The notes beneath the pieces are model-generated. The model made no database searches. It worked only from the letters and a program-made list of their open reading frames with translations, and was not told where the DNA came from. A stretch of DNA of 57,932 nucleotides from a virus, in the IMG/VR virus record IMGVR_UViG_3300027597_000005, positions 1 to 57,932 of that record. One strand, 5' to 3'. The translations under genes and the position numbers were made by a program. Positions 1 to 57,932 of this stretch are shown here, piece after piece. Each line of letters opens with the position of its first letter. The first letter of the stretch is position 1.

Positions 1-1278
1 GTTCATATTGTAATTAATACGTATGGTTGTATTATTTTGTGTGTCTCTAAAAAACCAATCAACATCAGTATTTGTGTCACCTGAAACAATGTCATTACTG
101 AAACTGGTAAACGCCAATGTATCATTTGTTACCCATGTGTATCCTAATACATTACTTGATATATTTCCATTAGTTGCAGATTTAGATACACGGGTTAATA
201 TTCTTGTATCTAAATCTTTGAAATACAAATTATCTATAGGGTTTGTTGACGAAGGATCAATATTATATGAGTTTGAAATAAATGCTACCTTAGTTCCATC
301 AGGTGAAAATGTAGCATTTTTGGAATAACCATTACCATAAATAGTCTCTAAGCTATTTTCATTCAACGGTATTATTGTATCGTTCGAAAAGTCATAAACG
401 AAATCATCTACTAATCCATTTGTGTCTGAAGTTATAGAAGTTCCGGTGGTTATGCGAAATAACATCTTGGTTCCATCATCAGACCAAGTTAGTGTTTCAG
501 GTGTAACAATACCAAAACCAAGAATTTCTGGCAATTCTTGCACACGTTGTATTGATGTATCCACCATATTTTTTATGACAAATCCCAATTCATATGAATA
601 GAAAGAAACTTTATTTGGAGCAACCGCAATGTTTATACAGCTACCAATAAAATAAGGTGTTATGTTGGTGTCTTCTTTTCTGGAAACGTGAATTATGTTT
701 CCAGAAGAAATGTTTTTCATATAAACTTCATAATGTGAATTTATATTAATACCACTTACTAAATTATTAGAAAGGGTAACAAAAACAACGTTGTCATTAT
801 CATACCATAATGCTTCGTTTCTGTCTATATTATTGCCAAAAACAGAAGATGTGGATGAAACACGGGTAAATGACGTATCAACAAAATCATATACATACCA
901 TCTATTTCCACTTGGATTTTGCGCAGATAAAATCGTATCAGCGGGTATTAAATTTGTTGATGTAGTTAGAAAAAGTATTTTGGAACCATCAGGAGAAAAT
1001 GCCGCATTGTATACCAATTCGTTTAACGTAGTGTTTGGTGGAAGTGGACAACTACCGTTTCCGCTGTTTATCTGAAATAAATCATTTGTTATTAAGTTTT
1101 TACAATATAATTGGTAAGTAGATAGATATGTATCGTTTTGATAGTCATAGTCTTGAACCCAAAAAGCAACTTTAGTGCCATCTGGTGAATAAAACGGATA
1201 CAAACAAGTTGAATGTATAAGAAGACCATTCTCTTGAATTGAAATAATGTTTAGTGTTTTATCCAATAATACTTGCAT
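1..1278 (-). CDS. TolB/WD40-like beta-propeller protein, 3' end outside window
   Basis: The frame is open from an ATG at 1278 to the window edge (426 codons, no stop). A GAGAAGG ribosome site lies just upstream of the start. The translation repeats a PD40/TolB-type blade signature: YSPDGTKVAF, FSPDGSKILF, WSDDGTKMLF and FSPDGTKVAF, each followed by a beta-rich segment. In the PD40 family such repeats build a beta-propeller that usually binds protein or polysaccharide. It is divergent from the tube-like gene at 1319, so a virion or host-surface role is possible, but that is inference. The true length is unknown. Confidence 0.7.
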   Translation of the reverse strand, partial: MQVLLDKTLNIISIQENGLLIHSTCLYPFYSPDGTKVAFWVQDYDYQNDTYLSTYQLYCKNLITNDLFQINSGNGSCPLPPNTTLNELVYNAAFSPDGSKILFLTTSTNLIPADTILSAQNPSGNRWYVYDFVDTSFTRVSSTSSVFGNNIDRNEALWYDNDNVVFVTLSNNLVSGININSHYEVYMKNISSGNIIHVSRKEDTNITPYFIGSCINIAVAPNKVSFYSYELGFVIKNMVDTSIQRVQELPEILGFGIVTPETLTWSDDGTKMLFRITTGTSITSDTNGLVDDFVYDFSNDTIIPLNENSLETIYGNGYSKNATFSPDGTKVAFISNSYNIDPSSTNPIDNLYFKDLDTRILTRVSKSATNGNISSNVLGYTWVTNDTLAFTSFSNDIVSGDTNTDVDWFFRDTQNNTTIRINYNMN

Positions 1279-1318
1279 TTTACCTTCTCATTTTTGTCTA
1301 TTTACAATAGGAGTGTTT

Positions 1319-1807
1319 ATGACAGATTTATACCAAAATTTAAACAAACTTACTAGCAATCGTGCAACCCTAGAGTTTTCAGCATTTCCACATTTGAGTT
1401 TTACATTACAACGTTATCCTTTACCCGGAATAAATCTTGGGGTCGCCCAACAATCTTCGCCTTTATTTGATAAACCGATTTATGGTGACAAATTATATTT
1501 TGGTGACTTATATTTGGAGTTTGCTGTTAGTGAAAACATGCAGAATTGGTATGAGGTATTTAAGTGGATGTGGGGTATAGCCAATCCGTCAGAACATCCT
1601 ATCAGTGCAGAATTCACATATGTTGACGCAGCAATGACAATATACACCAGCCATAATAATCCAATGATGAAGGTTACATTTATGGATGTGGTTCCTGTCT
1701 CTTTGGGTGAACTTGATTTTAGTGAACAAACATCAGAAACTATGGAAATATACAGCATGTTGATATTGAAATATCAACGTTACGAAATAGAGTTTTATGA
1801 CGTTTGA
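1319..1807 (+). CDS. Tail-tube-fold structural protein (gp19/gp54-like)
   Basis: 162 aa. The ATG at 1319 follows AATAGGAG at good spacing; an in-frame ATG at 1247 lacks a ribosome site and would overlap the start of the divergent propeller gene. The pattern PGINLG near the N-terminus, then GDKLYFGDLYLEF, a helix with NWYEVFKWMWG, and a C-terminal block VTFMDVVPVSLGEL is the layout I associate with tube-like minor tail proteins of T4-type phages, related to gp19 and the baseplate tube initiator gp54. It is distinct from the gp19 candidate at 19467-20084. The exact position in the tail is not deducible. Confidence 0.55.
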   Translation: MTDLYQNLNKLTSNRATLEFSAFPHLSFTLQRYPLPGINLGVAQQSSPLFDKPIYGDKLYFGDLYLEFAVSENMQNWYEVFKWMWGIANPSEHPISAEFTYVDAAMTIYTSHNNPMMKVTFMDVVPVSLGELDFSEQTSETMEIYSMLILKYQRYEIEFYDV

Positions 1808-1832
1808 CTTTGTATGTTTTTTATGGTACAAT
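1804..1832 (+). promoter_or_regulatory. Sigma70-type promoter
   Basis: TTGACT at 1804-1809, 17-bp spacer, TACAAT at 1827-1832. The -35 overlaps the stop codon of the tube-like gene and the promoter faces the small gene at 1846 and uvsY at 1963, which fits early expression of the recombination gene. Seen by motif only. Confidence 0.5.
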
Positions 1833-1845
1833 TCGGAGTGAAATT

Positions 1846-1953
1846 ATGAATGATTTATATGCTATTTTGATTGTTGGGATGACAGTGTTAGTTCCGGGTT
1901 TACCATTGTTGGTTAGCTGTTATTATCACTATTATAGTAAATGTTTGAAATGA
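1846..1953 (+). CDS. Small single-pass membrane protein, unknown
   Basis: 35 aa. The ATG at 1846 is preceded by CGGAGTGAAATT, a good ribosome site. Residues about 5-27 are hydrophobic (AILIVGMTVLVPGLPLLV), so the product is probably one membrane span with a short C-terminal tail ending in YYSKCLK. It ends 9 bp before uvsY, suggesting co-transcription. No family is recognised. Confidence 0.5.
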   Translation: MNDLYAILIVGMTVLVPGLPLLVSCYYHYYSKCLK

Positions 1954-1962
1954 AGGATTGAA

Positions 1963-2403
1963 ATGTTATTAGAAGATATAGAAAAGCAATGGGCGGAAGA
2001 CGTTGAAATTAATCCTCTTAAATTGGACTCTGAAAGTCTAAAGATACCAAAACTACATGCTAAGTATTACAAAATACTTGTGCATGAAAAAATGGTTTTG
2101 ATAAAGCTGAAAACAAAACTAGAAGAAAAGGAACATGTTTTAGAACAGTTTTATAATAAAACACTAACGATTGAAGAATTGAATCATTATAATCTTCCTC
2201 TAGTTCAGGATAAAAAAGTAATGCGACAGGACATACCAACTGTTATTGCCAATAGACCTGACGTGATAGAATTAAAAACAAAGGTGGGGGTTCAACACAT
2301 AAAAATTGAATTCCTAGAATCTATTTTAAAAAGCATTCAAGGAAGAAACTGGAATATCAGGGACGCAATTGAGTGGAGAAAGTTTGAAAATGGGTCATAC
2401 TAA
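1963..2403 (+). CDS. uvsY: UvsY-like recombination mediator
   Basis: 146 aa, close to T4 UvsY (137 aa). UvsY loads the UvsX recombinase onto single-stranded DNA covered by gp32. Matching features are the N-terminal MLLEDIEKQWAEDVEI (T4 begins MRLEDLQEELKKDVFI), the conserved Lys/His-rich middle, and the C-terminal segment LKSIQGRNWNIRDAIEWRKFE, which aligns with the T4 end around AIKSRGFAIKHIQDMRAFE. The start follows AAGGATTGAA. It overlaps the next gene by 14 bp. Recombination-dependent replication is also represented by UvsW at 7521; UvsX itself is not in the window. Confidence 0.85.
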   Translation: MLLEDIEKQWAEDVEINPLKLDSESLKIPKLHAKYYKILVHEKMVLIKLKTKLEEKEHVLEQFYNKTLTIEELNHYNLPLVQDKKVMRQDIPTVIANRPDVIELKTKVGVQHIKIEFLESILKSIQGRNWNIRDAIEWRKFENGSY

Positions 2404-2704
2404 TAAGAAGGGCTGCTGTGGTGCATGCCCTTTTGCTTTTACGGATGAATCGGAATACGTACAGGGTCTTGGTTGTCTTCCAGAACCATATGACATTAAG
2501 AAGATGAAGGAAGAAAGTGGGCATAATTGGGCATGTCATGAAGATGAAACTAAGATATGCACCGGATATGTACTTCACGCTAAAAAATATTGGCCACACC
2601 ATGATGTAAAAAGTGGTGGTCTTATATCTTATACCAATTGGCATCAATTTGGCCCAGAAGAAGCCATGAGACTAGCTGGTTTACAAAACAATACACAAGA
2701 ATAA
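2390..2704 (+). CDS. Cys-rich DUF6283-like zinc-binding protein
   Basis: 104 aa. The ATG at 2390 has GGAGAAAG upstream; a TTG seven codons earlier is possible but unnecessary. Cysteines lie in the order CCGAC (9-13), C29, CH (49-50) and C57, with GACPF and a central W-x-CH followed by C-x-G-Y. This resembles the small DUF6283 family (CxxCPW ... FxCH ... CxGW) common in phages and probably zinc binding. Function unknown. It sits translationally coupled behind uvsY. Confidence 0.5.
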   Translation: MGHTNKKGCCGACPFAFTDESEYVQGLGCLPEPYDIKKMKEESGHNWACHEDETKICTGYVLHAKKYWPHHDVKSGGLISYTNWHQFGPEEAMRLAGLQNNTQE

Positions 2705-2733
2705 TTGTATTCAAATATATTTTATTGTATAAT
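2705..2733 (+). promoter_or_regulatory. Sigma70-type promoter
   Basis: TTGTAT at 2705-2710, 17-bp spacer, perfect TATAAT at 2728-2733, immediately after the stop of the preceding gene and 20 bp before the ATG at 2754. Probably an early promoter for the string of small genes 2754-5000. Confidence 0.6.
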
Positions 2734-2753
2734 TTAATTTTTAGGAGAACAAC

Positions 2754-3131
2754 ATGTTCAAATGGTCATTTGATGTTCTTAATTGCAGCCCTAAAAGGGT
2801 ATATGAAGAATACAGTGCATATAAAGTTTTCAATTTTAAACGTTGCTATGAAACAATCGACAGATATGCTACAAAAGACATGTATGTTGAAGTTGGTATA
2901 CTCGAAGATTGGCATTCTACCAGTGATATATTGGTTGAAAATGGCGTGTTAAATGAAAATGTAGATTTTCAACAATGGTCTACACGTGGGACGCCAGCAA
3001 TGAAAATTAATGGTTCTGTTGTACCATGTTTTATATATTCTAACGGTACTGCGTATAATAGAAATTATTCATATTGGAAAGCTGCCGCTAAAGTTAGATT
3101 GGAAATGTTAGACCGAAAGGTGTTTGAATGA
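2754..3131 (+). CDS. Hypothetical protein
   Basis: 125 aa; TTAGGAGAACAAC gives a strong ribosome site. The sequence is aromatic-rich, with FKWSFDVLNCSPKRVYEEY at the N-terminus and a central WSTRGTPAMKINGS. No family or membrane segment recognised. It is coupled to the next gene by an ATGA overlap and is probably first in the operon driven by the promoter at 2705-2733. Confidence 0.7.
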   Translation: MFKWSFDVLNCSPKRVYEEYSAYKVFNFKRCYETIDRYATKDMYVEVGILEDWHSTSDILVENGVLNENVDFQQWSTRGTPAMKINGSVVPCFIYSNGTAYNRNYSYWKAAAKVRLEMLDRKVFE

Positions 3132-3535
3132 AGGTTATTAAGAAGTACACACAAGAAAATATTGAAGACTTGTTTTTACGAGCATGTAAGAGCAAATATA
3201 GCATGCATAAAGTTGAAATGGTCTATCGTCGTTTTTACTCAAGGCAACCAATTCGTTATAAGATGTTGGCAAATATACTGTCACGATTGATAGACAACCG
3301 TTTGACCATCACGATTGATCGTCTTGAACTTATAGATGACATTCGACCGCATAAAATCAGCTTGAAGCAAGATAACCGTGAAGTAAGTGATGAAAGCTAT
3401 TATGAGCAAGTATGTTTATTTTTCGTTAATAAGATAACATTGGCTGAAATACATCAAGTGAAGGATTATAAAATACCCGCATATTGGAGAAATTATGAAA
3501 AATACGAAGCTTTGTTATCCATTAAAAGTAATTAA
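3128..3535 (+). CDS. Hypothetical basic protein
   Basis: 135 aa, starts within the ATGA overlap with the preceding gene, ribosome site AAAGGTG. Strongly basic N-terminal half with many Arg, Lys and Tyr (VEMVYRRFYSRQPIRYK), which could suit nucleic-acid binding, but no domain is recognised. Its last 41 bp overlap the kinase-like gene at 3495. Confidence 0.65.
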   Translation: MKVIKKYTQENIEDLFLRACKSKYSMHKVEMVYRRFYSRQPIRYKMLANILSRLIDNRLTITIDRLELIDDIRPHKISLKQDNREVSDESYYEQVCLFFVNKITLAEIHQVKDYKIPAYWRNYEKYEALLSIKSN

Positions 3536-4043
3536 TCTTTGGGGCGGCCCCGGATCGGGAAAATCTACTACAGCAGCAGGTCTTTTTCATTTAATGAAAA
3601 AGAAACATTATGATGTTGAGTTGATTACAGAATATGCAAAAGACATGGTTTGGGAAAGACAACACCCTGACCATTTCACGAATCAAGTTTATATTTCCGC
3701 AACCCAGAATAATAAACAACTGAACTTGGTTTCACATAATGTTGAATATTGTATTACTGATAGTCCAGTATTAATGTCTGCTTTGTATAGACCAAAAAAC
3801 TATTACAAGAACTTTCTCCCTTTGTTGTTGGAAATGCACCATTCATACCAAAATATCAACTTTTTCTTACAACGTGATTTTGAATATGTTGAAAAAGGAA
3901 GAAACAAAACCGAAAAACAAGCACAGAAACTTTCAAATAAAATTTTAAAGTTTTTGGATAAACACAACATAGAGTATCATATCATCAAAACAGATTATGA
4001 TACATCCAATAAAATATTTGAGATTATTAATGCAAAAAATTGA
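3495..4043 (+). CDS. P-loop ATPase/kinase-like protein (AAA_28/NadR-like)
   Basis: 182 aa; ribosome site GGAGAAATT before the ATG at 3495. Walker A is GGPGSGKSTT at about residues 17-26 after a predicted beta strand. It continues ELITEYAKDMVWE, a typical second strand plus acidic loop of NadR/AAA_28 P-loop kinases, and has TDSPVLMSALY as a Walker-B-like element and a lid-like basic stretch FEYVEKGRNKTEKQA. Families with this layout phosphorylate small substrates such as nucleosides; substrate unknown. Lies in the early string 2754-5000. Confidence 0.65.
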   Translation: MKNTKLCYPLKVINLWGGPGSGKSTTAAGLFHLMKKKHYDVELITEYAKDMVWERQHPDHFTNQVYISATQNNKQLNLVSHNVEYCITDSPVLMSALYRPKNYYKNFLPLLLEMHHSYQNINFFLQRDFEYVEKGRNKTEKQAQKLSNKILKFLDKHNIEYHIIKTDYDTSNKIFEIINAKN

Positions 4044-4365
4044 TTGCTGGGAAATATGTGGTATACTAAACAGTGGAAGTCCTCATGAGGACTTCTATAC
4101 ATGTATCCCGTCAAAAGCAAATCATTTACACATCAATGGTACAATTATTGATGGAGACAATGAAATTATTCATTTAATTGGTACAATTTTTGAATTGATA
4201 GAAACAGAAAACAACCACATAATCCGTGTAGATAACGACGAAAAATATATTTTGGGCGATGTTAGTGATCGTTATGAATATGAACTTGGTTATGCGAATG
4301 GCGGAATTTTAAAAGAACTTATAGAAGTTTGTAAAAAGAAAGGTATGTATAAATGCAAATTATAA
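4030..4365 (+). CDS. Hypothetical protein
   Basis: 111 aa. The ATG at 4030 lies inside the end of the preceding gene, with GAGATTATTA upstream; an in-frame ATG at 3997 is less well placed. Beta-rich acidic protein with HLHINGTIIDGDNEIIHLIG. No family recognised. Its end overlaps the following gene by 13 bp, indicating translational coupling. Confidence 0.6.
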   Translation: MQKIDCWEICGILNSGSPHEDFYTCIPSKANHLHINGTIIDGDNEIIHLIGTIFELIETENNHIIRVDNDEKYILGDVSDRYEYELGYANGGILKELIEVCKKKGMYKCKL

Positions 4366-5000
4366 ATGATTGGGTGTTATTTGAACAAACCATGCCATAT
4401 GAGCTTGTGGCACCAACGCAAATACCGTTTCGTGTTTATGGTAAAATAAGTTCATATTGGGATGTTCCTGTGTCATTTAAACAAAAACCTATTGACTTTG
4501 TTGAAGAAGGTGAAATAATGACAACCACTATTGTAAAAATTCTTTATGAAAACGGCAATGCTTTTTTTGTTACTAATGATGGTTATTATTTCGTCATTGG
4601 GAAAGTTAATAAAGAATATAATAAGAAGTATCACTCTGCATATATTACACTTTTCGACAAAATGCAGGAAGCAGGATTATGTGAACATGTATGGACGGTG
4701 CCGGAAACCTTGTGGGATAAAAAGTTTGCAGAAAGCGTAACATTATCTCTTATGTGGTATGATGGATATATTTCATTTTTATCGGAAAGTGATGGAAAGC
4801 ACTATTACTTTAATCTATGCGATGCGGAACCTGCGGGAAATGAACAATATTATCGTGTTTATAAAGGATTTGAAGTATCAGAAGATTTAATTAAAAAAAT
4901 TAAATTAATGTATTCTTCACCAAATGAAAACTTACTAGGTGACGTTGAAAAATTAATACATGAAAATGGCATGAAGGTGGTTACATATACAAAATGGTGA
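4353..5000 (+). CDS. Hypothetical protein
   Basis: 215 aa, overlapping the previous gene by 13 bp. Contains alternating Tyr/Phe-rich beta segments (GNAFFVTNDGYYFVIGKV, GYISFLSESDGKHYYF). No domain recognised, no signal peptide. It is the last + strand gene before the convergent RuvC gene, with a shared hairpin at 4994-5015. Confidence 0.65.
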   Translation: MQIINDWVLFEQTMPYELVAPTQIPFRVYGKISSYWDVPVSFKQKPIDFVEEGEIMTTTIVKILYENGNAFFVTNDGYYFVIGKVNKEYNKKYHSAYITLFDKMQEAGLCEHVWTVPETLWDKKFAESVTLSLMWYDGYISFLSESDGKHYYFNLCDAEPAGNEQYYRVYKGFEVSEDLIKKIKLMYSSPNENLLGDVEKLIHENGMKVVTYTKW

Positions 5001-5015
5001 AACTTATTTCACCAT
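4994..5015. terminator. Hairpin between convergent genes
   Basis: Perfect 9-bp stem (ATGGTGAAA / TTTCACCAT) with a CTTA loop, spanning the ends of both convergent genes. No long T-run on either side, so termination may be weak or factor assisted. Confidence 0.45.
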
Positions 5016-5564
5016 GTATTGTTGATTATTCATACACCATATAGCATAAGCATCTACCATATCCGATACAGGGTTCCCTACATCATTTGGTTCTGATGGG
5101 TCGCCTATAGCCATATGAATATCATATGGACAAATCTTTTTAAATGAAAGAAACATCATACCTTTGTTAGAATTACCGCTTCCTGTAAAATATTTTTTTA
5201 TCTGGGTTGGTGCCAATACATCATAAGGTATGTCATTTTTATACATCTTATATTTCAATACTTCTGTATTTTCAGCAATTTGAAATACTTGACCGGCAGA
5301 ACTGCCATATGCATATCCCTCCATCATAACATGATCAACTTTTTCAGTTTTAAGTATTTCCATGAATAGTTCTGAAAGACGATCATATCTTTCCTGATCT
5401 GTTTTCCACAACGGATATGTCAACAAAGTTATTTGTGATTTATTTGAATAATGTCTTTTTTTAGTTGCAAATGAATAAAATTTAAGGTCATCAAAAGACG
5501 ACCCTACCTTTCCAATAACTAAAGCTGGACATGTTATAGAATAATCTATACCAGCTAAAATCAT
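5004..5564 (-). CDS. RuvC-like Holliday junction resolvase
   Basis: 186 aa, RNase H fold. Candidate catalytic acids are D7 (LAGIDYS), E82 (VMMEGYAYG), D168 and D171 (VSDMVDAYAIW), the D-E-D-D pattern of RuvC enzymes; the GSGNSNKGMM segment matches the conserved Lys-containing region. RuvC-type enzymes cut four-way junctions; in T4 this job is done by the unrelated gp49. The start follows GGGGAATAAA. It is the last gene of a - strand unit with the genes at 5566 and 6048. Confidence 0.8.
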   Translation of the reverse strand: MILAGIDYSITCPALVIGKVGSSFDDLKFYSFATKKRHYSNKSQITLLTYPLWKTDQERYDRLSELFMEILKTEKVDHVMMEGYAYGSSAGQVFQIAENTEVLKYKMYKNDIPYDVLAPTQIKKYFTGSGNSNKGMMFLSFKKICPYDIHMAIGDPSEPNDVGNPVSDMVDAYAIWCMNNQQYMVK

Positions 5565-5565
5565 T

Positions 5566-6048
5566 TTATTCCCCTGTGTTATTTAAATTATGTAACAAGT
5601 TAGTATGACGTTGTTGTTCTGCCTCACCTTTAACTTGATGTCTAATTGCAGATGCTAGGTTTCCATTGGTCGCATGTTGTTTCGCCATAGAAAAATGGTA
5701 CTGAGCTAGATGGTGACTTACTTCTGCGTGTGCATTGTTAATTATATTCTGGTGCCTTAGCTGTTTTTCAGTGTCACCGTTTTCATGATGAAAACGCACC
5801 ATGTCTTTACTATGGTTTATAATATGACCGTACATCTTTGCAGCAGCTATATGATGTTCTGGGCTTCCCACGGGATGACTGTCCATTTCAACTTTACTAG
5901 CATGCATATTGCGCATATCATTGAAATCTTCATCCAACCCCTGTGCAAAAAACTTGTATGAGCTTCTTTCTAAAGGGTTTAAGTTTATTTCATTTTCAAT
6001 ATCATTAAAATCGACATTATCAGGTTTAACTACGTTAGTTTCCATCAT
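5566..6048 (-). CDS. Hypothetical His-rich helical protein
   Basis: 160 aa (159 if the second of the two tandem ATGs is used). The start overlaps the stop of the zinc-ribbon gene as TAATGATG. The protein is helical, with many His and Gln residues (AEVSHHLAQYHFSMAKQHA), without a recognised domain. Composition resembles the other His-rich accessory proteins at 9434 and 36750, which may be virion proteins, but this N-terminus lacks the leader seen in those. Confidence 0.65.
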   Translation of the reverse strand: MMETNVVKPDNVDFNDIENEINLNPLERSSYKFFAQGLDEDFNDMRNMHASKVEMDSHPVGSPEHHIAAAKMYGHIINHSKDMVRFHHENGDTEKQLRHQNIINNAHAEVSHHLAQYHFSMAKQHATNGNLASAIRHQVKGEAEQQRHTNLLHNLNNTGE

Positions 6049-6191
6049 TAGTCCTCAATCTCTATATCCAATTCTTCTCCGCAATACGGACAATAGTGTA
6101 TGTTGTAATCGGAATGTAATTCCTTTATTTTAAATTCTGATTCGCAAGATATGCAAATTATTTCCACGTTTTTTTCTCCGATAAAGTCCAT
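6048..6191 (-). CDS. Small zinc-ribbon protein
   Basis: 47 aa. GGAGATATAA precedes the ATG at 6191. Two CxxC knuckles, CISC and CPYC, about 20 residues apart, form a rubredoxin-like zinc ribbon; the tail is acidic (GEELDIEIED). Possible roles include binding a host or phage polymerase, but this is only suggested by size and fold. Translationally coupled to the downstream gene. Confidence 0.7.
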   Translation of the reverse strand: MDFIGEKNVEIICISCESEFKIKELHSDYNIHYCPYCGEELDIEIED

Positions 6192-6211
6192 TTATATCTC
6201 CATAATAAAAA

Positions 6212-6230
6212 AGAAGATATTATATCTTCT
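6212..6230. promoter_or_regulatory. Near-perfect palindrome upstream of zinc-ribbon gene
   Basis: AGAAGATAT-T-ATATCTTCT, 9-bp arms around one base. On the - strand it contains TATAAT about 28 bp upstream of the ATG at 6191, but no -35 is evident at 17 bp. Candidate operator or promoter element. Confidence 0.35.
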
Positions 6231-6246
6231 ATATACAAAATAAAAT

Positions 6247-6276
6247 AAAAAGCCAATGTTTTAGCATTGGCTTTTT
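6247..6276 (-). terminator. Rho-independent terminator after phoH
   Basis: Stem AGCCAATG / CATTGGCT (extended by A/T pairs) with a 6-nt loop and a T-run on the - strand, just downstream of the phoH stop at 6280. Confidence 0.8.
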
Positions 6277-6279
6277 TGT

Positions 6280-7113
6280 TTACACACGTTTTACTAATTC
6301 AGGGTTTGTATCGTATTGTTTTTCAATGGCTCTTACCCATGCCCCGCAAAGACCAGAACGAACAATATCATCAGAATCAAACTCGGCGATGCCAGTCAAT
6401 TCACCCAATGATTTATATTTGTTAACCATACGCAAGGCCCATTCAAGACCATTTGATGTTCCAATATCTGATTGACGTATATCACCATCTATAACAACTT
6501 TTGAGTTTTCACCAGTACGTGTTACAAATGCAGTCATTTCTTTAACAGTAGTGTTTTGTGCTTCTGTTAAAAGAATCAATGAATTGTTCAATGATCTACC
6601 ACGAATAACTTCAAAAGGAACAATTTCTATATCACCATTTTTCAAGGCGATGCCGTATGCTTCTGGCCCCATATGCATTTTTAAAATATTAATTGTTTCA
6701 GCCAACCACACACTCATTTTTTCTTCTAATGTTCCGGGGAAGAAACCAATTGACGTTTCAACAGCAACAGTGGGTCTTGTTATAATTATTTTATCATAAT
6801 TACCCTTGATAAACTCATGCGCAGCAAAAGTTGTTGTCACATAAGTTTTACCAGTACCAGCAGGCCCATAAACCAATACTTGATCGTAGGTTTCTAATGC
6901 GTGTATCAAATTATATTGTGCTTCTGTTTTCGCTTGCAATGGTTTCAAGCTTGATATTTTATTTTGGTGGTGGCGCTCGGCCTTTTGGTGGGTGGGTTGT
7001 TCTTGAACAGCGGTTTTACGTTGTTTACGCTCTAACCTTGCAAGTTGGCGAGGGGTTAGATAATCGCTGATATCACTTATGTTTTCTTCTGTTATCACAC
7101 GCTTGTTACGCAT
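6280..7113 (-). CDS. phoH: PhoH-like ATPase
   Basis: 277 aa. PhoH family P-loop ATPase: Walker A GPAGTGKT at 83-90, ITRP at 111-114, GFFPGTLEEKM at 123-133, and LILLTEAQN at 179-187 where most PhoH proteins have DEAQN, so the usual Asp is Thr here. The DGDIRQSDI sensor-like motif follows. The basic N-terminal 60 residues are a family-atypical extension rich in Arg/Lys/Gln/His. PhoH proteins are widespread in phages; their role (RNA or nucleotide metabolism) is unsettled. Monocistronic, closed by the terminator at 6247-6276. Confidence 0.85.
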   Translation of the reverse strand: MRNKRVITEENISDISDYLTPRQLARLERKQRKTAVQEQPTHQKAERHHQNKISSLKPLQAKTEAQYNLIHALETYDQVLVYGPAGTGKTYVTTTFAAHEFIKGNYDKIIITRPTVAVETSIGFFPGTLEEKMSVWLAETINILKMHMGPEAYGIALKNGDIEIVPFEVIRGRSLNNSLILLTEAQNTTVKEMTAFVTRTGENSKVVIDGDIRQSDIGTSNGLEWALRMVNKYKSLGELTGIAEFDSDDIVRSGLCGAWVRAIEKQYDTNPELVKRV

Positions 7114-7158
7114 AATGCATTCCTTTGTTAATGGTTAATATAAAACTCTACTCTCCAA

Positions 7159-7416
7159 TTATTTTCTAAATTGGAATTGTTGTGTTTGGTTCAATGTACT
7201 TGCCAATTGCGAGGCCATACTCATAAGTCTTCTGGAAGTTTGAACGTCTCCTTTTAATAGATATACGTTTGACAATGATTTGAGATGAAGATATAGACTT
7301 TGATAGCTGGTTTGAATGATTTGTTGAAAATCATCTTGTGTATTGATATTGCGAATGTCGGTCATGACCGTTTCTGAAAGAGTTTTAATTCCTAAAAAGT
7401 CGTTATAACTTATCAT
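7159..7416 (-). CDS. Hypothetical small helical protein
   Basis: 85 aa from the ATG at 7416, preceded by ACACGGGGATTTT. An upstream in-frame ATG at 7440 has no ribosome site. Helical, Gln/Ser/Leu-rich, ending QTQQFQFRK. No family recognised. Divergent from uvsW. Confidence 0.55.
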   Translation of the reverse strand: MISYNDFLGIKTLSETVMTDIRNINTQDDFQQIIQTSYQSLYLHLKSLSNVYLLKGDVQTSRRLMSMASQLASTLNQTQQFQFRK

Positions 7417-7452
7417 AAAATCCCCGTGTAAAAAGTTCATGTAGATATATGT

Positions 7453-7482
7453 GTAACGTCTACATGTTTTTATTTACGTTAC
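7453..7482. promoter_or_regulatory. Inverted repeat between divergent genes
   Basis: GTAACGT at 7453-7459 and ACGTTAC at 7476-7482, separated by 16 bp, in the roughly 100-bp divergent region before uvsW. Spacing fits a two-turn operator; no regulator is identified. Confidence 0.35.
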
Positions 7483-7520
7483 CAACAAATATATTTTCAC
7501 ACATAAAGGAACAGAATTGA

Positions 7521-8993
7521 ATGAGTATTGTACATTTAGAATCAATTAACGAATCTTTTGTTAGATTGAATACTGACGTTTCCATTTTGAGGGAACTTTC
7601 CACTAAGTTTTCTTTCAGAGTAGAAGGTTATCAATTCATGACACGCTATAAAGCTGGTGTATGGGATGGTTATATCCGACCAATCAACACAAAAAACGGA
7701 TACTGTCCAAAAGGTATTGTGCCAAAGGTAATTCAGTATTTGAAAGACAACGATTATCAGTTTACTTTAGATGAAGGATTCTCACGCTTCAAAGAAAAAA
7801 TAAAGTTTGATTACAAAACGCTACAACTTCCTCATGAGCCACATGATTACCAATTAAACGCTTTGGAAATATTCACTAGCAAAAAACGCCAAGTTATTCT
7901 TAGCGCCACTGGTTCTGGTAAGTCAATGACAATTTACATGATGATTCATTCTATTCTTGACTATATGGAAGAAGACAGAAAAATATTGATATTGGTTCCT
8001 ACAGTGGGCCTTGTAACACAGCTTTTCAACGACTTTAAAGATTACTCAGTCAACAATAAATGGGATGTTGATGGAAGTGTTCACATGATCATGGGTGGAA
8101 AAGATAAAAATTCTTCAAAAAAGATTTATATCAGCACTTGGCAAAGCATTTATAACATCAAAGATAACGACTATTTTGAGCGTTTTGAAGCTATCATTGC
8201 CGATGAATGTCATACCTGTGCGGCAGCATCGTTATCAGCCATCATGGAACGCTCTATAAACGCATTCTACCGTGTTGGAGTGTCCGGGACACTCGACGGG
8301 TCACTTATAGCTGAAACGGCCCTTATAGGCCATTTTGGGCCTATTAGAAGGGTGTCTTCTACTAGTGATCTAATCGAAAGAAATATATTGGCAAAATTGA
8401 AAATATTTTTGTTGACTTTAAAGTATCCAGATGATATCGTAAAAGAGACAAAGTATTTTGATTATGCTGCGGAAATGGATTGGATTGTCCGCAATGATTA
8501 CCGTAATAGATACATTAGTAAGTTGGCAAAATCATTAAATGGAAATACACTTATACTTATTCAATATATTGAAAAACAGGGTCGTGTTTTAGAACAAATG
8601 TTAAAAGAAACATGCCCTGATAAACAAGTCTATTTTGTTTATGGGGGAACTGATGCTGATGATCGTGAATCTGTTCGTAAAATTGCTGAATCACATTCGA
8701 ATGTGATAATTTTGGCATCGTATCCTGTTTTCCAAGCTGGTGTCAATATTCGTAACTTACCAAATTTGATTTTGGGGTCGCCAACAAAATCTGTTATTAG
8801 ATTGCTACAATCAATTGGCCGTGGGTTGAGAAAACACGATGATAAAGAATATTGCCGTGTCTTTGATATTGCCGACGATTTGCGTGGCAGTCGCAAAAAA
8901 CTTAATTATACACTTAAACATTGTTTAGAACGTTTGAAAATATATCAAAACGAAGGATTCGATGTTATTGAAAAAACAATTAATACAAAATAA
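7521..8993 (+). CDS. uvsW: UvsW-like RNA/DNA helicase
   Basis: 490 aa (T4 UvsW 503 aa). SF2 helicase: N-terminal substrate-recognition domain, Walker A SATGSGKS at 128-135, DECH at 228-231, SGT motif VSGTLDG, and C-terminal RecA-like domain ending with motif VI SIGRGLRKHDDK. UvsW unwinds R-loops and reverses replication forks, moving T4 from origin-dependent to recombination-dependent replication. AAAGGAACAGAATTGA precedes the ATG. Followed closely by the frameshifted gene at 9003. Confidence 0.9.
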   Translation: MSIVHLESINESFVRLNTDVSILRELSTKFSFRVEGYQFMTRYKAGVWDGYIRPINTKNGYCPKGIVPKVIQYLKDNDYQFTLDEGFSRFKEKIKFDYKTLQLPHEPHDYQLNALEIFTSKKRQVILSATGSGKSMTIYMMIHSILDYMEEDRKILILVPTVGLVTQLFNDFKDYSVNNKWDVDGSVHMIMGGKDKNSSKKIYISTWQSIYNIKDNDYFERFEAIIADECHTCAAASLSAIMERSINAFYRVGVSGTLDGSLIAETALIGHFGPIRRVSSTSDLIERNILAKLKIFLLTLKYPDDIVKETKYFDYAAEMDWIVRNDYRNRYISKLAKSLNGNTLILIQYIEKQGRVLEQMLKETCPDKQVYFVYGGTDADDRESVRKIAESHSNVIILASYPVFQAGVNIRNLPNLILGSPTKSVIRLLQSIGRGLRKHDDKEYCRVFDIADDLRGSRKKLNYTLKHCLERLKIYQNEGFDVIEKTINTK

Positions 8994-9002
8994 AGGAAAT
9001 AT

Positions 9003-9420
9003 ATGAGTCTATTTTTATCTTTAACCCATGACGAACTTCAAGAGAATTTCAAAACGTCAATATTGTGTGTTTTAACACTGGTCAACTCAGACACTATCAT
9101 ATGCAATGCAAAAGAAATCCGGAGAAAAAACGATATTGTTTAACCCGGTTTTAATGGAGGGTTATGTTGATGAAAACCAAGTTTTCCAATACTTCTTCAA
9201 ACCTATATGCATGGCTTCAAAAGATAATTTCACTGTTATTGATAGTAGTAAAATATTATATGCATCATCAATTGATGCTAGTTTTAAAGCAGATTATATT
9301 GAATATCAAAAAACACGCATTCAAAAACAACTTGATGCAAAGGCTGAAAGTGAAAAAATGAATGTGGATGATACAGATTCTTCAAATGTTGTGCAGTTAA
9401 ATAAACGACAATTACACTAA
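9003..9420 (+). pseudogene. Frameshifted conserved phage gene (or +1 programmed frameshift)
   Basis: Two overlapping frames appear to form one protein. Frame 1 starts at ATG 9003 (AAAGGAAATAT upstream) and stops at 9143 after 46 codons. Frame 2 is open from 9076 to 9420 but its first ATG (9106) has no ribosome site. Skipping one base in the A-rich stretch AAAAGAAA at 9111-9117 joins TIICNAKE to SGEKTILFNP and gives about 138 aa: an N-terminal beta barrel-like core (LCVLTLVNSDTIICNAKE), a strand-turn region and an acidic tail. The joined pattern resembles a small family of T4-type phages that I recall but cannot name. Cause may be a sequencing error, a mutation, or programmed shifting. Confidence 0.6.
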
Positions 9421-9423
9421 AAG

Positions 9424-9447
9424 AAAAAGGAGCTTATGCTCCTTTTT
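9424..9447. terminator. Bidirectional terminator
   Basis: AAAAAGGAGC-TTAT-GCTCCTTTTT: 10-bp stem with A-run and T-run on either side, between convergent genes. It closes the uvsW unit and the - strand gene at 9434, whose stop codon lies in the loop. Confidence 0.8.
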
Positions 9448-10246
9448 TTACGTGAATCCTAAAACCAAGCAATCTACGTTTACGTGCAATACGATGGGCA
9501 ATTTGTTGCGCATGCTCTTTATTAATTGCATAATTTATCTTGAACTTTTTCTTAACACGTTTCCTATCACCACGTTTCACATGAGAATATTCCACCTCAA
9601 ACGAATCATGAAAGCTTTCAGACATTGGTGGTGTAGGAATTGGATGATGTAATTCACCACTACCAAACTTTCTAATATATTCATCACGAGACGAAACATG
9701 TAAGTTTTCTGGGTCTACATGATGAGCCTTTGGATTGTCATGAAAAAAATGCTTTTGCATGTTGGCAATAGCATGTTTTAAAACCGTAGCGTTTTTATGT
9801 CTGAAAAAAACTTTACCATGACTATCATGCACGATATAATCAGCATTGACTGCACCTACGTCTTCAAACAATTTAATTTCATCTAATTTATTTTCTATAG
9901 ACTCATACAAAACATGTTTTGATTTAGTTGGCTCAGTTTTCTTACCAAAATCACGAGCAAATGGAGATATATGATAAGTAGCTACCATATGTTTATGCTC
10001 AGTCGATTCCGCCGATGTAATTAAATCGCCTCCGGGATGAACCATAACAAAATGATATGGGTCATGACGTATAACAGTTGATTTTGGATTAATATCACGC
10101 AATTTAGCCTCCAATTTACGGGAGGCTAACTCAGCGGGTTCATCATGTTTATATTCTGAGAAAAAACGACCGTTTTCCATATCAGAAAGTTCTTTATATG
10201 AGGTTGCGGACTCATTTAGATTGACTAAAATATCTAGAATATTCAT
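9434..10246 (-). CDS. Possible internal head protein with capsid-targeting-like N-terminus
   Basis: 270 aa. N-terminus MNILDILVNLNES looks like a short amphipathic capsid-targeting leader followed by an L-x-E site as used by T4 gp21 protease. Further L/M-x-E sites occur (VLYES, KLFED, PPMSES). The body is His- and Lys-rich; residues about 215-270 are strongly basic (KRGDRKRVKKKFKI, RIARKRRLLGF), consistent with DNA contact inside the head. No enzyme domain recognised. It neighbours the capsid gene cluster. Role is inference. Confidence 0.55.
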   Translation of the reverse strand: MNILDILVNLNESATSYKELSDMENGRFFSEYKHDEPAELASRKLEAKLRDINPKSTVIRHDPYHFVMVHPGGDLITSAESTEHKHMVATYHISPFARDFGKKTEPTKSKHVLYESIENKLDEIKLFEDVGAVNADYIVHDSHGKVFFRHKNATVLKHAIANMQKHFFHDNPKAHHVDPENLHVSSRDEYIRKFGSGELHHPIPTPPMSESFHDSFEVEYSHVKRGDRKRVKKKFKINYAINKEHAQQIAHRIARKRRLLGFRIHVKKGA

Positions 10247-10268
10247 ATCCGTTTCCTACTCCAATATA

Positions 10269-10673
10269 TTATTGCGGGGTATATGTTATGGTTTGATAGT
10301 AATAAGAAGAACCGCCAATTTTTGAAATGACGACCCCACCAACAACATCCCAACCATCAGTTGTAAAAACATTAACCTTGGTAACTAAATCATCTAATGT
10401 TGCAATTGCTGTTGCCGAGCTTCCACCACCACCAGTAATAGTAACAGTTGGGGTAGCCGAATATCCCTTACCGGAATCTAACATTACGATAGAGACAACA
10501 CTACCATCTTCAATAACTGCAAATGCGGATGCCCCGTGGCCGGTAGTATCTCCGTTTGCAGGGGTAATGGTAACAGTTGGCACCGAAGTATAACCACTGC
10601 CAGCTTGGTCTACAGCGATACTTTCAACACCACCATTTGTCAAGTTTCTTGACGAAATAACTTTATAATCCAT
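10269..10673 (-). CDS. GYTS-repeat beta-structural protein
   Basis: 134 aa. Two copies of the beta repeat seen as GSGYTSVPTVTITP and GKGYSATPTVTITGGG with alternating V/A/I/T strands between them. The same repeat occurs in the 1919-aa protein at 24595 and in gp8 at 30398, so a virion location (baseplate or fibre) is likely. Small enough to be a single decorating domain. Function unknown. Confidence 0.6.
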   Translation of the reverse strand: MDYKVISSRNLTNGGVESIAVDQAGSGYTSVPTVTITPANGDTTGHGASAFAVIEDGSVVSIVMLDSGKGYSATPTVTITGGGGSSATAIATLDDLVTKVNVFTTDGWDVVGGVVISKIGGSSYYYQTITYTPQ

Positions 10674-10676
10674 TTT

Positions 10677-11807
10677 TTAACCTTCCTTTTTCATTTTAAT
10701 AATATCTTCTGGGGATAATGTTTTTTCAACTTTTATAGCGTGATCCATATTATAATTTGGTGCCCACATATGGCGCTTAGGGTTGTTAACATTGTTTATG
10801 TCATGGTATCCGACCATATCACCAACGGATATATTTTTATTGGTTGTATCCATTTCATGTACACTTTTTGGTATCATTGTATAGTATCTTCCCTTCGGAG
10901 AAACTTTAACATTTGGTAATTTTTTAACATCTTCTTCCGCACCAGCAGGAACATGTAATAATGCATAATGGTCATTCTTCTCTTGGTGTGCTGTTTTTCT
11001 TGCACCAACAAACTCAGCATCCACGCCCGGTAATACTTTACTCATGACACTCTTTCTATATTTTGGCAATTCACGACTTCTGTAATCTTCATCTGAAATA
11101 ACTTCTGAATCGTCATGTGATGAATGATAAGAAGGGAATAAAGCATTTGCCTTATCATGGTCATCTTTTGTTACTGGAACTGCATAAGTATGTTCACCAA
11201 CCTTGATACCTTCATGTGCTGGGGTGTCAAGTGGTGTATGCGACTTCACAACCAAATAATGATCTTTTTTAGGAGGTGTATACGCAGGGTATGATTTAGA
11301 TGGGCGGCGCATTACTTCGTCATTTTCACGTTCCTTTTCACCATGCCACAAATGAGGCATGTAATGGCTGTTATATCGGTTTCCAAATTTTGCTTCCGAT
11401 AAACTTTTACCCTCTGACACTGGTTGTTCTACATTTTCTTTAGCTTTAGAACGATTTGATGGACGTTCTACCAATATGACATGTTTACCTTGTTTATTTG
11501 AATGGACAATTGCTATTTCATTTCCATTCGAAGAAATCATTTTGAACTCATCATTGTTAATACGTGAAAAAGAAGATTTTGGGTATTTTCTCTTCATGAT
11601 TGACTCTATATCACGTGAGTTTTGATCTGGTGCAACTACAACATAACGATTTTTTCCATCATTTAAATCTAAATCATTAACGGAATCTTCCCCACCGGAA
11701 TATACTTGATCCCCGGTAGAATCGTTATCGGTGAAATCAGGTCTAACCCCATAATATGAACGGCTCTTTTTTTCATCTGACTTTGATAATGTTACATCGT
11801 TTTCCAT
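10677..11807 (-). CDS. Hypothetical late protein, putative virion component
   Basis: 376 aa from ATG 11807 (GAAGGTAAGTAAT upstream; an in-frame TTG five codons earlier is unlikely). A late promoter motif lies at 11834-11841. The protein is hydrophilic, rich in His, Lys, Asp and Ser, with repeated HYALLHVPAG / HYLVVKSHTP / RYVVVAPDQN segments that may be three related small alpha-beta units. Contains gp21-type sites such as SLSEAKFG. Position beside gene 23 suggests a head protein; no family recognised. Confidence 0.6.
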   Translation of the reverse strand: MENDVTLSKSDEKKSRSYYGVRPDFTDNDSTGDQVYSGGEDSVNDLDLNDGKNRYVVVAPDQNSRDIESIMKRKYPKSSFSRINNDEFKMISSNGNEIAIVHSNKQGKHVILVERPSNRSKAKENVEQPVSEGKSLSEAKFGNRYNSHYMPHLWHGEKERENDEVMRRPSKSYPAYTPPKKDHYLVVKSHTPLDTPAHEGIKVGEHTYAVPVTKDDHDKANALFPSYHSSHDDSEVISDEDYRSRELPKYRKSVMSKVLPGVDAEFVGARKTAHQEKNDHYALLHVPAGAEEDVKKLPNVKVSPKGRYYTMIPKSVHEMDTTNKNISVGDMVGYHDINNVNNPKRHMWAPNYNMDHAIKVEKTLSPEDIIKMKKEG

Positions 11808-11833
11808 ATTACTTACCTTCAATTGGTTTACTG

Positions 11834-11841
11834 TATTTATA
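11834..11841 (-). promoter_or_regulatory. T4-type late promoter
   Basis: TATAAATA on the - strand, about 27 bp upstream of the ATG at 11807. Exact match to the T4 late consensus. Confidence 0.7.
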
Positions 11842-11864
11842 TTACTTCTTTTTTTACAGGAATA

Positions 11865-11890
11865 AAAAAAGAGTCCGAAGACTCTTTTTT
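11865..11890 (-). terminator. Terminator after gene 23
   Basis: AAAAAAGAGTC, tetraloop (TTCG on the - strand), GACTCTTTTTT: 11-bp stem with a T-run. It follows the major capsid gene stop at 11914. The UUCG-type loop is especially stable. Confidence 0.85.
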
Positions 11891-11913
11891 ATTAAATCAC
11901 ACTAATATTGCTA

Positions 11914-13215
11914 TTAGGATGCAGCACCTGCCAAGTTTTCGATACGAACACGGCGGTAGTAGACGTTTGCGTTAGCAGTCAATGCACCGTTGGAAACAGC
12001 GTTTCCGTTCACGTCGATATTAGCAAATGGGTTGCTTGCCAAACCGTAACGGGTTTTAAAACCAATCTTAGGTTGGAAGCTATCTTCACTAACAGCTTTG
12101 TAAAGTTGCAATGGGATGTATGGGCAGTAGTAGATACCTGCGTCATATTGGTTAGCACCCTTGTAACCGACAACGTAGAAGTTACCAACTGCGTATGGGT
12201 CGATATAAACACGATACTTACCGTTCAACACACCAGCGAATGTATTACCAGTATCATCAATTTGCAAGTCAGTAGACAATGCAGGTTGATAATCCAACAT
12301 ACCGGACATTGCAAGAGCAGAAGCTACGTCAGACGAACAGATAATGAAATTACCTTTACCGTTACGAGTTTCTTTAGCGATTGCGTTAGCATCACGGTCG
12401 ATCTGGAACAACATACCTTGGAATTTTTCTTTTGACCAACGACCGTTAGAGTCAGTGTCAAGGTCGAAAATACCGGGTGTTGACAAATCAGTGTTTTGTG
12501 CACCAACCTTAGCAGTAACATAAATTGTACGAATAACTTCACGGTTCAAATCAGCCAACAATTGTGCGGACAAAATGTTTGCCAATTCAGTTTCAGCGTC
12601 AAGACCATGAATCTGCTTCAAATCTTGTGCCAATTCAACAGTATAAGTTGCCTTCAATGCACGGGTCTTTGTCTGAACAGTGAACGAATCAATGTCGAAG
12701 CCCATTTCACCGAATGCATCACCTGTATCTGTACCCAAAGCTTCACCAGTAGCAGTTGCCATACCAGTACCAGAAGTATATGTTCCGGGAACGCCAAGGT
12801 TAAGAACAGATGGATCAGTACCACCATGAGAACCAGTACCAGAGAATGCAGTATTAGCTTCACGATAGAAAGCATCAGTACGAGTTGCACCAGCGATGTA
12901 TTTTGGCTTGTAAGCGAAAACCAAACCAGATGGGCCAGTCAAAGGCTGAACACCACAAACATCATAAGCGATCAAGTTTGGCATAGAACGACGAACCAAA
13001 TTAATCAAGATTGGGTCATATTTTGCGACATTTGCAGTTACGTTGCTTGCAGCAGCATCTTCATTCAAAGTACCACCGAATGCATCAACAGCAGTCGAAT
13101 TTTTTAGTTGGTTTTCCAACAAGGTAGCTGTAGTCTTACGACGGTGAGCATCCTTAATCTTAGGATAGTCACTGTGTTCAAGAACCGCTTGCCACTTTTG
13201 AACTAAATCAGTCAT
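11914..13215 (-). CDS. 23: Major capsid protein gp23
   Basis: 433 aa, HK97-fold major head protein. Diagnostic segments are KYDPILINLVRRSMPNLIAYD and GVQPLTGPSGLVFAYKPKY, both near-exact gp23 signatures, and the C-terminal FQPKIGFKTRYGLASNPF. T4 gp23 is 521 aa, so this version is shorter. In T4 the first 65 residues are cleaved by gp21; here LNED at about residues 50-53 (GGTLNEDAA) is a candidate L-x-E site. T4 gp23 folding needs gp31 with GroEL; a GroES-like protein is encoded at 54064. GAGGAAATCGAA gives a strong ribosome site. Confidence 0.95.
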   Translation of the reverse strand: MTDLVQKWQAVLEHSDYPKIKDAHRRKTTATLLENQLKNSTAVDAFGGTLNEDAAASNVTANVAKYDPILINLVRRSMPNLIAYDVCGVQPLTGPSGLVFAYKPKYIAGATRTDAFYREANTAFSGTGSHGGTDPSVLNLGVPGTYTSGTGMATATGEALGTDTGDAFGEMGFDIDSFTVQTKTRALKATYTVELAQDLKQIHGLDAETELANILSAQLLADLNREVIRTIYVTAKVGAQNTDLSTPGIFDLDTDSNGRWSKEKFQGMLFQIDRDANAIAKETRNGKGNFIICSSDVASALAMSGMLDYQPALSTDLQIDDTGNTFAGVLNGKYRVYIDPYAVGNFYVVGYKGANQYDAGIYYCPYIPLQLYKAVSEDSFQPKIGFKTRYGLASNPFANIDVNGNAVSNGALTANANVYYRRVRIENLAGAAS

Positions 13216-13255
13216 TTCGATTTCCTCTATAATTTTAAAAATTTGTTTAATCTTA

Positions 13256-13329
13256 TTTATTTACTGACAAAAAAAGTTTTGAAAATTTTTCGTTTTGTAA
13301 ACAATAAGTTGTTATACTTTTATTTACTG
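13256..13329 (-). promoter_or_regulatory. Duplicated late-promoter-like element upstream of gene 23
   Basis: CAGTAAATAAA on the - strand occurs twice, at 13256-13266 and 13319-13329, 63 bp apart, in the AT-rich 190-bp leader of the capsid gene. It differs from the TATAAATA consensus but is placed where a strong late promoter is expected. Confidence 0.4.
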
Positions 13330-13366
13330 TAAAAAAATTATTTTTTAATTTTTTATCATTTTCGGT

Positions 13367-13396
13367 GATTTTAGTGAAAATTAATTCACTAAAATC
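13367..13396 (-). terminator. Hairpin after gene 22
   Basis: Perfect 12-bp stem (GATTTTAGTGAA / TTCACTAAAATC) with a 6-nt loop, 10 bp beyond the gene 22 stop. It lacks an immediate T-run, although an AT-rich tract follows; termination or RNA processing are both possible. Confidence 0.55.
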
Positions 13397-13406
13397 CATG
13401 TATTAA

Positions 13407-14492
13407 TTACGATGTACGGTTAATACGGCTAATTTTCTTAGCGATTTCTTCGATTTCGTTACCAACACTTTCAGTCAAAGGCTTAGCTGGCTGAGAAACA
13501 GTGTCTTCGGAAATAGGCTTAGCAGGTGCAGCAGCTTGGGCCAAACTAGAAACTGCAATATCAACACGAGCACGGAACGAGTCTGCATCAGAGAATGCAA
13601 CGCTTTCCATCAACCCACGAATCTTTTCTGCTTTAACAGCACTAACATTTTTCAATGCAGATTCAAGAATTGCGTTCTTCTTATATGTATTAACTTCTTC
13701 TGCAAGAGCAGCAGATTTTGCCTTTTCTTCATCCAATTGAGAAAGAATTTCGTCGCCTTTCTTAACAGCAGCTTCATAAAGGTCAACCTTATCCTTTGGC
13801 AATTCAACATAATGAGATTCAAGCAAACCTTTCAAGCCATCCATGAACGATTCAGCGATACGGGTACGTGCGCCAAGTTCAAGTGCCAACTTGTTTTCTT
13901 CTGCCCATTCGTTAACAACGACAGACAAATACTCATTGATAGAAGCTTGTTGAGCTTGTTGGAAGTTTTCCAATTCCTGAGCAATGTAAGTTTCAGCAGC
14001 TTCGGAAATAGCCAACAAATGCTTCTTACCTGCGGAAGTAACAGCAGCTTCGAAAATGTCAGTTGCCTTGCTAGTGAAATCTTCATTCAAGCCTTGCGAT
14101 TCAAACATAGAACCCAATTCAGACTTCAATTGTACTTCATAAATTGATTCTGCCATCAACTTGCCGATAACCTTGTCCAAAATACCGTTAACGGAATCTT
14201 CGGAAACAACACCGTTGATACGATCTTGAATGTCATCAACACTAGTGATATCACCACCTGTAGACGCAGGAAGATTAGGATCATTGATAAAATCCTTTTC
14301 GTCCAAACCACCATCACCAGACACAACATTACCTGTTTCGTTTGCAGGATAAGGTTCTACTGGTGCAGGTGGGGCAGCTTGGAAATCTTGAGGTTCCAAG
14401 GTGACAGGTGCAACTTGACCGACATCAGTGTTATCTGCTGGACGGTATGCTGCCTCTGACATAGTTGTTAAAATTTCTTTAATGGTTTTCAT
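13407..14492 (-). CDS. 22: Prohead core scaffolding protein gp22
   Basis: 361 aa from ATG 14492 (TTGGAGTGGAAA upstream). Gene order 21-22-23, the acidic/Gln/Ala-rich helical composition, and the middle segment with EVQLKSELGSMFESQGL and ATDIFEAAVTSAGKKHL are typical of T4 gp22, the main scaffold degraded by gp21. The C-terminus IEEIAKKISRINRTS also fits. The N-terminus MKTIKEILTTMSEAA resembles the T4 capsid-targeting sequence. A late promoter lies at 14538-14545. Confidence 0.85.
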   Translation of the reverse strand: MKTIKEILTTMSEAAYRPADNTDVGQVAPVTLEPQDFQAAPPAPVEPYPANETGNVVSGDGGLDEKDFINDPNLPASTGGDITSVDDIQDRINGVVSEDSVNGILDKVIGKLMAESIYEVQLKSELGSMFESQGLNEDFTSKATDIFEAAVTSAGKKHLLAISEAAETYIAQELENFQQAQQASINEYLSVVVNEWAEENKLALELGARTRIAESFMDGLKGLLESHYVELPKDKVDLYEAAVKKGDEILSQLDEEKAKSAALAEEVNTYKKNAILESALKNVSAVKAEKIRGLMESVAFSDADSFRARVDIAVSSLAQAAAPAKPISEDTVSQPAKPLTESVGNEIEEIAKKISRINRTS

Positions 14493-14537
14493 TTTCCACT
14501 CCAATAATTGTGAATATTTTTAAAATGTTGTTTTATC

Positions 14538-14545
14538 TATTTATA
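14538..14545 (-). promoter_or_regulatory. T4-type late promoter
   Basis: TATAAATA on the - strand, 46 bp upstream of the gene 22 start. Confidence 0.65.
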
Positions 14546-14590
14546 TAGTTCAACATTCTGTAGTTCTTTTTATTTAATGGTTCAAAAATT

Positions 14591-15265
14591 TTATGAGCCA
14601 TTAATACATGATTTCATTAGTTTATTCCATGCTTCCAATTTAGCCTCTTGAAGATTTCTCGAAGATGCATTTTTTATTGAACGGCGGATTTCTTCGGCTA
14701 TTGCAACATCAGGGTCAGATGTGTCCCATGCAATAGTTCCTTCCATTAAACCATCAACAAATGCTTCTGGTGCAGATGGGTCATATACAATGTCAATAGC
14801 ACGTAAAATAAGACCGGGATTAACTTGATTTACACCATCACCACGTTCACGTACAGAACCGTCAGCACGAGAAGAAACAGCCAATTGTACGCCGCCTTCT
14901 AACAAAGCTTGTGCGATTTTCCCACAAGGGGTATCAAGCACTTTTGCCTTACCGATATAATAATTACCATCAATCTTTATTTCTTCTGTTAAGTGAGAAA
15001 TACGATCAGGATTGATTTTCGTGGTGTCTGGATGTGTTAATTCGCCTACGGCACGTCTCTTATTAACAAACTGTGTAATATAAGTGTTTGTCGCAGCATC
15101 AAGAATATCTTTTGGGTACATGCGATTGTTTCTATTAACAATGTTCGCCTGCATGAAGATACCTTTTATGTACCAATACTTTTTACCGTTAACTGTCTCG
15201 CTCAATATTTCAGTATCTTCGAAAAGTTGATCATGAAACGGCAATATGTTACTTTTACTAATCAT
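14591..15265 (-). CDS. 21: Prohead core protease gp21
   Basis: 224 aa (T4 gp21 212 aa). Herpesvirus-assemblin-like serine protease: H78 in GELTHPD, S131/S132 in LAVSSRADG, and conserved N-terminal GIFMQANIVNRNNRMYP and IDIVYDPSAPEAFV. It cleaves scaffold, capsid and internal proteins after L/I-x-E during head maturation. Start overlaps the gene 68 stop as ATGA. Confidence 0.95.
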   Translation of the reverse strand: MISKSNILPFHDQLFEDTEILSETVNGKKYWYIKGIFMQANIVNRNNRMYPKDILDAATNTYITQFVNKRRAVGELTHPDTTKINPDRISHLTEEIKIDGNYYIGKAKVLDTPCGKIAQALLEGGVQLAVSSRADGSVRERGDGVNQVNPGLILRAIDIVYDPSAPEAFVDGLMEGTIAWDTSDPDVAIAEEIRRSIKNASSRNLQEAKLEAWNKLMKSCINGS

Positions 15266-15672
15266 TTAAAATACCCCAATTCACTATTTCTACGTTGTAT
15301 AGAACGCATGCGTTTGCGTATGATCATAGACATTTTCATTTGACGCTTTCTTGCAGCACGTTTAGCAGCACGTTTACGATTTATAATCTCACGTGGTTGC
15401 ATCTTAATAACTTGCCCACCGGGCATTAATTTATATCCCTTCCCCATAACATCAACACGCTTGTTCATCTGCAAGCTTCCGTTACGTACACGATTGACAA
15501 TAGCAATACGCCCCATACGTCTTTCAAATGGATGAGGACGATGAGTCATGTTCTCATCAAGAGATTCGGTAATAATTTCATCAGTTGTCATTTCACCCAA
15601 CATCGAAGCTGTTTTTTCTAATGCCAAGCGGTCAAGTGATTCTTTTAACATAGTCTTAACAATATTAGTCAT
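15262..15672 (-). CDS. 68: Prohead core protein gp68-like
   Basis: 136 aa, between 67-like and 21, the T4 position of gene 68. Strongly basic C-terminal half (RKRAAKRAARKRQMKMSMI). N-terminus MTNIVKTMLKES resembles a cleavable leader with an L-x-E site; more sites follow (LGE, ITE, LDE). Assignment rests on synteny and composition. Start overlaps gene 67 by 8 bp. Confidence 0.65.
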   Translation of the reverse strand: MTNIVKTMLKESLDRLALEKTASMLGEMTTDEIITESLDENMTHRPHPFERRMGRIAIVNRVRNGSLQMNKRVDVMGKGYKLMPGGQVIKMQPREIINRKRAAKRAARKRQMKMSMIIRKRMRSIQRRNSELGYFK

Positions 15673-16066
15673 GACTAACTCCCTGTAAAATTGGTTGAAC
15701 TGTATTAGTAAAATCGTCTATATCATCAAAACCAGCATCCATCTTGTCGATAAATGATGGGTTTGACATAAGAACTTCTGCAATATCAGGTGACATTACT
15801 ACGTATGAGCCATCTTTATTAACAACAACCAAATCATTTTCAGAAATACCGTCTTCTGACATTTCATCATCTGTTATATCATCTGGCGCTGGCGTATATT
15901 CAAAGTCATCGTCGTCATCTTCAATATCATCGGCATTGATATTTTCTATATCACTGGTATCAACATCAGGAATATCCATGTCATCAACAGGAACATCACT
16001 ATCATTTGAAGGTGAAACGATATCAAAAACATCATCCAAATCGTCGTCTGTTATATTGTAATCCAT
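15665..16066 (-). CDS. 67: Acidic prohead core protein gp67-like
   Basis: 133 aa, extremely acidic (runs of Asp in residues 1-75, such as ADDIEDDDDDFEY), like T4 gp67, a small acidic core protein that is processed by gp21. Synteny 67-68-21-22-23 supports the call. AGAGGAAAAATAA precedes the ATG. Confidence 0.6.
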   Translation of the reverse strand: MDYNITDDDLDDVFDIVSPSNDSDVPVDDMDIPDVDTSDIENINADDIEDDDDDFEYTPAPDDITDDEMSEDGISENDLVVVNKDGSYVVMSPDIAEVLMSNPSFIDKMDAGFDDIDDFTNTVQPILQGVSHD

Positions 16067-16078
16067 TTATTTTTCCTC

Positions 16079-16531
16079 TTATTGCCAAGGATTATGTTCG
16101 CCAGACCAATCCTGATTTTCATTGGCATCTTCCAAATCATCATCGTCGTTGACGTTATTATATGGCAAATCAAATTGGTCATTGCTTTGTTTAAAATTAG
16201 TGTAGTAATAATCATACGGCATCAATTTAGCAGGTCTTTGGCTTCCACTAGTATCTACGTCCTGAGAATTGAAATCCGAGTTCAATTCAGGTGCAAACCA
16301 TTTCGCCTTTAACCATCCATCTTGGCTACGGTATTCTGGATCATCGTTCCAGTTTTCTTCATCTTCACGTCTTTCATATTGAGCAAGCATTTTTTCAACT
16401 TGTCTACGTGTCAATGGGTAACTCGATTGATCAGGGGCCATACGCATTTCTAATAAATTACCAGAAGACAATTTATCAATTAGCTTTTCATTCATGATCA
16501 ATTTAACAAAATCTTTATTAGGGATTTTCAT
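16079..16531 (-). CDS. Hypothetical head-cluster protein
   Basis: 150 aa, inserted between gp67-like and the portal cluster; T4 has no gene of this kind here. N-terminus MKIPNKDFVKLIMNEKLIDKL is a leader-like amphipathic helix with an M-N-E site; the C-terminus is Asn/Asp/Gln-rich and acidic. Strong ribosome site AAGGAGTTATAA and its own late promoter at 16556-16563. Possibly a core or internal protein. Confidence 0.6.
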   Translation of the reverse strand: MKIPNKDFVKLIMNEKLIDKLSSGNLLEMRMAPDQSSYPLTRRQVEKMLAQYERREDEENWNDDPEYRSQDGWLKAKWFAPELNSDFNSQDVDTSGSQRPAKLMPYDYYYTNFKQSNDQFDLPYNNVNDDDDLEDANENQDWSGEHNPWQ

Positions 16532-16555
16532 TTATAACTCCTTAAAACATAAGAA

Positions 16556-16563
16556 TATTTATA
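16556..16563 (-). promoter_or_regulatory. T4-type late promoter
   Basis: TATAAATA on the - strand, 25 bp upstream of the ATG at 16531. Confidence 0.65.
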
Positions 16564-16574
16564 ACATTTCATTT

Positions 16575-16850
16575 TTATGGCAAATTGATATTATTGTCAA
16601 AATATGCAATTGCAGCATCAAAATATGCTTCCAAATCAGTTTTCAATGCATATTGCACATGTGGATTTGAACCATTAATGTGAGCGACCATTACCGCCGA
16701 AGCCTCACCAACAGGGTCGGCCCCTACCATAGCTGCGGTGTAATCACCTGTTTGTGCATATATATTGGGGCCAATACGTCCAAACACCGTTTGAACATCA
16801 GTGCTTACTGGCATTGGCATTGGCATGCCATAAATTGCTGAATTAAACAT
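16575..16850 (-). CDS. Small fibre-like structural protein
   Basis: 91 aa. Contains VQTVFGRIGPNIYAQTGDYTA followed by MVGADPVGEA and an H-x-NPHVQY motif, the repeat grammar found in N-terminal parts of tail-fibre and head-fibre proteins (VQSVNGKTG ... GA ... NPHPQY). Placed between portal and prohead core genes, so a head or neck fibre/decoration role is possible. Ribosome site GGGGTAATT. Confidence 0.6.
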   Translation of the reverse strand: MFNSAIYGMPMPMPVSTDVQTVFGRIGPNIYAQTGDYTAAMVGADPVGEASAVMVAHINGSNPHVQYALKTDLEAYFDAAIAYFDNNINLP

Positions 16851-16874
16851 AATTACCCCAAAAGTTTATATTAT

Positions 16875-18515
16875 TTATTGTTGCATTTGATCTTGCTCTT
16901 GTTGCATTTGTTGTGCAACAGCAATGTAATTTGACGCATCTATTCCTTGTTTCCCCAATATATCAGTTAATGATGAATCGGATTCTGCTTGTAACTGTGC
17001 AGTCAATTGTTGTTCATTAATTCTATTCTGAATATTTTCTTGACGATATTGTGCTGCTTGTTTTTTCAATTCCGCCGCAACTTCTTCTGTTACGTGTAAG
17101 ACATTGGTATAAACATAATCAGGGCCATAATATTTTCCAACAAAAGCATCTGCTGCCCCAATCATATTCAAACGACCTTGTAAAATTTCATTTTCTACAG
17201 ATTCTTTGAAATAGTTGTCAACGGTAAAATCAAAATACAAATTGTCACGGAATTCTTCCCAATCATCTAATCCAATTATTCCTTTTAATACTAACTGTCG
17301 TTTCAACAATTCAGCAAAAAGCTTTGAGAATTGAATACGCAAACGTTGAATATAATTAAAGAAGCGTAATTCATCACGAGTAATTTCAGAACCATGTGTA
17401 TACAAGGAACCTTGTTGAAAACGGGACGCTGGAACTTTTAATGCATCCCACAATTGAGTTTTGAAATAATCCAATTGACTAGTATTGTCGAAAGAGTCAC
17501 CACCGGGCAATGTATCAATTTCTGTGCCACGGCTACCACCTTGACGGGGTATGAAAAAGTCTTCATTCATTGACATGAATCGTTTTTCGTTTTTCACTTT
17601 GCCGGTAACGGGGTCATAAAGAATTTTTGTACGGTACTTGTCAGCGATTTCTTTGATATATTGGTCAATTTTTGCTTTAGGAAGATTACCAACGTCGATA
17701 TAGAATATTCTACGTTCGGGCGCACGTGTAAGCATATAGATAATCCCGCTTTCTTCTAACATACGCATGGAATTAGTAGTACGTATAGCAGTTTCCAAAG
17801 CGGATACCATGAAACCACGATCAGCGTCATAAATCCCTGAATTACATTGAACAACTGATTCCGGTGTTAATGTAATAGTAGTGGAAGTTGCGCCACCCGC
17901 CGTCGATGCACTTTGATCTATTCCGTTTTCATTAAAGATATAAAACTCTTTTATATTCCTGACAATTGGATGGCCATTTTGTATATCACGATTTATTTCA
18001 CGTATTTTCTTTATTTTCGTTGGTTCAACATATTGTAATTGTTGAATACCGTACTGAGGATTGTTTTCATCAATAGAAACCAAATAATTAATACGGCCAT
18101 CAACATACCAGCGTTTAGCAACTGTATGAGCGTCAGTGTTGAAATCTAATAACCCAAGAATTGTTTTAAACTCTTTATTAATTACTTCTTTCAACTCCAA
18201 CGAAATATCAATGGCATCCATATTCAAAGTAACAGCCGGTTTTTGATGTTCCATCACAACCATTTCACAAATTATTTCTTCTACTGCTAAATCAACTTCT
18301 GCCTGTCTTGCTATATCTCTATATTGAGCAATCGCATCGTTTTCTGTTTTAACCATTGATGTTATTTGTAATGATGTCGCCATAGGCGTCATGAAACCAC
18401 CAGAATAAAGGTCTACAGAAGGATCGTTTAGACTTGGCGCAATGTATTGCGTAACACCACTTGCAGAGTTTTTATCGGCAGAGCCAAAGCTAAAGCCAAA
18501 AATTTTAAATTGCAT
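16875..18515 (-). CDS. 20: Portal protein gp20
   Basis: 546 aa (T4 gp20 524 aa). Dodecameric portal through which DNA enters and leaves. Key segments: YRDIARQAEVDLAVEEI near the N-terminus, RRIFYIDVGNLPKAKIDQYI (canonical portal motif), LPGGDSFDNTSQLDYF and LWDALKVPASRF. The C-terminus is Gln-rich. AGGATTAAAAT precedes the ATG. Confidence 0.95.
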   Translation of the reverse strand: MQFKIFGFSFGSADKNSASGVTQYIAPSLNDPSVDLYSGGFMTPMATSLQITSMVKTENDAIAQYRDIARQAEVDLAVEEIICEMVVMEHQKPAVTLNMDAIDISLELKEVINKEFKTILGLLDFNTDAHTVAKRWYVDGRINYLVSIDENNPQYGIQQLQYVEPTKIKKIREINRDIQNGHPIVRNIKEFYIFNENGIDQSASTAGGATSTTITLTPESVVQCNSGIYDADRGFMVSALETAIRTTNSMRMLEESGIIYMLTRAPERRIFYIDVGNLPKAKIDQYIKEIADKYRTKILYDPVTGKVKNEKRFMSMNEDFFIPRQGGSRGTEIDTLPGGDSFDNTSQLDYFKTQLWDALKVPASRFQQGSLYTHGSEITRDELRFFNYIQRLRIQFSKLFAELLKRQLVLKGIIGLDDWEEFRDNLYFDFTVDNYFKESVENEILQGRLNMIGAADAFVGKYYGPDYVYTNVLHVTEEVAAELKKQAAQYRQENIQNRINEQQLTAQLQAESDSSLTDILGKQGIDASNYIAVAQQMQQEQDQMQQ

Positions 18516-18553
18516 ATTTTAATCCTGATATATTGTTTCTAATTTTATATAGC

Positions 18554-18578
18554 AAAAAAGCCGCAGGGCGGCTTTTTT
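18554..18578 (-). terminator. Terminator
   Basis: AAAAAAGCCGC-loop-GCGGCTTTTTT, 11-bp stem with T-run on the - strand; ends the transcript of the gene at 18594. Confidence 0.85.
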
Positions 18579-18593
18579 GAATCAATGGTCTGA

Positions 18594-19454
18594 TTAAACT
18601 TTTAGCTTATGTGTTCTGATTTTGTACTTACCTTGTACAGCTTGTACCTTATCAACTAAACCATCTTTTCTAACATGTGTTAAACAGTGACCCTCATGAA
18701 GTATGATTGACCCACCATAACGATTTGTTAATGCGGTTGAAATTTGTTGAAGTGCTTCATCTAAATTTTCAACTTGGTGTGGGTATTCGATATATGCTGA
18801 TTCATCTAATTTAGAATCTTTGTGAGATTCATCGTCATCACATTTTTCTTCAAGTTCCGTTTTAATCATGTCATTTTGATCATTAACAACATCAACCGCA
18901 GGTGCCATTGTTGTATCAATCGGTGTATCAATTGCAGCGGCTATGTCAGCATCTGGTGCAGGTTGAACATCAATATTATCATCAACTGTAGGTGCTGGTT
19001 GTGCATCTGATACCAAATCAGCAATGTCTAAATCATTGTCAGTATCGTTGTTTGTGTCATCTTGACCATTTTCAACAAATGGTACAATTTCACCAACTGG
19101 CAACACAACAGAGTTTGCATCTTGTTCGGAAGTATCGCCATCACAACCATTATCCGAAACTGGTTCTGGATTAGGCGTTATATTATCGTCACTTTGATTA
19201 ACTGGTATATCAGTAGATAAACCACCAACATAATGGTCAGAATCAGTAGACACAACAATATGACATGATGGGCATGTATTTCCATCATCATCAGTATCAT
19301 TAGACAAATAGATGAATGCATTTGGACTAATACGCACCAAATGACCATTCAATTGATTGTCAACCATATTACCCATCAAGGTATTTGAAGCATCAGTGGC
19401 ATTTCCTTGCTGGTGGGGGTATACTGATGATAAAATTGCATTAGTTAAATCCAT
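18594..19454 (-). CDS. Acidic low-complexity protein between gp19 and gp20
   Basis: 286 aa. N-terminal 75 residues contain a CPSCH motif and a hydrophobic strand (GHLVRISPNAFIYLS); residues about 75-215 are Asp/Pro/Ala-rich low complexity; the C-terminal 70 residues form a compact alpha-beta region with VENLDEALQQISTAL. No family recognised. Transcribed with gp19, so probably a late virion or assembly protein. Confidence 0.6.
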   Translation of the reverse strand: MDLTNAILSSVYPHQQGNATDASNTLMGNMVDNQLNGHLVRISPNAFIYLSNDTDDDGNTCPSCHIVVSTDSDHYVGGLSTDIPVNQSDDNITPNPEPVSDNGCDGDTSEQDANSVVLPVGEIVPFVENGQDDTNNDTDNDLDIADLVSDAQPAPTVDDNIDVQPAPDADIAAAIDTPIDTTMAPAVDVVNDQNDMIKTELEEKCDDDESHKDSKLDESAYIEYPHQVENLDEALQQISTALTNRYGGSIILHEGHCLTHVRKDGLVDKVQAVQGKYKIRTHKLKV

Positions 19455-19466
19455 TATAATTCTCCA

Positions 19467-20084
19467 TTACTCACGTCTTGCCGATGCATCAACATCAGTC
19501 AACGAAATTTCATTTTTGTTATACGCATTGAAGTTAGTAGTGAAATAATCATACTTCCAAGTTACTTCGAACATCATCACCTGATCATTAGCCTGCCATG
19601 ATAATTGGACAGGAGATACAACATATGGGAATGCATTATGAAGAACATATATTTTATCAACCTTACCAGTTTTTGTATAATGAGACACTTTTATGTCACA
19701 AACATACTTATCAATAGTTTCGGATGACGTACCATGTTCTTTGAATGTATCAAAGTTTAAGAAAGACATGGAGTTATTCCATGCTTCAAAGGCATTACGG
19801 GTTATAAAATCTTCGTCACAATAAATTGCACATGTCCAATCTTCAAACATACGATCACCAGCAACGTTAATGAAACGACCGAAGTAAGGAACAGGAATTG
19901 TACCAATAACTGAACCGGGTAGGTCTGCTGCGTTAGTCATATATGTAAAGGAAGACATTGCATTGCCTGAACCTGCTGCTGTGGTGAAAGATGCAGGTGC
20001 ACTTAACAACTCAATTTGGAATTGGTTTGGACGGGCACCACCATTTTTCAATTGCTTTCTAAATTCATTAGCATTAAATGGCAT
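19467..20084 (-). CDS. 19: Tail tube protein gp19
   Basis: 205 aa (T4 gp19 163 aa). Features: N-terminal GGARPNQFQIEL, AADLPGSVIGTIPVPYFGR, and the C-terminal VSPVQLSWQANDQVMMFEVTWKYDY, all characteristic of the T4-type tube. Polymerises into the inner tube that DNA crosses. GAGGATAAC ribosome site; late promoter at 20132-20139. Confidence 0.9.
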   Translation of the reverse strand: MPFNANEFRKQLKNGGARPNQFQIELLSAPASFTTAAGSGNAMSSFTYMTNAADLPGSVIGTIPVPYFGRFINVAGDRMFEDWTCAIYCDEDFITRNAFEAWNNSMSFLNFDTFKEHGTSSETIDKYVCDIKVSHYTKTGKVDKIYVLHNAFPYVVSPVQLSWQANDQVMMFEVTWKYDYFTTNFNAYNKNEISLTDVDASARRE

Positions 20085-20131
20085 TTTTGTTATCCTCTTA
20101 AATTAAATATCTGTTACATACTATTTAACTT

Positions 20132-20139
20132 TATTTATA
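20132..20139 (-). promoter_or_regulatory. T4-type late promoter
   Basis: TATAAATA on the - strand, 48 bp upstream of the gp19 start, and lying in the short space before the divergent gene at 20153. Confidence 0.65.
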
Positions 20140-20152
20140 TTGAGGTGAAATT

Positions 20153-20356
20153 ATGAATCGCTTTTATTGTGACATCGAATCATATAAAACCATAATACTT
20201 CAAGAACTAATATACGAACAGTATTATCTCTCCAACCAAGATGCTGTTGAACATCTCTATATACTCGAAGATCAAATAAAAATATTTTTTCATAAACAAA
20301 CACCAATACCTAGTGTTTTAAAATGGATCATGACCTACGATACATGTCTTAAATGA
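20153..20356 (+). CDS. Hypothetical small protein
   Basis: 67 aa; GAGGTGAAATT is an excellent ribosome site before the ATG. Rich in Tyr, Ile and Gln (ELIYEQYYLSNQDAVEHLY). No family recognised. Lies on the opposite strand to the flanking tail genes, upstream of the hydrolase at 20413. Confidence 0.55.
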   Translation: MNRFYCDIESYKTIILQELIYEQYYLSNQDAVEHLYILEDQIKIFFHKQTPIPSVLKWIMTYDTCLK

Positions 20357-20398
20357 TTGACAACTGTATAAATACATTGTATAATGTCACAGTTGACA
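20357..20398 (+). promoter_or_regulatory. Consensus sigma70 promoter with operator-like dyads and embedded late motif
   Basis: Perfect TTGACA (20357-20362), 17-bp spacer, perfect TATAAT (20380-20385). The spacer contains TATAAATA (20367-20374), the late consensus. CAACTGT (20361-20367) and ACAGTTG (20389-20395) form a dyad around the -10, and TGTCA-CAGT-TGACA (20385-20398) covers the expected start point. Faces the gene at 20413. Confidence 0.7.
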
Positions 20399-20412
20399 TG
20401 TAGGAGTAGATC

Positions 20413-21165
20413 ATGATACCAGTTCGCAAAAACAAGTTTGATTTTTCAAATACAGAAAAGTATTACTATAAAGATAGCAAACTTATTACCCACTTTTTTA
20501 ACGCATTATCCTCTACCTTTCCGCCCGGCGAAGATTTCTTTGTACGAGCAGTTAGGGCGCATCGTAAAAATACTAAAGACGAATTGGAAAAAGATATTTC
20601 TGGATTTATTGGTCAAGAAGCATGGCATTCTATGGCGCATAAAACCATGAATCTTTATGCGGAAACTCATAATGTTCCATTAACAAAGATAGAAGATTTT
20701 ATCAATGTTGCGTTGAAACAAATAGAAAAGAAATTGACAGTTAAACAATGTTTAGCAGTAACAGTTGCACTTGAACACTATACCGCATCAATGGGGATGG
20801 AAATACTCAATAACCCTAAATGGTTGTCATCGTTTGATGAACCATACAAGGAATTGATAAAATGGCATTCTTCCGAAGAAATAGAACATCGTCATGTGGC
20901 ATTCGATGTTTATATGAGAGATTATGCAGACGACTATAAAACTCGTGTCGCTGTCATGATTGGTGCGAGTATAATTTTCTGGGTAGCTATATCAATAATG
21001 ACTGGAATGCTATATTTCACTGATAAAGATATTGGTGTAAAGGATAAAGTATTTGGTTTATTTCATGGAACCAAAGAATTGTTAGGCCCGTCAGGATTTG
21101 TTACCAATATCCTAAAAGACCTTCCAATATTCTTCAAAAGGGATTTCCACCCCAACATGATGTGA
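20413..21165 (+). CDS. Predicted metal-dependent hydrolase, ferritin-like (PF10118/COG3687)
   Basis: 250 aa. Contains the di-iron-type ligand pattern: E40, E69/H72/H76 in GFIGQEAWHSMAH, E121/H122 in LEHYTA and E155-H159 in HSSEEIEHRHVAFDVY. This matches the PF10118 family of predicted metal-dependent hydrolases, whose substrate is unknown. Residues about 180-203 are a membrane-like segment. Preceded by a perfect promoter and TAGGAGTAGATC. Placed between gp17 and gp19 where T4 has gene 18, on the other strand, so likely an acquired gene. Confidence 0.75.
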   Translation: MIPVRKNKFDFSNTEKYYYKDSKLITHFFNALSSTFPPGEDFFVRAVRAHRKNTKDELEKDISGFIGQEAWHSMAHKTMNLYAETHNVPLTKIEDFINVALKQIEKKLTVKQCLAVTVALEHYTASMGMEILNNPKWLSSFDEPYKELIKWHSSEEIEHRHVAFDVYMRDYADDYKTRVAVMIGASIIFWVAISIMTGMLYFTDKDIGVKDKVFGLFHGTKELLGPSGFVTNILKDLPIFFKRDFHPNMM

Positions 21166-21573
21166 TTAGACGTATGGTTTACCTTCATGGTCATTCATGG
21201 CCATGAACAAACTCCCACCGTTTTCATGAAACTCTTTGACGTGATCTTCAAACCCCTTGTCACCAAGACCGGGGTTTCTAAATCCATTGTTATGAAATAC
21301 TTTCAAACTGGCAAGTGAAGATACTTGTCCACCAAGATCAGAATGGCGTTGTTTGGCATGTTTCAACAATTTATCCCCAATTCCTTTCCCACGTTTATTT
21401 TCATCGACGACAAAATCAACAACCGATTGTTTTCTAGGGGAATATTCTGTTTGATGTTGGACATCAATATAACCGCCATCAGTTATGATTTTTTCACCTT
21501 TATCACCAACTAAAGACTTTCCGTATGAAAAGTCTTCATTAAACATTTTCACAAAATGTGTTGTAAATTTCAT
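21166..21573 (-). CDS. GNAT-family acetyltransferase with leader-like N-terminus
   Basis: 135 aa. GNAT motif A is seen in FVVDENKRGKGIGDKLLKHA (about 54-73), the R/Q-x-x-G-x-G/A acetyl-CoA loop, followed by a VFHNNGFRNPG motif B. The N-terminus MKFTTHFVKMFNEDF is an amphipathic helix ending in an F-x-E-D site similar to leaders of head-packaged proteins, so delivery with the virion is possible. Directly follows the terminase gene, co-directional and 3 bp away. Substrate unknown. Confidence 0.7.
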   Translation of the reverse strand: MKFTTHFVKMFNEDFSYGKSLVGDKGEKIITDGGYIDVQHQTEYSPRKQSVVDFVVDENKRGKGIGDKLLKHAKQRHSDLGGQVSSLASLKVFHNNGFRNPGLGDKGFEDHVKEFHENGGSLFMAMNDHEGKPYV

Positions 21574-21576
21574 ATA

Positions 21577-23262
21577 TCACCATCTAAATGAGTCATCAGG
21601 GTCTTTTTCTTCCCACACACCCTTTTCGCCTTTGAACTTAACGTATGTAGGGGCATTTGTAGTATCTTGGTTATTAACGTATCCAAATGGAATAAGATCA
21701 TTTTCAATATCTTCATCCGAAAAATCACGCATATGTGGCAATATATTACCATTAGCTAATTCATGAAAATAATTATCCTGTGTCAAAAATGCTAATAACA
21801 CTAAAGTCATGACCATATCATCATGGTTTCCGGGTTCAGCGGAATAACCATCACCCTTCTTGGAGAATGTTCTCAATTCTTTGATGGTCGCCTCATCACG
21901 CAACAACATGGTATTTTGTTCAAGCATTAACTTCAAAACCGAACATCCAAGACGTTTAACCGTGGTGGTGGTGCGCAACCCTATTTCTACACCCCTTCCA
22001 AAGCCTGTAGAAAGACGTTTACCGGCCCTTCCGGCAGATTCTGTACTTAGGATGTTCTCGTAGCCGTAATCGTATTGTAGAAGCACAGCGACCTGTTCTC
22101 CCAAGTCGTTTGTTTCGACAATAGTGTATGCATTGTTATACATTTTTGCAATACGATAAATCCAACTTGCATAATCGGTTGGGGTTATTTTATTATTACG
22201 GAAAATACAAACTTGACGATACGGAACTTCTGTAACATCAAAAACGCTAAATGCAGAATAATCCAACCCTTTACCACGTGAAACGTCACACGTCATAAAA
22301 TATATTCTGTCTTTTTCTGGTAATTCAAATTGTTTTAAAAAATCATTTGACGTAATGGGTGGGACTGGTAATAATCTACCTAATGTACTTGAGTTTAGAA
22401 GTGTACCAGCGGAGCCTAAAAACTCACCTTCATATTCTTGACGAAAACGGTCAAAGTCATAGTTCAAAGCTTTTAATGTGTCTGACTTCCATTTATCGTC
22501 ACGATTAGGTATTTTATACCAAGGTGCAAAAATAGGCGTAAATCCATTAAGTTCAACTTTTCCAGACTCATCTGGCGTACCATCAGTCGCCCCTTTCCAG
22601 AAATCATAGAAATGATTCAAACCATTAGGGGTACTCGTGAACAACATTTTTGTTGTTTTACCAGAAGAAATAGTTGGGAATGTTGATGCGTAAAAATCAG
22701 TCCAATTTTCAACGAATGCAGTTTCGTCAATGTATAAGAACGCCATAGACTTACCACGAATGGAACTTGAAGAAGAAGCCGCAGCAATGATTTTAGATTC
22801 GTTAGCAAACTCAACAGAACCCTTGTTCCATTCTTTAACCCCTATTTGCATCCAACGGGGAAGATTTTCATACGCCATTTGTATACGGTCTAAAATTTCA
22901 CGTGCTGAGTCCGCTTTATTGGCAAGTAGACCAATGCGTTTAGCATTATTGAAAATAGCAAAATGCAATAATACAATCGTTGCCACTGTAGTTTTACCTT
23001 GTTGACGACCAGTCAATACAATAACACGTCGATTGTTCAATGTAGCTTCAATAATTTCTTTTTGGAAATCATATAATTTAATTGGAATAACACCATAGTC
23101 AACACTAACAATCTTAATATATTTTTCAGCCCAATAAACCGGGTCAATAGAACAGCGATATAATTCTTGTATTTGTTCTAGTGTTAATGATTGTTTTGTT
23201 CCGGGTAGTTTTAGATTAGGATTACCATTATAACCCAATTCCCCTGTTAATTTCTGTGCCAT
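21577..23262 (-). CDS. 17: Terminase large subunit gp17
   Basis: 561 aa (T4 gp17 610 aa). Packaging motor ATPase plus nuclease. N-terminal ATPase: Walker A GRQQGKT at 85-91, Walker B AFLYIDE at 174-180, coupling motif FTSTPNG. C-terminal RNase H-like nuclease: first Asp in MTCDVSRGKGLDYSAF, Glu in YTIVETNDLG and Asp in EPGNHDDMVMTLVL. The small terminase gp16 is not in the window. Confidence 0.95.
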   Translation of the reverse strand: MAQKLTGELGYNGNPNLKLPGTKQSLTLEQIQELYRCSIDPVYWAEKYIKIVSVDYGVIPIKLYDFQKEIIEATLNNRRVIVLTGRQQGKTTVATIVLLHFAIFNNAKRIGLLANKADSAREILDRIQMAYENLPRWMQIGVKEWNKGSVEFANESKIIAAASSSSSIRGKSMAFLYIDETAFVENWTDFYASTFPTISSGKTTKMLFTSTPNGLNHFYDFWKGATDGTPDESGKVELNGFTPIFAPWYKIPNRDDKWKSDTLKALNYDFDRFRQEYEGEFLGSAGTLLNSSTLGRLLPVPPITSNDFLKQFELPEKDRIYFMTCDVSRGKGLDYSAFSVFDVTEVPYRQVCIFRNNKITPTDYASWIYRIAKMYNNAYTIVETNDLGEQVAVLLQYDYGYENILSTESAGRAGKRLSTGFGRGVEIGLRTTTTVKRLGCSVLKLMLEQNTMLLRDEATIKELRTFSKKGDGYSAEPGNHDDMVMTLVLLAFLTQDNYFHELANGNILPHMRDFSDEDIENDLIPFGYVNNQDTTNAPTYVKFKGEKGVWEEKDPDDSFRW

Positions 23263-23322
23263 ATTTTATAACCTAAAATGTAAGTTCATAAAATATATAT
23301 TAAATTTTTGTCAAAATATGTA

Positions 23323-23345
23323 AAAGGCGCTTTCAAAGCGCCTTT
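23323..23345 (-). terminator. Terminator
   Basis: AAAGGCGCTTT / AAAGCGCCTTT palindrome with a short loop and T-rich end on the - strand; overlaps the stop codon of the gene at 23344. Confidence 0.7.
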
Positions 23346-23988
23346 AGGAAGTAGTCGGTGTACTCGACAAGGGTTTATATTTTTTAATCTTCTGTATCAA
23401 TTTGTCATATTCTGGTTTGTCTTGATTTTTGTAAATGTGATCAACAATGGTATTTTCATGTAGACCATGAAGCATTTCAACTTCATTTGGTGTAAATGTA
23501 TTTGCCATATGCTTATCCAAATTACGATACACATGCCAATGTAAACGATTTAAATCTTGATCGTAATCAGGAGAGTTTATATTACCTTTATGTTTTGTAT
23601 TGAAAGAGTCTAACACTCTCGCTTTTAAAGCATTTACTGTTTTTGCCTTATTAGATGCGAATGAATCATATGCTGTTTTAATTTCTTCACGTGAATATTT
23701 CACTGGCTTTTCACGAGTAAAAAATCCTTCTGTTAAATCTGATTCATCCTCGGACAACTCATGCGCAGAATCAACACGATACGCACCACGAGACAGAGAA
23801 TGTAAATGGATTGATGCTAATTTTGCCTCGTTTGCATCACGAACATTAAAAATTTTATTTGCCACGGGAGTTTCTTCACCATTATCCCCTTTTATAAAAC
23901 CACGAACACGATAATGTTTATCACCGGAAAATAAACTTTCGAATATTTTTTTGATAACCATTTGTTCCAAAGATTTTTTAATATCCAT
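23344..23988 (-). CDS. Possible internal head protein with leader-like N-terminus
   Basis: 214 aa from ATG 23988 (AAGGAAGGTAAC upstream); an upstream in-frame start would overlap the preceding gene. N-terminus MDIKKSLEQMVIKKIFES is an amphipathic helix followed by an I-x-E site; a second site DLTEGFF occurs near residue 88. Residues 20-75 resemble a small beta-alpha domain (HYRVRGFIKGDNGEE). C-terminal half helical, His/Lys/Asn-rich. Role inferred from leader and position beside gp17. Confidence 0.55.
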   Translation of the reverse strand: MDIKKSLEQMVIKKIFESLFSGDKHYRVRGFIKGDNGEETPVANKIFNVRDANEAKLASIHLHSLSRGAYRVDSAHELSEDESDLTEGFFTREKPVKYSREEIKTAYDSFASNKAKTVNALKARVLDSFNTKHKGNINSPDYDQDLNRLHWHVYRNLDKHMANTFTPNEVEMLHGLHENTIVDHIYKNQDKPEYDKLIQKIKKYKPLSSTPTTS

Positions 23989-23989
23989 T

Positions 23990-24550
23990 TCAGTTACCTT
24001 CCTTATGGTGTCTATTCCAAAACTCAGTATGACCAAGAATCAAGTCTTTATGTTTAGCATCCGAGTTTTTAATAGTTTTATAAGAGTTTTTATCATATAA
24101 ACGACCACCAATCTTACTGTCTTCAAACGCCAAAGGCGATCTGTAGAAATAGTGGGAAGGAGACATATTTTTCAATGTCTTAGCCACGTCCTCATTATCC
24201 TTTGTTGATGCAAGGACATGAGAAACCATACGAGCGGTATATTCATTAGGATTTTCATGAACATCTTTGCGAATTGATTCTGCATGACCACCAACACCAG
24301 CAAATTTTGTAGCCAATATTTTATAGGCTTTTTCACGAACAGTGCTTCTATGTGGGCCTGTAGCTACATCATTCAAACGCTTCGCCAATTCTTCATTTGA
24401 GTGTTTGCCCGTATGTGAAAATAATTCTTCATAAGGCAAATTTTCAACATACTTATGCATAGGGACAACATTTTCATCGTCATACCCTTCTGGGCTTTCA
24501 TTCAAATGTGTTTCAATTTTATTTTCAAAATAATTTGTGAAAAAATTCAT
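23990..24550 (-). CDS. Possible internal head protein with leader-like N-terminus
   Basis: 186 aa. N-terminus MNFFTNYFENKIETHLNES matches the pattern of a hydrophobic-amphipathic leader ending in L-N-E-S, the same last residues as the protein at 9434. The rest is helical and rich in His, Lys and Glu, with HEAT-like phrases (YTARMVSHVLASTKDNEDVAK). No enzyme motif. Co-transcribed with the gene at 23344. Confidence 0.55.
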   Translation of the reverse strand: MNFFTNYFENKIETHLNESPEGYDDENVVPMHKYVENLPYEELFSHTGKHSNEELAKRLNDVATGPHRSTVREKAYKILATKFAGVGGHAESIRKDVHENPNEYTARMVSHVLASTKDNEDVAKTLKNMSPSHYFYRSPLAFEDSKIGGRLYDKNSYKTIKNSDAKHKDLILGHTEFWNRHHKEGN

Positions 24551-24582
24551 TTTAAAATTCCTTTTTATTTTTAACTATTTAA

Positions 24583-24608
24583 CATTGAAGAACCTTAGTT
24601 CTTCAATG
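24583..24608 (-). terminator. Hairpin at end of the 1919-aa gene
   Basis: 10-bp stem CATTGAAGAA / TTCTTCAATG with a 6-nt loop overlapping the stop codon; followed on the - strand by an A/T-rich tract rather than a clean T-run. Confidence 0.5.
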
Positions 24609-27600
24609 CAATAGCACGGAAACGTTTTGACCTTGGGATAATAGAACGATATCTATCATCACCTCTCGCAATTGTCGAAGAGTAAACAACTTTAATAACA
24701 AAGTTTGTAAAGTCTTCTGGTGATTCATACTGATATTTTGTTTCAGTGAAAACACCAATATCGTTAAATGAGTTACCACTAACAACTGTCATTTTCTTCC
24801 ACTGTGCATCATCCAATGTGACTGAGGTTGGAGTTGTTGAAACCTTACAATACACATCAATTTGTGTTCCCGATAACAAATTATTATCCAAATAAACTTG
24901 AAGTTCATTAGATGGGTTTACGAGTGTAACATTCTTGGTTGCATAACGAGCAATAGAATTATTCACTTCATATGTTATGCTATTATCATCCAATACTGCC
25001 GAGTCATTGAACTCATTGATACGATTATTAACAACATACATACCAACCTTATTAATATCAATAACAGGTGAGATATATTCATTAGGTGACGATATAGAAG
25101 CTGTTAATTGCATTGATTGGTCATTGTTTGATTTAACAACTTTCAATGTTCCCAAATCAATTAATTTATCTTCTATAATACCATAATTAGTTGAATCAAC
25201 AACCAAATTAGAGTAATATCCTTTAGCCTTCAAATTCCATTCTAATGACGTTCCATTCAACACAACGGCATCAGTATTCAAACGAACCATTGAATATGGT
25301 ATAACTTGAGAAGCAGTTATTTGGGTTCCGCCACCATTCAATACAGTTTGTGTGTTTGTTGCCCCTGTTACTGTAAAGCTATAAGTATCAATAGTTTCGC
25401 TTGTTATGGTATGTGAACCACTCAAGTCCGCAATCGTAAAGTCACCTAATACTATGTTACTACCACCATTATAGTTAGGATCAGATGGATAAGTTATAAT
25501 AACGGTATCACCAACCTTGAAACCATGATTTTTATGTTTCACAAAAACAGTAGAACCATCATCATAAGTAACATTAATATCAGCACCAATACCATCACCA
25601 GTAATTGTCAAAGTAGGGGCAGATGTGTAACCAACTCCATAATTTGTTATTTGGAAACCAGTAATTGATGCGTATACAATTGCATCCGCAGTAGCACCAG
25701 TTCCATCACCAGTAATAAGTATCGAAGTTGAAGCCGGGTCATAACCAGTACCACCATCAACCACTGTAATAGCAGTTACAGCACCACCACTAACAGTAAC
25801 ACTGACTGTTGCACCAGTACCAGTACCAACGACACTTGCCGATGCAGTAGTATAACCACTGCCACCTAAAGAAACGTTAACGTGATCCAAACTTCCCCTT
25901 AAAATTGGGTCAGCCGCAAACCCTGAACCACCCCCACCAGCAAATGCAAATGAAGCTGTTGTGTATCCAGAACCACCAGCCAATACATCTAGGTTAGGGC
26001 CGTAATACACAGACATCGGGTTGTTGTCAAGCAATTTCTTAAAAATATTTGCCTCTCCGTCAATGTCACTGTCTAACAATTTGTTGGTAAATGTTACATT
26101 ACCAGTTACATTATTGTCAAACTTGGCACGATAAATTGTGAACTTAATATCCTGAGATTGTTCTGCTGTCCAAGTGCTATGGTTTTGTGACTTGAACATA
26201 GTTCCCAAGTATGGCTGTTTGTTGATATATTCGCCAGTGAATGTGTTGATATCTCCCGGTCTAACAGCTTTCTGTCCCAATTCGGAACACCATAATGACA
26301 AATCTTCTGAGTTTGAAGAAACAACAAAAGCATATTCTTTATTAGGTTCCAAATAAACAGGATGATCAAAAGTGAACCTAGTAGGAACTGTTGAATCCAA
26401 CGAACCATAAAATACGTTCACGTCAACAGATGCAACCACATTCTTTCCGGGATAACCATTAACCATATCACATATTTGCAAATTAACAGGAGTTCCATCA
26501 ACACCAGCAATATCATCAGCTTCTGGGCCAAAATATAAATCCATTGATGTTATAAATGCGCCTTCTGGGTTTTCAATCACAAAAGATTGAGCAACAGGGT
26601 CATACCAATAATCATTTGTTGAAACAACACGGGTTGTAACAAAAACGTTTTGTAGTGTTACAGATGTGCCAGAAGCATCATAATTTCCAGTCGCACTTGT
26701 TGAGGGATTCTCAATGACATCTTTTACCTCAAACTTACGAACACCAGTTTTGAAACGCAAATTACTGTTATTTGGTATTAAGAACCAACCATTAATAACA
26801 CCAGCACCATTTGATTTCAATGTTTGGGTGTTACTTTGTGTAGTGTTCCACCATCCAAAATCATACCAGAAATACCAATAGTACCAGAAATACCATGTTG
26901 GGTACGAAATGGTGTTGTTAATTGTTTGGTAACAATACTGTGAAACATCAACGCCATCAAAATATGGCTTAACGACAGTATTTGGCTTCAATCCTGTTAT
27001 TCTAAATTGTACCCATCTGCTACGTATCCAAGGAACAGCCCCAACATCAACAGTACGTGTACCTACATAAGATGTTTGTGTGGTTGTTGTTGTATTTCTC
27101 CATTGGCGGCCTCTACCAAAAGAAAACCCCACAACATCTGTTCTTGCCGATGTTGATGAAGTAGTGGAACCATTGTGAACCATAGCATTTTCTTGGCCCA
27201 CAAAAACTTGTGCCGCCAAATCCCAAACTTTATTCTGTATAGTACCAGCACTTGTACCGCTTGGGTATGTTCCACCATCTAGTGTCAAATCAGGAGCGTA
27301 TTGGTAAGTAACCCAACGATCCACGTTTGGTGTAAGCTTTACACGACCACGCCATGCATACTGAACAAAAGGCTGCAAGCGTACAAGAGTAGAGGCCAAG
27401 CTTTGTTTAACATGTGCTACTTCGGTATAAGGTAATGTAATAATTCCATCATTATCTTGTGTGTTTGTATTTGTAGTAGAACTTAATTCCAAGTTAACAT
27501 GTGTGGTGACAGTTTCAGTGCACATTTCTCCTTTAGAGAAGTCAATAGCTACTGTGTGTAATGGGTTTTGTACATCACCAGTGGTTAAACTCTCAAAATT

Positions 27601-30354
27601 ATCAACAATAAATCCAGATTTAAACTTATCAAAAAACTCTTTCCCTTGTATATCAGTTTCAAGTAATGACAATTGTGTGTAATACTCAAGATTCTCAATA
27701 CGTTTTTCAAGTTGCGATATATCACGCATTGTGTAACGTTTGTAATTTTTCTTATCAACACTAACATCAGAAACCTTGAATGTATATGCAGGTATACGCA
27801 AAGTGTACAATGTAATAGAATCGTCTGCGTCAACCGGAGTTTTTGGGTCAAGTGCAGGAACACCACGTAATATTGTAAAAACACCCTTGCGATTCAAAAT
27901 TATATTATCAACACGTGACAAATAGTAATTATAATCAATAATAATATCAGTTGATGGTGTAACAAATGTTGGTGAAACATCAACAGAAGTTCTTAAATCA
28001 ACAACATTACCCAAGAAGTTTCCATTATAACTAGGAATATCCTCATAAGGAATTGTTGAGTATGAGTCAACTGTGAAGAAATCACCAGACAAGGAATGAC
28101 TAAAGTAAGTGTAAGACACCTTAACAGTACCTTGTGTTGGGGCATTGCTACCTGCCTTCAAACGAGCATAACCATAATCATAGATATCATTTTTCTGACC
28201 ATTGTCTAAAATATAATGATCAGTATAATCAATATAGCCGTTACCGTCATCTACTGATATAGATGATATAGCAATTATATCAGTATGATCCAATTTAACA
28301 TTTGCGATATCAGACGGTGAATAGCATGAATGTAATTCATCTACAACAGACGTTACTGATTTAGTTTTTGGTGTGTAATTATTTTTCGCAACACTTGCCC
28401 ATACGGTATAATTCATAGAGTTATAACCGCTTGGTAAATCAATTTCAACAACGCCAGTTTGTTTTATAATTGCTGTTGGGGTTACATATCCTACACCATC
28501 TATACAAACAACGTATGCACCAGAGTCAGAAACAAATTGTATTGTTGTGTCATTCAATGTTATCTTATCTGTTGAAACAGTACCAGAATAAGTCTTGTAA
28601 TATTGTAACAATGAACCAAAAACATTCTTGACATAGCTGTATGGTATGTTAAGTATGAAGTTGGAATTTGCTGTATTGACATTGATTGCACTTATTCCAG
28701 ATAATGCCGCCAATGGAGCATACTTACCACTTTGCGCAATATATGTTACAGAAGAAACGGTTGAATTGGCAACAATAGTTTTCAATTGTGTGAAATACAA
28801 CTTATAGATAGTGCCACTGAAATGCTCAAGGCCCATCGGCTGTGCTGTAAACAAAACTATATTTGAAGCATTGCGAAACTCAACAGGTGAACTTCTATTA
28901 AACAGATCAAACGCAGCATCAGTTGTAGCACCCGCTGGTGTAGTTCCAGAAGGGTTTAAGTCCAAATAAACATATGTTTCGTATGGGTTTGAGATATAAA
29001 CATCGTTAACCGTGTCTGTATCACGGCTCTTATCCAAAACAAGAGGTGGATTATTTGCAGTACGTTCAACTTCATGACCACGAACATATGCAAGGCCCGG
29101 CCCCATAATTGCAACCATCTTGTTACTATCGCCACCATTACCAACAGTGTACTTACCTAAGTTTGTTCCATTGTCCAAATGTTCACGCAAATCCAATGAA
29201 AAGTCATTTATGATATAATCACCAGACTCATTGTAAGTTCTCTTTTCCAATATATCTAAAAACAATTGTGAGTAATCAGTTTGATTCGGTGGTGTTGTAG
29301 CAGTACCACTTTGTAAAACCATTAACTGAACAAAGTTTTTAACAGATTCATCTGTTGGCTTCACCGAGAATGTCAATTCCATTTTGTAACGTGTAGCGCC
29401 CGGTGCTGATTCATTAGGAGAACCAATAGCATTATCGTATAAACTATTGTCATCTTCCGGGGTAATGATAATATCAGAAACCAAAAACCCTAAAGAAATT
29501 TCGTTCTCAGTTTGCGTGATATCAGTGTACTTTGAAACGACAAGTGTTTGACGATCAACTATAGCAAAACGACCATTTATAAAATAGATACCATCATTTA
29601 TAAATGCTAGAGCACCAAAACCAATACCTGATTGTGTTATATCAGCTACAAAATCTTCATACAATTCAGTTTCGTTGTTATACAAACTGAATGTAACCCC
29701 TGTATTGATCAATTCAGCAGTAGCAACCCCACCAGTACCAACCCCACCAATAATAACAGAAGGAGCAGTAGTATATCCAGAACCATTATTAGTTATAGTT
29801 ATATCTGTAATAACACCAGCAGTAACGGTTGCAGTGGCAGTTGCACCAGTACCATCACCTGTGATAGTAATTGTTGGTGCCGAAGTATATCCAGTCCCAC
29901 CATTTGTAATGTTTATTTTATAAACAGAAGACGAAGAAAATGACTGAATATGACCTTCCGATGAAGTATATTCAACATAAACCGTTGCTGGGTCGGTGGT
30001 AGTGCTTGCAACATAATGGGTAATTTTACCTGTAAGGCTACCCTTGGTTATAGTCCCACCAATATAATTGTGTGTTGTTGACAATGGCAACGACATTGTG
30101 CTTGGCAATTTTATATATTCAATTTGCTGTTTTAACGAAGTTTCACCACCAATGATTTTTGCACCATTGTCGAAAAAGTGGCTACCCATACGTGCAACTT
30201 GATCTTGCAAAATAGTTTGCATTTGTGTCAATTCACGGGCTTGAACTCCCATACCCGGACGAAACAATACCTGCAAAAACTTTTTGCTTATATCGAAATC
30301 ATCGTAATATGGTCTTTGTGTAAATGTTTTTAGTTTTGTTTGGTATCCTGCCAC
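24595..30354 (-). CDS. Giant DUF4815-type baseplate/tail structural protein
   Basis: 1919 aa, starting with GTG at 30354 behind TAGGAGC. The N-terminus contains FDISKKFLQVLFRPGMGVQARELTQMQTILQ in sequence, the hallmark of DUF4815 virion proteins of T4-like cyanophages and relatives. Two blocks of GxGYTSAPT-type beta repeats sit at about residues 145-215 and 1455-1600. A Trp/Tyr-rich stretch near residue 1150 (TWYFWYYWYFWYDFGWW) is unusual. The C-terminus ends in a basic RSKRFRAIALKN. Neighbouring gp8 and the late promoter at 30390 support a baseplate role. Confidence 0.75.
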   Translation of the reverse strand: MAGYQTKLKTFTQRPYYDDFDISKKFLQVLFRPGMGVQARELTQMQTILQDQVARMGSHFFDNGAKIIGGETSLKQQIEYIKLPSTMSLPLSTTHNYIGGTITKGSLTGKITHYVASTTTDPATVYVEYTSSEGHIQSFSSSSVYKINITNGGTGYTSAPTITITGDGTGATATATVTAGVITDITITNNGSGYTTAPSVIIGGVGTGGVATAELINTGVTFSLYNNETELYEDFVADITQSGIGFGALAFINDGIYFINGRFAIVDRQTLVVSKYTDITQTENEISLGFLVSDIIITPEDDNSLYDNAIGSPNESAPGATRYKMELTFSVKPTDESVKNFVQLMVLQSGTATTPPNQTDYSQLFLDILEKRTYNESGDYIINDFSLDLREHLDNGTNLGKYTVGNGGDSNKMVAIMGPGLAYVRGHEVERTANNPPLVLDKSRDTDTVNDVYISNPYETYVYLDLNPSGTTPAGATTDAAFDLFNRSSPVEFRNASNIVLFTAQPMGLEHFSGTIYKLYFTQLKTIVANSTVSSVTYIAQSGKYAPLAALSGISAINVNTANSNFILNIPYSYVKNVFGSLLQYYKTYSGTVSTDKITLNDTTIQFVSDSGAYVVCIDGVGYVTPTAIIKQTGVVEIDLPSGYNSMNYTVWASVAKNNYTPKTKSVTSVVDELHSCYSPSDIANVKLDHTDIIAISSISVDDGNGYIDYTDHYILDNGQKNDIYDYGYARLKAGSNAPTQGTVKVSYTYFSHSLSGDFFTVDSYSTIPYEDIPSYNGNFLGNVVDLRTSVDVSPTFVTPSTDIIIDYNYYLSRVDNIILNRKGVFTILRGVPALDPKTPVDADDSITLYTLRIPAYTFKVSDVSVDKKNYKRYTMRDISQLEKRIENLEYYTQLSLLETDIQGKEFFDKFKSGFIVDNFESLTTGDVQNPLHTVAIDFSKGEMCTETVTTHVNLELSSTTNTNTQDNDGIITLPYTEVAHVKQSLASTLVRLQPFVQYAWRGRVKLTPNVDRWVTYQYAPDLTLDGGTYPSGTSAGTIQNKVWDLAAQVFVGQENAMVHNGSTTSSTSARTDVVGFSFGRGRQWRNTTTTTQTSYVGTRTVDVGAVPWIRSRWVQFRITGLKPNTVVKPYFDGVDVSQYCYQTINNTISYPTWYFWYYWYFWYDFGWWNTTQSNTQTLKSNGAGVINGWFLIPNNSNLRFKTGVRKFEVKDVIENPSTSATGNYDASGTSVTLQNVFVTTRVVSTNDYWYDPVAQSFVIENPEGAFITSMDLYFGPEADDIAGVDGTPVNLQICDMVNGYPGKNVVASVDVNVFYGSLDSTVPTRFTFDHPVYLEPNKEYAFVVSSNSEDLSLWCSELGQKAVRPGDINTFTGEYINKQPYLGTMFKSQNHSTWTAEQSQDIKFTIYRAKFDNNVTGNVTFTNKLLDSDIDGEANIFKKLLDNNPMSVYYGPNLDVLAGGSGYTTASFAFAGGGGSGFAADPILRGSLDHVNVSLGGSGYTTASASVVGTGTGATVSVTVSGGAVTAITVVDGGTGYDPASTSILITGDGTGATADAIVYASITGFQITNYGVGYTSAPTLTITGDGIGADINVTYDDGSTVFVKHKNHGFKVGDTVIITYPSDPNYNGGSNIVLGDFTIADLSGSHTITSETIDTYSFTVTGATNTQTVLNGGGTQITASQVIPYSMVRLNTDAVVLNGTSLEWNLKAKGYYSNLVVDSTNYGIIEDKLIDLGTLKVVKSNNDQSMQLTASISSPNEYISPVIDINKVGMYVVNNRINEFNDSAVLDDNSITYEVNNSIARYATKNVTLVNPSNELQVYLDNNLLSGTQIDVYCKVSTTPTSVTLDDAQWKKMTVVSGNSFNDIGVFTETKYQYESPEDFTNFVIKVVYSSTIARGDDRYRSIIPRSKRFRAIALKN
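25555..29925 (-). repeat. Two blocks of GYTSAPT-type coding repeats in one gene
   Basis: Degenerate in-frame repeats of about 20-25 codons with the core GTGYTSAPTITITGDGTGA. They occupy roughly 25555-25985 and 29700-29925, near opposite ends of the 1919-aa gene. Related copies occur in 10269-10673 and in gp8 (about 30900-31100). High similarity makes them possible recombination sites between genes. Confidence 0.7.
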
Positions 30355-30389
30355 AATTTAGCTCCTAAAGGATTTGTGTGTTTGTGTGA

Positions 30390-30397
30390 TATTTATA
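30390..30397 (-). promoter_or_regulatory. T4-type late promoter
   Basis: TATAAATA on the - strand, 36 bp upstream of the GTG start at 30354 and directly beyond the stop of gp8. Confidence 0.65.
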
Positions 30398-31639
30398 TCA
30401 CCATAAAATCGGTATTTTTATTGTCTCTGATTGCGTTATATTTCTAAACACGGGTGAACTATATGCAACATATAATATCTTACCCGAATATATTTTCACA
30501 TCGCTTTTTGTAATTCCACCAGAAACTATGTCTAATTGGTTGAACCCATCATATATCTTATGGTTTTCAGTTAAGATTGGTGAGGTGATATTACACAAAT
30601 AAAGTTTATTATTTGAAATGTCATTATATGCCACATTTGCAGTTCCAACTTTTACTGAGTTCAACCATATTTGAACTTCTTGGTCTTGTGTAAATGTAGC
30701 AGTAGATGTTAAAACAACATCAGTTGTTGTTTTTGCCACATTTTCCACATAATTAGAACTACCATCATATTCAAGTGGTTCACGCACAATGAATATTTTT
30801 CTAAACTCGTTGTTTGTTAAAAAATAGCCTGTTTCATCATATTCCAAGTTTACGGAAATCATGACATAATTAGCCAACAATTCATCCGCAGGAGAAAAAC
30901 CGTGACCCCCTATTGGTGATAATATAACTTCGGCTGTCGCATCAATACCATCCCCTGTAATAGTAACTGTTGCGTAATTATAACCAGTACCATTATTTGT
31001 TAGAACTATCGAATTAATGTGGCCTCCAGAATATTGTGCATACGCAGCAGCGCCAACACCATCTCCCTCGATAGTTATATTAGCATAACTATATGATGAA
31101 CCAATATCTGTAACATCTATACGAGTTAATTCACCGGCAATAGGCGAATTAGCAGCATCTATAATTGGAATAAAATCATTCGTTGCAAACTTGTTATACA
31201 ACACGGTTGGTATATTGTACATCCATCTCCACACATAACCGTCTGATGTATTAAGGTTTGACTGTGTTGGTTTGACAGTAGATGCAGAACCATTATTGTT
31301 GGACAAACATTTGAAAACATCATTCGTGTCTGTTAACACATAGAATGCTTTACCATCCATGTTACTCTTATCAGTATATGAATCATAAATGGTTCCGGTA
31401 GTCCAGTCATAACGAGGTGCTACTAAACAGGCATCAATTGTTTTTATTCTCTTCATTGAATATGAATTACGCCATGCATCATTTTGAGTCAAATCAATAT
31501 TAGTGATGCTATCAGGTATAGGATCATTATCCCATGCTAAAATACCACCAATACCAAGATAATGGGGGACACTGTTTAATGAATTAATGAAGTCTCTAGC
31601 AGCGGAAACTTTAGCTAAATTTGTTAAAATACTAGGCAT
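30398..31639 (-). CDS. 8: Baseplate wedge protein gp8-like
   Basis: 413 aa (T4 gp8 334 aa). Shared order of motifs with T4 gp8: YLGIGGILAWDNDPIPDS (T4 FGRSEPWS), an ACLVAPRYDWTTGTIYD block (T4 VIPRRDW), VFKCLSN, DGYVWRWMYNIP (T4 DGYVWEYLFEIP), FRKIFIVREPLEYDG, and a C-terminal SPVFRNITQSETIKIPILW (T4 DQTEEINILF). The extra length contains a GYTS-like repeat insertion around residues 175-240. Forms part of the baseplate wedge. Confidence 0.8.
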   Translation of the reverse strand: MPSILTNLAKVSAARDFINSLNSVPHYLGIGGILAWDNDPIPDSITNIDLTQNDAWRNSYSMKRIKTIDACLVAPRYDWTTGTIYDSYTDKSNMDGKAFYVLTDTNDVFKCLSNNNGSASTVKPTQSNLNTSDGYVWRWMYNIPTVLYNKFATNDFIPIIDAANSPIAGELTRIDVTDIGSSYSYANITIEGDGVGAAAYAQYSGGHINSIVLTNNGTGYNYATVTITGDGIDATAEVILSPIGGHGFSPADELLANYVMISVNLEYDETGYFLTNNEFRKIFIVREPLEYDGSSNYVENVAKTTTDVVLTSTATFTQDQEVQIWLNSVKVGTANVAYNDISNNKLYLCNITSPILTENHKIYDGFNQLDIVSGGITKSDVKIYSGKILYVAYSSPVFRNITQSETIKIPILW

Positions 31640-31657
31640 GTTATGTCTCTTTTTTTA

Positions 31658-31665
31658 TATTTATG
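31658..31665 (-). promoter_or_regulatory. Late-promoter-like motif
   Basis: CATAAATA on the - strand, 19 bp upstream of the gp8 start; one mismatch to TATAAATA. Confidence 0.45.
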
Positions 31666-31691
31666 TTCTATTATTTTAGGATTAACATTCT

Positions 31692-32942
31692 TTATTCAAA
31701 CTCATCATTTAACCATGAAATAAACAAATCTCTCATACGTTTACTAGGGATATAAACTGTAATTGGTTCACCATTTCTAATACGTGATCTAAAAATAAAT
31801 TGTATCAATTCGGATAATGCATACATTTTCTCATTTATTTGCACATTTTTATAGCACAAGGCTTTCTCAATCATTGGGTTGTGAAATAAGTTCAACAAAT
31901 AAGCAATTGCCCATGTATCACTATAGTCATTAGTTGCTTTGGTGTTATAGGATAACCATGATGCACTATACCTTCCCCCTGATATAACACGCATCGCCTG
32001 TTTAAAAGTTGTCCATAATCTTTCGTTTTTATTGGCCTTAGTTATATTATTAAAAAAGTTTAATAATCTTTTTCGTAGCTCATTATTAGAATGTTTTTTA
32101 GTGACTAAATCTGCGGCACTAAGGGCGGTAACTTTATCACCAACCTCATTCATTTTACGATCATCAACGATTGTTATTTTATCTTTTAATTGTGATGGTA
32201 AAAGTCCAAACTTTTCAACCGTGTAATCAATGCCATTTGATTTGAGAAAAGCACATAATTGACTTCCTTCAAACATATAAGTTGATATGTATATTTCTTT
32301 GAAAGATTTTATAATATCAACAGGAAACTCCCATAAAACTATTTTTTCATCAATAATTAATAATTGTCCTAAAGCACATAAGTTTGAAATTGTATCGAAT
32401 CTTGTATTTTCAGTATACGCAATCTTTTCATTGTTGAATCTAAGGGTAATACCATCAGCATCAACAGACAGCACATTCGACTTTATTAGTTGTTTGCACT
32501 CGTTAATATCAAGTATATCCGTAGCAGGCTCATATATCGAAACAACTTCATCAAGAAATAACGTATATTCTTTTTCTTGAATAACATTTGCTATAGAAGG
32601 TGTGAAGTTTGAAAAAAGACTATGTGTGGAAACAATATTGTACCCATTTTCAATTAACGTCATTGCATCTGATAATTTAGTCTCTCCTTTACTATTCGTA
32701 GGGTGTCTGAAACGTTTATTTTTTAATGGATTGGTTTCATCATAATAATACTCATCGTCAGAAACCATTAATGGACGTTTATAGACATCGTTTTCATCAT
32801 AAGATGTGCCAGCAATTCGATGACATTCTGACAATAACGGAGTAACATAGATTATGTTATTTGATGACTCAGCCATCATTTGAATCATCTTGTTTGTTTT
32901 ACCAGAACCACATAATGCACTAAACACTGTCACTTTTGTCAT
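31692..32942 (-). CDS. DEAD-like P-loop ATPase/helicase, phage type
   Basis: 416 aa. Walker A ALCGSGKT (9-16) at the extreme N-terminus, YVTPLLSEC as motif Ia, TLFLDEV (127-133) as Walker B, ISTYMFEG as a motif III-like segment and a C-terminal RSRIRNGEPITVYIPSKRMR resembling motifs V-VI. The layout matches a helicase-like family found in many phages whose role is unproved (replication initiation is possible). AAAGGATTAATT precedes the ATG. Its own sigma70-type promoter at 32967-32995 separates it from the late genes downstream. Confidence 0.65.
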   Translation of the reverse strand: MTKVTVFSALCGSGKTNKMIQMMAESSNNIIYVTPLLSECHRIAGTSYDENDVYKRPLMVSDDEYYYDETNPLKNKRFRHPTNSKGETKLSDAMTLIENGYNIVSTHSLFSNFTPSIANVIQEKEYTLFLDEVVSIYEPATDILDINECKQLIKSNVLSVDADGITLRFNNEKIAYTENTRFDTISNLCALGQLLIIDEKIVLWEFPVDIIKSFKEIYISTYMFEGSQLCAFLKSNGIDYTVEKFGLLPSQLKDKITIVDDRKMNEVGDKVTALSAADLVTKKHSNNELRKRLLNFFNNITKANKNERLWTTFKQAMRVISGGRYSASWLSYNTKATNDYSDTWAIAYLLNLFHNPMIEKALCYKNVQINEKMYALSELIQFIFRSRIRNGEPITVYIPSKRMRDLFISWLNDEFE

Positions 32943-32966
32943 AATTAATCCTTTAGAAAGGTGATA

Positions 32967-32995
32967 ATTCTACCACATTTTTTACCAAATTTCAA
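32967..32995 (-). promoter_or_regulatory. Sigma70-type promoter
   Basis: On the - strand TTGAAA (32990-32995), 17-bp spacer, TAGAAT (32967-32972), 25 bp upstream of the ATG at 32942. Early expression of the ATPase is likely. Confidence 0.55.
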
Positions 32996-33114
32996 CAAAA
33001 AATACCCCCTAGATTTGCGCAACTACTAACACTTCTTTTACTATTTTTATTTTATATTTCTTATTAAAGAAAGATGGTGTAAACACATGTTTTTAAAGAA
33101 GAAAAATTCAGGTC

Positions 33115-33133
33115 TAAGCATAGGGTCTGCTTA
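33115..33133. repeat. Small hairpin in divergent region
   Basis: TAAGCA / TGCTTA arms with a 7-nt loop. A second one, GTGTC-AAA-GACAC, lies at 33171-33183 directly next to the long inverted repeat. Confidence 0.4.
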
Positions 33134-33182
33134 AATCCAAAAATGTAGTAAAAAATGAAGAAAAATTATAGTGTCAAAGACA

Positions 33183-33481
33183 CATACTTGAGCGTAGCGA
33201 AAGTATCAGTTATAACGAACATAGTGAGTGAGGAAAAATAATTTAAAAATGTAAAATACCAGTATTAAAATTTTAATCATGGTATAAAAATCTCTACATC
33301 ATATTTTCCTCATTCGCTACGCTCATTACAAATTTTATATTTGGTTCTATTCCTCATTCCATTCGTCATAGAACGTTCACTTCGTTCATATTTTATATTG
33401 GTCAATTCAAATATCATATTTCCTCATTCGCTACGCTCACTATAAAATATAAAACTGATACTTTCGCTACGCTCAAGTATG
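33183..33481. repeat. 28-bp perfect inverted repeat enclosing a hairpin-rich region
   Basis: Left arm 33183-33210 and right arm 33454-33481 are exact reverse complements. Between them lie a 30-nt near-palindrome (33256-33285, two mismatched positions per arm) and repeated 11-mers of the form GA-NN-GNA-NN-GA. GAGCGTAGCGA occurs at 33190 (+), 33314, 33428 and 33464 (-). GAACGAAGTGA is at 33377 (-), GAATGGAATGA at 33354 (-), and a variant GAACATAGTGA at 33217 (+). No convincing gene occurs from 32943 to 33921 except the promoters noted. The area separates the leftward structural genes from the rightward genes and could be an origin or regulatory hub. Confidence 0.75.
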
Positions 33482-33702
33482 CCTAACGACCATTTTTTAA
33501 TCAAACAATCTTTTTCTTTTCATTTAAAAGAAAAGAGTCTATCAAACCAATTAAACACATTCATAGAACGCTCTATAAAGCGTTTTAAGACGCTTAAACA
33601 AAAATTAAGTACCTTCGTATTAAAATGCCATCAATACCTCCTTAAACGAGCTTATAGAAGGTTTTAGGGCTATTTGTTAAATGGTGACAACTAAACTTTT
33701 AC

Positions 33703-33731
33703 TTGACAAATCAAAATTCTGTATATAAAAT
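33703..33731 (+). promoter_or_regulatory. Sigma70-type promoter
   Basis: Perfect TTGACA (33703-33708), 17-bp spacer, TAAAAT (33726-33731). Predicts a leader of about 185 nt before the RlpA-like gene at 33922. A second candidate, an extended -10 TGATATAAT, lies at 33816-33824. Confidence 0.6.
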
Positions 33732-33921
33732 ATGCAACGTCAAAAAAGATAGTTGTTAAACTGGGTTTTTGAACACAAATTTTTACATGTTATGGGAGTA
33801 AAGAGTTCAAAATTTTGATATAATTGTGTGGTTATGAGACGCACTTCTGATGGGGACATTGTTGTATCTGACTGATCTATATTTTTAATCCGTCCCTGTC
33901 CATTAGAGAGGTAAAATTTAA

Positions 33922-34413
33922 ATGTCTAATATAGTAAAATCATTGTTGGTTGCCATTGTATTCATGGCTCCAATCGCCGCCGAGGCAGGTAACACCAAGA
34001 AAACCGATCATTCGCATGAAAGCGTGGTGAAGACTGAAAAGAAGAAGAAGGGAAAGAAGAACGCCAAAAGTAAGGACACGATTTTGGTAAAGTCCACACA
34101 CTCAAGAATTGAAATTGGTAAAGCATCTTGGTATGGGAAGAAGTTTATAGGTAGGAAAACTGCGAGTGGAGAGCGTCTAAACGGAATTACAATGACTGCT
34201 GCTCATAAGAAACTACCATTGGGTACGATTGTAAAAGTAATAAACACGGAAAACAACCAAAGTGTTGTTGTTAAGATCAATGACCGTGGCCCTTATGTTG
34301 GTAAACGAATACTTGATTTATCACCGGCTGCTGCTAAACGAATCGGAATGATTGATGCAGGGGTTGCAAATGTTAGTATGGTTGTAATATCAGAGCCTAA
34401 AAAGATGTATTAA
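33922..34413 (+). CDS. Secreted RlpA-like peptidoglycan lytic protein
   Basis: 163 aa. Signal peptide at residues 1-22 (basic N-region, hydrophobic LLVAIVFMAPIAA, cleavage near AEA-G), a Lys-rich linker, then a double-psi beta-barrel: GKASWYGKKFIGRKTASGE, the LPLGT motif, VVVKINDRGPYV and LDLSPAAAKRIG. This is the RlpA domain; RlpA of some bacteria is a lytic transglycosylase at the division septum. Phage use may be in lysis or cell-wall remodelling during infection. GAGAGGTAAAATTTAA ribosome site; terminator directly after. A presumed export signal is odd for a virion protein. Confidence 0.8.
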   Translation: MSNIVKSLLVAIVFMAPIAAEAGNTKKTDHSHESVVKTEKKKKGKKNAKSKDTILVKSTHSRIEIGKASWYGKKFIGRKTASGERLNGITMTAAHKKLPLGTIVKVINTENNQSVVVKINDRGPYVGKRILDLSPAAAKRIGMIDAGVANVSMVVISEPKKMY

Positions 34414-34436
34414 AAAAGCCCTTAAAGGGCTTTTTT
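34412..34436 (+). terminator. Terminator after RlpA-like gene
   Basis: AAAAAAGCCCT-TAA-AGGGCTTTTTT, 11-bp stem with T-run, overlapping the stop codon. Confidence 0.9.
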
Positions 34437-34489
34437 CATTTATTGCGTACAAAATATGTTTAAATAACATTCATGTTTGGAGGTATATT

Positions 34490-35500
34490 ATGCCCGGTGC
34501 GGTTAGATTAGGTGATATGGGCAGTGGTCATGGATGTTTCCCGCCACATAATGTTATTGTTGGTAATCCAAAGGTATTAATTGAAGGAATGCCCGCTAGT
34601 TGTATAGGCGATTTATTAACAACACATTGTTGTGGCCCTGTGTGTCATCCGGGTGCTATTGCATCAGGTTCTGAAAAAGTATTAGTTGGTGGAAGACCTT
34701 TGGCTAAAATAGGGGATTTTGTTAATTGTGGATCAATTTTGATAACTGGCTCTACCAAAGTAAGGGTCGGTGAAGCGATTCCGATATCTATCATGCCAAC
34801 TTCTGTAGTTTCATCAACAGGTGAAGTAATATCATTGCCACCACAATATAGCAGCGAAGCGGTAGGCCCAATAATACAATCTACGGGTAAGTATGTTGTA
34901 TTTGACGAACCTGACAACATAGAATATACACCACAAACTTTAGCTGATGACACAACGGAAGCGTCAACAAGTAAACCAGAAAGGGATGTTAAGTCAATGA
35001 ATACTGAACCAACGCCATTATTATCAGATTGTGCAAATATACAAAAGATAGATTACAATTTAAAACTCTCAACCCATTTTACATTGGACGATTTAAGTAC
35101 AAAATGCTTGTTCAAACATGAAATACAGGCACAGGCAGGATTTACGGTAGCACAGATTATATGTAATTTACAAGGTCTTGCTCAAAATGTTCTTGAAAAG
35201 ATATGGGAAAAGTATCCAAACTTTAGAGTAAATTCTGGATTTAGATCATTTACTGTTGGTAAAAGTCAACATGAAAAGGGGCAAGCTTGTGATATTCAGT
35301 GGCCCGGTATAACAAATGCTGAATACAAAGTTAGGGCACAATGGATGCGTGATAATTTGGTGTTTGACCAATTGTTATTTGAACATGGCAACATGATTTG
35401 GATACATGTTAGTTTTAATAGAAATAATCCTTCACAAAGAAAAGATGTTAGAACTATGTATAAAGGTAAGTTTGAACCGGGTATAGTTCTTTATTATTAA
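34490..35500 (+). CDS. PAAR spike-tip protein fused to an M15-like peptidase
   Basis: 336 aa. Residues 1-95 are a PAAR domain (AVRLGDMGSGH, NVIVGNPKVLIEGMPAS, repeated VLVGGRPLAKIGD and CGSILITGSTKVRVG), the cone that caps contractile-tail spikes. After a linker, residues about 190-335 match peptidase M15/DacB-like enzymes: FRVNSGFRS, SQHEKGQACDIQW (H261, D268), E298 and H306 in IHVSF as probable zinc and catalytic residues. It would sharpen the spike and cut peptidoglycan cross-links on entry. In T4 these are separate (gp5.4; lysozyme in gp5). Ribosome site GGAGGTATATT; TTTAAATA at 34459 may be a late promoter. Confidence 0.85.
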   Translation: MPGAVRLGDMGSGHGCFPPHNVIVGNPKVLIEGMPASCIGDLLTTHCCGPVCHPGAIASGSEKVLVGGRPLAKIGDFVNCGSILITGSTKVRVGEAIPISIMPTSVVSSTGEVISLPPQYSSEAVGPIIQSTGKYVVFDEPDNIEYTPQTLADDTTEASTSKPERDVKSMNTEPTPLLSDCANIQKIDYNLKLSTHFTLDDLSTKCLFKHEIQAQAGFTVAQIICNLQGLAQNVLEKIWEKYPNFRVNSGFRSFTVGKSQHEKGQACDIQWPGITNAEYKVRAQWMRDNLVFDQLLFEHGNMIWIHVSFNRNNPSQRKDVRTMYKGKFEPGIVLYY

Positions 35501-35513
35501 TGAATGGTGTAGT

Positions 35514-36092
35514 ATGGATAGCATAAAATCGCCAAAGTTGATGAAGGCGGAAATATACAAGAATATTTTTTTACAGAAAGAATTTAAAAATCCCATGACT
35601 AATTCTATAATTAGTCTAAAGCATAAATTGTCTTTGAAATTTCAAAATACGCATTCCGAAAAAATGAAAGAGAGTATTAAAGTATTGTTTGAATTGTTGG
35701 ATTATTTTAAATCATACACAGATGACATCTCTGGTGCGAATATGAAATCAAAGAAAACAATTTTTGAAATATATGATATAATTCAAAAACATTCAAAAAT
35801 GTGTAATAATGATACAGAAAACTTATACAAACTTTGTTTAAGTTCGGTGTTGGATTCAGATGACTTATTAGAATTGTTTGAAAAACTGGAAGAATCTATA
35901 TCCCAAGGCGTATCGGATGAGATAGTGATGTTTAATATTAATTCAGTGATAAAACATATAAATTCTCATATCCAAGCTGATAAATTAGCATATGCAAACC
36001 TAAAACAAGAAACATTATTATATTCAATAAATGAATCTTTGCGTAATGTTGTTTGCAAAACAAAAGATAATATGGAAATGTATGTTAATTAA
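35514..36092 (+). CDS. Hypothetical helical protein
   Basis: 192 aa, almost wholly alpha-helical and Lys/Ser/Asn-rich, with a coiled-coil-like tract around residues 90-150. No motif recognised. Follows the spike gene by 13 bp, so it may be a tail-assembly factor. Start codon context GAATGGTGTAGT is only a moderate ribosome site. Confidence 0.6.
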   Translation: MDSIKSPKLMKAEIYKNIFLQKEFKNPMTNSIISLKHKLSLKFQNTHSEKMKESIKVLFELLDYFKSYTDDISGANMKSKKTIFEIYDIIQKHSKMCNNDTENLYKLCLSSVLDSDDLLELFEKLEESISQGVSDEIVMFNINSVIKHINSHIQADKLAYANLKQETLLYSINESLRNVVCKTKDNMEMYVN

Positions 36093-36122
36093 ATACAGAT
36101 ATCATTAATAGAAGGGATCATT

Positions 36123-36749
36123 ATGAAAAATATGATGACATTGATGGAATTTTTTGATTCCGCTGATTTGCCAAATAAAGATCAAAATTTGGGAATAAAG
36201 CGTGTCAATATGCCACAAATAGAAACAAATCAATTTTTGGCTGATGTAGAAAAACATCCAGACATAAATTATACTAAAGATGTAGTTGATACCGATCAGC
36301 TATTACCATCACAATCTCAATTCAATGATGGGAAGGTGAAAGCAATTGTTATGGCACTACGTTCGGGTGCAGAACAGAAACCAATTATAGTTACCGAAGA
36401 CAATTATATTGTTGATGGTCATCATCGTTGGGCAGCACATGACAATATAGGTGCAAAAATACCTGTACTCAAAGTTGGAACCGACATTAATTCTCTTTTG
36501 GAGTTTTTGAAAGATAAACCATATGTTGTTAGAAAAACAATCAATGAATCGGTTAACATTGATAATATGAAACGTCAACTGATAGACATATTGCGTTTAC
36601 GTGTTCAAAAATCTTGCCCAATTTCCTCGTTAGGCTACTCGATGATGTTGCAACAAGAAACACAAAAAGTTATAGATATGCCGGATGATCAAGTTACCAA
36701 GGAATATAATCAAATTTTTGTTAATAACGACGTTTCCCCGGTGAGCTAA
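36123..36749 (+). CDS. ParB/Srx-like nuclease-domain protein
   Basis: 208 aa. Residues about 55-125 match the ParB N-terminal/sulfiredoxin fold: DVVDTDQLLPSQS, KPIIVTEDNYIVDGHHRWAA with the signature DGHHRW at 98-103. Proteins of this family bind or cleave nucleic acid or act on nucleotides; no partitioning role is implied. The N-terminus MKNMMTLMEFFDSADLP and an internal TINESVN resemble the leader/cleavage features of head proteins in this phage, but less clearly. AGAAGGGATCATT ribosome site. Confidence 0.7.
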   Translation: MKNMMTLMEFFDSADLPNKDQNLGIKRVNMPQIETNQFLADVEKHPDINYTKDVVDTDQLLPSQSQFNDGKVKAIVMALRSGAEQKPIIVTEDNYIVDGHHRWAAHDNIGAKIPVLKVGTDINSLLEFLKDKPYVVRKTINESVNIDNMKRQLIDILRLRVQKSCPISSLGYSMMLQQETQKVIDMPDDQVTKEYNQIFVNNDVSPVS

Positions 36750-37322
36750 ATGAATAGGTTTGAAGACATTCTTGTTGAAGAACATACGGTAGTTTATGAA
36801 GGGGTTTTGGATGTATTGATGCGTAGATCAATACCAGAACGTGTACTCCATGCAAAGTCTGACAGTGATTTTATGACACTTCACCGTCATTTTGCCACTA
36901 GTGACGACAAAGAAGGATTTGATGATTTACGTGCAAAGACCCCAGATTCAGCCTATCATAAGTTGGCTACTAGTTATAATTACAAAGATCGTATGATTGC
37001 TGCCCAACATGCGCCACATCCAGTTTTGACAAAGATGGTTGATGATATTAACACAAATGTTAAGGAAAAATTGGCGGCGCATGCCCCGCAATTTCATGAA
37101 TATATGGCAAGTGATAATGCTCCATCAGTACGTCACACTGTAGCAAAGCATACCACCCGTCATAATGTGTTGCATAAATTAGCAAGTGATTTAGACCCTC
37201 GTGTTGCAACAACTGCTATTCACCGTGCTCGCTCGGTTTTAAGTGGAAGTTCCTTGGATGATGTTGAAAAAACATACAAACGCTCTCATCCAAATGGTTA
37301 TAACGGTGATATGTTTACTTAA
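36750..37322 (+). CDS. LRV/HEAT-like repeat protein with leader-like N-terminus
   Basis: 190 aa. Residues 70-155 contain repeats of the form APHPVLTKMVDD-x-NTNVKEKLAAHAP, NAPSVRHTVAKHTTRHNVLHKLASDLDPRVA, like leucine-rich-variant/HEAT repeats that mediate protein contacts. The N-terminus MNRFEDILVEEH could be a capsid-targeting leader with an L-x-E site. Starts directly at the end of the ParB-like gene. Rich in His. Function unknown. Confidence 0.6.
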   Translation: MNRFEDILVEEHTVVYEGVLDVLMRRSIPERVLHAKSDSDFMTLHRHFATSDDKEGFDDLRAKTPDSAYHKLATSYNYKDRMIAAQHAPHPVLTKMVDDINTNVKEKLAAHAPQFHEYMASDNAPSVRHTVAKHTTRHNVLHKLASDLDPRVATTAIHRARSVLSGSSLDDVEKTYKRSHPNGYNGDMFT

Positions 37323-37335
37323 TTGATACACATGG

Positions 37336-37378
37336 GTTCACGAAAGATGATATACTCTTATTATCATCTTTCGTGAAC
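37336..37378 (+). promoter_or_regulatory. 17-bp stem hairpin with extended -10 promoter element
   Basis: Perfect 17-bp arms (37336-37352 and 37362-37378) with a 9-nt loop, 14 bp after one gene and 6 bp before the next ATG. TGATATACT inside it is an extended -10. No T-run follows. Could be operator, attenuator or RNA-processing site. Confidence 0.5.
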
Positions 37379-37383
37379 AAATC

Positions 37384-37731
37384 ATGATTACACACTCTCT
37401 TTTTTCAATTCCTTCTGACCAAGATCAACTCATTGTTTCGTCTCATTGTCTAACTCGTTTTATGCAACGTTTTCGTTTACATATGACACTGACAGAAACA
37501 CAATCAAAGAAAATGCAGATACGCCTTATCAAGAAACTTGTCATGAGTGGATATGTACAACGCAAGTATGAGTTCTGCCCATTCTATGTCAATAAACAAT
37601 CAACAAAGCATAAACATGGTGATGCTTCTTACGTGAAAACGAAAAGCGGTATTTTTATTTTAAAGCCGAGTGCAGAAGACCCATCTAAAATTATGATTTT
37701 GACGGTTGTTAGACATATGGGGGAGATATAA
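37384..37731 (+). CDS. Hypothetical protein
   Basis: 115 aa. Contains SSHCLTRFMQRFRLHM and a C-terminal beta region KTKSGIFILKPSAEDP. No clear ribosome site: the ATG lies 6 nt after the 17-bp hairpin, so initiation may depend on that structure or be leaderless. No family recognised. Confidence 0.6.
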   Translation: MITHSLFSIPSDQDQLIVSSHCLTRFMQRFRLHMTLTETQSKKMQIRLIKKLVMSGYVQRKYEFCPFYVNKQSTKHKHGDASYVKTKSGIFILKPSAEDPSKIMILTVVRHMGEI

Positions 37732-37752
37732 CAGAAAGTGTACAAAATGGGG

Positions 37753-37781
37753 TTGCATATTTCATGTTATTTTGTTATAAT
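37753..37781 (+). promoter_or_regulatory. Sigma70-type promoter
   Basis: TTGCAT (37753-37758), 17-bp spacer, perfect TATAAT (37776-37781), 36 bp before the metallophosphoesterase ATG. Confidence 0.7.
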
Positions 37782-37816
37782 CCTTGCAAAATTAAAAGAG
37801 AACAAGAGATAAGAAA

Positions 37817-38467
37817 ATGAGCAATGAAATATTTTTCACAAGTGACCTCCATTTCGGTCATGGTAATGTAATAAAATATTCGAACCGTCCTTTTATGGAT
37901 CAGTTTGAACGTCATGAGTATGACAAAGCAAAAGCTAACCTAACTCCCGCAGAATACCGTGAGTTTGAACGCCGCTTTAAACTAAGTCGTGAGACTGTTG
38001 AACGCATGGATAATACCATGATTGAGCGTTTCAATTCCAAGGTTCTTCCTAACTCCACGGTATACATCCTTGGTGATGTTGCATTCTACAAAGAGGTTTC
38101 CACCACCATTTCTTTGTTGAAACGAATGAATGGTCGTAAGATTTTGATTGCAGGTAATCATGATAAGTACATGGTAAAAGATCGTGCATTCCGTGATTGT
38201 TTTGAACAGGTTCGTGATTTCATGGAAATAAAACATGAAAACCAAAGTATAACATTATGTCACTATGCTATGCTAACGTGGAATAAGAGCCATCATGGCG
38301 CTTGGATGTTGCATGGCCATAGTCATGGTTCACTGCCTGATGATAACACTCAATTACGCATAGATGTTGGCGTTGATTGTCATGATTTTTATCCAATTTC
38401 TTTTAGTGAAGTAAAAGAAATTATGTCTAAGAAGAAATACTCACCGATTGATCATCACGGGGAATAA
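37817..38467 (+). CDS. Calcineurin-like metallophosphoesterase
   Basis: 216 aa. Ordered metal-binding motifs: SDLHFGH (9-15), ILGDVAF, IAGNHDKYM, a His in CHYAML and LHGHSHG near residue 173. This is the complete metallophosphoesterase set, coordinating two metal ions. Substrate cannot be read; phage members have been proposed to act on nucleotides, RNA ends or phosphoproteins. Ribosome site AAGAGATAAGAAA. Its stop codon lies in the loop of a GC-rich hairpin that contains the next start. Confidence 0.85.
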   Translation: MSNEIFFTSDLHFGHGNVIKYSNRPFMDQFERHEYDKAKANLTPAEYREFERRFKLSRETVERMDNTMIERFNSKVLPNSTVYILGDVAFYKEVSTTISLLKRMNGRKILIAGNHDKYMVKDRAFRDCFEQVRDFMEIKHENQSITLCHYAMLTWNKSHHGAWMLHGHSHGSLPDDNTQLRIDVGVDCHDFYPISFSEVKEIMSKKKYSPIDHHGE

Positions 38468-38475
38468 CCCCCGTG
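38456..38475 (+). promoter_or_regulatory. Hairpin coupling stop and start codons
   Basis: CACGGGG (38456-38462) pairs with CCCCGTG (38469-38475). The loop holds the TAA of the upstream gene, the left arm the only SD-like G-run, and the last GTG of the right arm is the start codon of the next gene. Confidence 0.5.
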
Positions 38476-38682
38476 GATTATTCATCTTCTAATTCGTCGA
38501 ATAATAAATCTTACAATGATGAACGTTGTTTTAGTGGTATGCAATCAAGAGCACATGGAATTACAGACAAAGGAATAAACCGCATGCTCGATAGCTCTTG
38601 TAAAAAAGACTATGGGTATTATTACCATGACTCCATATATGATGAAGTCGATGAATGGCATTGTCAGAATGATGAATGTTAA
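38473..38682 (+). CDS. Small polar Cys/Tyr/Asp-rich protein
   Basis: 69 aa with a GTG start at 38473. Begins MDYSSSNSSNNKSYNDE and ends EVDEWHCQNDEC; four Cys, many Tyr, Ser, Asp. No family recognised. Composition resembles the small proteins at 38919 and 41617. Translation is probably coupled to the metallophosphoesterase through the hairpin at 38456-38475. Confidence 0.5.
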   Translation: MDYSSSNSSNNKSYNDERCFSGMQSRAHGITDKGINRMLDSSCKKDYGYYYHDSIYDEVDEWHCQNDEC

Positions 38683-38765
38683 AACACTTAATTATTATCG
38701 TCACTTGTGGTTAGAACCACGGTAATGAATTAAACGAAAAAATTAAAACGCTTTATAGTCGTAAA

Positions 38766-38918
38766 ATGTTTGACTATATGTTTTCAAAGTTTGATCGTTC
38801 TATAATGAAAATACCAATTGATACTATAACACATAACGATTTTTCGGATGAAGTTGAGTTTTTGAACAATTTTAATGATGAGGGGTTGACGTTCCGTAGT
38901 CAACATAGTAATGACTAA
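38766..38918 (+). CDS. Small acidic protein
   Basis: 50 aa, ATG at 38766, stop immediately before the ATG at 38919. Acidic and Phe/Asn-rich (NDFSDEVEFLNNFNDEGL). The ribosome site is weak; ATGs at 38778 and 38805 are alternatives. The stop abutting the next start supports it being real. The preceding 83 bp (38683-38765) hold only a small palindrome, GTGGTT-AG-AACCAC at 38707-38720. Confidence 0.4.
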   Translation: MFDYMFSKFDRSIMKIPIDTITHNDFSDEVEFLNNFNDEGLTFRSQHSND

Positions 38919-39119
38919 ATGAGCAATAGTACATCAATATTCGATCATCAATGCATGTTTAATTATACAACGTCTAGGGATATGTTTTATATTTATGACG
39001 AATCACGTGATGATAATCCTAAACCGCAAAAATATTGTAATCCTGTAAAATATAATACAGACCGTTATAATGAATGTTATGATGACGTTTCTTATAATAC
39101 CCAATCCAAAAATGATTAA
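38919..39119 (+). CDS. Small polar Tyr/Asp/Asn-rich protein
   Basis: 66 aa, begins directly at the stop of the previous reading frame. Sequence rich in Tyr, Asp, Asn and Ser (FNYTTSRDMFYIYDESRDD), four Cys. No family recognised; similar in composition to neighbours. Probably an early accessory gene. Confidence 0.45.
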   Translation: MSNSTSIFDHQCMFNYTTSRDMFYIYDESRDDNPKPQKYCNPVKYNTDRYNECYDDVSYNTQSKND

Positions 39120-39137
39120 TAACACCAAGAGTATAAA

Positions 39138-40187
39138 ATGACTTTTTTACAAACAAATTATATAGCTTCTCACGAAACTTCCAACAACCCAATTGTAAAC
39201 TCCTATCAAGCAATTTTATCTAAACGATTGTCGGAGATGTTTTCACGAACTAATTATTATAATTCTGGTTTTGGATATTTTTATATAACAAAGCAGAACT
39301 TATTTCGTTTGAAGGCATTGTTGGAAGAAAAACAATGTTTAATTTATCACTTTTCTGGTTCTTCAAAAGAGTTTATCTATATTACCAATGATAATGAAGA
39401 AATCGTAAAAGTTAACTTTATATCAGAAGTAAATGATTGTGTTGAAGAATCTTACAAGATGTCGTATAACTCTATTATGAGAACTTGTAGTAAAACATTA
39501 GAGTTTTTGGAAATATTGAAAGATGTTTCTTTTGTTCCTCCTAATAAGATGAAAGTATACAATTATTATTTTCAAGAAGGAAAAATTGTATATAATGAAA
39601 TGTTGATGGATGTTACCCCGTCGTTGAACCAATTGGCGTATCCGTATATCAAAAACATGCATCAATATTTTGAAGATTATTTTAACAATGAACGCAGTGT
39701 CTGCATCTTTAAAGGACAACCCGGAACAGGTAAGACCACATTAATTCGTTCTTTGATGGCCAAATATACACCTCAAGATGTTCCCGTATTTTATACTAAC
39801 TCGGATCGTGCTATTGAGTCTGATCAATTGTTCAGTGAGTTCTTGACTTCTTCTGCAAAGTCTATTGTTTTTGAGGATATTGATATCCATTTGACTGCAC
39901 GTAATGATGGTAATTTGACAATGTATCGTTTGCTTGCAGCATCTGATGGTTTCATTAAGTCTCCAATCAATAGTAAGAAAATCCTTATTTCTACAAACTT
40001 ACCTAACATTCGTGAAATGGATAATGCATTGACTCGCCCCGGTCGTTGTCAAGGTATCATTGATTTCCGTGCATTGGATTATACCGAATCCTGTGCATTC
40101 ATGGAGTCTATTAAACAAGATTATTCGTGGTTGGATAGTAAGAAGAAATATACCTTGGCAGAATTGTATAATCCGGAATTGAAATAA
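39138..40187 (+). CDS. AAA+ ATPase (BCS1-like core)
   Basis: 349 aa. Residues 1-165 are a phage-specific N-domain; 185-325 form an AAA+ core with Walker A GQPGTGKT (193-200), Walker B SIVFEDID (242-249), sensor-1 LISTNLPN and the arginine-finger region NALTRPGRCQGII. RPGR is typical of BCS1/FtsH-type AAA proteins. Likely a hexameric unfoldase or remodelling factor; target unknown. Surrounded by small polar genes that might be substrates or adaptors (inference). Confidence 0.8.
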   Translation: MTFLQTNYIASHETSNNPIVNSYQAILSKRLSEMFSRTNYYNSGFGYFYITKQNLFRLKALLEEKQCLIYHFSGSSKEFIYITNDNEEIVKVNFISEVNDCVEESYKMSYNSIMRTCSKTLEFLEILKDVSFVPPNKMKVYNYYFQEGKIVYNEMLMDVTPSLNQLAYPYIKNMHQYFEDYFNNERSVCIFKGQPGTGKTTLIRSLMAKYTPQDVPVFYTNSDRAIESDQLFSEFLTSSAKSIVFEDIDIHLTARNDGNLTMYRLLAASDGFIKSPINSKKILISTNLPNIREMDNALTRPGRCQGIIDFRALDYTESCAFMESIKQDYSWLDSKKKYTLAELYNPELK

Positions 40188-40188
40188 A

Positions 40189-40407
40189 ATGGAAGGAAAT
40201 CTATTATTGACCGAAGATTCTGAAAAAGATGGAAGATGCTATCAAAATTGGCGTGAAAATATAGATTATAAAGTTTTTAGAGATATGGAAACTAAAGAGT
40301 TTATAGAACGTGCGTACACTAACCATAATAGACCTTTATCATCTGATTTTGAATCTATAGTAGATTGTAGTGAATACATAATAACATTTAACACTAAACA
40401 TGATTAA
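40189..40407 (+). CDS. Hypothetical small acidic protein
   Basis: 72 aa, starting 1 bp after the AAA+ stop. Acidic (LLLTEDSEKDGRCYQNW), no recognised domain. Overlaps the methyltransferase start by 8 bp, so the three genes are co-translated. Confidence 0.55.
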   Translation: MEGNLLLTEDSEKDGRCYQNWRENIDYKVFRDMETKEFIERAYTNHNRPLSSDFESIVDCSEYIITFNTKHD

Positions 40408-40990
40408 CGATATACCAAAGGGTAAAAATTTTTCCACAAATAATGTTTCAGGAAATCGTAAAAAGTCAGATTTTTATGAAACCCCATATTCACTAACTCA
40501 ACAATTTCTTCAAGCACATTCTTTTTATGGGGATGTGCTTGAGCCTGCTTGTGGTGATGGTGCTATTGTAAAGGTTTTGGAAGAAAATGGTTACAATGTA
40601 ACTGCGTTTGACGTAGAAGTTGATTTTTTGAAATACAATGGCACCATAGATAACATTATAACAAACCCACCTTTTTCATTGGCATATGAGTTCATACTAC
40701 ATGCTAAAAAGATTGCTACACGTCAGATAGCTATGCTTTTGCCACTTTCTTACTTGCATGGTAAGAAGCGTTACGATAACATATATTGTGATAAGGACTT
40801 TTCATTGAGGGCTGTGTATGTTTATACACGTTATCCATTATTAGGAGAAAAACTTAGGGAAGATGGTAAGTATAAAACTGGAATGATGGTGTATGCATGG
40901 TTTGTTTTTGATAAAGAACATAGTGGCCCACCAGAAATACATTGGTTAGATAATAATGAATATGTTTTGAATAGTAAGGATAAAATATGA
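40400..40990 (+). CDS. SAM-dependent DNA methyltransferase-like protein
   Basis: 196 aa. SAM-binding motif LEPACGDGAI (47-56), acidic FDVEVDF at the end of strand 2, and NPPF (89-92), the amino-methyltransferase catalytic tetrad (N6-adenine or N4-cytosine type). FYETPYSLTQQFL near the N-terminus fits phage enzymes of this kind. At 196 aa it has little room for a target-recognition domain. Could modify phage DNA against host restriction. A modified-nucleotide or RNA substrate is not excluded. Confidence 0.75.
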   Translation: MINDIPKGKNFSTNNVSGNRKKSDFYETPYSLTQQFLQAHSFYGDVLEPACGDGAIVKVLEENGYNVTAFDVEVDFLKYNGTIDNIITNPPFSLAYEFILHAKKIATRQIAMLLPLSYLHGKKRYDNIYCDKDFSLRAVYVYTRYPLLGEKLREDGKYKTGMMVYAWFVFDKEHSGPPEIHWLDNNEYVLNSKDKI

Positions 40991-41310
40991 AAGTAATGAA
41001 ACACCCATTTGCTTTGACAAATGATACATTAAAAGACCATTATATGATAATTGATGGCGACTACAAAGGTAGTGTTTATGAACTGAAAAATGTTCGCTTT
41101 GGTGGGGATGCTGAGATTATGTTTGATTTGGACTTAGTTGCATTGCAATTTAAGGAAAGACCAGTGACCGATATATTCCTTATAAATTACCATTTTGGTA
41201 TTATACAACAAAAGGTTAGTGATTTGGTTGTTGAAGCATTGAAATCGTATATTGATGCCAATACAGATAAAGAAGCTGCCAACATAGCGGACAAACCTGT
41301 ACGTGAGTGA
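40987..41310 (+). CDS. Hypothetical protein
   Basis: 107 aa, coupled to the methyltransferase by an ATGA overlap. Alternating strand/helix pattern with MIIDGDYKGSVYELKNVRFGG, suggestive of a small beta-barrel N-terminal half and a C-terminal helix. No family recognised. Confidence 0.6.
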   Translation: MKVMKHPFALTNDTLKDHYMIIDGDYKGSVYELKNVRFGGDAEIMFDLDLVALQFKERPVTDIFLINYHFGIIQQKVSDLVVEALKSYIDANTDKEAANIADKPVRE

Positions 41311-41617
41311 AAAGAAAAAACTCATACGCCAAAACTTTCGTGAGTCTGTTTTTGGACGTGACGGATATAAATGTGTCTTTTGTGATATTACTGAAACCCT
41401 TGATGCACATCATATAACCGATAGAAAAGAAATGCCAAACGGAGGCTATGTTGCCTCTAATGGCATTTCTTTATGTCATGAACATCATATGTTAGTTGAA
41501 GATTGGCATGTTTATGGTGAAGTTATAGAAGAACGTTATCATCCAAATAATCTTTATCAGATGGTTGGAAGTTCATACGAAAAGGCATATTTGGATTCTT
41601 TGAAATTGGGGAATTAA
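41303..41617 (+). CDS. HNH endonuclease
   Basis: 104 aa with a GTG start overlapping the previous gene by 8 bp. HNH module: VFGRDGYKCVFC (C24, C27), DAHHITDR (H36/H37), GGYVASNGISLC (N53, C58) and H61/H62. Complete zinc-supported HNH, no extra DNA-binding domain. May be a free-standing homing-type nuclease or a packaging/host-DNA nuclease; no nearby interrupted gene is seen. Confidence 0.8.
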   Translation: MSEKKKLIRQNFRESVFGRDGYKCVFCDITETLDAHHITDRKEMPNGGYVASNGISLCHEHHMLVEDWHVYGEVIEERYHPNNLYQMVGSSYEKAYLDSLKLGN

Positions 41618-41811
41618 TGCTTTCAAATTATAAAAATGATAAAAGTAATTGTTGGTTTAGTGATGATAATATCATTCATGATATGGCTAAACATAATAGG
41701 TCGTATAATTATAGGTATTGTAATGGTGATGACGACTTTTATCGACCATGCTGTGAACATGAAGACCTCTCTATTAGTGAAAATTGTTTTGACGAAGGTG
41801 TTGGTGATTAA
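41617..41811 (+). CDS. Small polar Cys/Tyr-rich protein
   Basis: 64 aa. TAATG overlap with the HNH stop and GGGGAATTA ribosome site support this frame over a hydrophobic overlapping frame at 41636-41839. Composition (NRSYNYRYCNGDDDFYRPCC) matches the small proteins at 38473 and 38919. No family recognised. Confidence 0.5.
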   Translation: MLSNYKNDKSNCWFSDDNIIHDMAKHNRSYNYRYCNGDDDFYRPCCEHEDLSISENCFDEGVGD

Positions 41812-41839
41812 TATTAACAAAGTGATGGAAATACGGTAA

Positions 41840-42772
41840 ATGGAAATAAAAGAAAGGTTTGAAGGTGCATTGTTTGGTCTTGCGTGTGGTGATGCCGTGG
41901 GGGCACCAGCCGAATGGAAGCCAAGAGAATGGCTTGACCAAAACCCTATTACTGGAATGCAGGATAGTGTTAGTCATGATTTAAAGGCAGGTCAATTTAC
42001 CGATGATACCAGCATGGCTTTATGTTTGGCGCAAAGCTTGATTGACAGTGATGGTGTGGATCAGTTAGACCAAATGAGGAAGTATGCCCAATGGTTTATG
42101 CAAGGGTATATGGGATGTAACCAAAAGTGCAATGGTATTGGACGTACTACACGTTTAGCAATACAGGATTTTTTACAGACAGGAAATTATGTCTGTACAG
42201 AAAACAATCCTGAGAAAGCTGGTAATGGTAGTATTATGCGCTTAGCGCCATTGCCAATGTTTTACTTTCAAGATTTTAATGGTCTTATGAAGGCTACTGT
42301 TAAATCTACACAAACAACACATGGTTCATATGAGTCAATTTATGGAGCAGTATTGTTTTCAATTTACATGCATCGTGCGTTGCTTGGTGTTAAAAAGGAA
42401 AACATCATATCACCTGTTCATTTCTTGGCTAACGATAAAAATACATCTGATGGGTTGAAGAAAATAATTTTTGGTGAATACCTTAATAAAGATTATGATT
42501 CTATCAAGGGTACAGGTTATATTATTGAGTCTCTTGAAGCAGCATTGTGGTGTTTTTATAAAACCGATAATTATAAAGATGCTGTTTTAATGGCGGTTAA
42601 TCAAGGTTATGATGCAGATACAACGGCTGCTATTGTTGGTCAATTGGCAGGTGCACATTACGGTGTTAACAATATTCCTACAGAATGGTTGCAAGTTTTG
42701 GATATGTATGATACTATAGATGGAATTATTGGGACAATATATAATAAAGTTGAAAAACGTTTAATACTATAA
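41840..42772 (+). CDS. ADP-ribosylglycohydrolase (ARH/DraG family)
   Basis: 310 aa. Complete ARH signature: GALFGLACGDAVGAP (9-23), FTDDTSMA (53-60) with metal-binding T-D-D, KAGNGSIMRLAPL, and GYDADTTAAIVGQLAG (256-271) with the second metal-site Asp residues. ARH/DraG enzymes remove ADP-ribose from protein side chains (Arg, Ser) or DNA/RNA ends using two metal ions. In a phage this could reverse host defence ADP-ribosylation or control a phage ART. No ART is visible in the window. Ribosome site GGAAATACGG. Confidence 0.9.
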   Translation: MEIKERFEGALFGLACGDAVGAPAEWKPREWLDQNPITGMQDSVSHDLKAGQFTDDTSMALCLAQSLIDSDGVDQLDQMRKYAQWFMQGYMGCNQKCNGIGRTTRLAIQDFLQTGNYVCTENNPEKAGNGSIMRLAPLPMFYFQDFNGLMKATVKSTQTTHGSYESIYGAVLFSIYMHRALLGVKKENIISPVHFLANDKNTSDGLKKIIFGEYLNKDYDSIKGTGYIIESLEAALWCFYKTDNYKDAVLMAVNQGYDADTTAAIVGQLAGAHYGVNNIPTEWLQVLDMYDTIDGIIGTIYNKVEKRLIL

Positions 42773-42803
42773 TAATTCACATAATTCATATCAAGGATGT
42801 AAA

Positions 42804-44660
42804 ATGACAAATAATGATAATTTTAAGGTTCTAACGGACGAAGAACATTTAAAGCTTAGACCCTCCATGTATATCGGCTCTGTTGACGAGACTGATATAT
42901 CAACATATTTTATAAACCTATCTGATGGGGTATTATCAGAAGCGGAATATAAATCAATAAAGATAGTTCCCGGCCTTGCAAAGATAATCAATGAAATCAT
43001 TGACAATAGTGTTGATGAAAGTATTAGAACCAATGGGAAATATGCGAACAAAATAGACATATCCATGAAAGAAAACCTAGATGGTTTTCTGGTGACAGTA
43101 CGTGATAACGGTCGTGGTATTCCTATTGTAAAACCAGATGGTGTTGATGAATACAGACCAGTATTATCTTGGTCTAGGGCACGTTCTGGCACTTCTTTTG
43201 ATGCTAACCGTGTTACGTTAGGTGCTAATGGCGTTGGGTCATTTGCAACATATGTTTTTTCAACCAAGTTTTTTGGGGAGACGCATGATGGTACACATGG
43301 TTTGACTTTTCAAAAAGACGGTATGATAACAAAAGTCACTAAATCTAAAAAGAATTTCACCGAAGTTACCTTTTTACCAGATTTGGAACAATTCAACAAG
43401 GGTGAAGTTTCTTTTAATAATCATGCTGAATATATCAGACAACGATTGATAAACTTGTCCATATGTTATCCTAAGATTAAGTTTACTTTTAATGGTGATT
43501 TGGTTTCCATACATGATATGTCTGCGTTAGCAACATCATTTTATAAAGATAATATTATTGTTAAGGAAAATGATTTCACAATTATAATAGGTTCTACTGC
43601 CGAGTTCCAAGAGTTTAGATTCCATTCGTATGTTAATGGTTTACATACTCCAAATGGCGGCGCAGTTGTTGATTATATCACTTCCGAAGTGTGTAGTCTT
43701 CTTCAACCACTAATAAAAAAGAAGCATAAGATTGAAGTAACACCAAGTCAAATAAAAAATAATTTGTTTCTTGGTTTGTATGTTGTTAATTTTCAAAACT
43801 TGAAGTTTGATTCACAAACTAAAGAAAAAATAACAAACAGTCGTAATGAAGTTGCTGAGTTTTTTAAAGGTTATGATTTCACTGGTTTGGCTAAGAAGAT
43901 TTTAACAACTGAAAATATCATCAATCCAATAATACAATCTATACTTGCAAAGAAAGAATTAGCTGAACGCTTGGAGTTAGCTAGAAAACAAAAGAAATCA
44001 CAGAAATTAGATATTGTAAACCATATACAAGCAACATATCCTGAACCAGAGGAACGAATATTATTTGTTGCAGAAGGTCTTTCCGCTATGTCCCCTTTAT
44101 TGGCTACTAGAAAATCCACGAAAATTGGTGGTTATCCCCTGCGTGGTAAGATTTTGAATGTCACTGGAATGAAGTATAACGCCATAATGGATAACGTCAC
44201 CGTGTCTGAATTGATATCAGTCATTGGATTGCATCTTGGAAAACCACCACAGGATTTGAATTATGGAAAAATTGCGATTATGACGGATGCTGACGTTGAC
44301 GGTATCAGTATCAGAATGCAATTGGTTAATCTGTTCTATTTGTGGGGAACAAGGTTGTTTGATGAAAAACGTGTGTTCATAGTTAAGACACCTTTATTAT
44401 CCGCTCAAAAAGGAAATGATTTAAGACTTTATTATTCGTTTGATGAATACAATAAAGATAAGAAGAATATAAGGGGTTATGAGGAAACATATTTTAAAGG
44501 TCTTGGTACTATGCCACTAGAAGTGTATGAACAGTGCATTAATAATCCTAAATTGGTTCCTATAACATTATCGTCGGAATCTGATAAACGTCATTTAGAA
44601 ATGGCTTTCGGAGATGATTCTGATATGAGAAAGAAATGGTTGTTGGGTGAGTTTAAATGA
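42804..44660 (+). CDS. 39: DNA topoisomerase II large subunit (gp39, GyrB-like)
   Basis: 618 aa, single chain combining T4 gp39 and gp60 regions. GHKL ATPase: IINEIIDNSVDE, VRDNGRGIP and GANGVGSFATY; transducer; Toprim: LFVAEGLSAMSPL and IMTDADVDG. T4 splits the C-terminal part into gp60; here it is continuous. With gp52 at 45700 it forms the type IIA topoisomerase used in replication. AAGGATGTAAA ribosome site. Confidence 0.93.
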   Translation: MTNNDNFKVLTDEEHLKLRPSMYIGSVDETDISTYFINLSDGVLSEAEYKSIKIVPGLAKIINEIIDNSVDESIRTNGKYANKIDISMKENLDGFLVTVRDNGRGIPIVKPDGVDEYRPVLSWSRARSGTSFDANRVTLGANGVGSFATYVFSTKFFGETHDGTHGLTFQKDGMITKVTKSKKNFTEVTFLPDLEQFNKGEVSFNNHAEYIRQRLINLSICYPKIKFTFNGDLVSIHDMSALATSFYKDNIIVKENDFTIIIGSTAEFQEFRFHSYVNGLHTPNGGAVVDYITSEVCSLLQPLIKKKHKIEVTPSQIKNNLFLGLYVVNFQNLKFDSQTKEKITNSRNEVAEFFKGYDFTGLAKKILTTENIINPIIQSILAKKELAERLELARKQKKSQKLDIVNHIQATYPEPEERILFVAEGLSAMSPLLATRKSTKIGGYPLRGKILNVTGMKYNAIMDNVTVSELISVIGLHLGKPPQDLNYGKIAIMTDADVDGISIRMQLVNLFYLWGTRLFDEKRVFIVKTPLLSAQKGNDLRLYYSFDEYNKDKKNIRGYEETYFKGLGTMPLEVYEQCINNPKLVPITLSSESDKRHLEMAFGDDSDMRKKWLLGEFK

Positions 44661-45121
44661 ATACAATGGAATTGGATGTAACTAACTTGGAAATAAATGA
44701 TTCATCAATAGAGTTTAATGGGTTAGCTTTTACCCAAACTAATGCCGATAAGCGTGATGAGAATAACATAATGATAGCAATGGACAACTATAAGTCATTT
44801 TGTGAAGCTGCTGTTGAAAAAGAGCGAAATCAATTGTATGAGAAAATTGACAAGGCATTATTTGAATTGAAAGAAAATCAAATGTTAATTTATGTTCCAA
44901 AAGATATGAAAGTAATTGGTGTTAAAAGTGCATTTGTTACTAAATTATTTAAAAATGAATTAAAGGAAAAATCTAAATCTAGATATTTTAAAGCACAAAT
45001 ATTGGAAATATGCTGTGAATATAAAGATTCTGATGGAAATGTAAAAACAGAGTGGATACTACTAACACATTATTCACCGACACAATTTATTAAAAAAATA
45101 ATAACAGAGGAAATACTATAA
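44657..45121 (+). CDS. Hypothetical protein between topoisomerase subunits
   Basis: 154 aa, ATGA-coupled to gene 39. N-terminal acidic segment, central helix FCEAAVEKERNQLYEKID, C-terminal alpha-beta part ending HYSPTQFIKKIITEEIL. No domain recognised; its stop overlaps the next start. Confidence 0.65.
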   Translation: MNTMELDVTNLEINDSSIEFNGLAFTQTNADKRDENNIMIAMDNYKSFCEAAVEKERNQLYEKIDKALFELKENQMLIYVPKDMKVIGVKSAFVTKLFKNELKEKSKSRYFKAQILEICCEYKDSDGNVKTEWILLTHYSPTQFIKKIITEEIL

Positions 45122-45630
45122 TGGTTAATAAAATAGATTTAAGTAAAGACCCAAATATTCTCGTATATGGCGGTCTTGAGTATGATTCAGCGTGTGTTGA
45201 TGATGTTGTACCAGAAGAAGAACCATTAAAAGATGATGAAATTATTACTTTATGGGGTGTTAAGCATGTCAATGAAGTTAAAAATGAACTGGTTGATGAT
45301 TCTCTCGGTGCAATGTATAACCGCATTTTGACACTTATTGCAGAATCTACTCCTAGTAAGTATGTCACATATAATAAAGAACGTGTTGTAGGAGTTAGAC
45401 GTTTTGAGGAAGTTATGGTTACTAAAGAATCATTTTTCCAAACAAATGCGTATAACTTCACTAGAAACGTAGAACGTCTTAAAAATGAATACGCAAATGA
45501 TAAGTTGGAAATATGTGTTGTCACTTCTTCTGCTGATGCTGATATTAACGGTCGTAAGTGGATACAATCGCCGCCGACATTTGTAAATTTTGCTATTGTT
45601 GAAATTAATGAAAAGCCGATATATCGTTAA
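45121..45630 (+). CDS. Hypothetical protein between topoisomerase subunits
   Basis: 169 aa, ATG overlapping the stop of the preceding gene. Acidic N-terminus (VDDVVPEEEPLKDDEI), basic middle (NKERVVGVRRFEEVMV). No family recognised. Stop codon lies in the hairpin at 45612-45642. Confidence 0.65.
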   Translation: MVNKIDLSKDPNILVYGGLEYDSACVDDVVPEEEPLKDDEIITLWGVKHVNEVKNELVDDSLGAMYNRILTLIAESTPSKYVTYNKERVVGVRRFEEVMVTKESFFQTNAYNFTRNVERLKNEYANDKLEICVVTSSADADINGRKWIQSPPTFVNFAIVEINEKPIYR

Positions 45631-45642
45631 GATATCGGCTTT
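45612..45642 (+). terminator. Hairpin terminator (weak)
   Basis: AAAGCCGATAT / ATATCGGCTTT, 11-bp stem, 9-nt loop, only three Ts after the stem. Partial termination before gene 52 is plausible. Confidence 0.55.
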
Positions 45643-45699
45643 AACTATTATCACATAATTTACATATTTTTACTAAACACATATAAATGGATTTAAAAA

Positions 45700-47067
45700 A
45701 TGAAAAAAGGAAAAAAGGTAGAGGAACAAGAGATTGATATCGACTTGTTATCGCCTATAACTGTTACTGATTACATCAATCAACATTATATGGATTACTC
45801 ATTGTATGTTATCCAATCACGTGCTCTCCCAAACTATATTGATGGTTTGAAAGTTGTTCAACGCAAATTGATATATGCCGCATTACAAATGGCAGCACAC
45901 AAAAAAGTAAAGGTAGCAGAGTTAGGGTCTTCACTTAGTTCATATGAATATCTTCATGGCGAAACCTCTGCTCAAGATGCTTTGGTTAGTATGGCTGCAT
46001 CATGGAAAAACAACATTCCATTATTCGATGGTCATGGTAACTTCGGTTCTCGTCTAATACAAGAATCAGCGGCCCCCCGTTACATTTATGTTAGCCTTTC
46101 CGACAAGTTTAAAGATACCTTCATAGACACCTCTGTTTGCGATTTTAAGGCCGATACACCAGAACCCATAACTTACCTACCTGTTATTCCGTGGTCGCTT
46201 ATAAACGGCATTTCAGGCGTTGCAGTGGGCTTTGCGAGTAACATTCTTCCTCGTGAATGGAAAGATGTTAAGCAAGCATGTTTGGAATACCTGACTAAAG
46301 GAAAAATAAAAACAGTTATGCAGGTAAAATATCCACATTTCAATGGGAAAGTTGAATTGCTTGAGGATGGGAGATGGGCAACATATGGTATTGTTGATAA
46401 AGAAAAGGTTGGGCGTAAAGAGGCTTATGTCATTAAAGAATTGCCTATTGGTTATGATCGTGAAAAATACTTCAATATTTTATTGAGACTTAAAAATGCC
46501 AATAAAATAAATGATTTTGATGATGAATGTAATAAGAATGGTTTTCGTTTTGTGGTCTATACTTCACCAGAACAAAATAAGGCTATTGACAAGGACATTA
46601 CTAAGTTTTTTGGATTAATGAAAACAGAAACAGAGAATATTTCAACTGTTGATGAACATGGGAAGTTGCGTATTTTCACATCAGTTGAAGATTTGGTGAA
46701 AGATTTTTGTAATTATCGTTTACAAAAGACAAAAGATTCGTTACAATACAGTATAAATCAAACTGAACAACGTCTTTTGGAGATGACTGTAAAAAAACAG
46801 TTTATTACGAATGTTGTTGAAAATGTAATCAATCTGAAAAATTATACTAAGAAAGAATTGGCTTCATATGTTTGTTCACTTGGAAATAATGTTTCGAATG
46901 ATATTTCAGAAAAGATTATATCAATACCATCCTATTCGTTTACTAAAGATAATATATTAGATTTAGAAAAGCAAATCTCTAAAGTAAATGATGAATTGAA
47001 TAAGCTTAGAAATAGCAATGAAAAAGACGTATTGGTTGATAAGATTAAAAAATTGAATTTGGATTAA
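45700..47067 (+). CDS. 52: DNA topoisomerase II medium subunit (gp52, GyrA-like)
   Basis: 455 aa (T4 gp52 442 aa). GyrA-type breakage-reunion domain: SRALPNYIDGLKVVQRKLIY, HGNFGSR, AAPRYIYVSL with catalytic Tyr at about 128, GVAVGFASNILPREW. C-terminal coiled coil (EKQISKVNDELNKLRNS). No DNA-wrapping beta-pinwheel, as in T4. Forms the functional enzyme with gp39. Confidence 0.93.
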   Translation: MKKGKKVEEQEIDIDLLSPITVTDYINQHYMDYSLYVIQSRALPNYIDGLKVVQRKLIYAALQMAAHKKVKVAELGSSLSSYEYLHGETSAQDALVSMAASWKNNIPLFDGHGNFGSRLIQESAAPRYIYVSLSDKFKDTFIDTSVCDFKADTPEPITYLPVIPWSLINGISGVAVGFASNILPREWKDVKQACLEYLTKGKIKTVMQVKYPHFNGKVELLEDGRWATYGIVDKEKVGRKEAYVIKELPIGYDREKYFNILLRLKNANKINDFDDECNKNGFRFVVYTSPEQNKAIDKDITKFFGLMKTETENISTVDEHGKLRIFTSVEDLVKDFCNYRLQKTKDSLQYSINQTEQRLLEMTVKKQFITNVVENVINLKNYTKKELASYVCSLGNNVSNDISEKIISIPSYSFTKDNILDLEKQISKVNDELNKLRNSNEKDVLVDKIKKLNLD

Positions 47068-47079
47068 AGGATTAAAGAA

Positions 47080-47601
47080 ATGGAAGATCGTGAAGTATTT
47101 TATGTTGATGTTGGGAACATGAGTAAGGAAAAAATAAATGAGATAATTGAGGAAACAGTAAAAGGGTTTTCAGCGAGGGTTTATACTGTTGATAGATTAG
47201 AACATAATGTTCACCCTGTTGAACCACTATTGGGCACTATTATTGAGAAGATTTGGGAATGGAATGACATTGCTGGTACACAAAAGAATGAAACCACAAT
47301 GGCATTGTATAAGAATCTTATCACGGAAGAATATGAAGAGTTTTTGGAAGCCTATGGTAATAAAGATCATGTCGAGGAACTAGATGCATGCGTTGATATG
47401 ATTTGGGTTATTGTTGGTTATATGCGTTCCCGTGGTTGGTCTAAGGAATTGTCTAAAGCTGCATTTGATGAAGTTCAGCGTTCTAATTTCTCTAAGTTTG
47501 TTGATGACAATGGGGAAGTAAAATGTGTAAAGCGTGAAGATGGAAAGATATTGAAGCCTTCTACATTCTCTCCCGCAGACATATCCGGTTTGTTTGTATG
47601 A
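47080..47601 (+). CDS. MazG-like nucleotide pyrophosphohydrolase with DVGN module
   Basis: 173 aa. Residues 65-125 match MazG-type all-alpha NTP pyrophosphohydrolases: ITEEYEEFLEAY and EELDACVDMIWVIVG hold the acidic metal ligands (EExxE and ExxD). The tail with DNGEVKCVKREDGKILKPS is usual in phage MazG-like proteins. The first 40 residues (REVFYVDVGNMSKEKINEII) echo the portal motif seen at 16875-18515. May hydrolyse dNTPs or alarmones. AAGGATTAAAGAA ribosome site. Confidence 0.75.
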   Translation: MEDREVFYVDVGNMSKEKINEIIEETVKGFSARVYTVDRLEHNVHPVEPLLGTIIEKIWEWNDIAGTQKNETTMALYKNLITEEYEEFLEAYGNKDHVEELDACVDMIWVIVGYMRSRGWSKELSKAAFDEVQRSNFSKFVDDNGEVKCVKREDGKILKPSTFSPADISGLFV

Positions 47602-48053
47602 CAAATTGGCCTATGACCATATATTATCGTAAAAGTTCTCCTGATAAAACCTATCAGGAGTTTTACGAAGAGCATATGAAAAAAATACCTTCTAAAAAGA
47701 AATATGAAGAAATTTTGGAAGAATTGAATGAAACACAAAAGGTTTCGGATGGGTCATATGACCTTAATGAAACATATAATGCCTTTTATAAGAGATACAT
47801 GGATTCAGTTAAGCCAAAATACTTCTTGTATGTTCAACATAGTAAAGTAGTCGAAACAGTTGATGTTAATAACGTACATGAATTTCAAGCTTTCTTGGAA
47901 CATGCGAAAGACATGAATTATGAAGTGTTAATAACAGATAAAGCAAAATCTGCTATATTAAGTCCACCATCTACTAATATTGAATCATATGGCACCACAG
48001 CAGTTGAAGTGCAGCCAATTTATAGTTCAGATATACAGAATATATTAAAATGA
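47598..48053 (+). CDS. Hypothetical protein
   Basis: 151 aa, ATGA overlap with the previous gene. Two DKTYQEFYEEHMKKIPS/LNETYNAFYKRYMDS segments look like an internal duplication; the same YDEYVGLYEKALPS grammar appears in the protein at 48618, so these two may be related. No function recognised. Confidence 0.6.
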   Translation: MTNWPMTIYYRKSSPDKTYQEFYEEHMKKIPSKKKYEEILEELNETQKVSDGSYDLNETYNAFYKRYMDSVKPKYFLYVQHSKVVETVDVNNVHEFQAFLEHAKDMNYEVLITDKAKSAILSPPSTNIESYGTTAVEVQPIYSSDIQNILK

Positions 48054-48610
48054 GAATTATAACAATTTCATATAATGACTTGTTGCCACAAGGATACATT
48101 GAAGTCAATTGTACATCAAGGGGTGATAAGTATAAAGAATTATCGCCTTTCACTCATTATGACGTTAGGTTTAAAGATATATTTGCTAATAATGTTGAAA
48201 ACGCATGGCAATTTTCGAAAGTATATCCACAACATGATGATAATGGAACCCCAAATGAAAAATGGTATGAATGGAGAGAAAGAGGATTCAAGTCTTCTTT
48301 TGCTTATCGCTATCCTATGGGGAAAGGGGCAAAGCCACTGTATTCTTATGTTGATGGTGTGAAGTATGATTATGTTTCTGCAAGAAAAGAAATATATTTT
48401 CCACTATACATTGATTTTTGTTTACATAATTCGGTATTTTTGGAATTGTATAAAGAAGTATGTGATGGATATGAATGTTATGCTATTCGTGATTTTGATG
48501 CATATAAAATGAAAAAACTGACACTGAAAGAAGTAGTAAACAACCCATATAAAAAAGTTGGTCATGGTTTTGTTTTGTACCATTTATTGACTAACGAAAA
48601 TTATAAGTGA
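48050..48610 (+). CDS. Hypothetical phage protein with SPF/NAWQ motif
   Basis: 186 aa, ATGA-coupled to the preceding gene. Contains EVNCTSRGDKYKELSPFT and NNVENAWQFSKVYPQ, a pattern I associate with a conserved phage/bacterial family of unknown function (N-x-TS...LSPF...VE-x-xWQ). It ends with the regular phrase KKVGHGFVLYHLL. Catalytic role not deducible. Confidence 0.6.
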   Translation: MRIITISYNDLLPQGYIEVNCTSRGDKYKELSPFTHYDVRFKDIFANNVENAWQFSKVYPQHDDNGTPNEKWYEWRERGFKSSFAYRYPMGKGAKPLYSYVDGVKYDYVSARKEIYFPLYIDFCLHNSVFLELYKEVCDGYECYAIRDFDAYKMKKLTLKEVVNNPYKKVGHGFVLYHLLTNENYK

Positions 48611-48617
48611 GATAATA

Positions 48618-49343
48618 ATGAAATACCCTTATCTAATATTTTACAAACAAAAAGTTGACAATTCATTAAGTTATGATGAATATGTCGGTTTATATGAAAA
48701 GGCATTGCCATCGGAAAATGAATACATGGAATACCATTCTTTGATTGGTAAGCTACCATTATTAACATATGATGAAATGATAAAACGTGAGCGTGATGGT
48801 TTTAAATCTAAGTACGAAAGTTATAGAAAGATAACATCACAGATAAATTCTAGACCAATTGATTCAGATGAAACTTATAATGAGTTTATTGATGAGTGTA
48901 TTGAAAATGGTTATGAATTATTTGATGATGATAAAAATACATTTTCTACTGTTGATATAACATGGAAGAAAAATTACGTAAAGGATATTTTGGTAACACT
49001 TTCAAACACGGTATCCAGAAATGGTGTTATCTATAGTAATGATGTTTTGGAATCTATGTCTAAACAAATAAATGAAAACAAAATATTATGTTTAAGCGGC
49101 ATACGTGATGATTTTAAAATAGATTTGGAAAATGTTGTTGGTATATGTCAGAATGCTAAAGTAACGGAGAAAGGATTAACAACAGATTTAAAAGTATTTA
49201 ATGGTTTCACATTGGACAGAGAGCATTTTACTGTAGGGTTTTGCTCATCTGGAAATGTTGATGATAAAGGTAATGTTAACGACATTGAAATAAAATATTC
49301 ATATATTTTTCCAAAAGAAGATTCACAATGGAAAAAGAGTTAA
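48618..49343 (+). CDS. Hypothetical protein
   Basis: 241 aa. N-terminal YDEYVGLYEKALPSENEYMEY and TYNEFIDECIEN resemble motifs in the 47598 product. The C-terminal part (GICQNAKVTEKGLTTDLKVF) is beta-rich. No family recognised. Overlaps the next gene by 16 bp. Confidence 0.6.
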   Translation: MKYPYLIFYKQKVDNSLSYDEYVGLYEKALPSENEYMEYHSLIGKLPLLTYDEMIKRERDGFKSKYESYRKITSQINSRPIDSDETYNEFIDECIENGYELFDDDKNTFSTVDITWKKNYVKDILVTLSNTVSRNGVIYSNDVLESMSKQINENKILCLSGIRDDFKIDLENVVGICQNAKVTEKGLTTDLKVFNGFTLDREHFTVGFCSSGNVDDKGNVNDIEIKYSYIFPKEDSQWKKS

Positions 49344-50065
49344 CAAAAACTGAATTATTCATAAAGAAAGCCAAAGCTATACATGGCGACAAGTATAATT
49401 ATGATAAAACTGTATATGTAAAAAGTTTACAAAAAGTAATCATTACATGTCCTGTTCATGGCGATTTCGAACAATTTCCAAATAATCATATTCTCAAAAA
49501 ATGTGGGTGTTATGCATGTAGTGGTAGAAATATAAAACCAGTTAATAAAAGGGCGTTAACAACATCATCTTTTATTGAGAAAAGTAAAAAAGTACACGGT
49601 GACAAGTATAATTACGATAAAACAGATTATTCACATTCACATATAAAAGTTATATTAACTTGTCCTAAACATGGTGATTTTTTAGTTTCTCCAAATAATC
49701 ATTTACGAAATGAAAAAGAGGGTGGTTGTCCAAAATGTCATTATGGCGTACCATCAAATAATGAGGTTATTGAAAACTTTAAAAAAGTACATGGTAATAA
49801 GTATAATTATGATAAAACAGTTTATGAAAATAGTTGTTCAAAGGTAATAATTACATGTTCTATTCATGGTGATTTTGAACAGTTGGCACGAAGTCATTTA
49901 AAAGGTCATGGTTGTAAAAAGTGTAGTTATATGTATAGCAAAAAATATTGTTTGTGCCCTATTCATGGACAATTTCCGAAAACAAAATATAATATAAAGC
50001 ATGGTTGCCCTAGTTGTAATATTTTGAATAATTGTGATTGTGAAGAATGTAAAAAGGGAGTTTAA
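49328..50065 (+). CDS. Tandem zinc-ribbon repeat protein (homing-endonuclease DNA-binding type)
   Basis: 245 aa. Three repeats of about 55-65 residues share KAIHGDKYNYDKTVY, KVIITCPVHGDFEQ and a CxxC pair (CGCYAC, CPKC, CKKC); a fourth partial copy follows. This repeat (DUF723-like) normally precedes GIY-YIG, HNH or Vsr-like nuclease domains in homing endonucleases, but no nuclease motif is present here. Either a DNA-binding remnant or a standalone protein. The stop lies in the terminator at 50053. Confidence 0.7.
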   Translation: MEKELTKTELFIKKAKAIHGDKYNYDKTVYVKSLQKVIITCPVHGDFEQFPNNHILKKCGCYACSGRNIKPVNKRALTTSSFIEKSKKVHGDKYNYDKTDYSHSHIKVILTCPKHGDFLVSPNNHLRNEKEGGCPKCHYGVPSNNEVIENFKKVHGNKYNYDKTVYENSCSKVIITCSIHGDFEQLARSHLKGHGCKKCSYMYSKKYCLCPIHGQFPKTKYNIKHGCPSCNILNNCDCEECKKGV

Positions 50066-50074
50066 ACTCCCTTT
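50053..50074. terminator. Bidirectional terminator between convergent genes
   Basis: Perfect palindrome AAAGGGAGTTT / AAACTCCCTTT between the zinc-repeat gene (+) and the lysozyme gene (-), with A-run upstream and T-rich downstream sides. Confidence 0.7.
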
Positions 50075-50076
50075 CA

Positions 50077-50625
50077 TCATTTCTTTTTCTTTACAGAAGC
50101 CGCCGCAGGCGTGACTGGTTGATCATAAAAATCTGGACAAACTAGTTTTATCACACGTGGCCCACGTGTGCCAACCTGAGTGTACCATTTAGATTTAGTT
50201 AGATTTAGCGCAGCATTTTTCCAATCTTTTTTCTTGACAAATCCTAAAGTATTTTTAAAAGTCAATAATGTAGTGATGCCCATATTGAAACAAAGGTTGA
50301 CAATAGCACGGTTTGGGCCTTCTATGTCTTTTACTACTTCCCAGAAATCTTTACCTTCAAGATTTTTTATGCAACGATTTATATCATTTTTCAATAACAT
50401 CTCGACTTGTTCCATAGTCAACCCTTTTGTACTTAGAAATACATCGGCGTTGTGGAAAGATATACTGGTTGTTCCGAATATTGCTTGACATTCTTCACGG
50501 CTAAATGGTACGTCACTATAATTTCGTCCAACACCAACTGTGCGCTTACCTACAGTATCGGTATATGCTTTTAGACGAACACCTTCATCAACTTTAAGTT
50601 CTTCTATTAATTTTTTGATATCCAT
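50077..50625 (-). CDS. e: T4-type lysozyme (endolysin, GH24)
   Basis: 182 aa (T4 gpe 164 aa). Catalytic triad by alignment: E14 (KVDEGVRLKAY), D23 (YTDTVGKRT), T29 (RTVGVG), matching E11, D20, T26 of T4. NRAIVNLCFNMG and W..A in KNAALNL also fit. A 15-residue Ala/Lys tail is added. Hydrolyses murein for lysis; no signal peptide, so needs the holin at 50768. GGGGTGAAAA ribosome site. Confidence 0.9.
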   Translation of the reverse strand: MDIKKLIEELKVDEGVRLKAYTDTVGKRTVGVGRNYSDVPFSREECQAIFGTTSISFHNADVFLSTKGLTMEQVEMLLKNDINRCIKNLEGKDFWEVVKDIEGPNRAIVNLCFNMGITTLLTFKNTLGFVKKKDWKNAALNLTKSKWYTQVGTRGPRVIKLVCPDFYDQPVTPAAASVKKKK

Positions 50626-50628
50626 TTT

Positions 50629-50781
50629 TCACCCCTGTAATGCTTTATTTTCTGGCTCGATGAGTTCTGCCATATTTGTTTTTGTTTTTGATGTTTCGTT
50701 CATATTGACGTTGGCGTATACAGTTTCACTTAAAACTGTTTTATTTTCAACCAACTCGATCAAAGGGTTATTGTTTTCCAT
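50629..50781 (-). CDS. Small hypothetical protein in lysis cassette
   Basis: 50 aa from the ATG at 50781 (AGGAAATA upstream), overlapping the holin gene by 14 bp; an ATG one codon earlier is equally possible. Acidic and Asn/Thr-rich, no membrane segment or lipobox, so it does not look like a spanin. Function unknown; position suggests lysis control. Confidence 0.5.
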   Translation of the reverse strand: MENNNPLIELVENKTVLSETVYANVNMNETSKTKTNMAELIEPENKALQG

Positions 50782-51082
50782 CATTATTTCCTGTATCATC
50801 TGTTGTTGTTTCACCATCGGTTTTTTTATTTTCTTTCATTTGTGCAAGTTTTAAACGTTCTTTTTCCACGGAAGCATATGAAACACCAGCCATAGTAGAT
50901 AAAGGTATAGTTAAAGCCCACATAAGGGAATCAGCGACCGTTGTGTAAAATGATGCTACTGTCAAAATCAATACACCTAATGACATAGCAGTTGCGGACA
51001 TGAATAATACTAAACGTTTTGATGAAGAATCACTTGATTCTTTCAAGAAATCCGATAGAACAAAATCTCCTAATTTAAACAT
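50768..51082 (-). CDS. Holin candidate (two-TM)
   Basis: 104 aa. Hydrophobic segments at about 24-45 (LVLFMSATAMSLGVLIL) and 51-70 (SLMWALTIPLSTMAGVSYA), then a highly charged hydrophilic tail rich in Lys, Glu and Asp. Class II-like holin topology, directly before the small gene and the lysozyme on the same strand. T4 holin (gpt) has one TM, so this is not orthologous. GGAGATTATATT ribosome site. Confidence 0.65.
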   Translation of the reverse strand: MFKLGDFVLSDFLKESSDSSSKRLVLFMSATAMSLGVLILTVASFYTTVADSLMWALTIPLSTMAGVSYASVEKERLKLAQMKENKKTDGETTTDDTGNNDGKQ

Positions 51083-51113
51083 AATATAATCTCCAAAAAT
51101 TTATTCAATATGC

Positions 51114-51142
51114 TTGACATTTGAATGGTTTGCTGGTATATT
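51114..51142 (+). promoter_or_regulatory. Sigma70-type promoter
   Basis: Perfect TTGACA (51114-51119), 17-bp spacer, TATATT (51137-51142), 27 bp before the thyX start. Confidence 0.7.
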
Positions 51143-51168
51143 TACAAAAAATAACAAAGGTAACACAA

Positions 51169-52284
51169 ATGACTAATACACTTATCAACAACCTGATTGA
51201 AACCCCCGCATTGAAGACTAACAAAAGTACAGTAACACAAGTAAAAACACCATATAATGACATTTTTATCGTTAATGCAGCACGTGTATCTTTTGATAAA
51301 GAATCTTCGTTTAATGATGACGGGTCGTTGAAAGAAGGCGATCAAAAGCTTTTAAACTATCTCGCATCTCATGGTCACTGGACGCCTTTTTCTCATGTTC
51401 GTGAAACATTTGCATTTGATGAAGATTGGTTTGATATTGACTGGTTCATTCAATCTGTTTCTCAAGAAAACCTCAACAGTATTGTTTTCGCAAAGGCATT
51501 TGTTTATGGGAAGCCTTCGTGGGTAATTCGTCACTCCCTTTATGGTTGGATTCAGTTACTTCAATTGGATGAAACAGAACACTTGTTCCAGCCAGTTGTT
51601 GCACAATTTATCAAAACAATTTTGTCCAGTGTTTACCCCGGCTCTATGAAGGCATACAAGATGTATGAAGAACAAGTAGAGATTGAAGGCCATGACGGCT
51701 TGGTTGAATATATCCCAACCTTGGATATGTTTGAAGAGGCTGATCCTGAGAATGAACCCGGACTTTATAATAAGCCTGTTGTTGAGTTCTATCAGGAAGG
51801 AAAGCGTGAATATTTTATTGACGTAACCATTCGTGAAGATGTTCCGATTTTCGTGGCCCGCCAGAGATTTAAGCACATGGTTGGGTTTACATTCAATGAA
51901 GTAAGTCGTCGTTATGTTGACTATCCACCTACATTCTTTACCCCAGATGTATTGCGTAAACGTGCTGAAAATAAGAAACAAGGTTCTCTTGATGAAGCAT
52001 GTAATGAACATGAAGAAGCATTGGCCGTTTATAATGATGTTCTTGACTTGGTGAATGATGTTTATGCTTCGTTTGTTGAAAAGGATGATGGTGTTTTCAA
52101 AGTTTGTCCTGAACAAGCTCGTGCTTTGCTTCCACAGGCTATGATGACTAGCTATTATGCAACAGGTCATCTTGCAGCTTGGAAGCGTTTGGTTACACAG
52201 CGTCGAGATGACCACGCTCAAAAGGAAATCCGTGATTTTGCTGATGATGTTGGTGTTATCATTACCGATGTTGAAAACGCATGA
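51169..52284 (+). CDS. thyX: Flavin-dependent thymidylate synthase ThyX
   Basis: 371 aa, longer than usual (about 220-270). Start at the ATG 51169 (AAAGGTAACACAA). N-terminal AARVSFDKESSF and ASHGHWTPFSH; then an insertion of about 130 residues (84-215) before VPIFVARQRFKHMVGFTFNE and SRRY, the dUMP/FAD region where the usual RHR of RHRx7S reads KHM. C-terminal RALLPQAMMTSYYATGH and HAQKEIRDFA are standard. Makes dTMP from dUMP with methylene-tetrahydrofolate, independent of ThyA. Its own early promoter lies upstream. Confidence 0.88.
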   Translation: MTNTLINNLIETPALKTNKSTVTQVKTPYNDIFIVNAARVSFDKESSFNDDGSLKEGDQKLLNYLASHGHWTPFSHVRETFAFDEDWFDIDWFIQSVSQENLNSIVFAKAFVYGKPSWVIRHSLYGWIQLLQLDETEHLFQPVVAQFIKTILSSVYPGSMKAYKMYEEQVEIEGHDGLVEYIPTLDMFEEADPENEPGLYNKPVVEFYQEGKREYFIDVTIREDVPIFVARQRFKHMVGFTFNEVSRRYVDYPPTFFTPDVLRKRAENKKQGSLDEACNEHEEALAVYNDVLDLVNDVYASFVEKDDGVFKVCPEQARALLPQAMMTSYYATGHLAAWKRLVTQRRDDHAQKEIRDFADDVGVIITDVENA

Positions 52285-53006
52285 TACGCCCATCATTCAA
52301 ACCGATTGTGCCAGATAAGGAGTTTACTCATCTTAAACTCCCTATTGACATAGAACCTGCTGTTCGTTCAGAGTTGAATGGTAGGCGTGTTTATATTGTC
52401 GATGGTGACACTTCTAATCCACTTTTCTCTGTCACTACTGTTTTAGGTGAACGAGAAAAGGATTGGGTTGAGAATTGGAAGCGTGAGGTTGGTGAGGAAT
52501 TTGCAAAGAAAGTCTCAACACAGGCATCTAACATAGGTACATGCATTCACTCTTTATGTGAATCATATTTGTCGAATATTGACATATCGGATAGTGTTCG
52601 CAATAACGTTATATTGTATCATCGTTTCAAAAAGTTGTCGAAAACACTTAACAAAATAGACAATATATATTGTTTAGAGACACCATTGTACTCTAAACGT
52701 TTGAAATTGGCCGGTACTGTTGACTGCATAGCAGAATACGATGGCGTCCCTTCCGTAATAGATTTTAAAACTTCAAACAAACCAAAGCAGTTTGAAGAAA
52801 TACCACATTACTTTGCACAAGCAACTGCTTATGCGGTTATGTTTTACGAAATGTATGGTATTAAAATAAAACAGGTAGTAATCATGATTTCAATTGATAG
52901 TGATGAAACTTTTGTATATGTTTCTAATATAAGTAAACATATAGATTATTTGATAGAATCAATTAAAATATTCAACAAGACAATGGAAGACAAAAATGGA
53001 AACTAA
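52281..53006 (+). CDS. PD-(D/E)XK nuclease, RecB/exonuclease type
   Basis: 241 aa, coupled to thyX by ATGA. Catalytic core: GTCIHSLCE (H90), E133 in CLETPLYS, D148 in AGTVDCIAEYDG and D161-F-K163 in SVIDFKTSNK, then a Q in YFAQATAYAVMF. This is the H-D-DxK-Q pattern of RecB-family exonucleases. Possible roles are host-DNA degradation or end processing in recombination. An independent Cas4-like role is not supported (no Cys cluster). Confidence 0.85.
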   Translation: MIRPSFKPIVPDKEFTHLKLPIDIEPAVRSELNGRRVYIVDGDTSNPLFSVTTVLGEREKDWVENWKREVGEEFAKKVSTQASNIGTCIHSLCESYLSNIDISDSVRNNVILYHRFKKLSKTLNKIDNIYCLETPLYSKRLKLAGTVDCIAEYDGVPSVIDFKTSNKPKQFEEIPHYFAQATAYAVMFYEMYGIKIKQVVIMISIDSDETFVYVSNISKHIDYLIESIKIFNKTMEDKNGN

Positions 53007-53247
53007 AGCGTTAACACATATAGAAGGTAAGTTTATTTCTGGTCATTACAGTAGTTCAACGAGCGCAACAATAACGGTTGCCGATTTGAACGATTCCAAT
53101 GTAATTTACAAGTGTAACATTAATAAACAAAGAACTCCTGAATTGTACGAAAAATTGATTAATGTGCAAAATGGTTCTATATTATCTTTGAATGGCGCTC
53201 GTGTTAAAAACCAAGTTACTGGTGAATATCAGTACATTATAAAATAA
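52996..53247 (+). CDS. Hypothetical small beta protein
   Basis: 83 aa overlapping the nuclease gene by 11 bp. Beta-rich with a Ser/Thr run HYSSSTSATITVADL and a C-terminal barrel-like QNGSILSLNGARVKNQVTGEYQY; possibly an OB-type fold. No clear function. Confidence 0.55.
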   Translation: METKALTHIEGKFISGHYSSSTSATITVADLNDSNVIYKCNINKQRTPELYEKLINVQNGSILSLNGARVKNQVTGEYQYIIK

Positions 53248-53256
53248 AGGATTATT

Positions 53257-53829
53257 ATGGCTTTAAAAGATAAACTAAAAGGCATAAAATATTTACGTTG
53301 GGTAAAATCAACCGATGATTCTTTTTCATTTAGACCACAAGAAATTTATCCCTTGATTCGTGTTGAAGGAGATAACGATCTTGTGGTTAAAGATGAATCA
53401 GAAGAAGAAATATATGTTGAACAAGAAGATTTACAATTCTTTGTTCCAGTTACAGACGAAGAATATCGTGACTCTCGAAGACAAGTTCATAGTCGCCCTC
53501 CTATCACTGGAATGGTATCAGCACAAACAGCGATACCATCTAATGTGGTAACAAGTGGGCCTAGTGTTGTTACCATAGAGATTGATCAATTTCCCCATTG
53601 GGCACAATATATTACAATAAGTAATGAAGGAATATTTGCAACGTCAGATTCTATAGATGAAGTATCCAAGATGAAAGAAAAGGTATCTTTAACTTCGCCT
53701 ATTGTTTTGAAAATACCAAAACGTAAAGTTCCTTTAGAAACACTTGCCATGTGGTTTAAGGAAGGTAAGATTACGTATGAAGAGTTTGAAAAGGAAATGA
53801 AATCTACGTTCGGGGGGCTTTCTATATGA
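53257..53829 (+). CDS. Hypothetical protein
   Basis: 190 aa; AAAGGATTATT ribosome site. N-terminal acidic-basic beta segment (RWVKSTDDSFSFRPQ), central Pro/Val linker, C-terminal helix GKITYEEFEKEMKSTF, which resembles a SHOCT-like short helix. No definite family. Confidence 0.6.
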   Translation: MALKDKLKGIKYLRWVKSTDDSFSFRPQEIYPLIRVEGDNDLVVKDESEEEIYVEQEDLQFFVPVTDEEYRDSRRQVHSRPPITGMVSAQTAIPSNVVTSGPSVVTIEIDQFPHWAQYITISNEGIFATSDSIDEVSKMKEKVSLTSPIVLKIPKRKVPLETLAMWFKEGKITYEEFEKEMKSTFGGLSI

Positions 53830-54104
53830 CTCCTATAAATGGAAATGTAATAGTTAAGTGGATTGATAACAAAAATGGGGATTTAGTAACAGTTCTTGTT
53901 ATTGAAGAGGGTAACTGTCCTCTACATGATTTTGGTATAACGTATAATACCCACAAAGACGAATATTTTTTGGTTAATCCAACAGATATAAAGTATATCA
54001 ATCGTAATGAATATATTGGTGTTATTAAAACATCAAGTTTAAGAGTAAATTTAGGAAAGGATTATGGAATTAATATCGAAAAACAAGACGTTAGTGGCAG
54101 TTAA
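53826..54104 (+). CDS. Hypothetical small beta protein
   Basis: 92 aa, ATGA-coupled. Begins MTPINGNVIVKWIDNKNGD, beta-rich, with NCPLHDFGITY. The region GNVIVKW is weakly like the first strand of GroES-type barrels, but nothing else supports this. Overlaps the GroES-like gene by 41 bp. Confidence 0.55.
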   Translation: MTPINGNVIVKWIDNKNGDLVTVLVIEEGNCPLHDFGITYNTHKDEYFLVNPTDIKYINRNEYIGVIKTSSLRVNLGKDYGINIEKQDVSGS

Positions 54105-54321
54105 AATTGAGGTTGAGGCTAAGAGCAAGTCTGGGTTGTATCTAGGCAGTGCCGATGAAAGTCCACCTTTGTTTAAAGTAGTTAGTGCAAATGAATCCTA
54201 TAAGGACATTTATGAAGGGGATAAATTATTGATTTCAACATCACCCCCAAAGGCTAAGTTTGATGGTGTTGAGTATTACTTTATCAACTACGAATCAATA
54301 TTAGCGGTATACCGTGATTGA
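54064..54321 (+). CDS. GroES-like co-chaperonin (gp31-like function)
   Basis: 85 aa; GGAAAGGATT ribosome site. Aligns to GroES over its length: TLVAVKIEVEAKSKSGLYLG matches the GroES VKRKEVETKSAGGIVL region containing the GroEL-binding mobile loop, followed by PLFKVVSANE (GEVLAVG), YEGDKLLIS (VGDIVIF) and the C-terminal YYFINYESILAVYRD (LIMSESDILAIVEA). T4 gp31 is such a replacement lid needed to fold gp23. The roof loop is shortened. Function as GroEL partner is inference. Confidence 0.75.
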   Translation: MELISKNKTLVAVKIEVEAKSKSGLYLGSADESPPLFKVVSANESYKDIYEGDKLLISTSPPKAKFDGVEYYFINYESILAVYRD

Positions 54322-54362
54322 CAAAATAACTCCGAAAATGCTATACTAGTGTTTTCGGAGTT
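54318..54362 (+). promoter_or_regulatory. Promoter nested in a terminator-like hairpin
   Basis: TTGACA (54318-54323) and TATACT (54342-54347), 18-bp spacer. AACTCCGAAAA (54328-54338) and TTTTCGGAGTT (54352-54362) form an 11-bp stem followed by more Ts, so the element could end upstream transcription and start denV transcription. Confidence 0.6.
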
Positions 54363-54367
54363 TTTGT

Positions 54368-54766
54368 ATGACAAGAATTAATGTCCTTCCACCATCTGAA
54401 CTAACCCGTGAACATTTGATTGCAGAATATAGGGAAATTGTTCGTATATTTGCTTTAGTACGATCTGCACAATCTAAAGGAATAAACAAGTTTAACTTCC
54501 ATAAAAAATATAAACAGCCTAGTGAATATACACTAGGAACTGGTCATGTTTTATTTTTCTACAACAAATTGAAGTATATCTTGGAGAGATATCATTTGCT
54601 TATAGATGATATGATTCGACGACATTATACGCCTAATCCGATACCAGATGAAGACTTGTGTTTAGATATACATCAGGATTGGTTTGGTGATTATGTGCCG
54701 ACTGAAAATGCAATGATAATAAATCGTGAAAGAATACAAAAACGTTTAAGTGGGGATAAAACATGA
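54368..54766 (+). CDS. denV: DenV pyrimidine-dimer DNA glycosylase/AP lyase
   Basis: 132 aa (T4 138 aa). Starts MTRINVLPPSELTREHLIAE, YREIVRIF and continues with LGTGHVLFFYNKLKYILER, very close to T4 endonuclease V. Catalytic T2 (nucleophile amine after Met removal) and E23 are conserved. It cuts thymine dimers, giving the phage light resistance. Followed by an ATGA-coupled gene. Confidence 0.95.
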   Translation: MTRINVLPPSELTREHLIAEYREIVRIFALVRSAQSKGINKFNFHKKYKQPSEYTLGTGHVLFFYNKLKYILERYHLLIDDMIRRHYTPNPIPDEDLCLDIHQDWFGDYVPTENAMIINRERIQKRLSGDKT

Positions 54767-54981
54767 ACGCTCTTAATGAAATTAGTGAAGAATTGGAGAC
54801 TGCACCTAAAAACTTTTCTGGCACTGTTACTGCAAAAGACGGTTCATGGGCATTGGTAGTAAAGGGTGAAATTATTAGTTATCATCCCTATATTCCCTTA
54901 ATGGTGTTTTCTACATCGACCCACGAGGTATCTTATCATTCACCATTGCCACCAAAGGGATATTATGACAGTAATATGTAA
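54763..54981 (+). CDS. Hypothetical small protein
   Basis: 72 aa, ATGA-coupled to denV. Contains FSGTVTAKDGSWALVVKGE, beta-like, no recognised domain. Overlaps the next gene by 17 bp. Confidence 0.6.
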   Translation: MNALNEISEELETAPKNFSGTVTAKDGSWALVVKGEIISYHPYIPLMVFSTSTHEVSYHSPLPPKGYYDSNM

Positions 54982-55345
54982 TTATTGTGGTAAGCCAGCA
55001 GAATATATTGGTGGCTCTGACTTATATCCACATAGACCTGATTTGTTTTCAAAACGTTTTTGGCGTTGTTATGATTGTGATGCCTATGTTGGTTGTATTG
55101 GTGGAACGAATAAACCTCATGGTATTCTTGCCAATAAATCTTTACGTTCTAAACGTATGCAAGCTCATTCCAGATTTGACATGTTGTGGAAAAATGGTAT
55201 AATGTCACGATCAGATGCATATGCATGGCTTTCTAATAAATTGGGAATACCAAAGGATGAATGTCATATTGGTCAATTTGATTCTTTGATGTGTAACAAA
55301 GTCATAAAGGTGATGGATTCTTATGCAATATCCCAGAGGGTATAA
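54965..55345 (+). CDS. DUF3268-like zinc-finger protein
   Basis: 126 aa. Two CxxC pairs, CNYCGKPAEYIGGSDLYPHR and CYDCDAYVGC, followed by GTNKPHGILANKSLRSKRM, AHSRFDMLW and a CHIG motif. This is the DUF3268 pattern, a zinc-finger domain found in phages and mobile elements. Nucleic-acid binding is likely; exact role unknown. Confidence 0.75.
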   Translation: MTVICNYCGKPAEYIGGSDLYPHRPDLFSKRFWRCYDCDAYVGCIGGTNKPHGILANKSLRSKRMQAHSRFDMLWKNGIMSRSDAYAWLSNKLGIPKDECHIGQFDSLMCNKVIKVMDSYAISQRV

Positions 55346-55745
55346 AACATGTAACAAGTGTGGTACAACGTATCTCCATTGGGTATCAGTTGGCGGATAT
55401 TGGCGCTTGTCTAATGATCCTCGTGGCACGGATTTGCATCGTTGTCCTTCTAAGAATAAAGAAAAGGTTGAAAAGGCCAAAAAAGAGAAGGAACAAGACG
55501 ACAAGTTAAAGATTGGGCAACGTATACAAATCATATACGATAAATGTGGTGCAAAAGGTAAGTTTGGGCGTATAATATCTGTCGATAACACCGATAGTTG
55601 GGCTTCCGATTGGTATGGTATAGAACTGGATGACATGTTTGATTTAGGTCATAGTTGTTTGGGGTTATGCTCTTTTGGTCGTGGATATTACGTCCATATT
55701 ACATCAGTGAAGACTGCTGATAATACTTTAGATTTAGGTGAGTAA
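55323..55745 (+). CDS. Zinc-ribbon and SH3-like small protein
   Basis: 140 aa. N-terminal CNKCGTTYLHWVSVGGYWRL and HRC form a zinc ribbon; a Lys/Glu helix; then KIGQRIQIIYDKCGAKGKFG and WYGIELDD, resembling a KOW/SH3-type beta barrel. Function unknown. Overlaps the previous gene by 23 bp. Confidence 0.6.
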   Translation: MQYPRGYKTCNKCGTTYLHWVSVGGYWRLSNDPRGTDLHRCPSKNKEKVEKAKKEKEQDDKLKIGQRIQIIYDKCGAKGKFGRIISVDNTDSWASDWYGIELDDMFDLGHSCLGLCSFGRGYYVHITSVKTADNTLDLGE

Positions 55746-55886
55746 ATGAATAGCATGATGGTATTTTGTTTTGTGTTGAAATATGGTGTTTGTGCTGATA
55801 ATAAACCTGTAGAGAAACCAAAACAAACTGTAACTGTAACTGCACCAAAACAGGGTGCTAATGAAAAGAAGGTAGTACGTAAATGA
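55746..55886 (+). CDS. Small exported peptide
   Basis: 46 aa; TTAGGTGAGTAA ribosome site. A short hydrophobic start (MVFCFVLKYGVCA) resembles a signal sequence, followed by a Lys/Pro/Thr-rich mature part. ATGA overlap with the lipoprotein gene. Possibly works with it; no family. Confidence 0.5.
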   Translation: MNSMMVFCFVLKYGVCADNKPVEKPKQTVTVTAPKQGANEKKVVRK

Positions 55887-56251
55887 AGCGTTTTATGATT
55901 ATTGCAATGGCTTTTGGTCTTTCAGCATGTGCCCCTGATACCCCTATCAACCAGCGCCAAGCCTCTGAGTCACAATTTCAGAATATTAAGGGGTTGACTG
56001 ATTGTATGCTTTATGACATTCAGGACTCAAATGTTTTGATCGTGCGTTGCCCAAATTCTACAACTACTACATCTTATGATGAAAGTTGCGGGAAGAATTG
56101 TCGTCGTCAAATCACTAATGTTGTCACCGATGGCGCACCATCTAGTGAACCACAAGTATGTGATACGACGAAAATTTACACACAGGCGCAAGCTGACGCA
56201 ATGTGTCTTGATAAGGTTTCCAAAAGTATGGGTTTTAAACCAACCGAGTAA
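55883..56251 (+). CDS. Putative lipoprotein
   Basis: 122 aa. Signal peptide MKRFMIIAMAFGLSAC with lipobox LSAC, so the mature protein would start at C16 and be lipidated. Contains six further Cys (CMLYD, VRCP, SCGKNCRRQ, VCD, MCLD), likely disulphides in the periplasm. Could be a superinfection-exclusion or outer-membrane protein, judged only from export signals. Confidence 0.7.
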   Translation: MKRFMIIAMAFGLSACAPDTPINQRQASESQFQNIKGLTDCMLYDIQDSNVLIVRCPNSTTTTSYDESCGKNCRRQITNVVTDGAPSSEPQVCDTTKIYTQAQADAMCLDKVSKSMGFKPTE

Positions 56252-56255
56252 TATC

Positions 56256-57929
56256 ATGGATAATGTGACGAAATACTTTAGAACACATCACCTACCTTGG
56301 TCAGAAGCCGTGGCAGATGATGACGTTGTTGCTAAATCACCATTTACCGAAGTGGATGAAGTCGTCGTCACTATTAAGATGGATGGTGAATGTTTTATTT
56401 CAAAAACTCCTATTTTAATGTATGACGGCACAAAAAAGTTTATATCTTCAATAAAAATTGGTGATATTGTTGCTGGTGAATGTAACGGGGAAATTATACC
56501 ATCATTTGTTACTAAAACTTTTTTTAATGGAAATACTAATGATTGGTGCAGAGTGTGTTTTGAAGACTTATCTGGTAAAAAATACAAAACATTAATTTGC
56601 ACATCAACCCATAATTTTTTTGTTGATGGTGTATATAAACCAATACATGAGGTTAGTATCGGTAATGTTTTAAAACATTTGAAAAATAATAGAGTATGTC
56701 ATGACATACAAAAACAAATAATATTGGGTAAGTTATTAGGCGATGGTTCTTTTGGAAAATATGGAACTATGCAGTACACCCATAAGTTAGAACATATTGA
56801 GTATTCTAATTACATAAACACTATTTTGGGTGATGTTTACTCTGGGTCATGTATTGATAAAAATTATAATAGTTATAGTAAAAAAGAAAAATATAAGTCA
56901 TGGACTAAAAGTTGCAACACTATTTCTTTGCTTAAACAGTTAATGATAAAAAATAATAAAAAGATATTTCCTAAAGAGTTAATTGAAGAAATATCACCAT
57001 TATCATTGGCTATACTTTATATGGATGATGGAAATATTAGTTATAACAAGCTACCAATTATGCATATATCAACATGTGGTTTTGATTTGGAGTCATGTGA
57101 GAACATCCGTAAAGTTTTTGACATATATGGTATAAAAACAACGTTAACCAATAGTGATGGATATTTTTATATCCATATTTCGGCACATTCAGTTAATGAT
57201 TTTTGTGAGTTGATATGCAAATATATACCCCCTGTTATGCAGTATAAATTACCGGATTTATTTAAAAATAAATTCGAATTATTAGATGTAAATTATAAAT
57301 CTTTTAATGAACAAGAATTAAAAGATGTTAGAGTTAAAAGTATTGATTTTATAAGTGGTTCAAGATATACTGGAAAATATGACATCGAGACAACCACTCA
57401 TAATTATTTTGCCAATGGTGTTTTGGTTCATAATTGTACTTCTTTATACCCTTCTGGTCGTTGTCATGCGAGAAGTATTGATAGTGGTAATCACCCTTCC
57501 CGTGATTTTGTGAAAGCCTATTGGCGTGACCGTGCCCACTTACTACCTCATGGGTGGCGTGTGTGTGGTGAAAACCTATACGCCAAACATAGTATTCATT
57601 ATGAAGACTTGAAGGCATATTTGTATGTTTTTTCAATATGGAATGAACATAATATGTGTCTTTCGTGGGATGAAACGGTTGAGTGGGTAGAAATGCTAGA
57701 ATTGGTTCCGGTTGAAGTCATATATCGTGGATTATATGATGAAACTGAAATTAAGAAGGCTTTCCTACCACATAAGGAAAGACATGAAGGGTATGTGGTG
57801 CGTAATGCCAATTCATTTCATTACAGTGATGCTTCGAAAAACTTGGCCAAGTATGTTCGTAAGAACCATGTTCAGACGAATGAACATTGGATGTTCCAAG
57901 AAATAGTTCCAAATAAAATAATAAATTAA
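56256..57929 (+). CDS. RNA ligase interrupted by an intein
   Basis: 557 aa precursor from the ATG at 56256; an upstream open frame from 56076 overlaps the lipoprotein and is rejected. Nucleotidyltransferase motif I is KMDGE at residues 41-45 (catalytic Lys), immediately followed by the intein (46-393). The C-extein (394-557) carries CTSLYPSGRCHARS, a motif IIIa-like YLYVFSIW, motif IV HEGYVVRNAN and motif V KYVRKNH. The spliced product would be about 209 aa, a compact RNA ligase of the kind phages use to repair nicked tRNA. The precursor should be inactive until splicing. Confidence 0.85.
   Translation: MDNVTKYFRTHHLPWSEAVADDDVVAKSPFTEVDEVVVTIKMDGECFISKTPILMYDGTKKFISSIKIGDIVAGECNGEIIPSFVTKTFFNGNTNDWCRVCFEDLSGKKYKTLICTSTHNFFVDGVYKPIHEVSIGNVLKHLKNNRVCHDIQKQIILGKLLGDGSFGKYGTMQYTHKLEHIEYSNYINTILGDVYSGSCIDKNYNSYSKKEKYKSWTKSCNTISLLKQLMIKNNKKIFPKELIEEISPLSLAILYMDDGNISYNKLPIMHISTCGFDLESCENIRKVFDIYGIKTTLTNSDGYFYIHISAHSVNDFCELICKYIPPVMQYKLPDLFKNKFELLDVNYKSFNEQELKDVRVKSIDFISGSRYTGKYDIETTTHNYFANGVLVHNCTSLYPSGRCHARSIDSGNHPSRDFVKAYWRDRAHLLPHGWRVCGENLYAKHSIHYEDLKAYLYVFSIWNEHNMCLSWDETVEWVEMLELVPVEVIYRGLYDETEIKKAFLPHKERHEGYVVRNANSFHYSDASKNLAKYVRKNHVQTNEHWMFQEIVPNKIIN
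56391..57434 (+). other. LAGLIDADG intein in RNA ligase active site
   Basis: 348 codons. Begins with Cys (block A CFISKTPILMYDG), block B TSTHNFFVDG, dodecapeptides ILGKLLGDGSF and LAILYMDDGNIS (LAGLIDADG homing endonuclease), block F KYDIETTTHNYFANG, ends VLVHN before +1 Cys. All splice residues are present. It is AT-rich like its flanks. Confidence 0.9.
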
Positions 57930-57932
57930 TCA

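Follow-up and report, generated by a model that had tools for sequence, protein, structure and literature searches.

A class 1 LAGLIDADG intein interrupts a phage RNA ligase one codon beyond the motif I site occupied by most of its relatives

The 57,932-bp stretch of DNA analysed here (the window), which is the whole of the virus record IMGVR_UViG_3300027597_000005, harbours a phage RNA ligase gene interrupted by a class 1 LAGLIDADG intein. With a probability of roughly 0.9, the locus represents an ATP-dependent RNA ligase of the Rnl2 fold that has been invaded by a splicing, homing-type intein of a lineage residing in motif I of viral RNA ligases, with the insertion site shifted by one codon. 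Judging from the sequence comparisons presented below, it is this shift that makes the intein unusual, together with the required Cys at a position where nearly all relatives of the ligase have Asn.

The precursor is encoded by an ORF of the + strand, which starts with ATG at 56256, ends with TAA at 57927-57929 and contains 0 internal stop codons; the choice of the start codon agrees with intein-free homologues (e.g. L123 and L132), which align from residue 1. The contig ends three bases past the stop codon of the ligase ORF, hence the region downstream of the gene lies outside view, and the record is probably a genome fragment. The span 56256-57929, under which a sequence-only reading had described the intein, is correct for the ORF, whereas the intein itself occupies 56391-57434. 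The calculated molecular masses of the precursor, the intein and the spliced ligase are 64.6, 40.0 and 24.7 kDa, respectively, the last of which is in agreement with the product of about 24 kDa anticipated earlier. The features of the locus are as follows:

56256..57929, + strand: complete precursor ORF of the intein-interrupted RNA ligase, 557 aa (ORF, Pfam; start matches aligned intein-free homologues)
56256..56390, + strand: N-extein, 45 aa, ending ...TIKMDGE; motif I with catalytic Lys41 in extein numbering (K41, D43 and G44 present in all of 217 sequences, Glu at 45 in 212 of them)
56391..57434, + strand: intein, 348 aa, a class 1 splicing domain into which a LAGLIDADG_2 endonuclease is inserted (Pfam/NCBIfam, homologous inteins, AF2, Foldseek)
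56391..56393, + strand: intein Cys1, N-terminal splice nucleophile, precursor residue 46 (conservation of 90% or more among the aligned inteins)
56601..56612, + strand: block B TxxH, precursor T116-S-T-H119 (intein T71 and H74 invariant in 21 inteins)
56733..56747, + strand: first LAGLIDADG motif LLGDG, precursor 160-164, catalytic Asp retained (motif position, intein alignment)
57021..57032, + strand: second LAGLIDADG motif MDDG, precursor 256-259, catalytic Asp retained (intein D212, D213 and G214 invariant in 21 inteins)
57396..57437, + strand: blocks F/G, THNYFANGVLVHN, then +1 Cys (TIGR01443 intein_Cterm above cut-off)
57435..57926, + strand: C-extein, 164 aa, starting CTSLY, with HARS, GEN..KHS, EGYVVR and AKYVR motifs (PF09414, PHROG 24030, conserved catalytic columns)

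Between the ligase flanks, the precursor matches the Pfam families LAGLIDADG_2 (PF03161, E 1e-20) and Intein_splicing (3e-6, under the Pfam gathering score), and the NCBIfam model intein_Cterm (TIGR01443) scores over its cut-off. Cys46, the TxxH motif and H392-N393|C394 define a class 1 intein, while the two motifs with GD and DD acids, the PF03161 match and the fold are those of a LAGLIDADG homing endonuclease. The C-terminal splice junction falls after base 57434 (THNYF at precursor residues 381-385, VHN|C at 391-394); in the alignment of 21 inteins N348 is invariant, and V346 and H347 are conserved in at least 90%. The earlier statement that the splicing and endonuclease motifs are intact is thus upheld for Cys1, TxxH, HN, the +1 Cys and both LAGLIDADG acids. 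An AlphaFold2 model of the intein, for which 18 homologues were supplied, reached a pLDDT of 93.3. The best solved structures found by Foldseek were the TliVMA, PhoVMA and PI-SceI inteins and, for the endonuclease part, I-WcaI and I-SceI (TMt 0.71-0.75); I-SceI is the nearest solved endonuclease by sequence comparison as well. With the VMA1 intein PI-SceI and the TliVMA intein the window intein shares a Hint splicing domain carrying an inserted two-motif LAGLIDADG endonuclease (with I-SceI, the endonuclease part), but their host proteins and sites are different, and they are only 12-26% identical to it. Since homologous inteins occupy either this codon or its neighbour, and the intein fold is predicted with high confidence, a chance arrangement is excluded. 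A scan of the whole 57,932-bp record revealed the ligase intein as the sole intein-like match.

The precursor matches the Pfam RNA_ligase family (PF09414) over residues 401-534 only (E 1.7e-22), whereas the joined exteins (residues 1-45 + 394-557, 209 aa) fill the model, covering positions 1-171 of 171 (E 3.6e-28), and so outscore the precursor as a ligase. In addition, a match to PHROG 24030 'RNA ligase' was obtained (E 6.9e-65). In a comparison of 217 sequences, all near-invariant catalytic residues of the ligase were present in the window exteins; extein residue 178, however, is Ala, where 98% of the relatives have Phe. The predicted spliced product is a PF09414, Rnl2-fold RNA ligase with motifs I, Ia, III, IV and V. 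The intein lies one residue after KxDG, as had been proposed.

For structural modelling of the spliced ligase, L292, an intein-free relative that likewise carries Cys at +1, served as a stand-in (pLDDT 91.7). The ligase domain of this model resembles T4 RNA ligase 2 (Z 16.3, 178 residues, 2.7 A), and the Naegleria RNA ligase was also matched. Against solved structures the ligase-family profile retrieved no ligase by sequence; ligases were matched by fold only. T4 RNA ligase 2 shares the ligase fold, as seen via the L292 model, but is devoid of an intein and has a C-terminal domain of its own; its motif reads KIHGTN, versus KMDGEN/C in the window family. In the model, the strand that ends with the catalytic Lys176 is followed by strand 180-185, at the beginning of which the insertion point (Glu180|Cys181) is found, and it is plausible that a precursor carrying the intein at this place is inactive before splicing.

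In most discussions, RNA ligases of this type are regarded as enzymes of tRNA repair; no tRNA genes were found in the window (1-57932). In many relatives, such as L180 and L292, the ligase is fused to an HNH-like part. The window ligase is without it, and a stand-alone 104-aa HNH protein (window 41303-41617), matching the N-terminal HNH-like part of PHROG 24030 (E 3e-17), is encoded 15 kb away.

The complete motifs suggest the following course of splicing. The precursor would be translated whole, Cys1 would attack the Glu-Cys bond and the acyl group would be transferred to the +1 Cys, whereupon cyclisation of Asn would free the intein and the exteins would be ligated as KMDGE-CTSLY, yielding the enzyme of 24.7 kDa. 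The endonuclease, for its part, would be expected to cut empty motif I sequences in DNA, and repair would then copy the intein in.

Seven related inteins were found in distantly related viral RNA ligases, where they interrupt motif I one codon earlier than in the window (KLHG|C in L191, KIHG|S in L192-L196 and KLHG|S in the mycobacteriophage Dallas group), which corrects the earlier opinion that an RNA ligase is an uncommon host for an intein. In this set, the joined exteins of L191 and L193 were scanned and match PF09414, accompanied by T4_Rnl2_C in L191 and by an OB-fold domain in L193. The Dallas group, comprising Mycobacterium phage Dallas and five other Omegavirus records, carries class 1 inteins with LAGLIDADG in RNA ligase motif I but differs from the window in the site one codon earlier, in Ser at +1 and in a distantly related ligase. 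Its public annotation is mostly 'RNA ligase' ('HNH endonuclease' in phage Hannaconda), with the intein unmarked.

The counterpart closest to the window is found in L180 (IMGVR_UViG_3300031949_000001; L190 and L270 denote the same contig), a 379-kb viral contig in which a ligase of the same family is interrupted at the same codon, KMDGE|C, with Cys at +1 (junctions MEKMDGE|C...VLVHN|CTTMY). The two inteins are 38-41% identical. The L180 ligase, unlike that of the window, has an N-terminal HNH-like domain. A tree of the inteins unites the nine that sit in RNA-ligase motif I in one clade (100/99), from which the DNA-ligase, motif III, RecA and helicase inteins are excluded, and inside which the window and L180 inteins are sisters (93/96). 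Both lie one residue past the usual KxHG site of the clade, after KMDGE, and the window intein is therefore presented here as a shifted variant at the motif I site rather than as its ordinary occupant.

Other ligase inteins were also encountered. Pseudaeromonas phage KLEP7 has an 'intein-containing RNA ligase' (UNY40322.1), likewise with a LAGLIDADG intein, but this one is inserted at a different, motif III-like site (GEWAG|SNIQK) and does not belong to the motif I clade. KLEP7 (L003) and the IMG/VR contig L199, the inteins of which are sisters (100/98), have this second RNA-ligase site close to motif III in common (GE..G|S(S/N)IQK). Meanwhile, two ATP-dependent DNA ligases, L197 and L260 (around 2001), contain inteins directly after motif I (KMDG|CRM and KVDG|CRL), indicating that motif I of the wider nucleotidyltransferase superfamily has been invaded repeatedly. 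L004 (Bacteriophage sp. record), considered as a further ligase intein, was rejected, its host being a helicase-like protein.

The ligase family is widespread, with relatives in 353 viral stretches and at least 504 in prokaryote genomes; a single-protein search of IMG/VR returned no relatives, and they were found through alignments. At the +1 position, 217 distinct family sequences have Asn in 195 cases, Gly in 10, Gln in 5, Cys and Ser in 3 each and Val in 1. One viral scan used a pattern favouring N or Q, but Asn is also dominant in the 80 prokaryote-genome sequences found without that constraint (Asn 68, Gly 10, Ser 1, Gln 1). Few members of the KMDGEN family thus offer a residue that could act as +1 nucleophile, and the intein depends on a rare Asn-to-Cys change in the active site of its host. 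One of the three Cys sequences belongs to the occupied contig (L190), leaving two that are intein-free: L292, whose junction KMDGECTTMY is exactly the predicted empty KMDGE-CT, and L082 with KFDGECSTLY. The sequence-only reading had proposed that empty junctions other than KMDGE-C would refute the intein; most homologues, having Asn there, would satisfy this condition, but it was the wrong test, as both the empty L292 allele and a second occupied allele (L180) exist. Apart from the window, the L180 contig alone is occupied among 243 C-extein matches in the loci that were fetched, and a DNA search for the pattern KMDGEC[FLIMV] likewise gave L180 as the sole ligase. The nine other matches to this pattern bear no ligase resemblance, and most have nearby stop codons in frame.

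In KxHG ligases, the residue following Gly is a valid +1 nucleophile: the occupied forms have Ser or Cys at this place, and those empty alleles of mycobacteriophages that were examined have Ser or Thr. The near-invariant Glu after KMDG cannot serve as +1, and this would account for an intein placed one codon further, with Cys replacing the usual Asn. Either the intein entered a rare Cys allele like that of L292, or it brought the Cys change along. A more far-reaching scenario, which is offered only tentatively, is that the motif I lineage passed from ligases of the KxHG type to those of the KMDGEN type through the one-codon shift, and that the need for a +1 Cys selected or fixed, perhaps twice, the Asn-to-Cys change in the catalytic pocket. 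If this were so, a parasite would have altered a residue in the active site of the very enzyme that hosts it.

Mobility could be followed in the mycobacteriophage member of the clade, in which the intein is present in 6 of 45 records, the others having the gene without it, and in which its presence varies among close relatives. Dallas (L002, with intein) and Schatzie (L351, intein-free) are identical in 591/591 bases up to the insertion point, and the empty allele of Schatzie reads KLHG-SSSRVG, compared with KLHG-SSIRVG predicted from occupied Dallas; on the 3' side of the intein ∼300 bp are divergent, after which identity resumes for more than 600 bp. Such a presence/absence pattern with a divergent 3' tract indicates homing-like movement with one-sided co-conversion, an indication that would apply to the motif I clade, not to the copy in the window. 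The nearest intein-free allele of the window ligase is about 57% identical and no closer one is known; homing of this copy is therefore not visible. In the ligase tree, the L180 ligase groups with intein-free L037 (98/90) and the window ligase is placed elsewhere, although their inteins are sisters, which may hint at separate acquisition. A forced clade of the two ligases costs 16 log units and is not rejected (p-AU 0.137), so that one or two invasions are both compatible with the data.

That the intein still splices while its endonuclease is no longer mobile, being vertically inherited and degenerating, is possible but somewhat doubtful. The window ligase has no close empty/occupied pair, and the one other occupied contig among the 243 family matches carries an intein only about 40% identical; a dead endonuclease, however, would be expected to decay, whereas both LAGLIDADG catalytic acids and the whole fold are retained, and a clade member has moved recently in mycobacteriophages. 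The invaded ligase may also have suffered. With Cys replacing the conserved Asn at +1, and Ala178 replacing Phe, the spliced enzyme might be impaired, and the motif I Asn (Asn40) is reported to be important in T4 Rnl2. The stronger proposition, namely that the Asn-to-Cys change required for splicing leaves an enzyme whose activity is low or altered, the gene being a mere passenger, seems unlikely, as Cys in two intein-free homologues and Ser, Gly, Gln or Val in others imply that the position tolerates change, and the remaining catalytic residues of the window ligase are intact.

It is highly improbable that the locus is an assembly chimera or a fusion of two genes. The GC content of the insert (27%) is lower than that of the N- and C-exteins (42% and 39%), and the gene is situated at the contig end; nevertheless, the frame is open across both junctions, the splice motifs fall exactly at the boundaries, and the same architecture recurs in the independent contig L180. 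The invasion of an RNA ligase gene by a splicing, homing-type intein remains the preferred reading, in favour of which the low GC content of the insert also counts.

Phage RNA ligases are repair enzymes, which are believed to act against RNA-cutting defences of the host. With the inteins described here, RNA ligases join the list of recurrent intein hosts, and motif I emerges as a recurrent site for the motif I intein family. Among the titles and abstracts listed in a literature search for intein and RNA ligase, none describes an intein in an RNA ligase. The literature examined contains no description of motif I RNA-ligase inteins, although absence is not proof, and the GenBank label on KLEP7 concerns the other site. 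A survey from 2016 found mycobacteriophage inteins close to active-site motifs, but the word 'ligase' is absent from its text (PMC5050341). The occupied KxHG|S and KxDGE|C alleles, together with the empty ones with N, C, S or G, constitute a natural set that could be used to test how an insertion site is chosen and shifted, and whether active sites of host proteins are constrained or altered by the need for a suitable +1 residue.

Finally, a break of ∼1.36 kb in the ligases of Lak phages was considered as an intein and rejected, since it holds a TnpB-like frame instead. In Prevotella phage Lak-C1 (L018, 2755-4113), this insert lies ∼82 residues into a homologous RNA ligase, and its other frame, if TAG is translated as Gln, specifies a TnpB-like product bearing the zinc motifs CNCCG/CPNCG, the element being IS605- or IStron-like.
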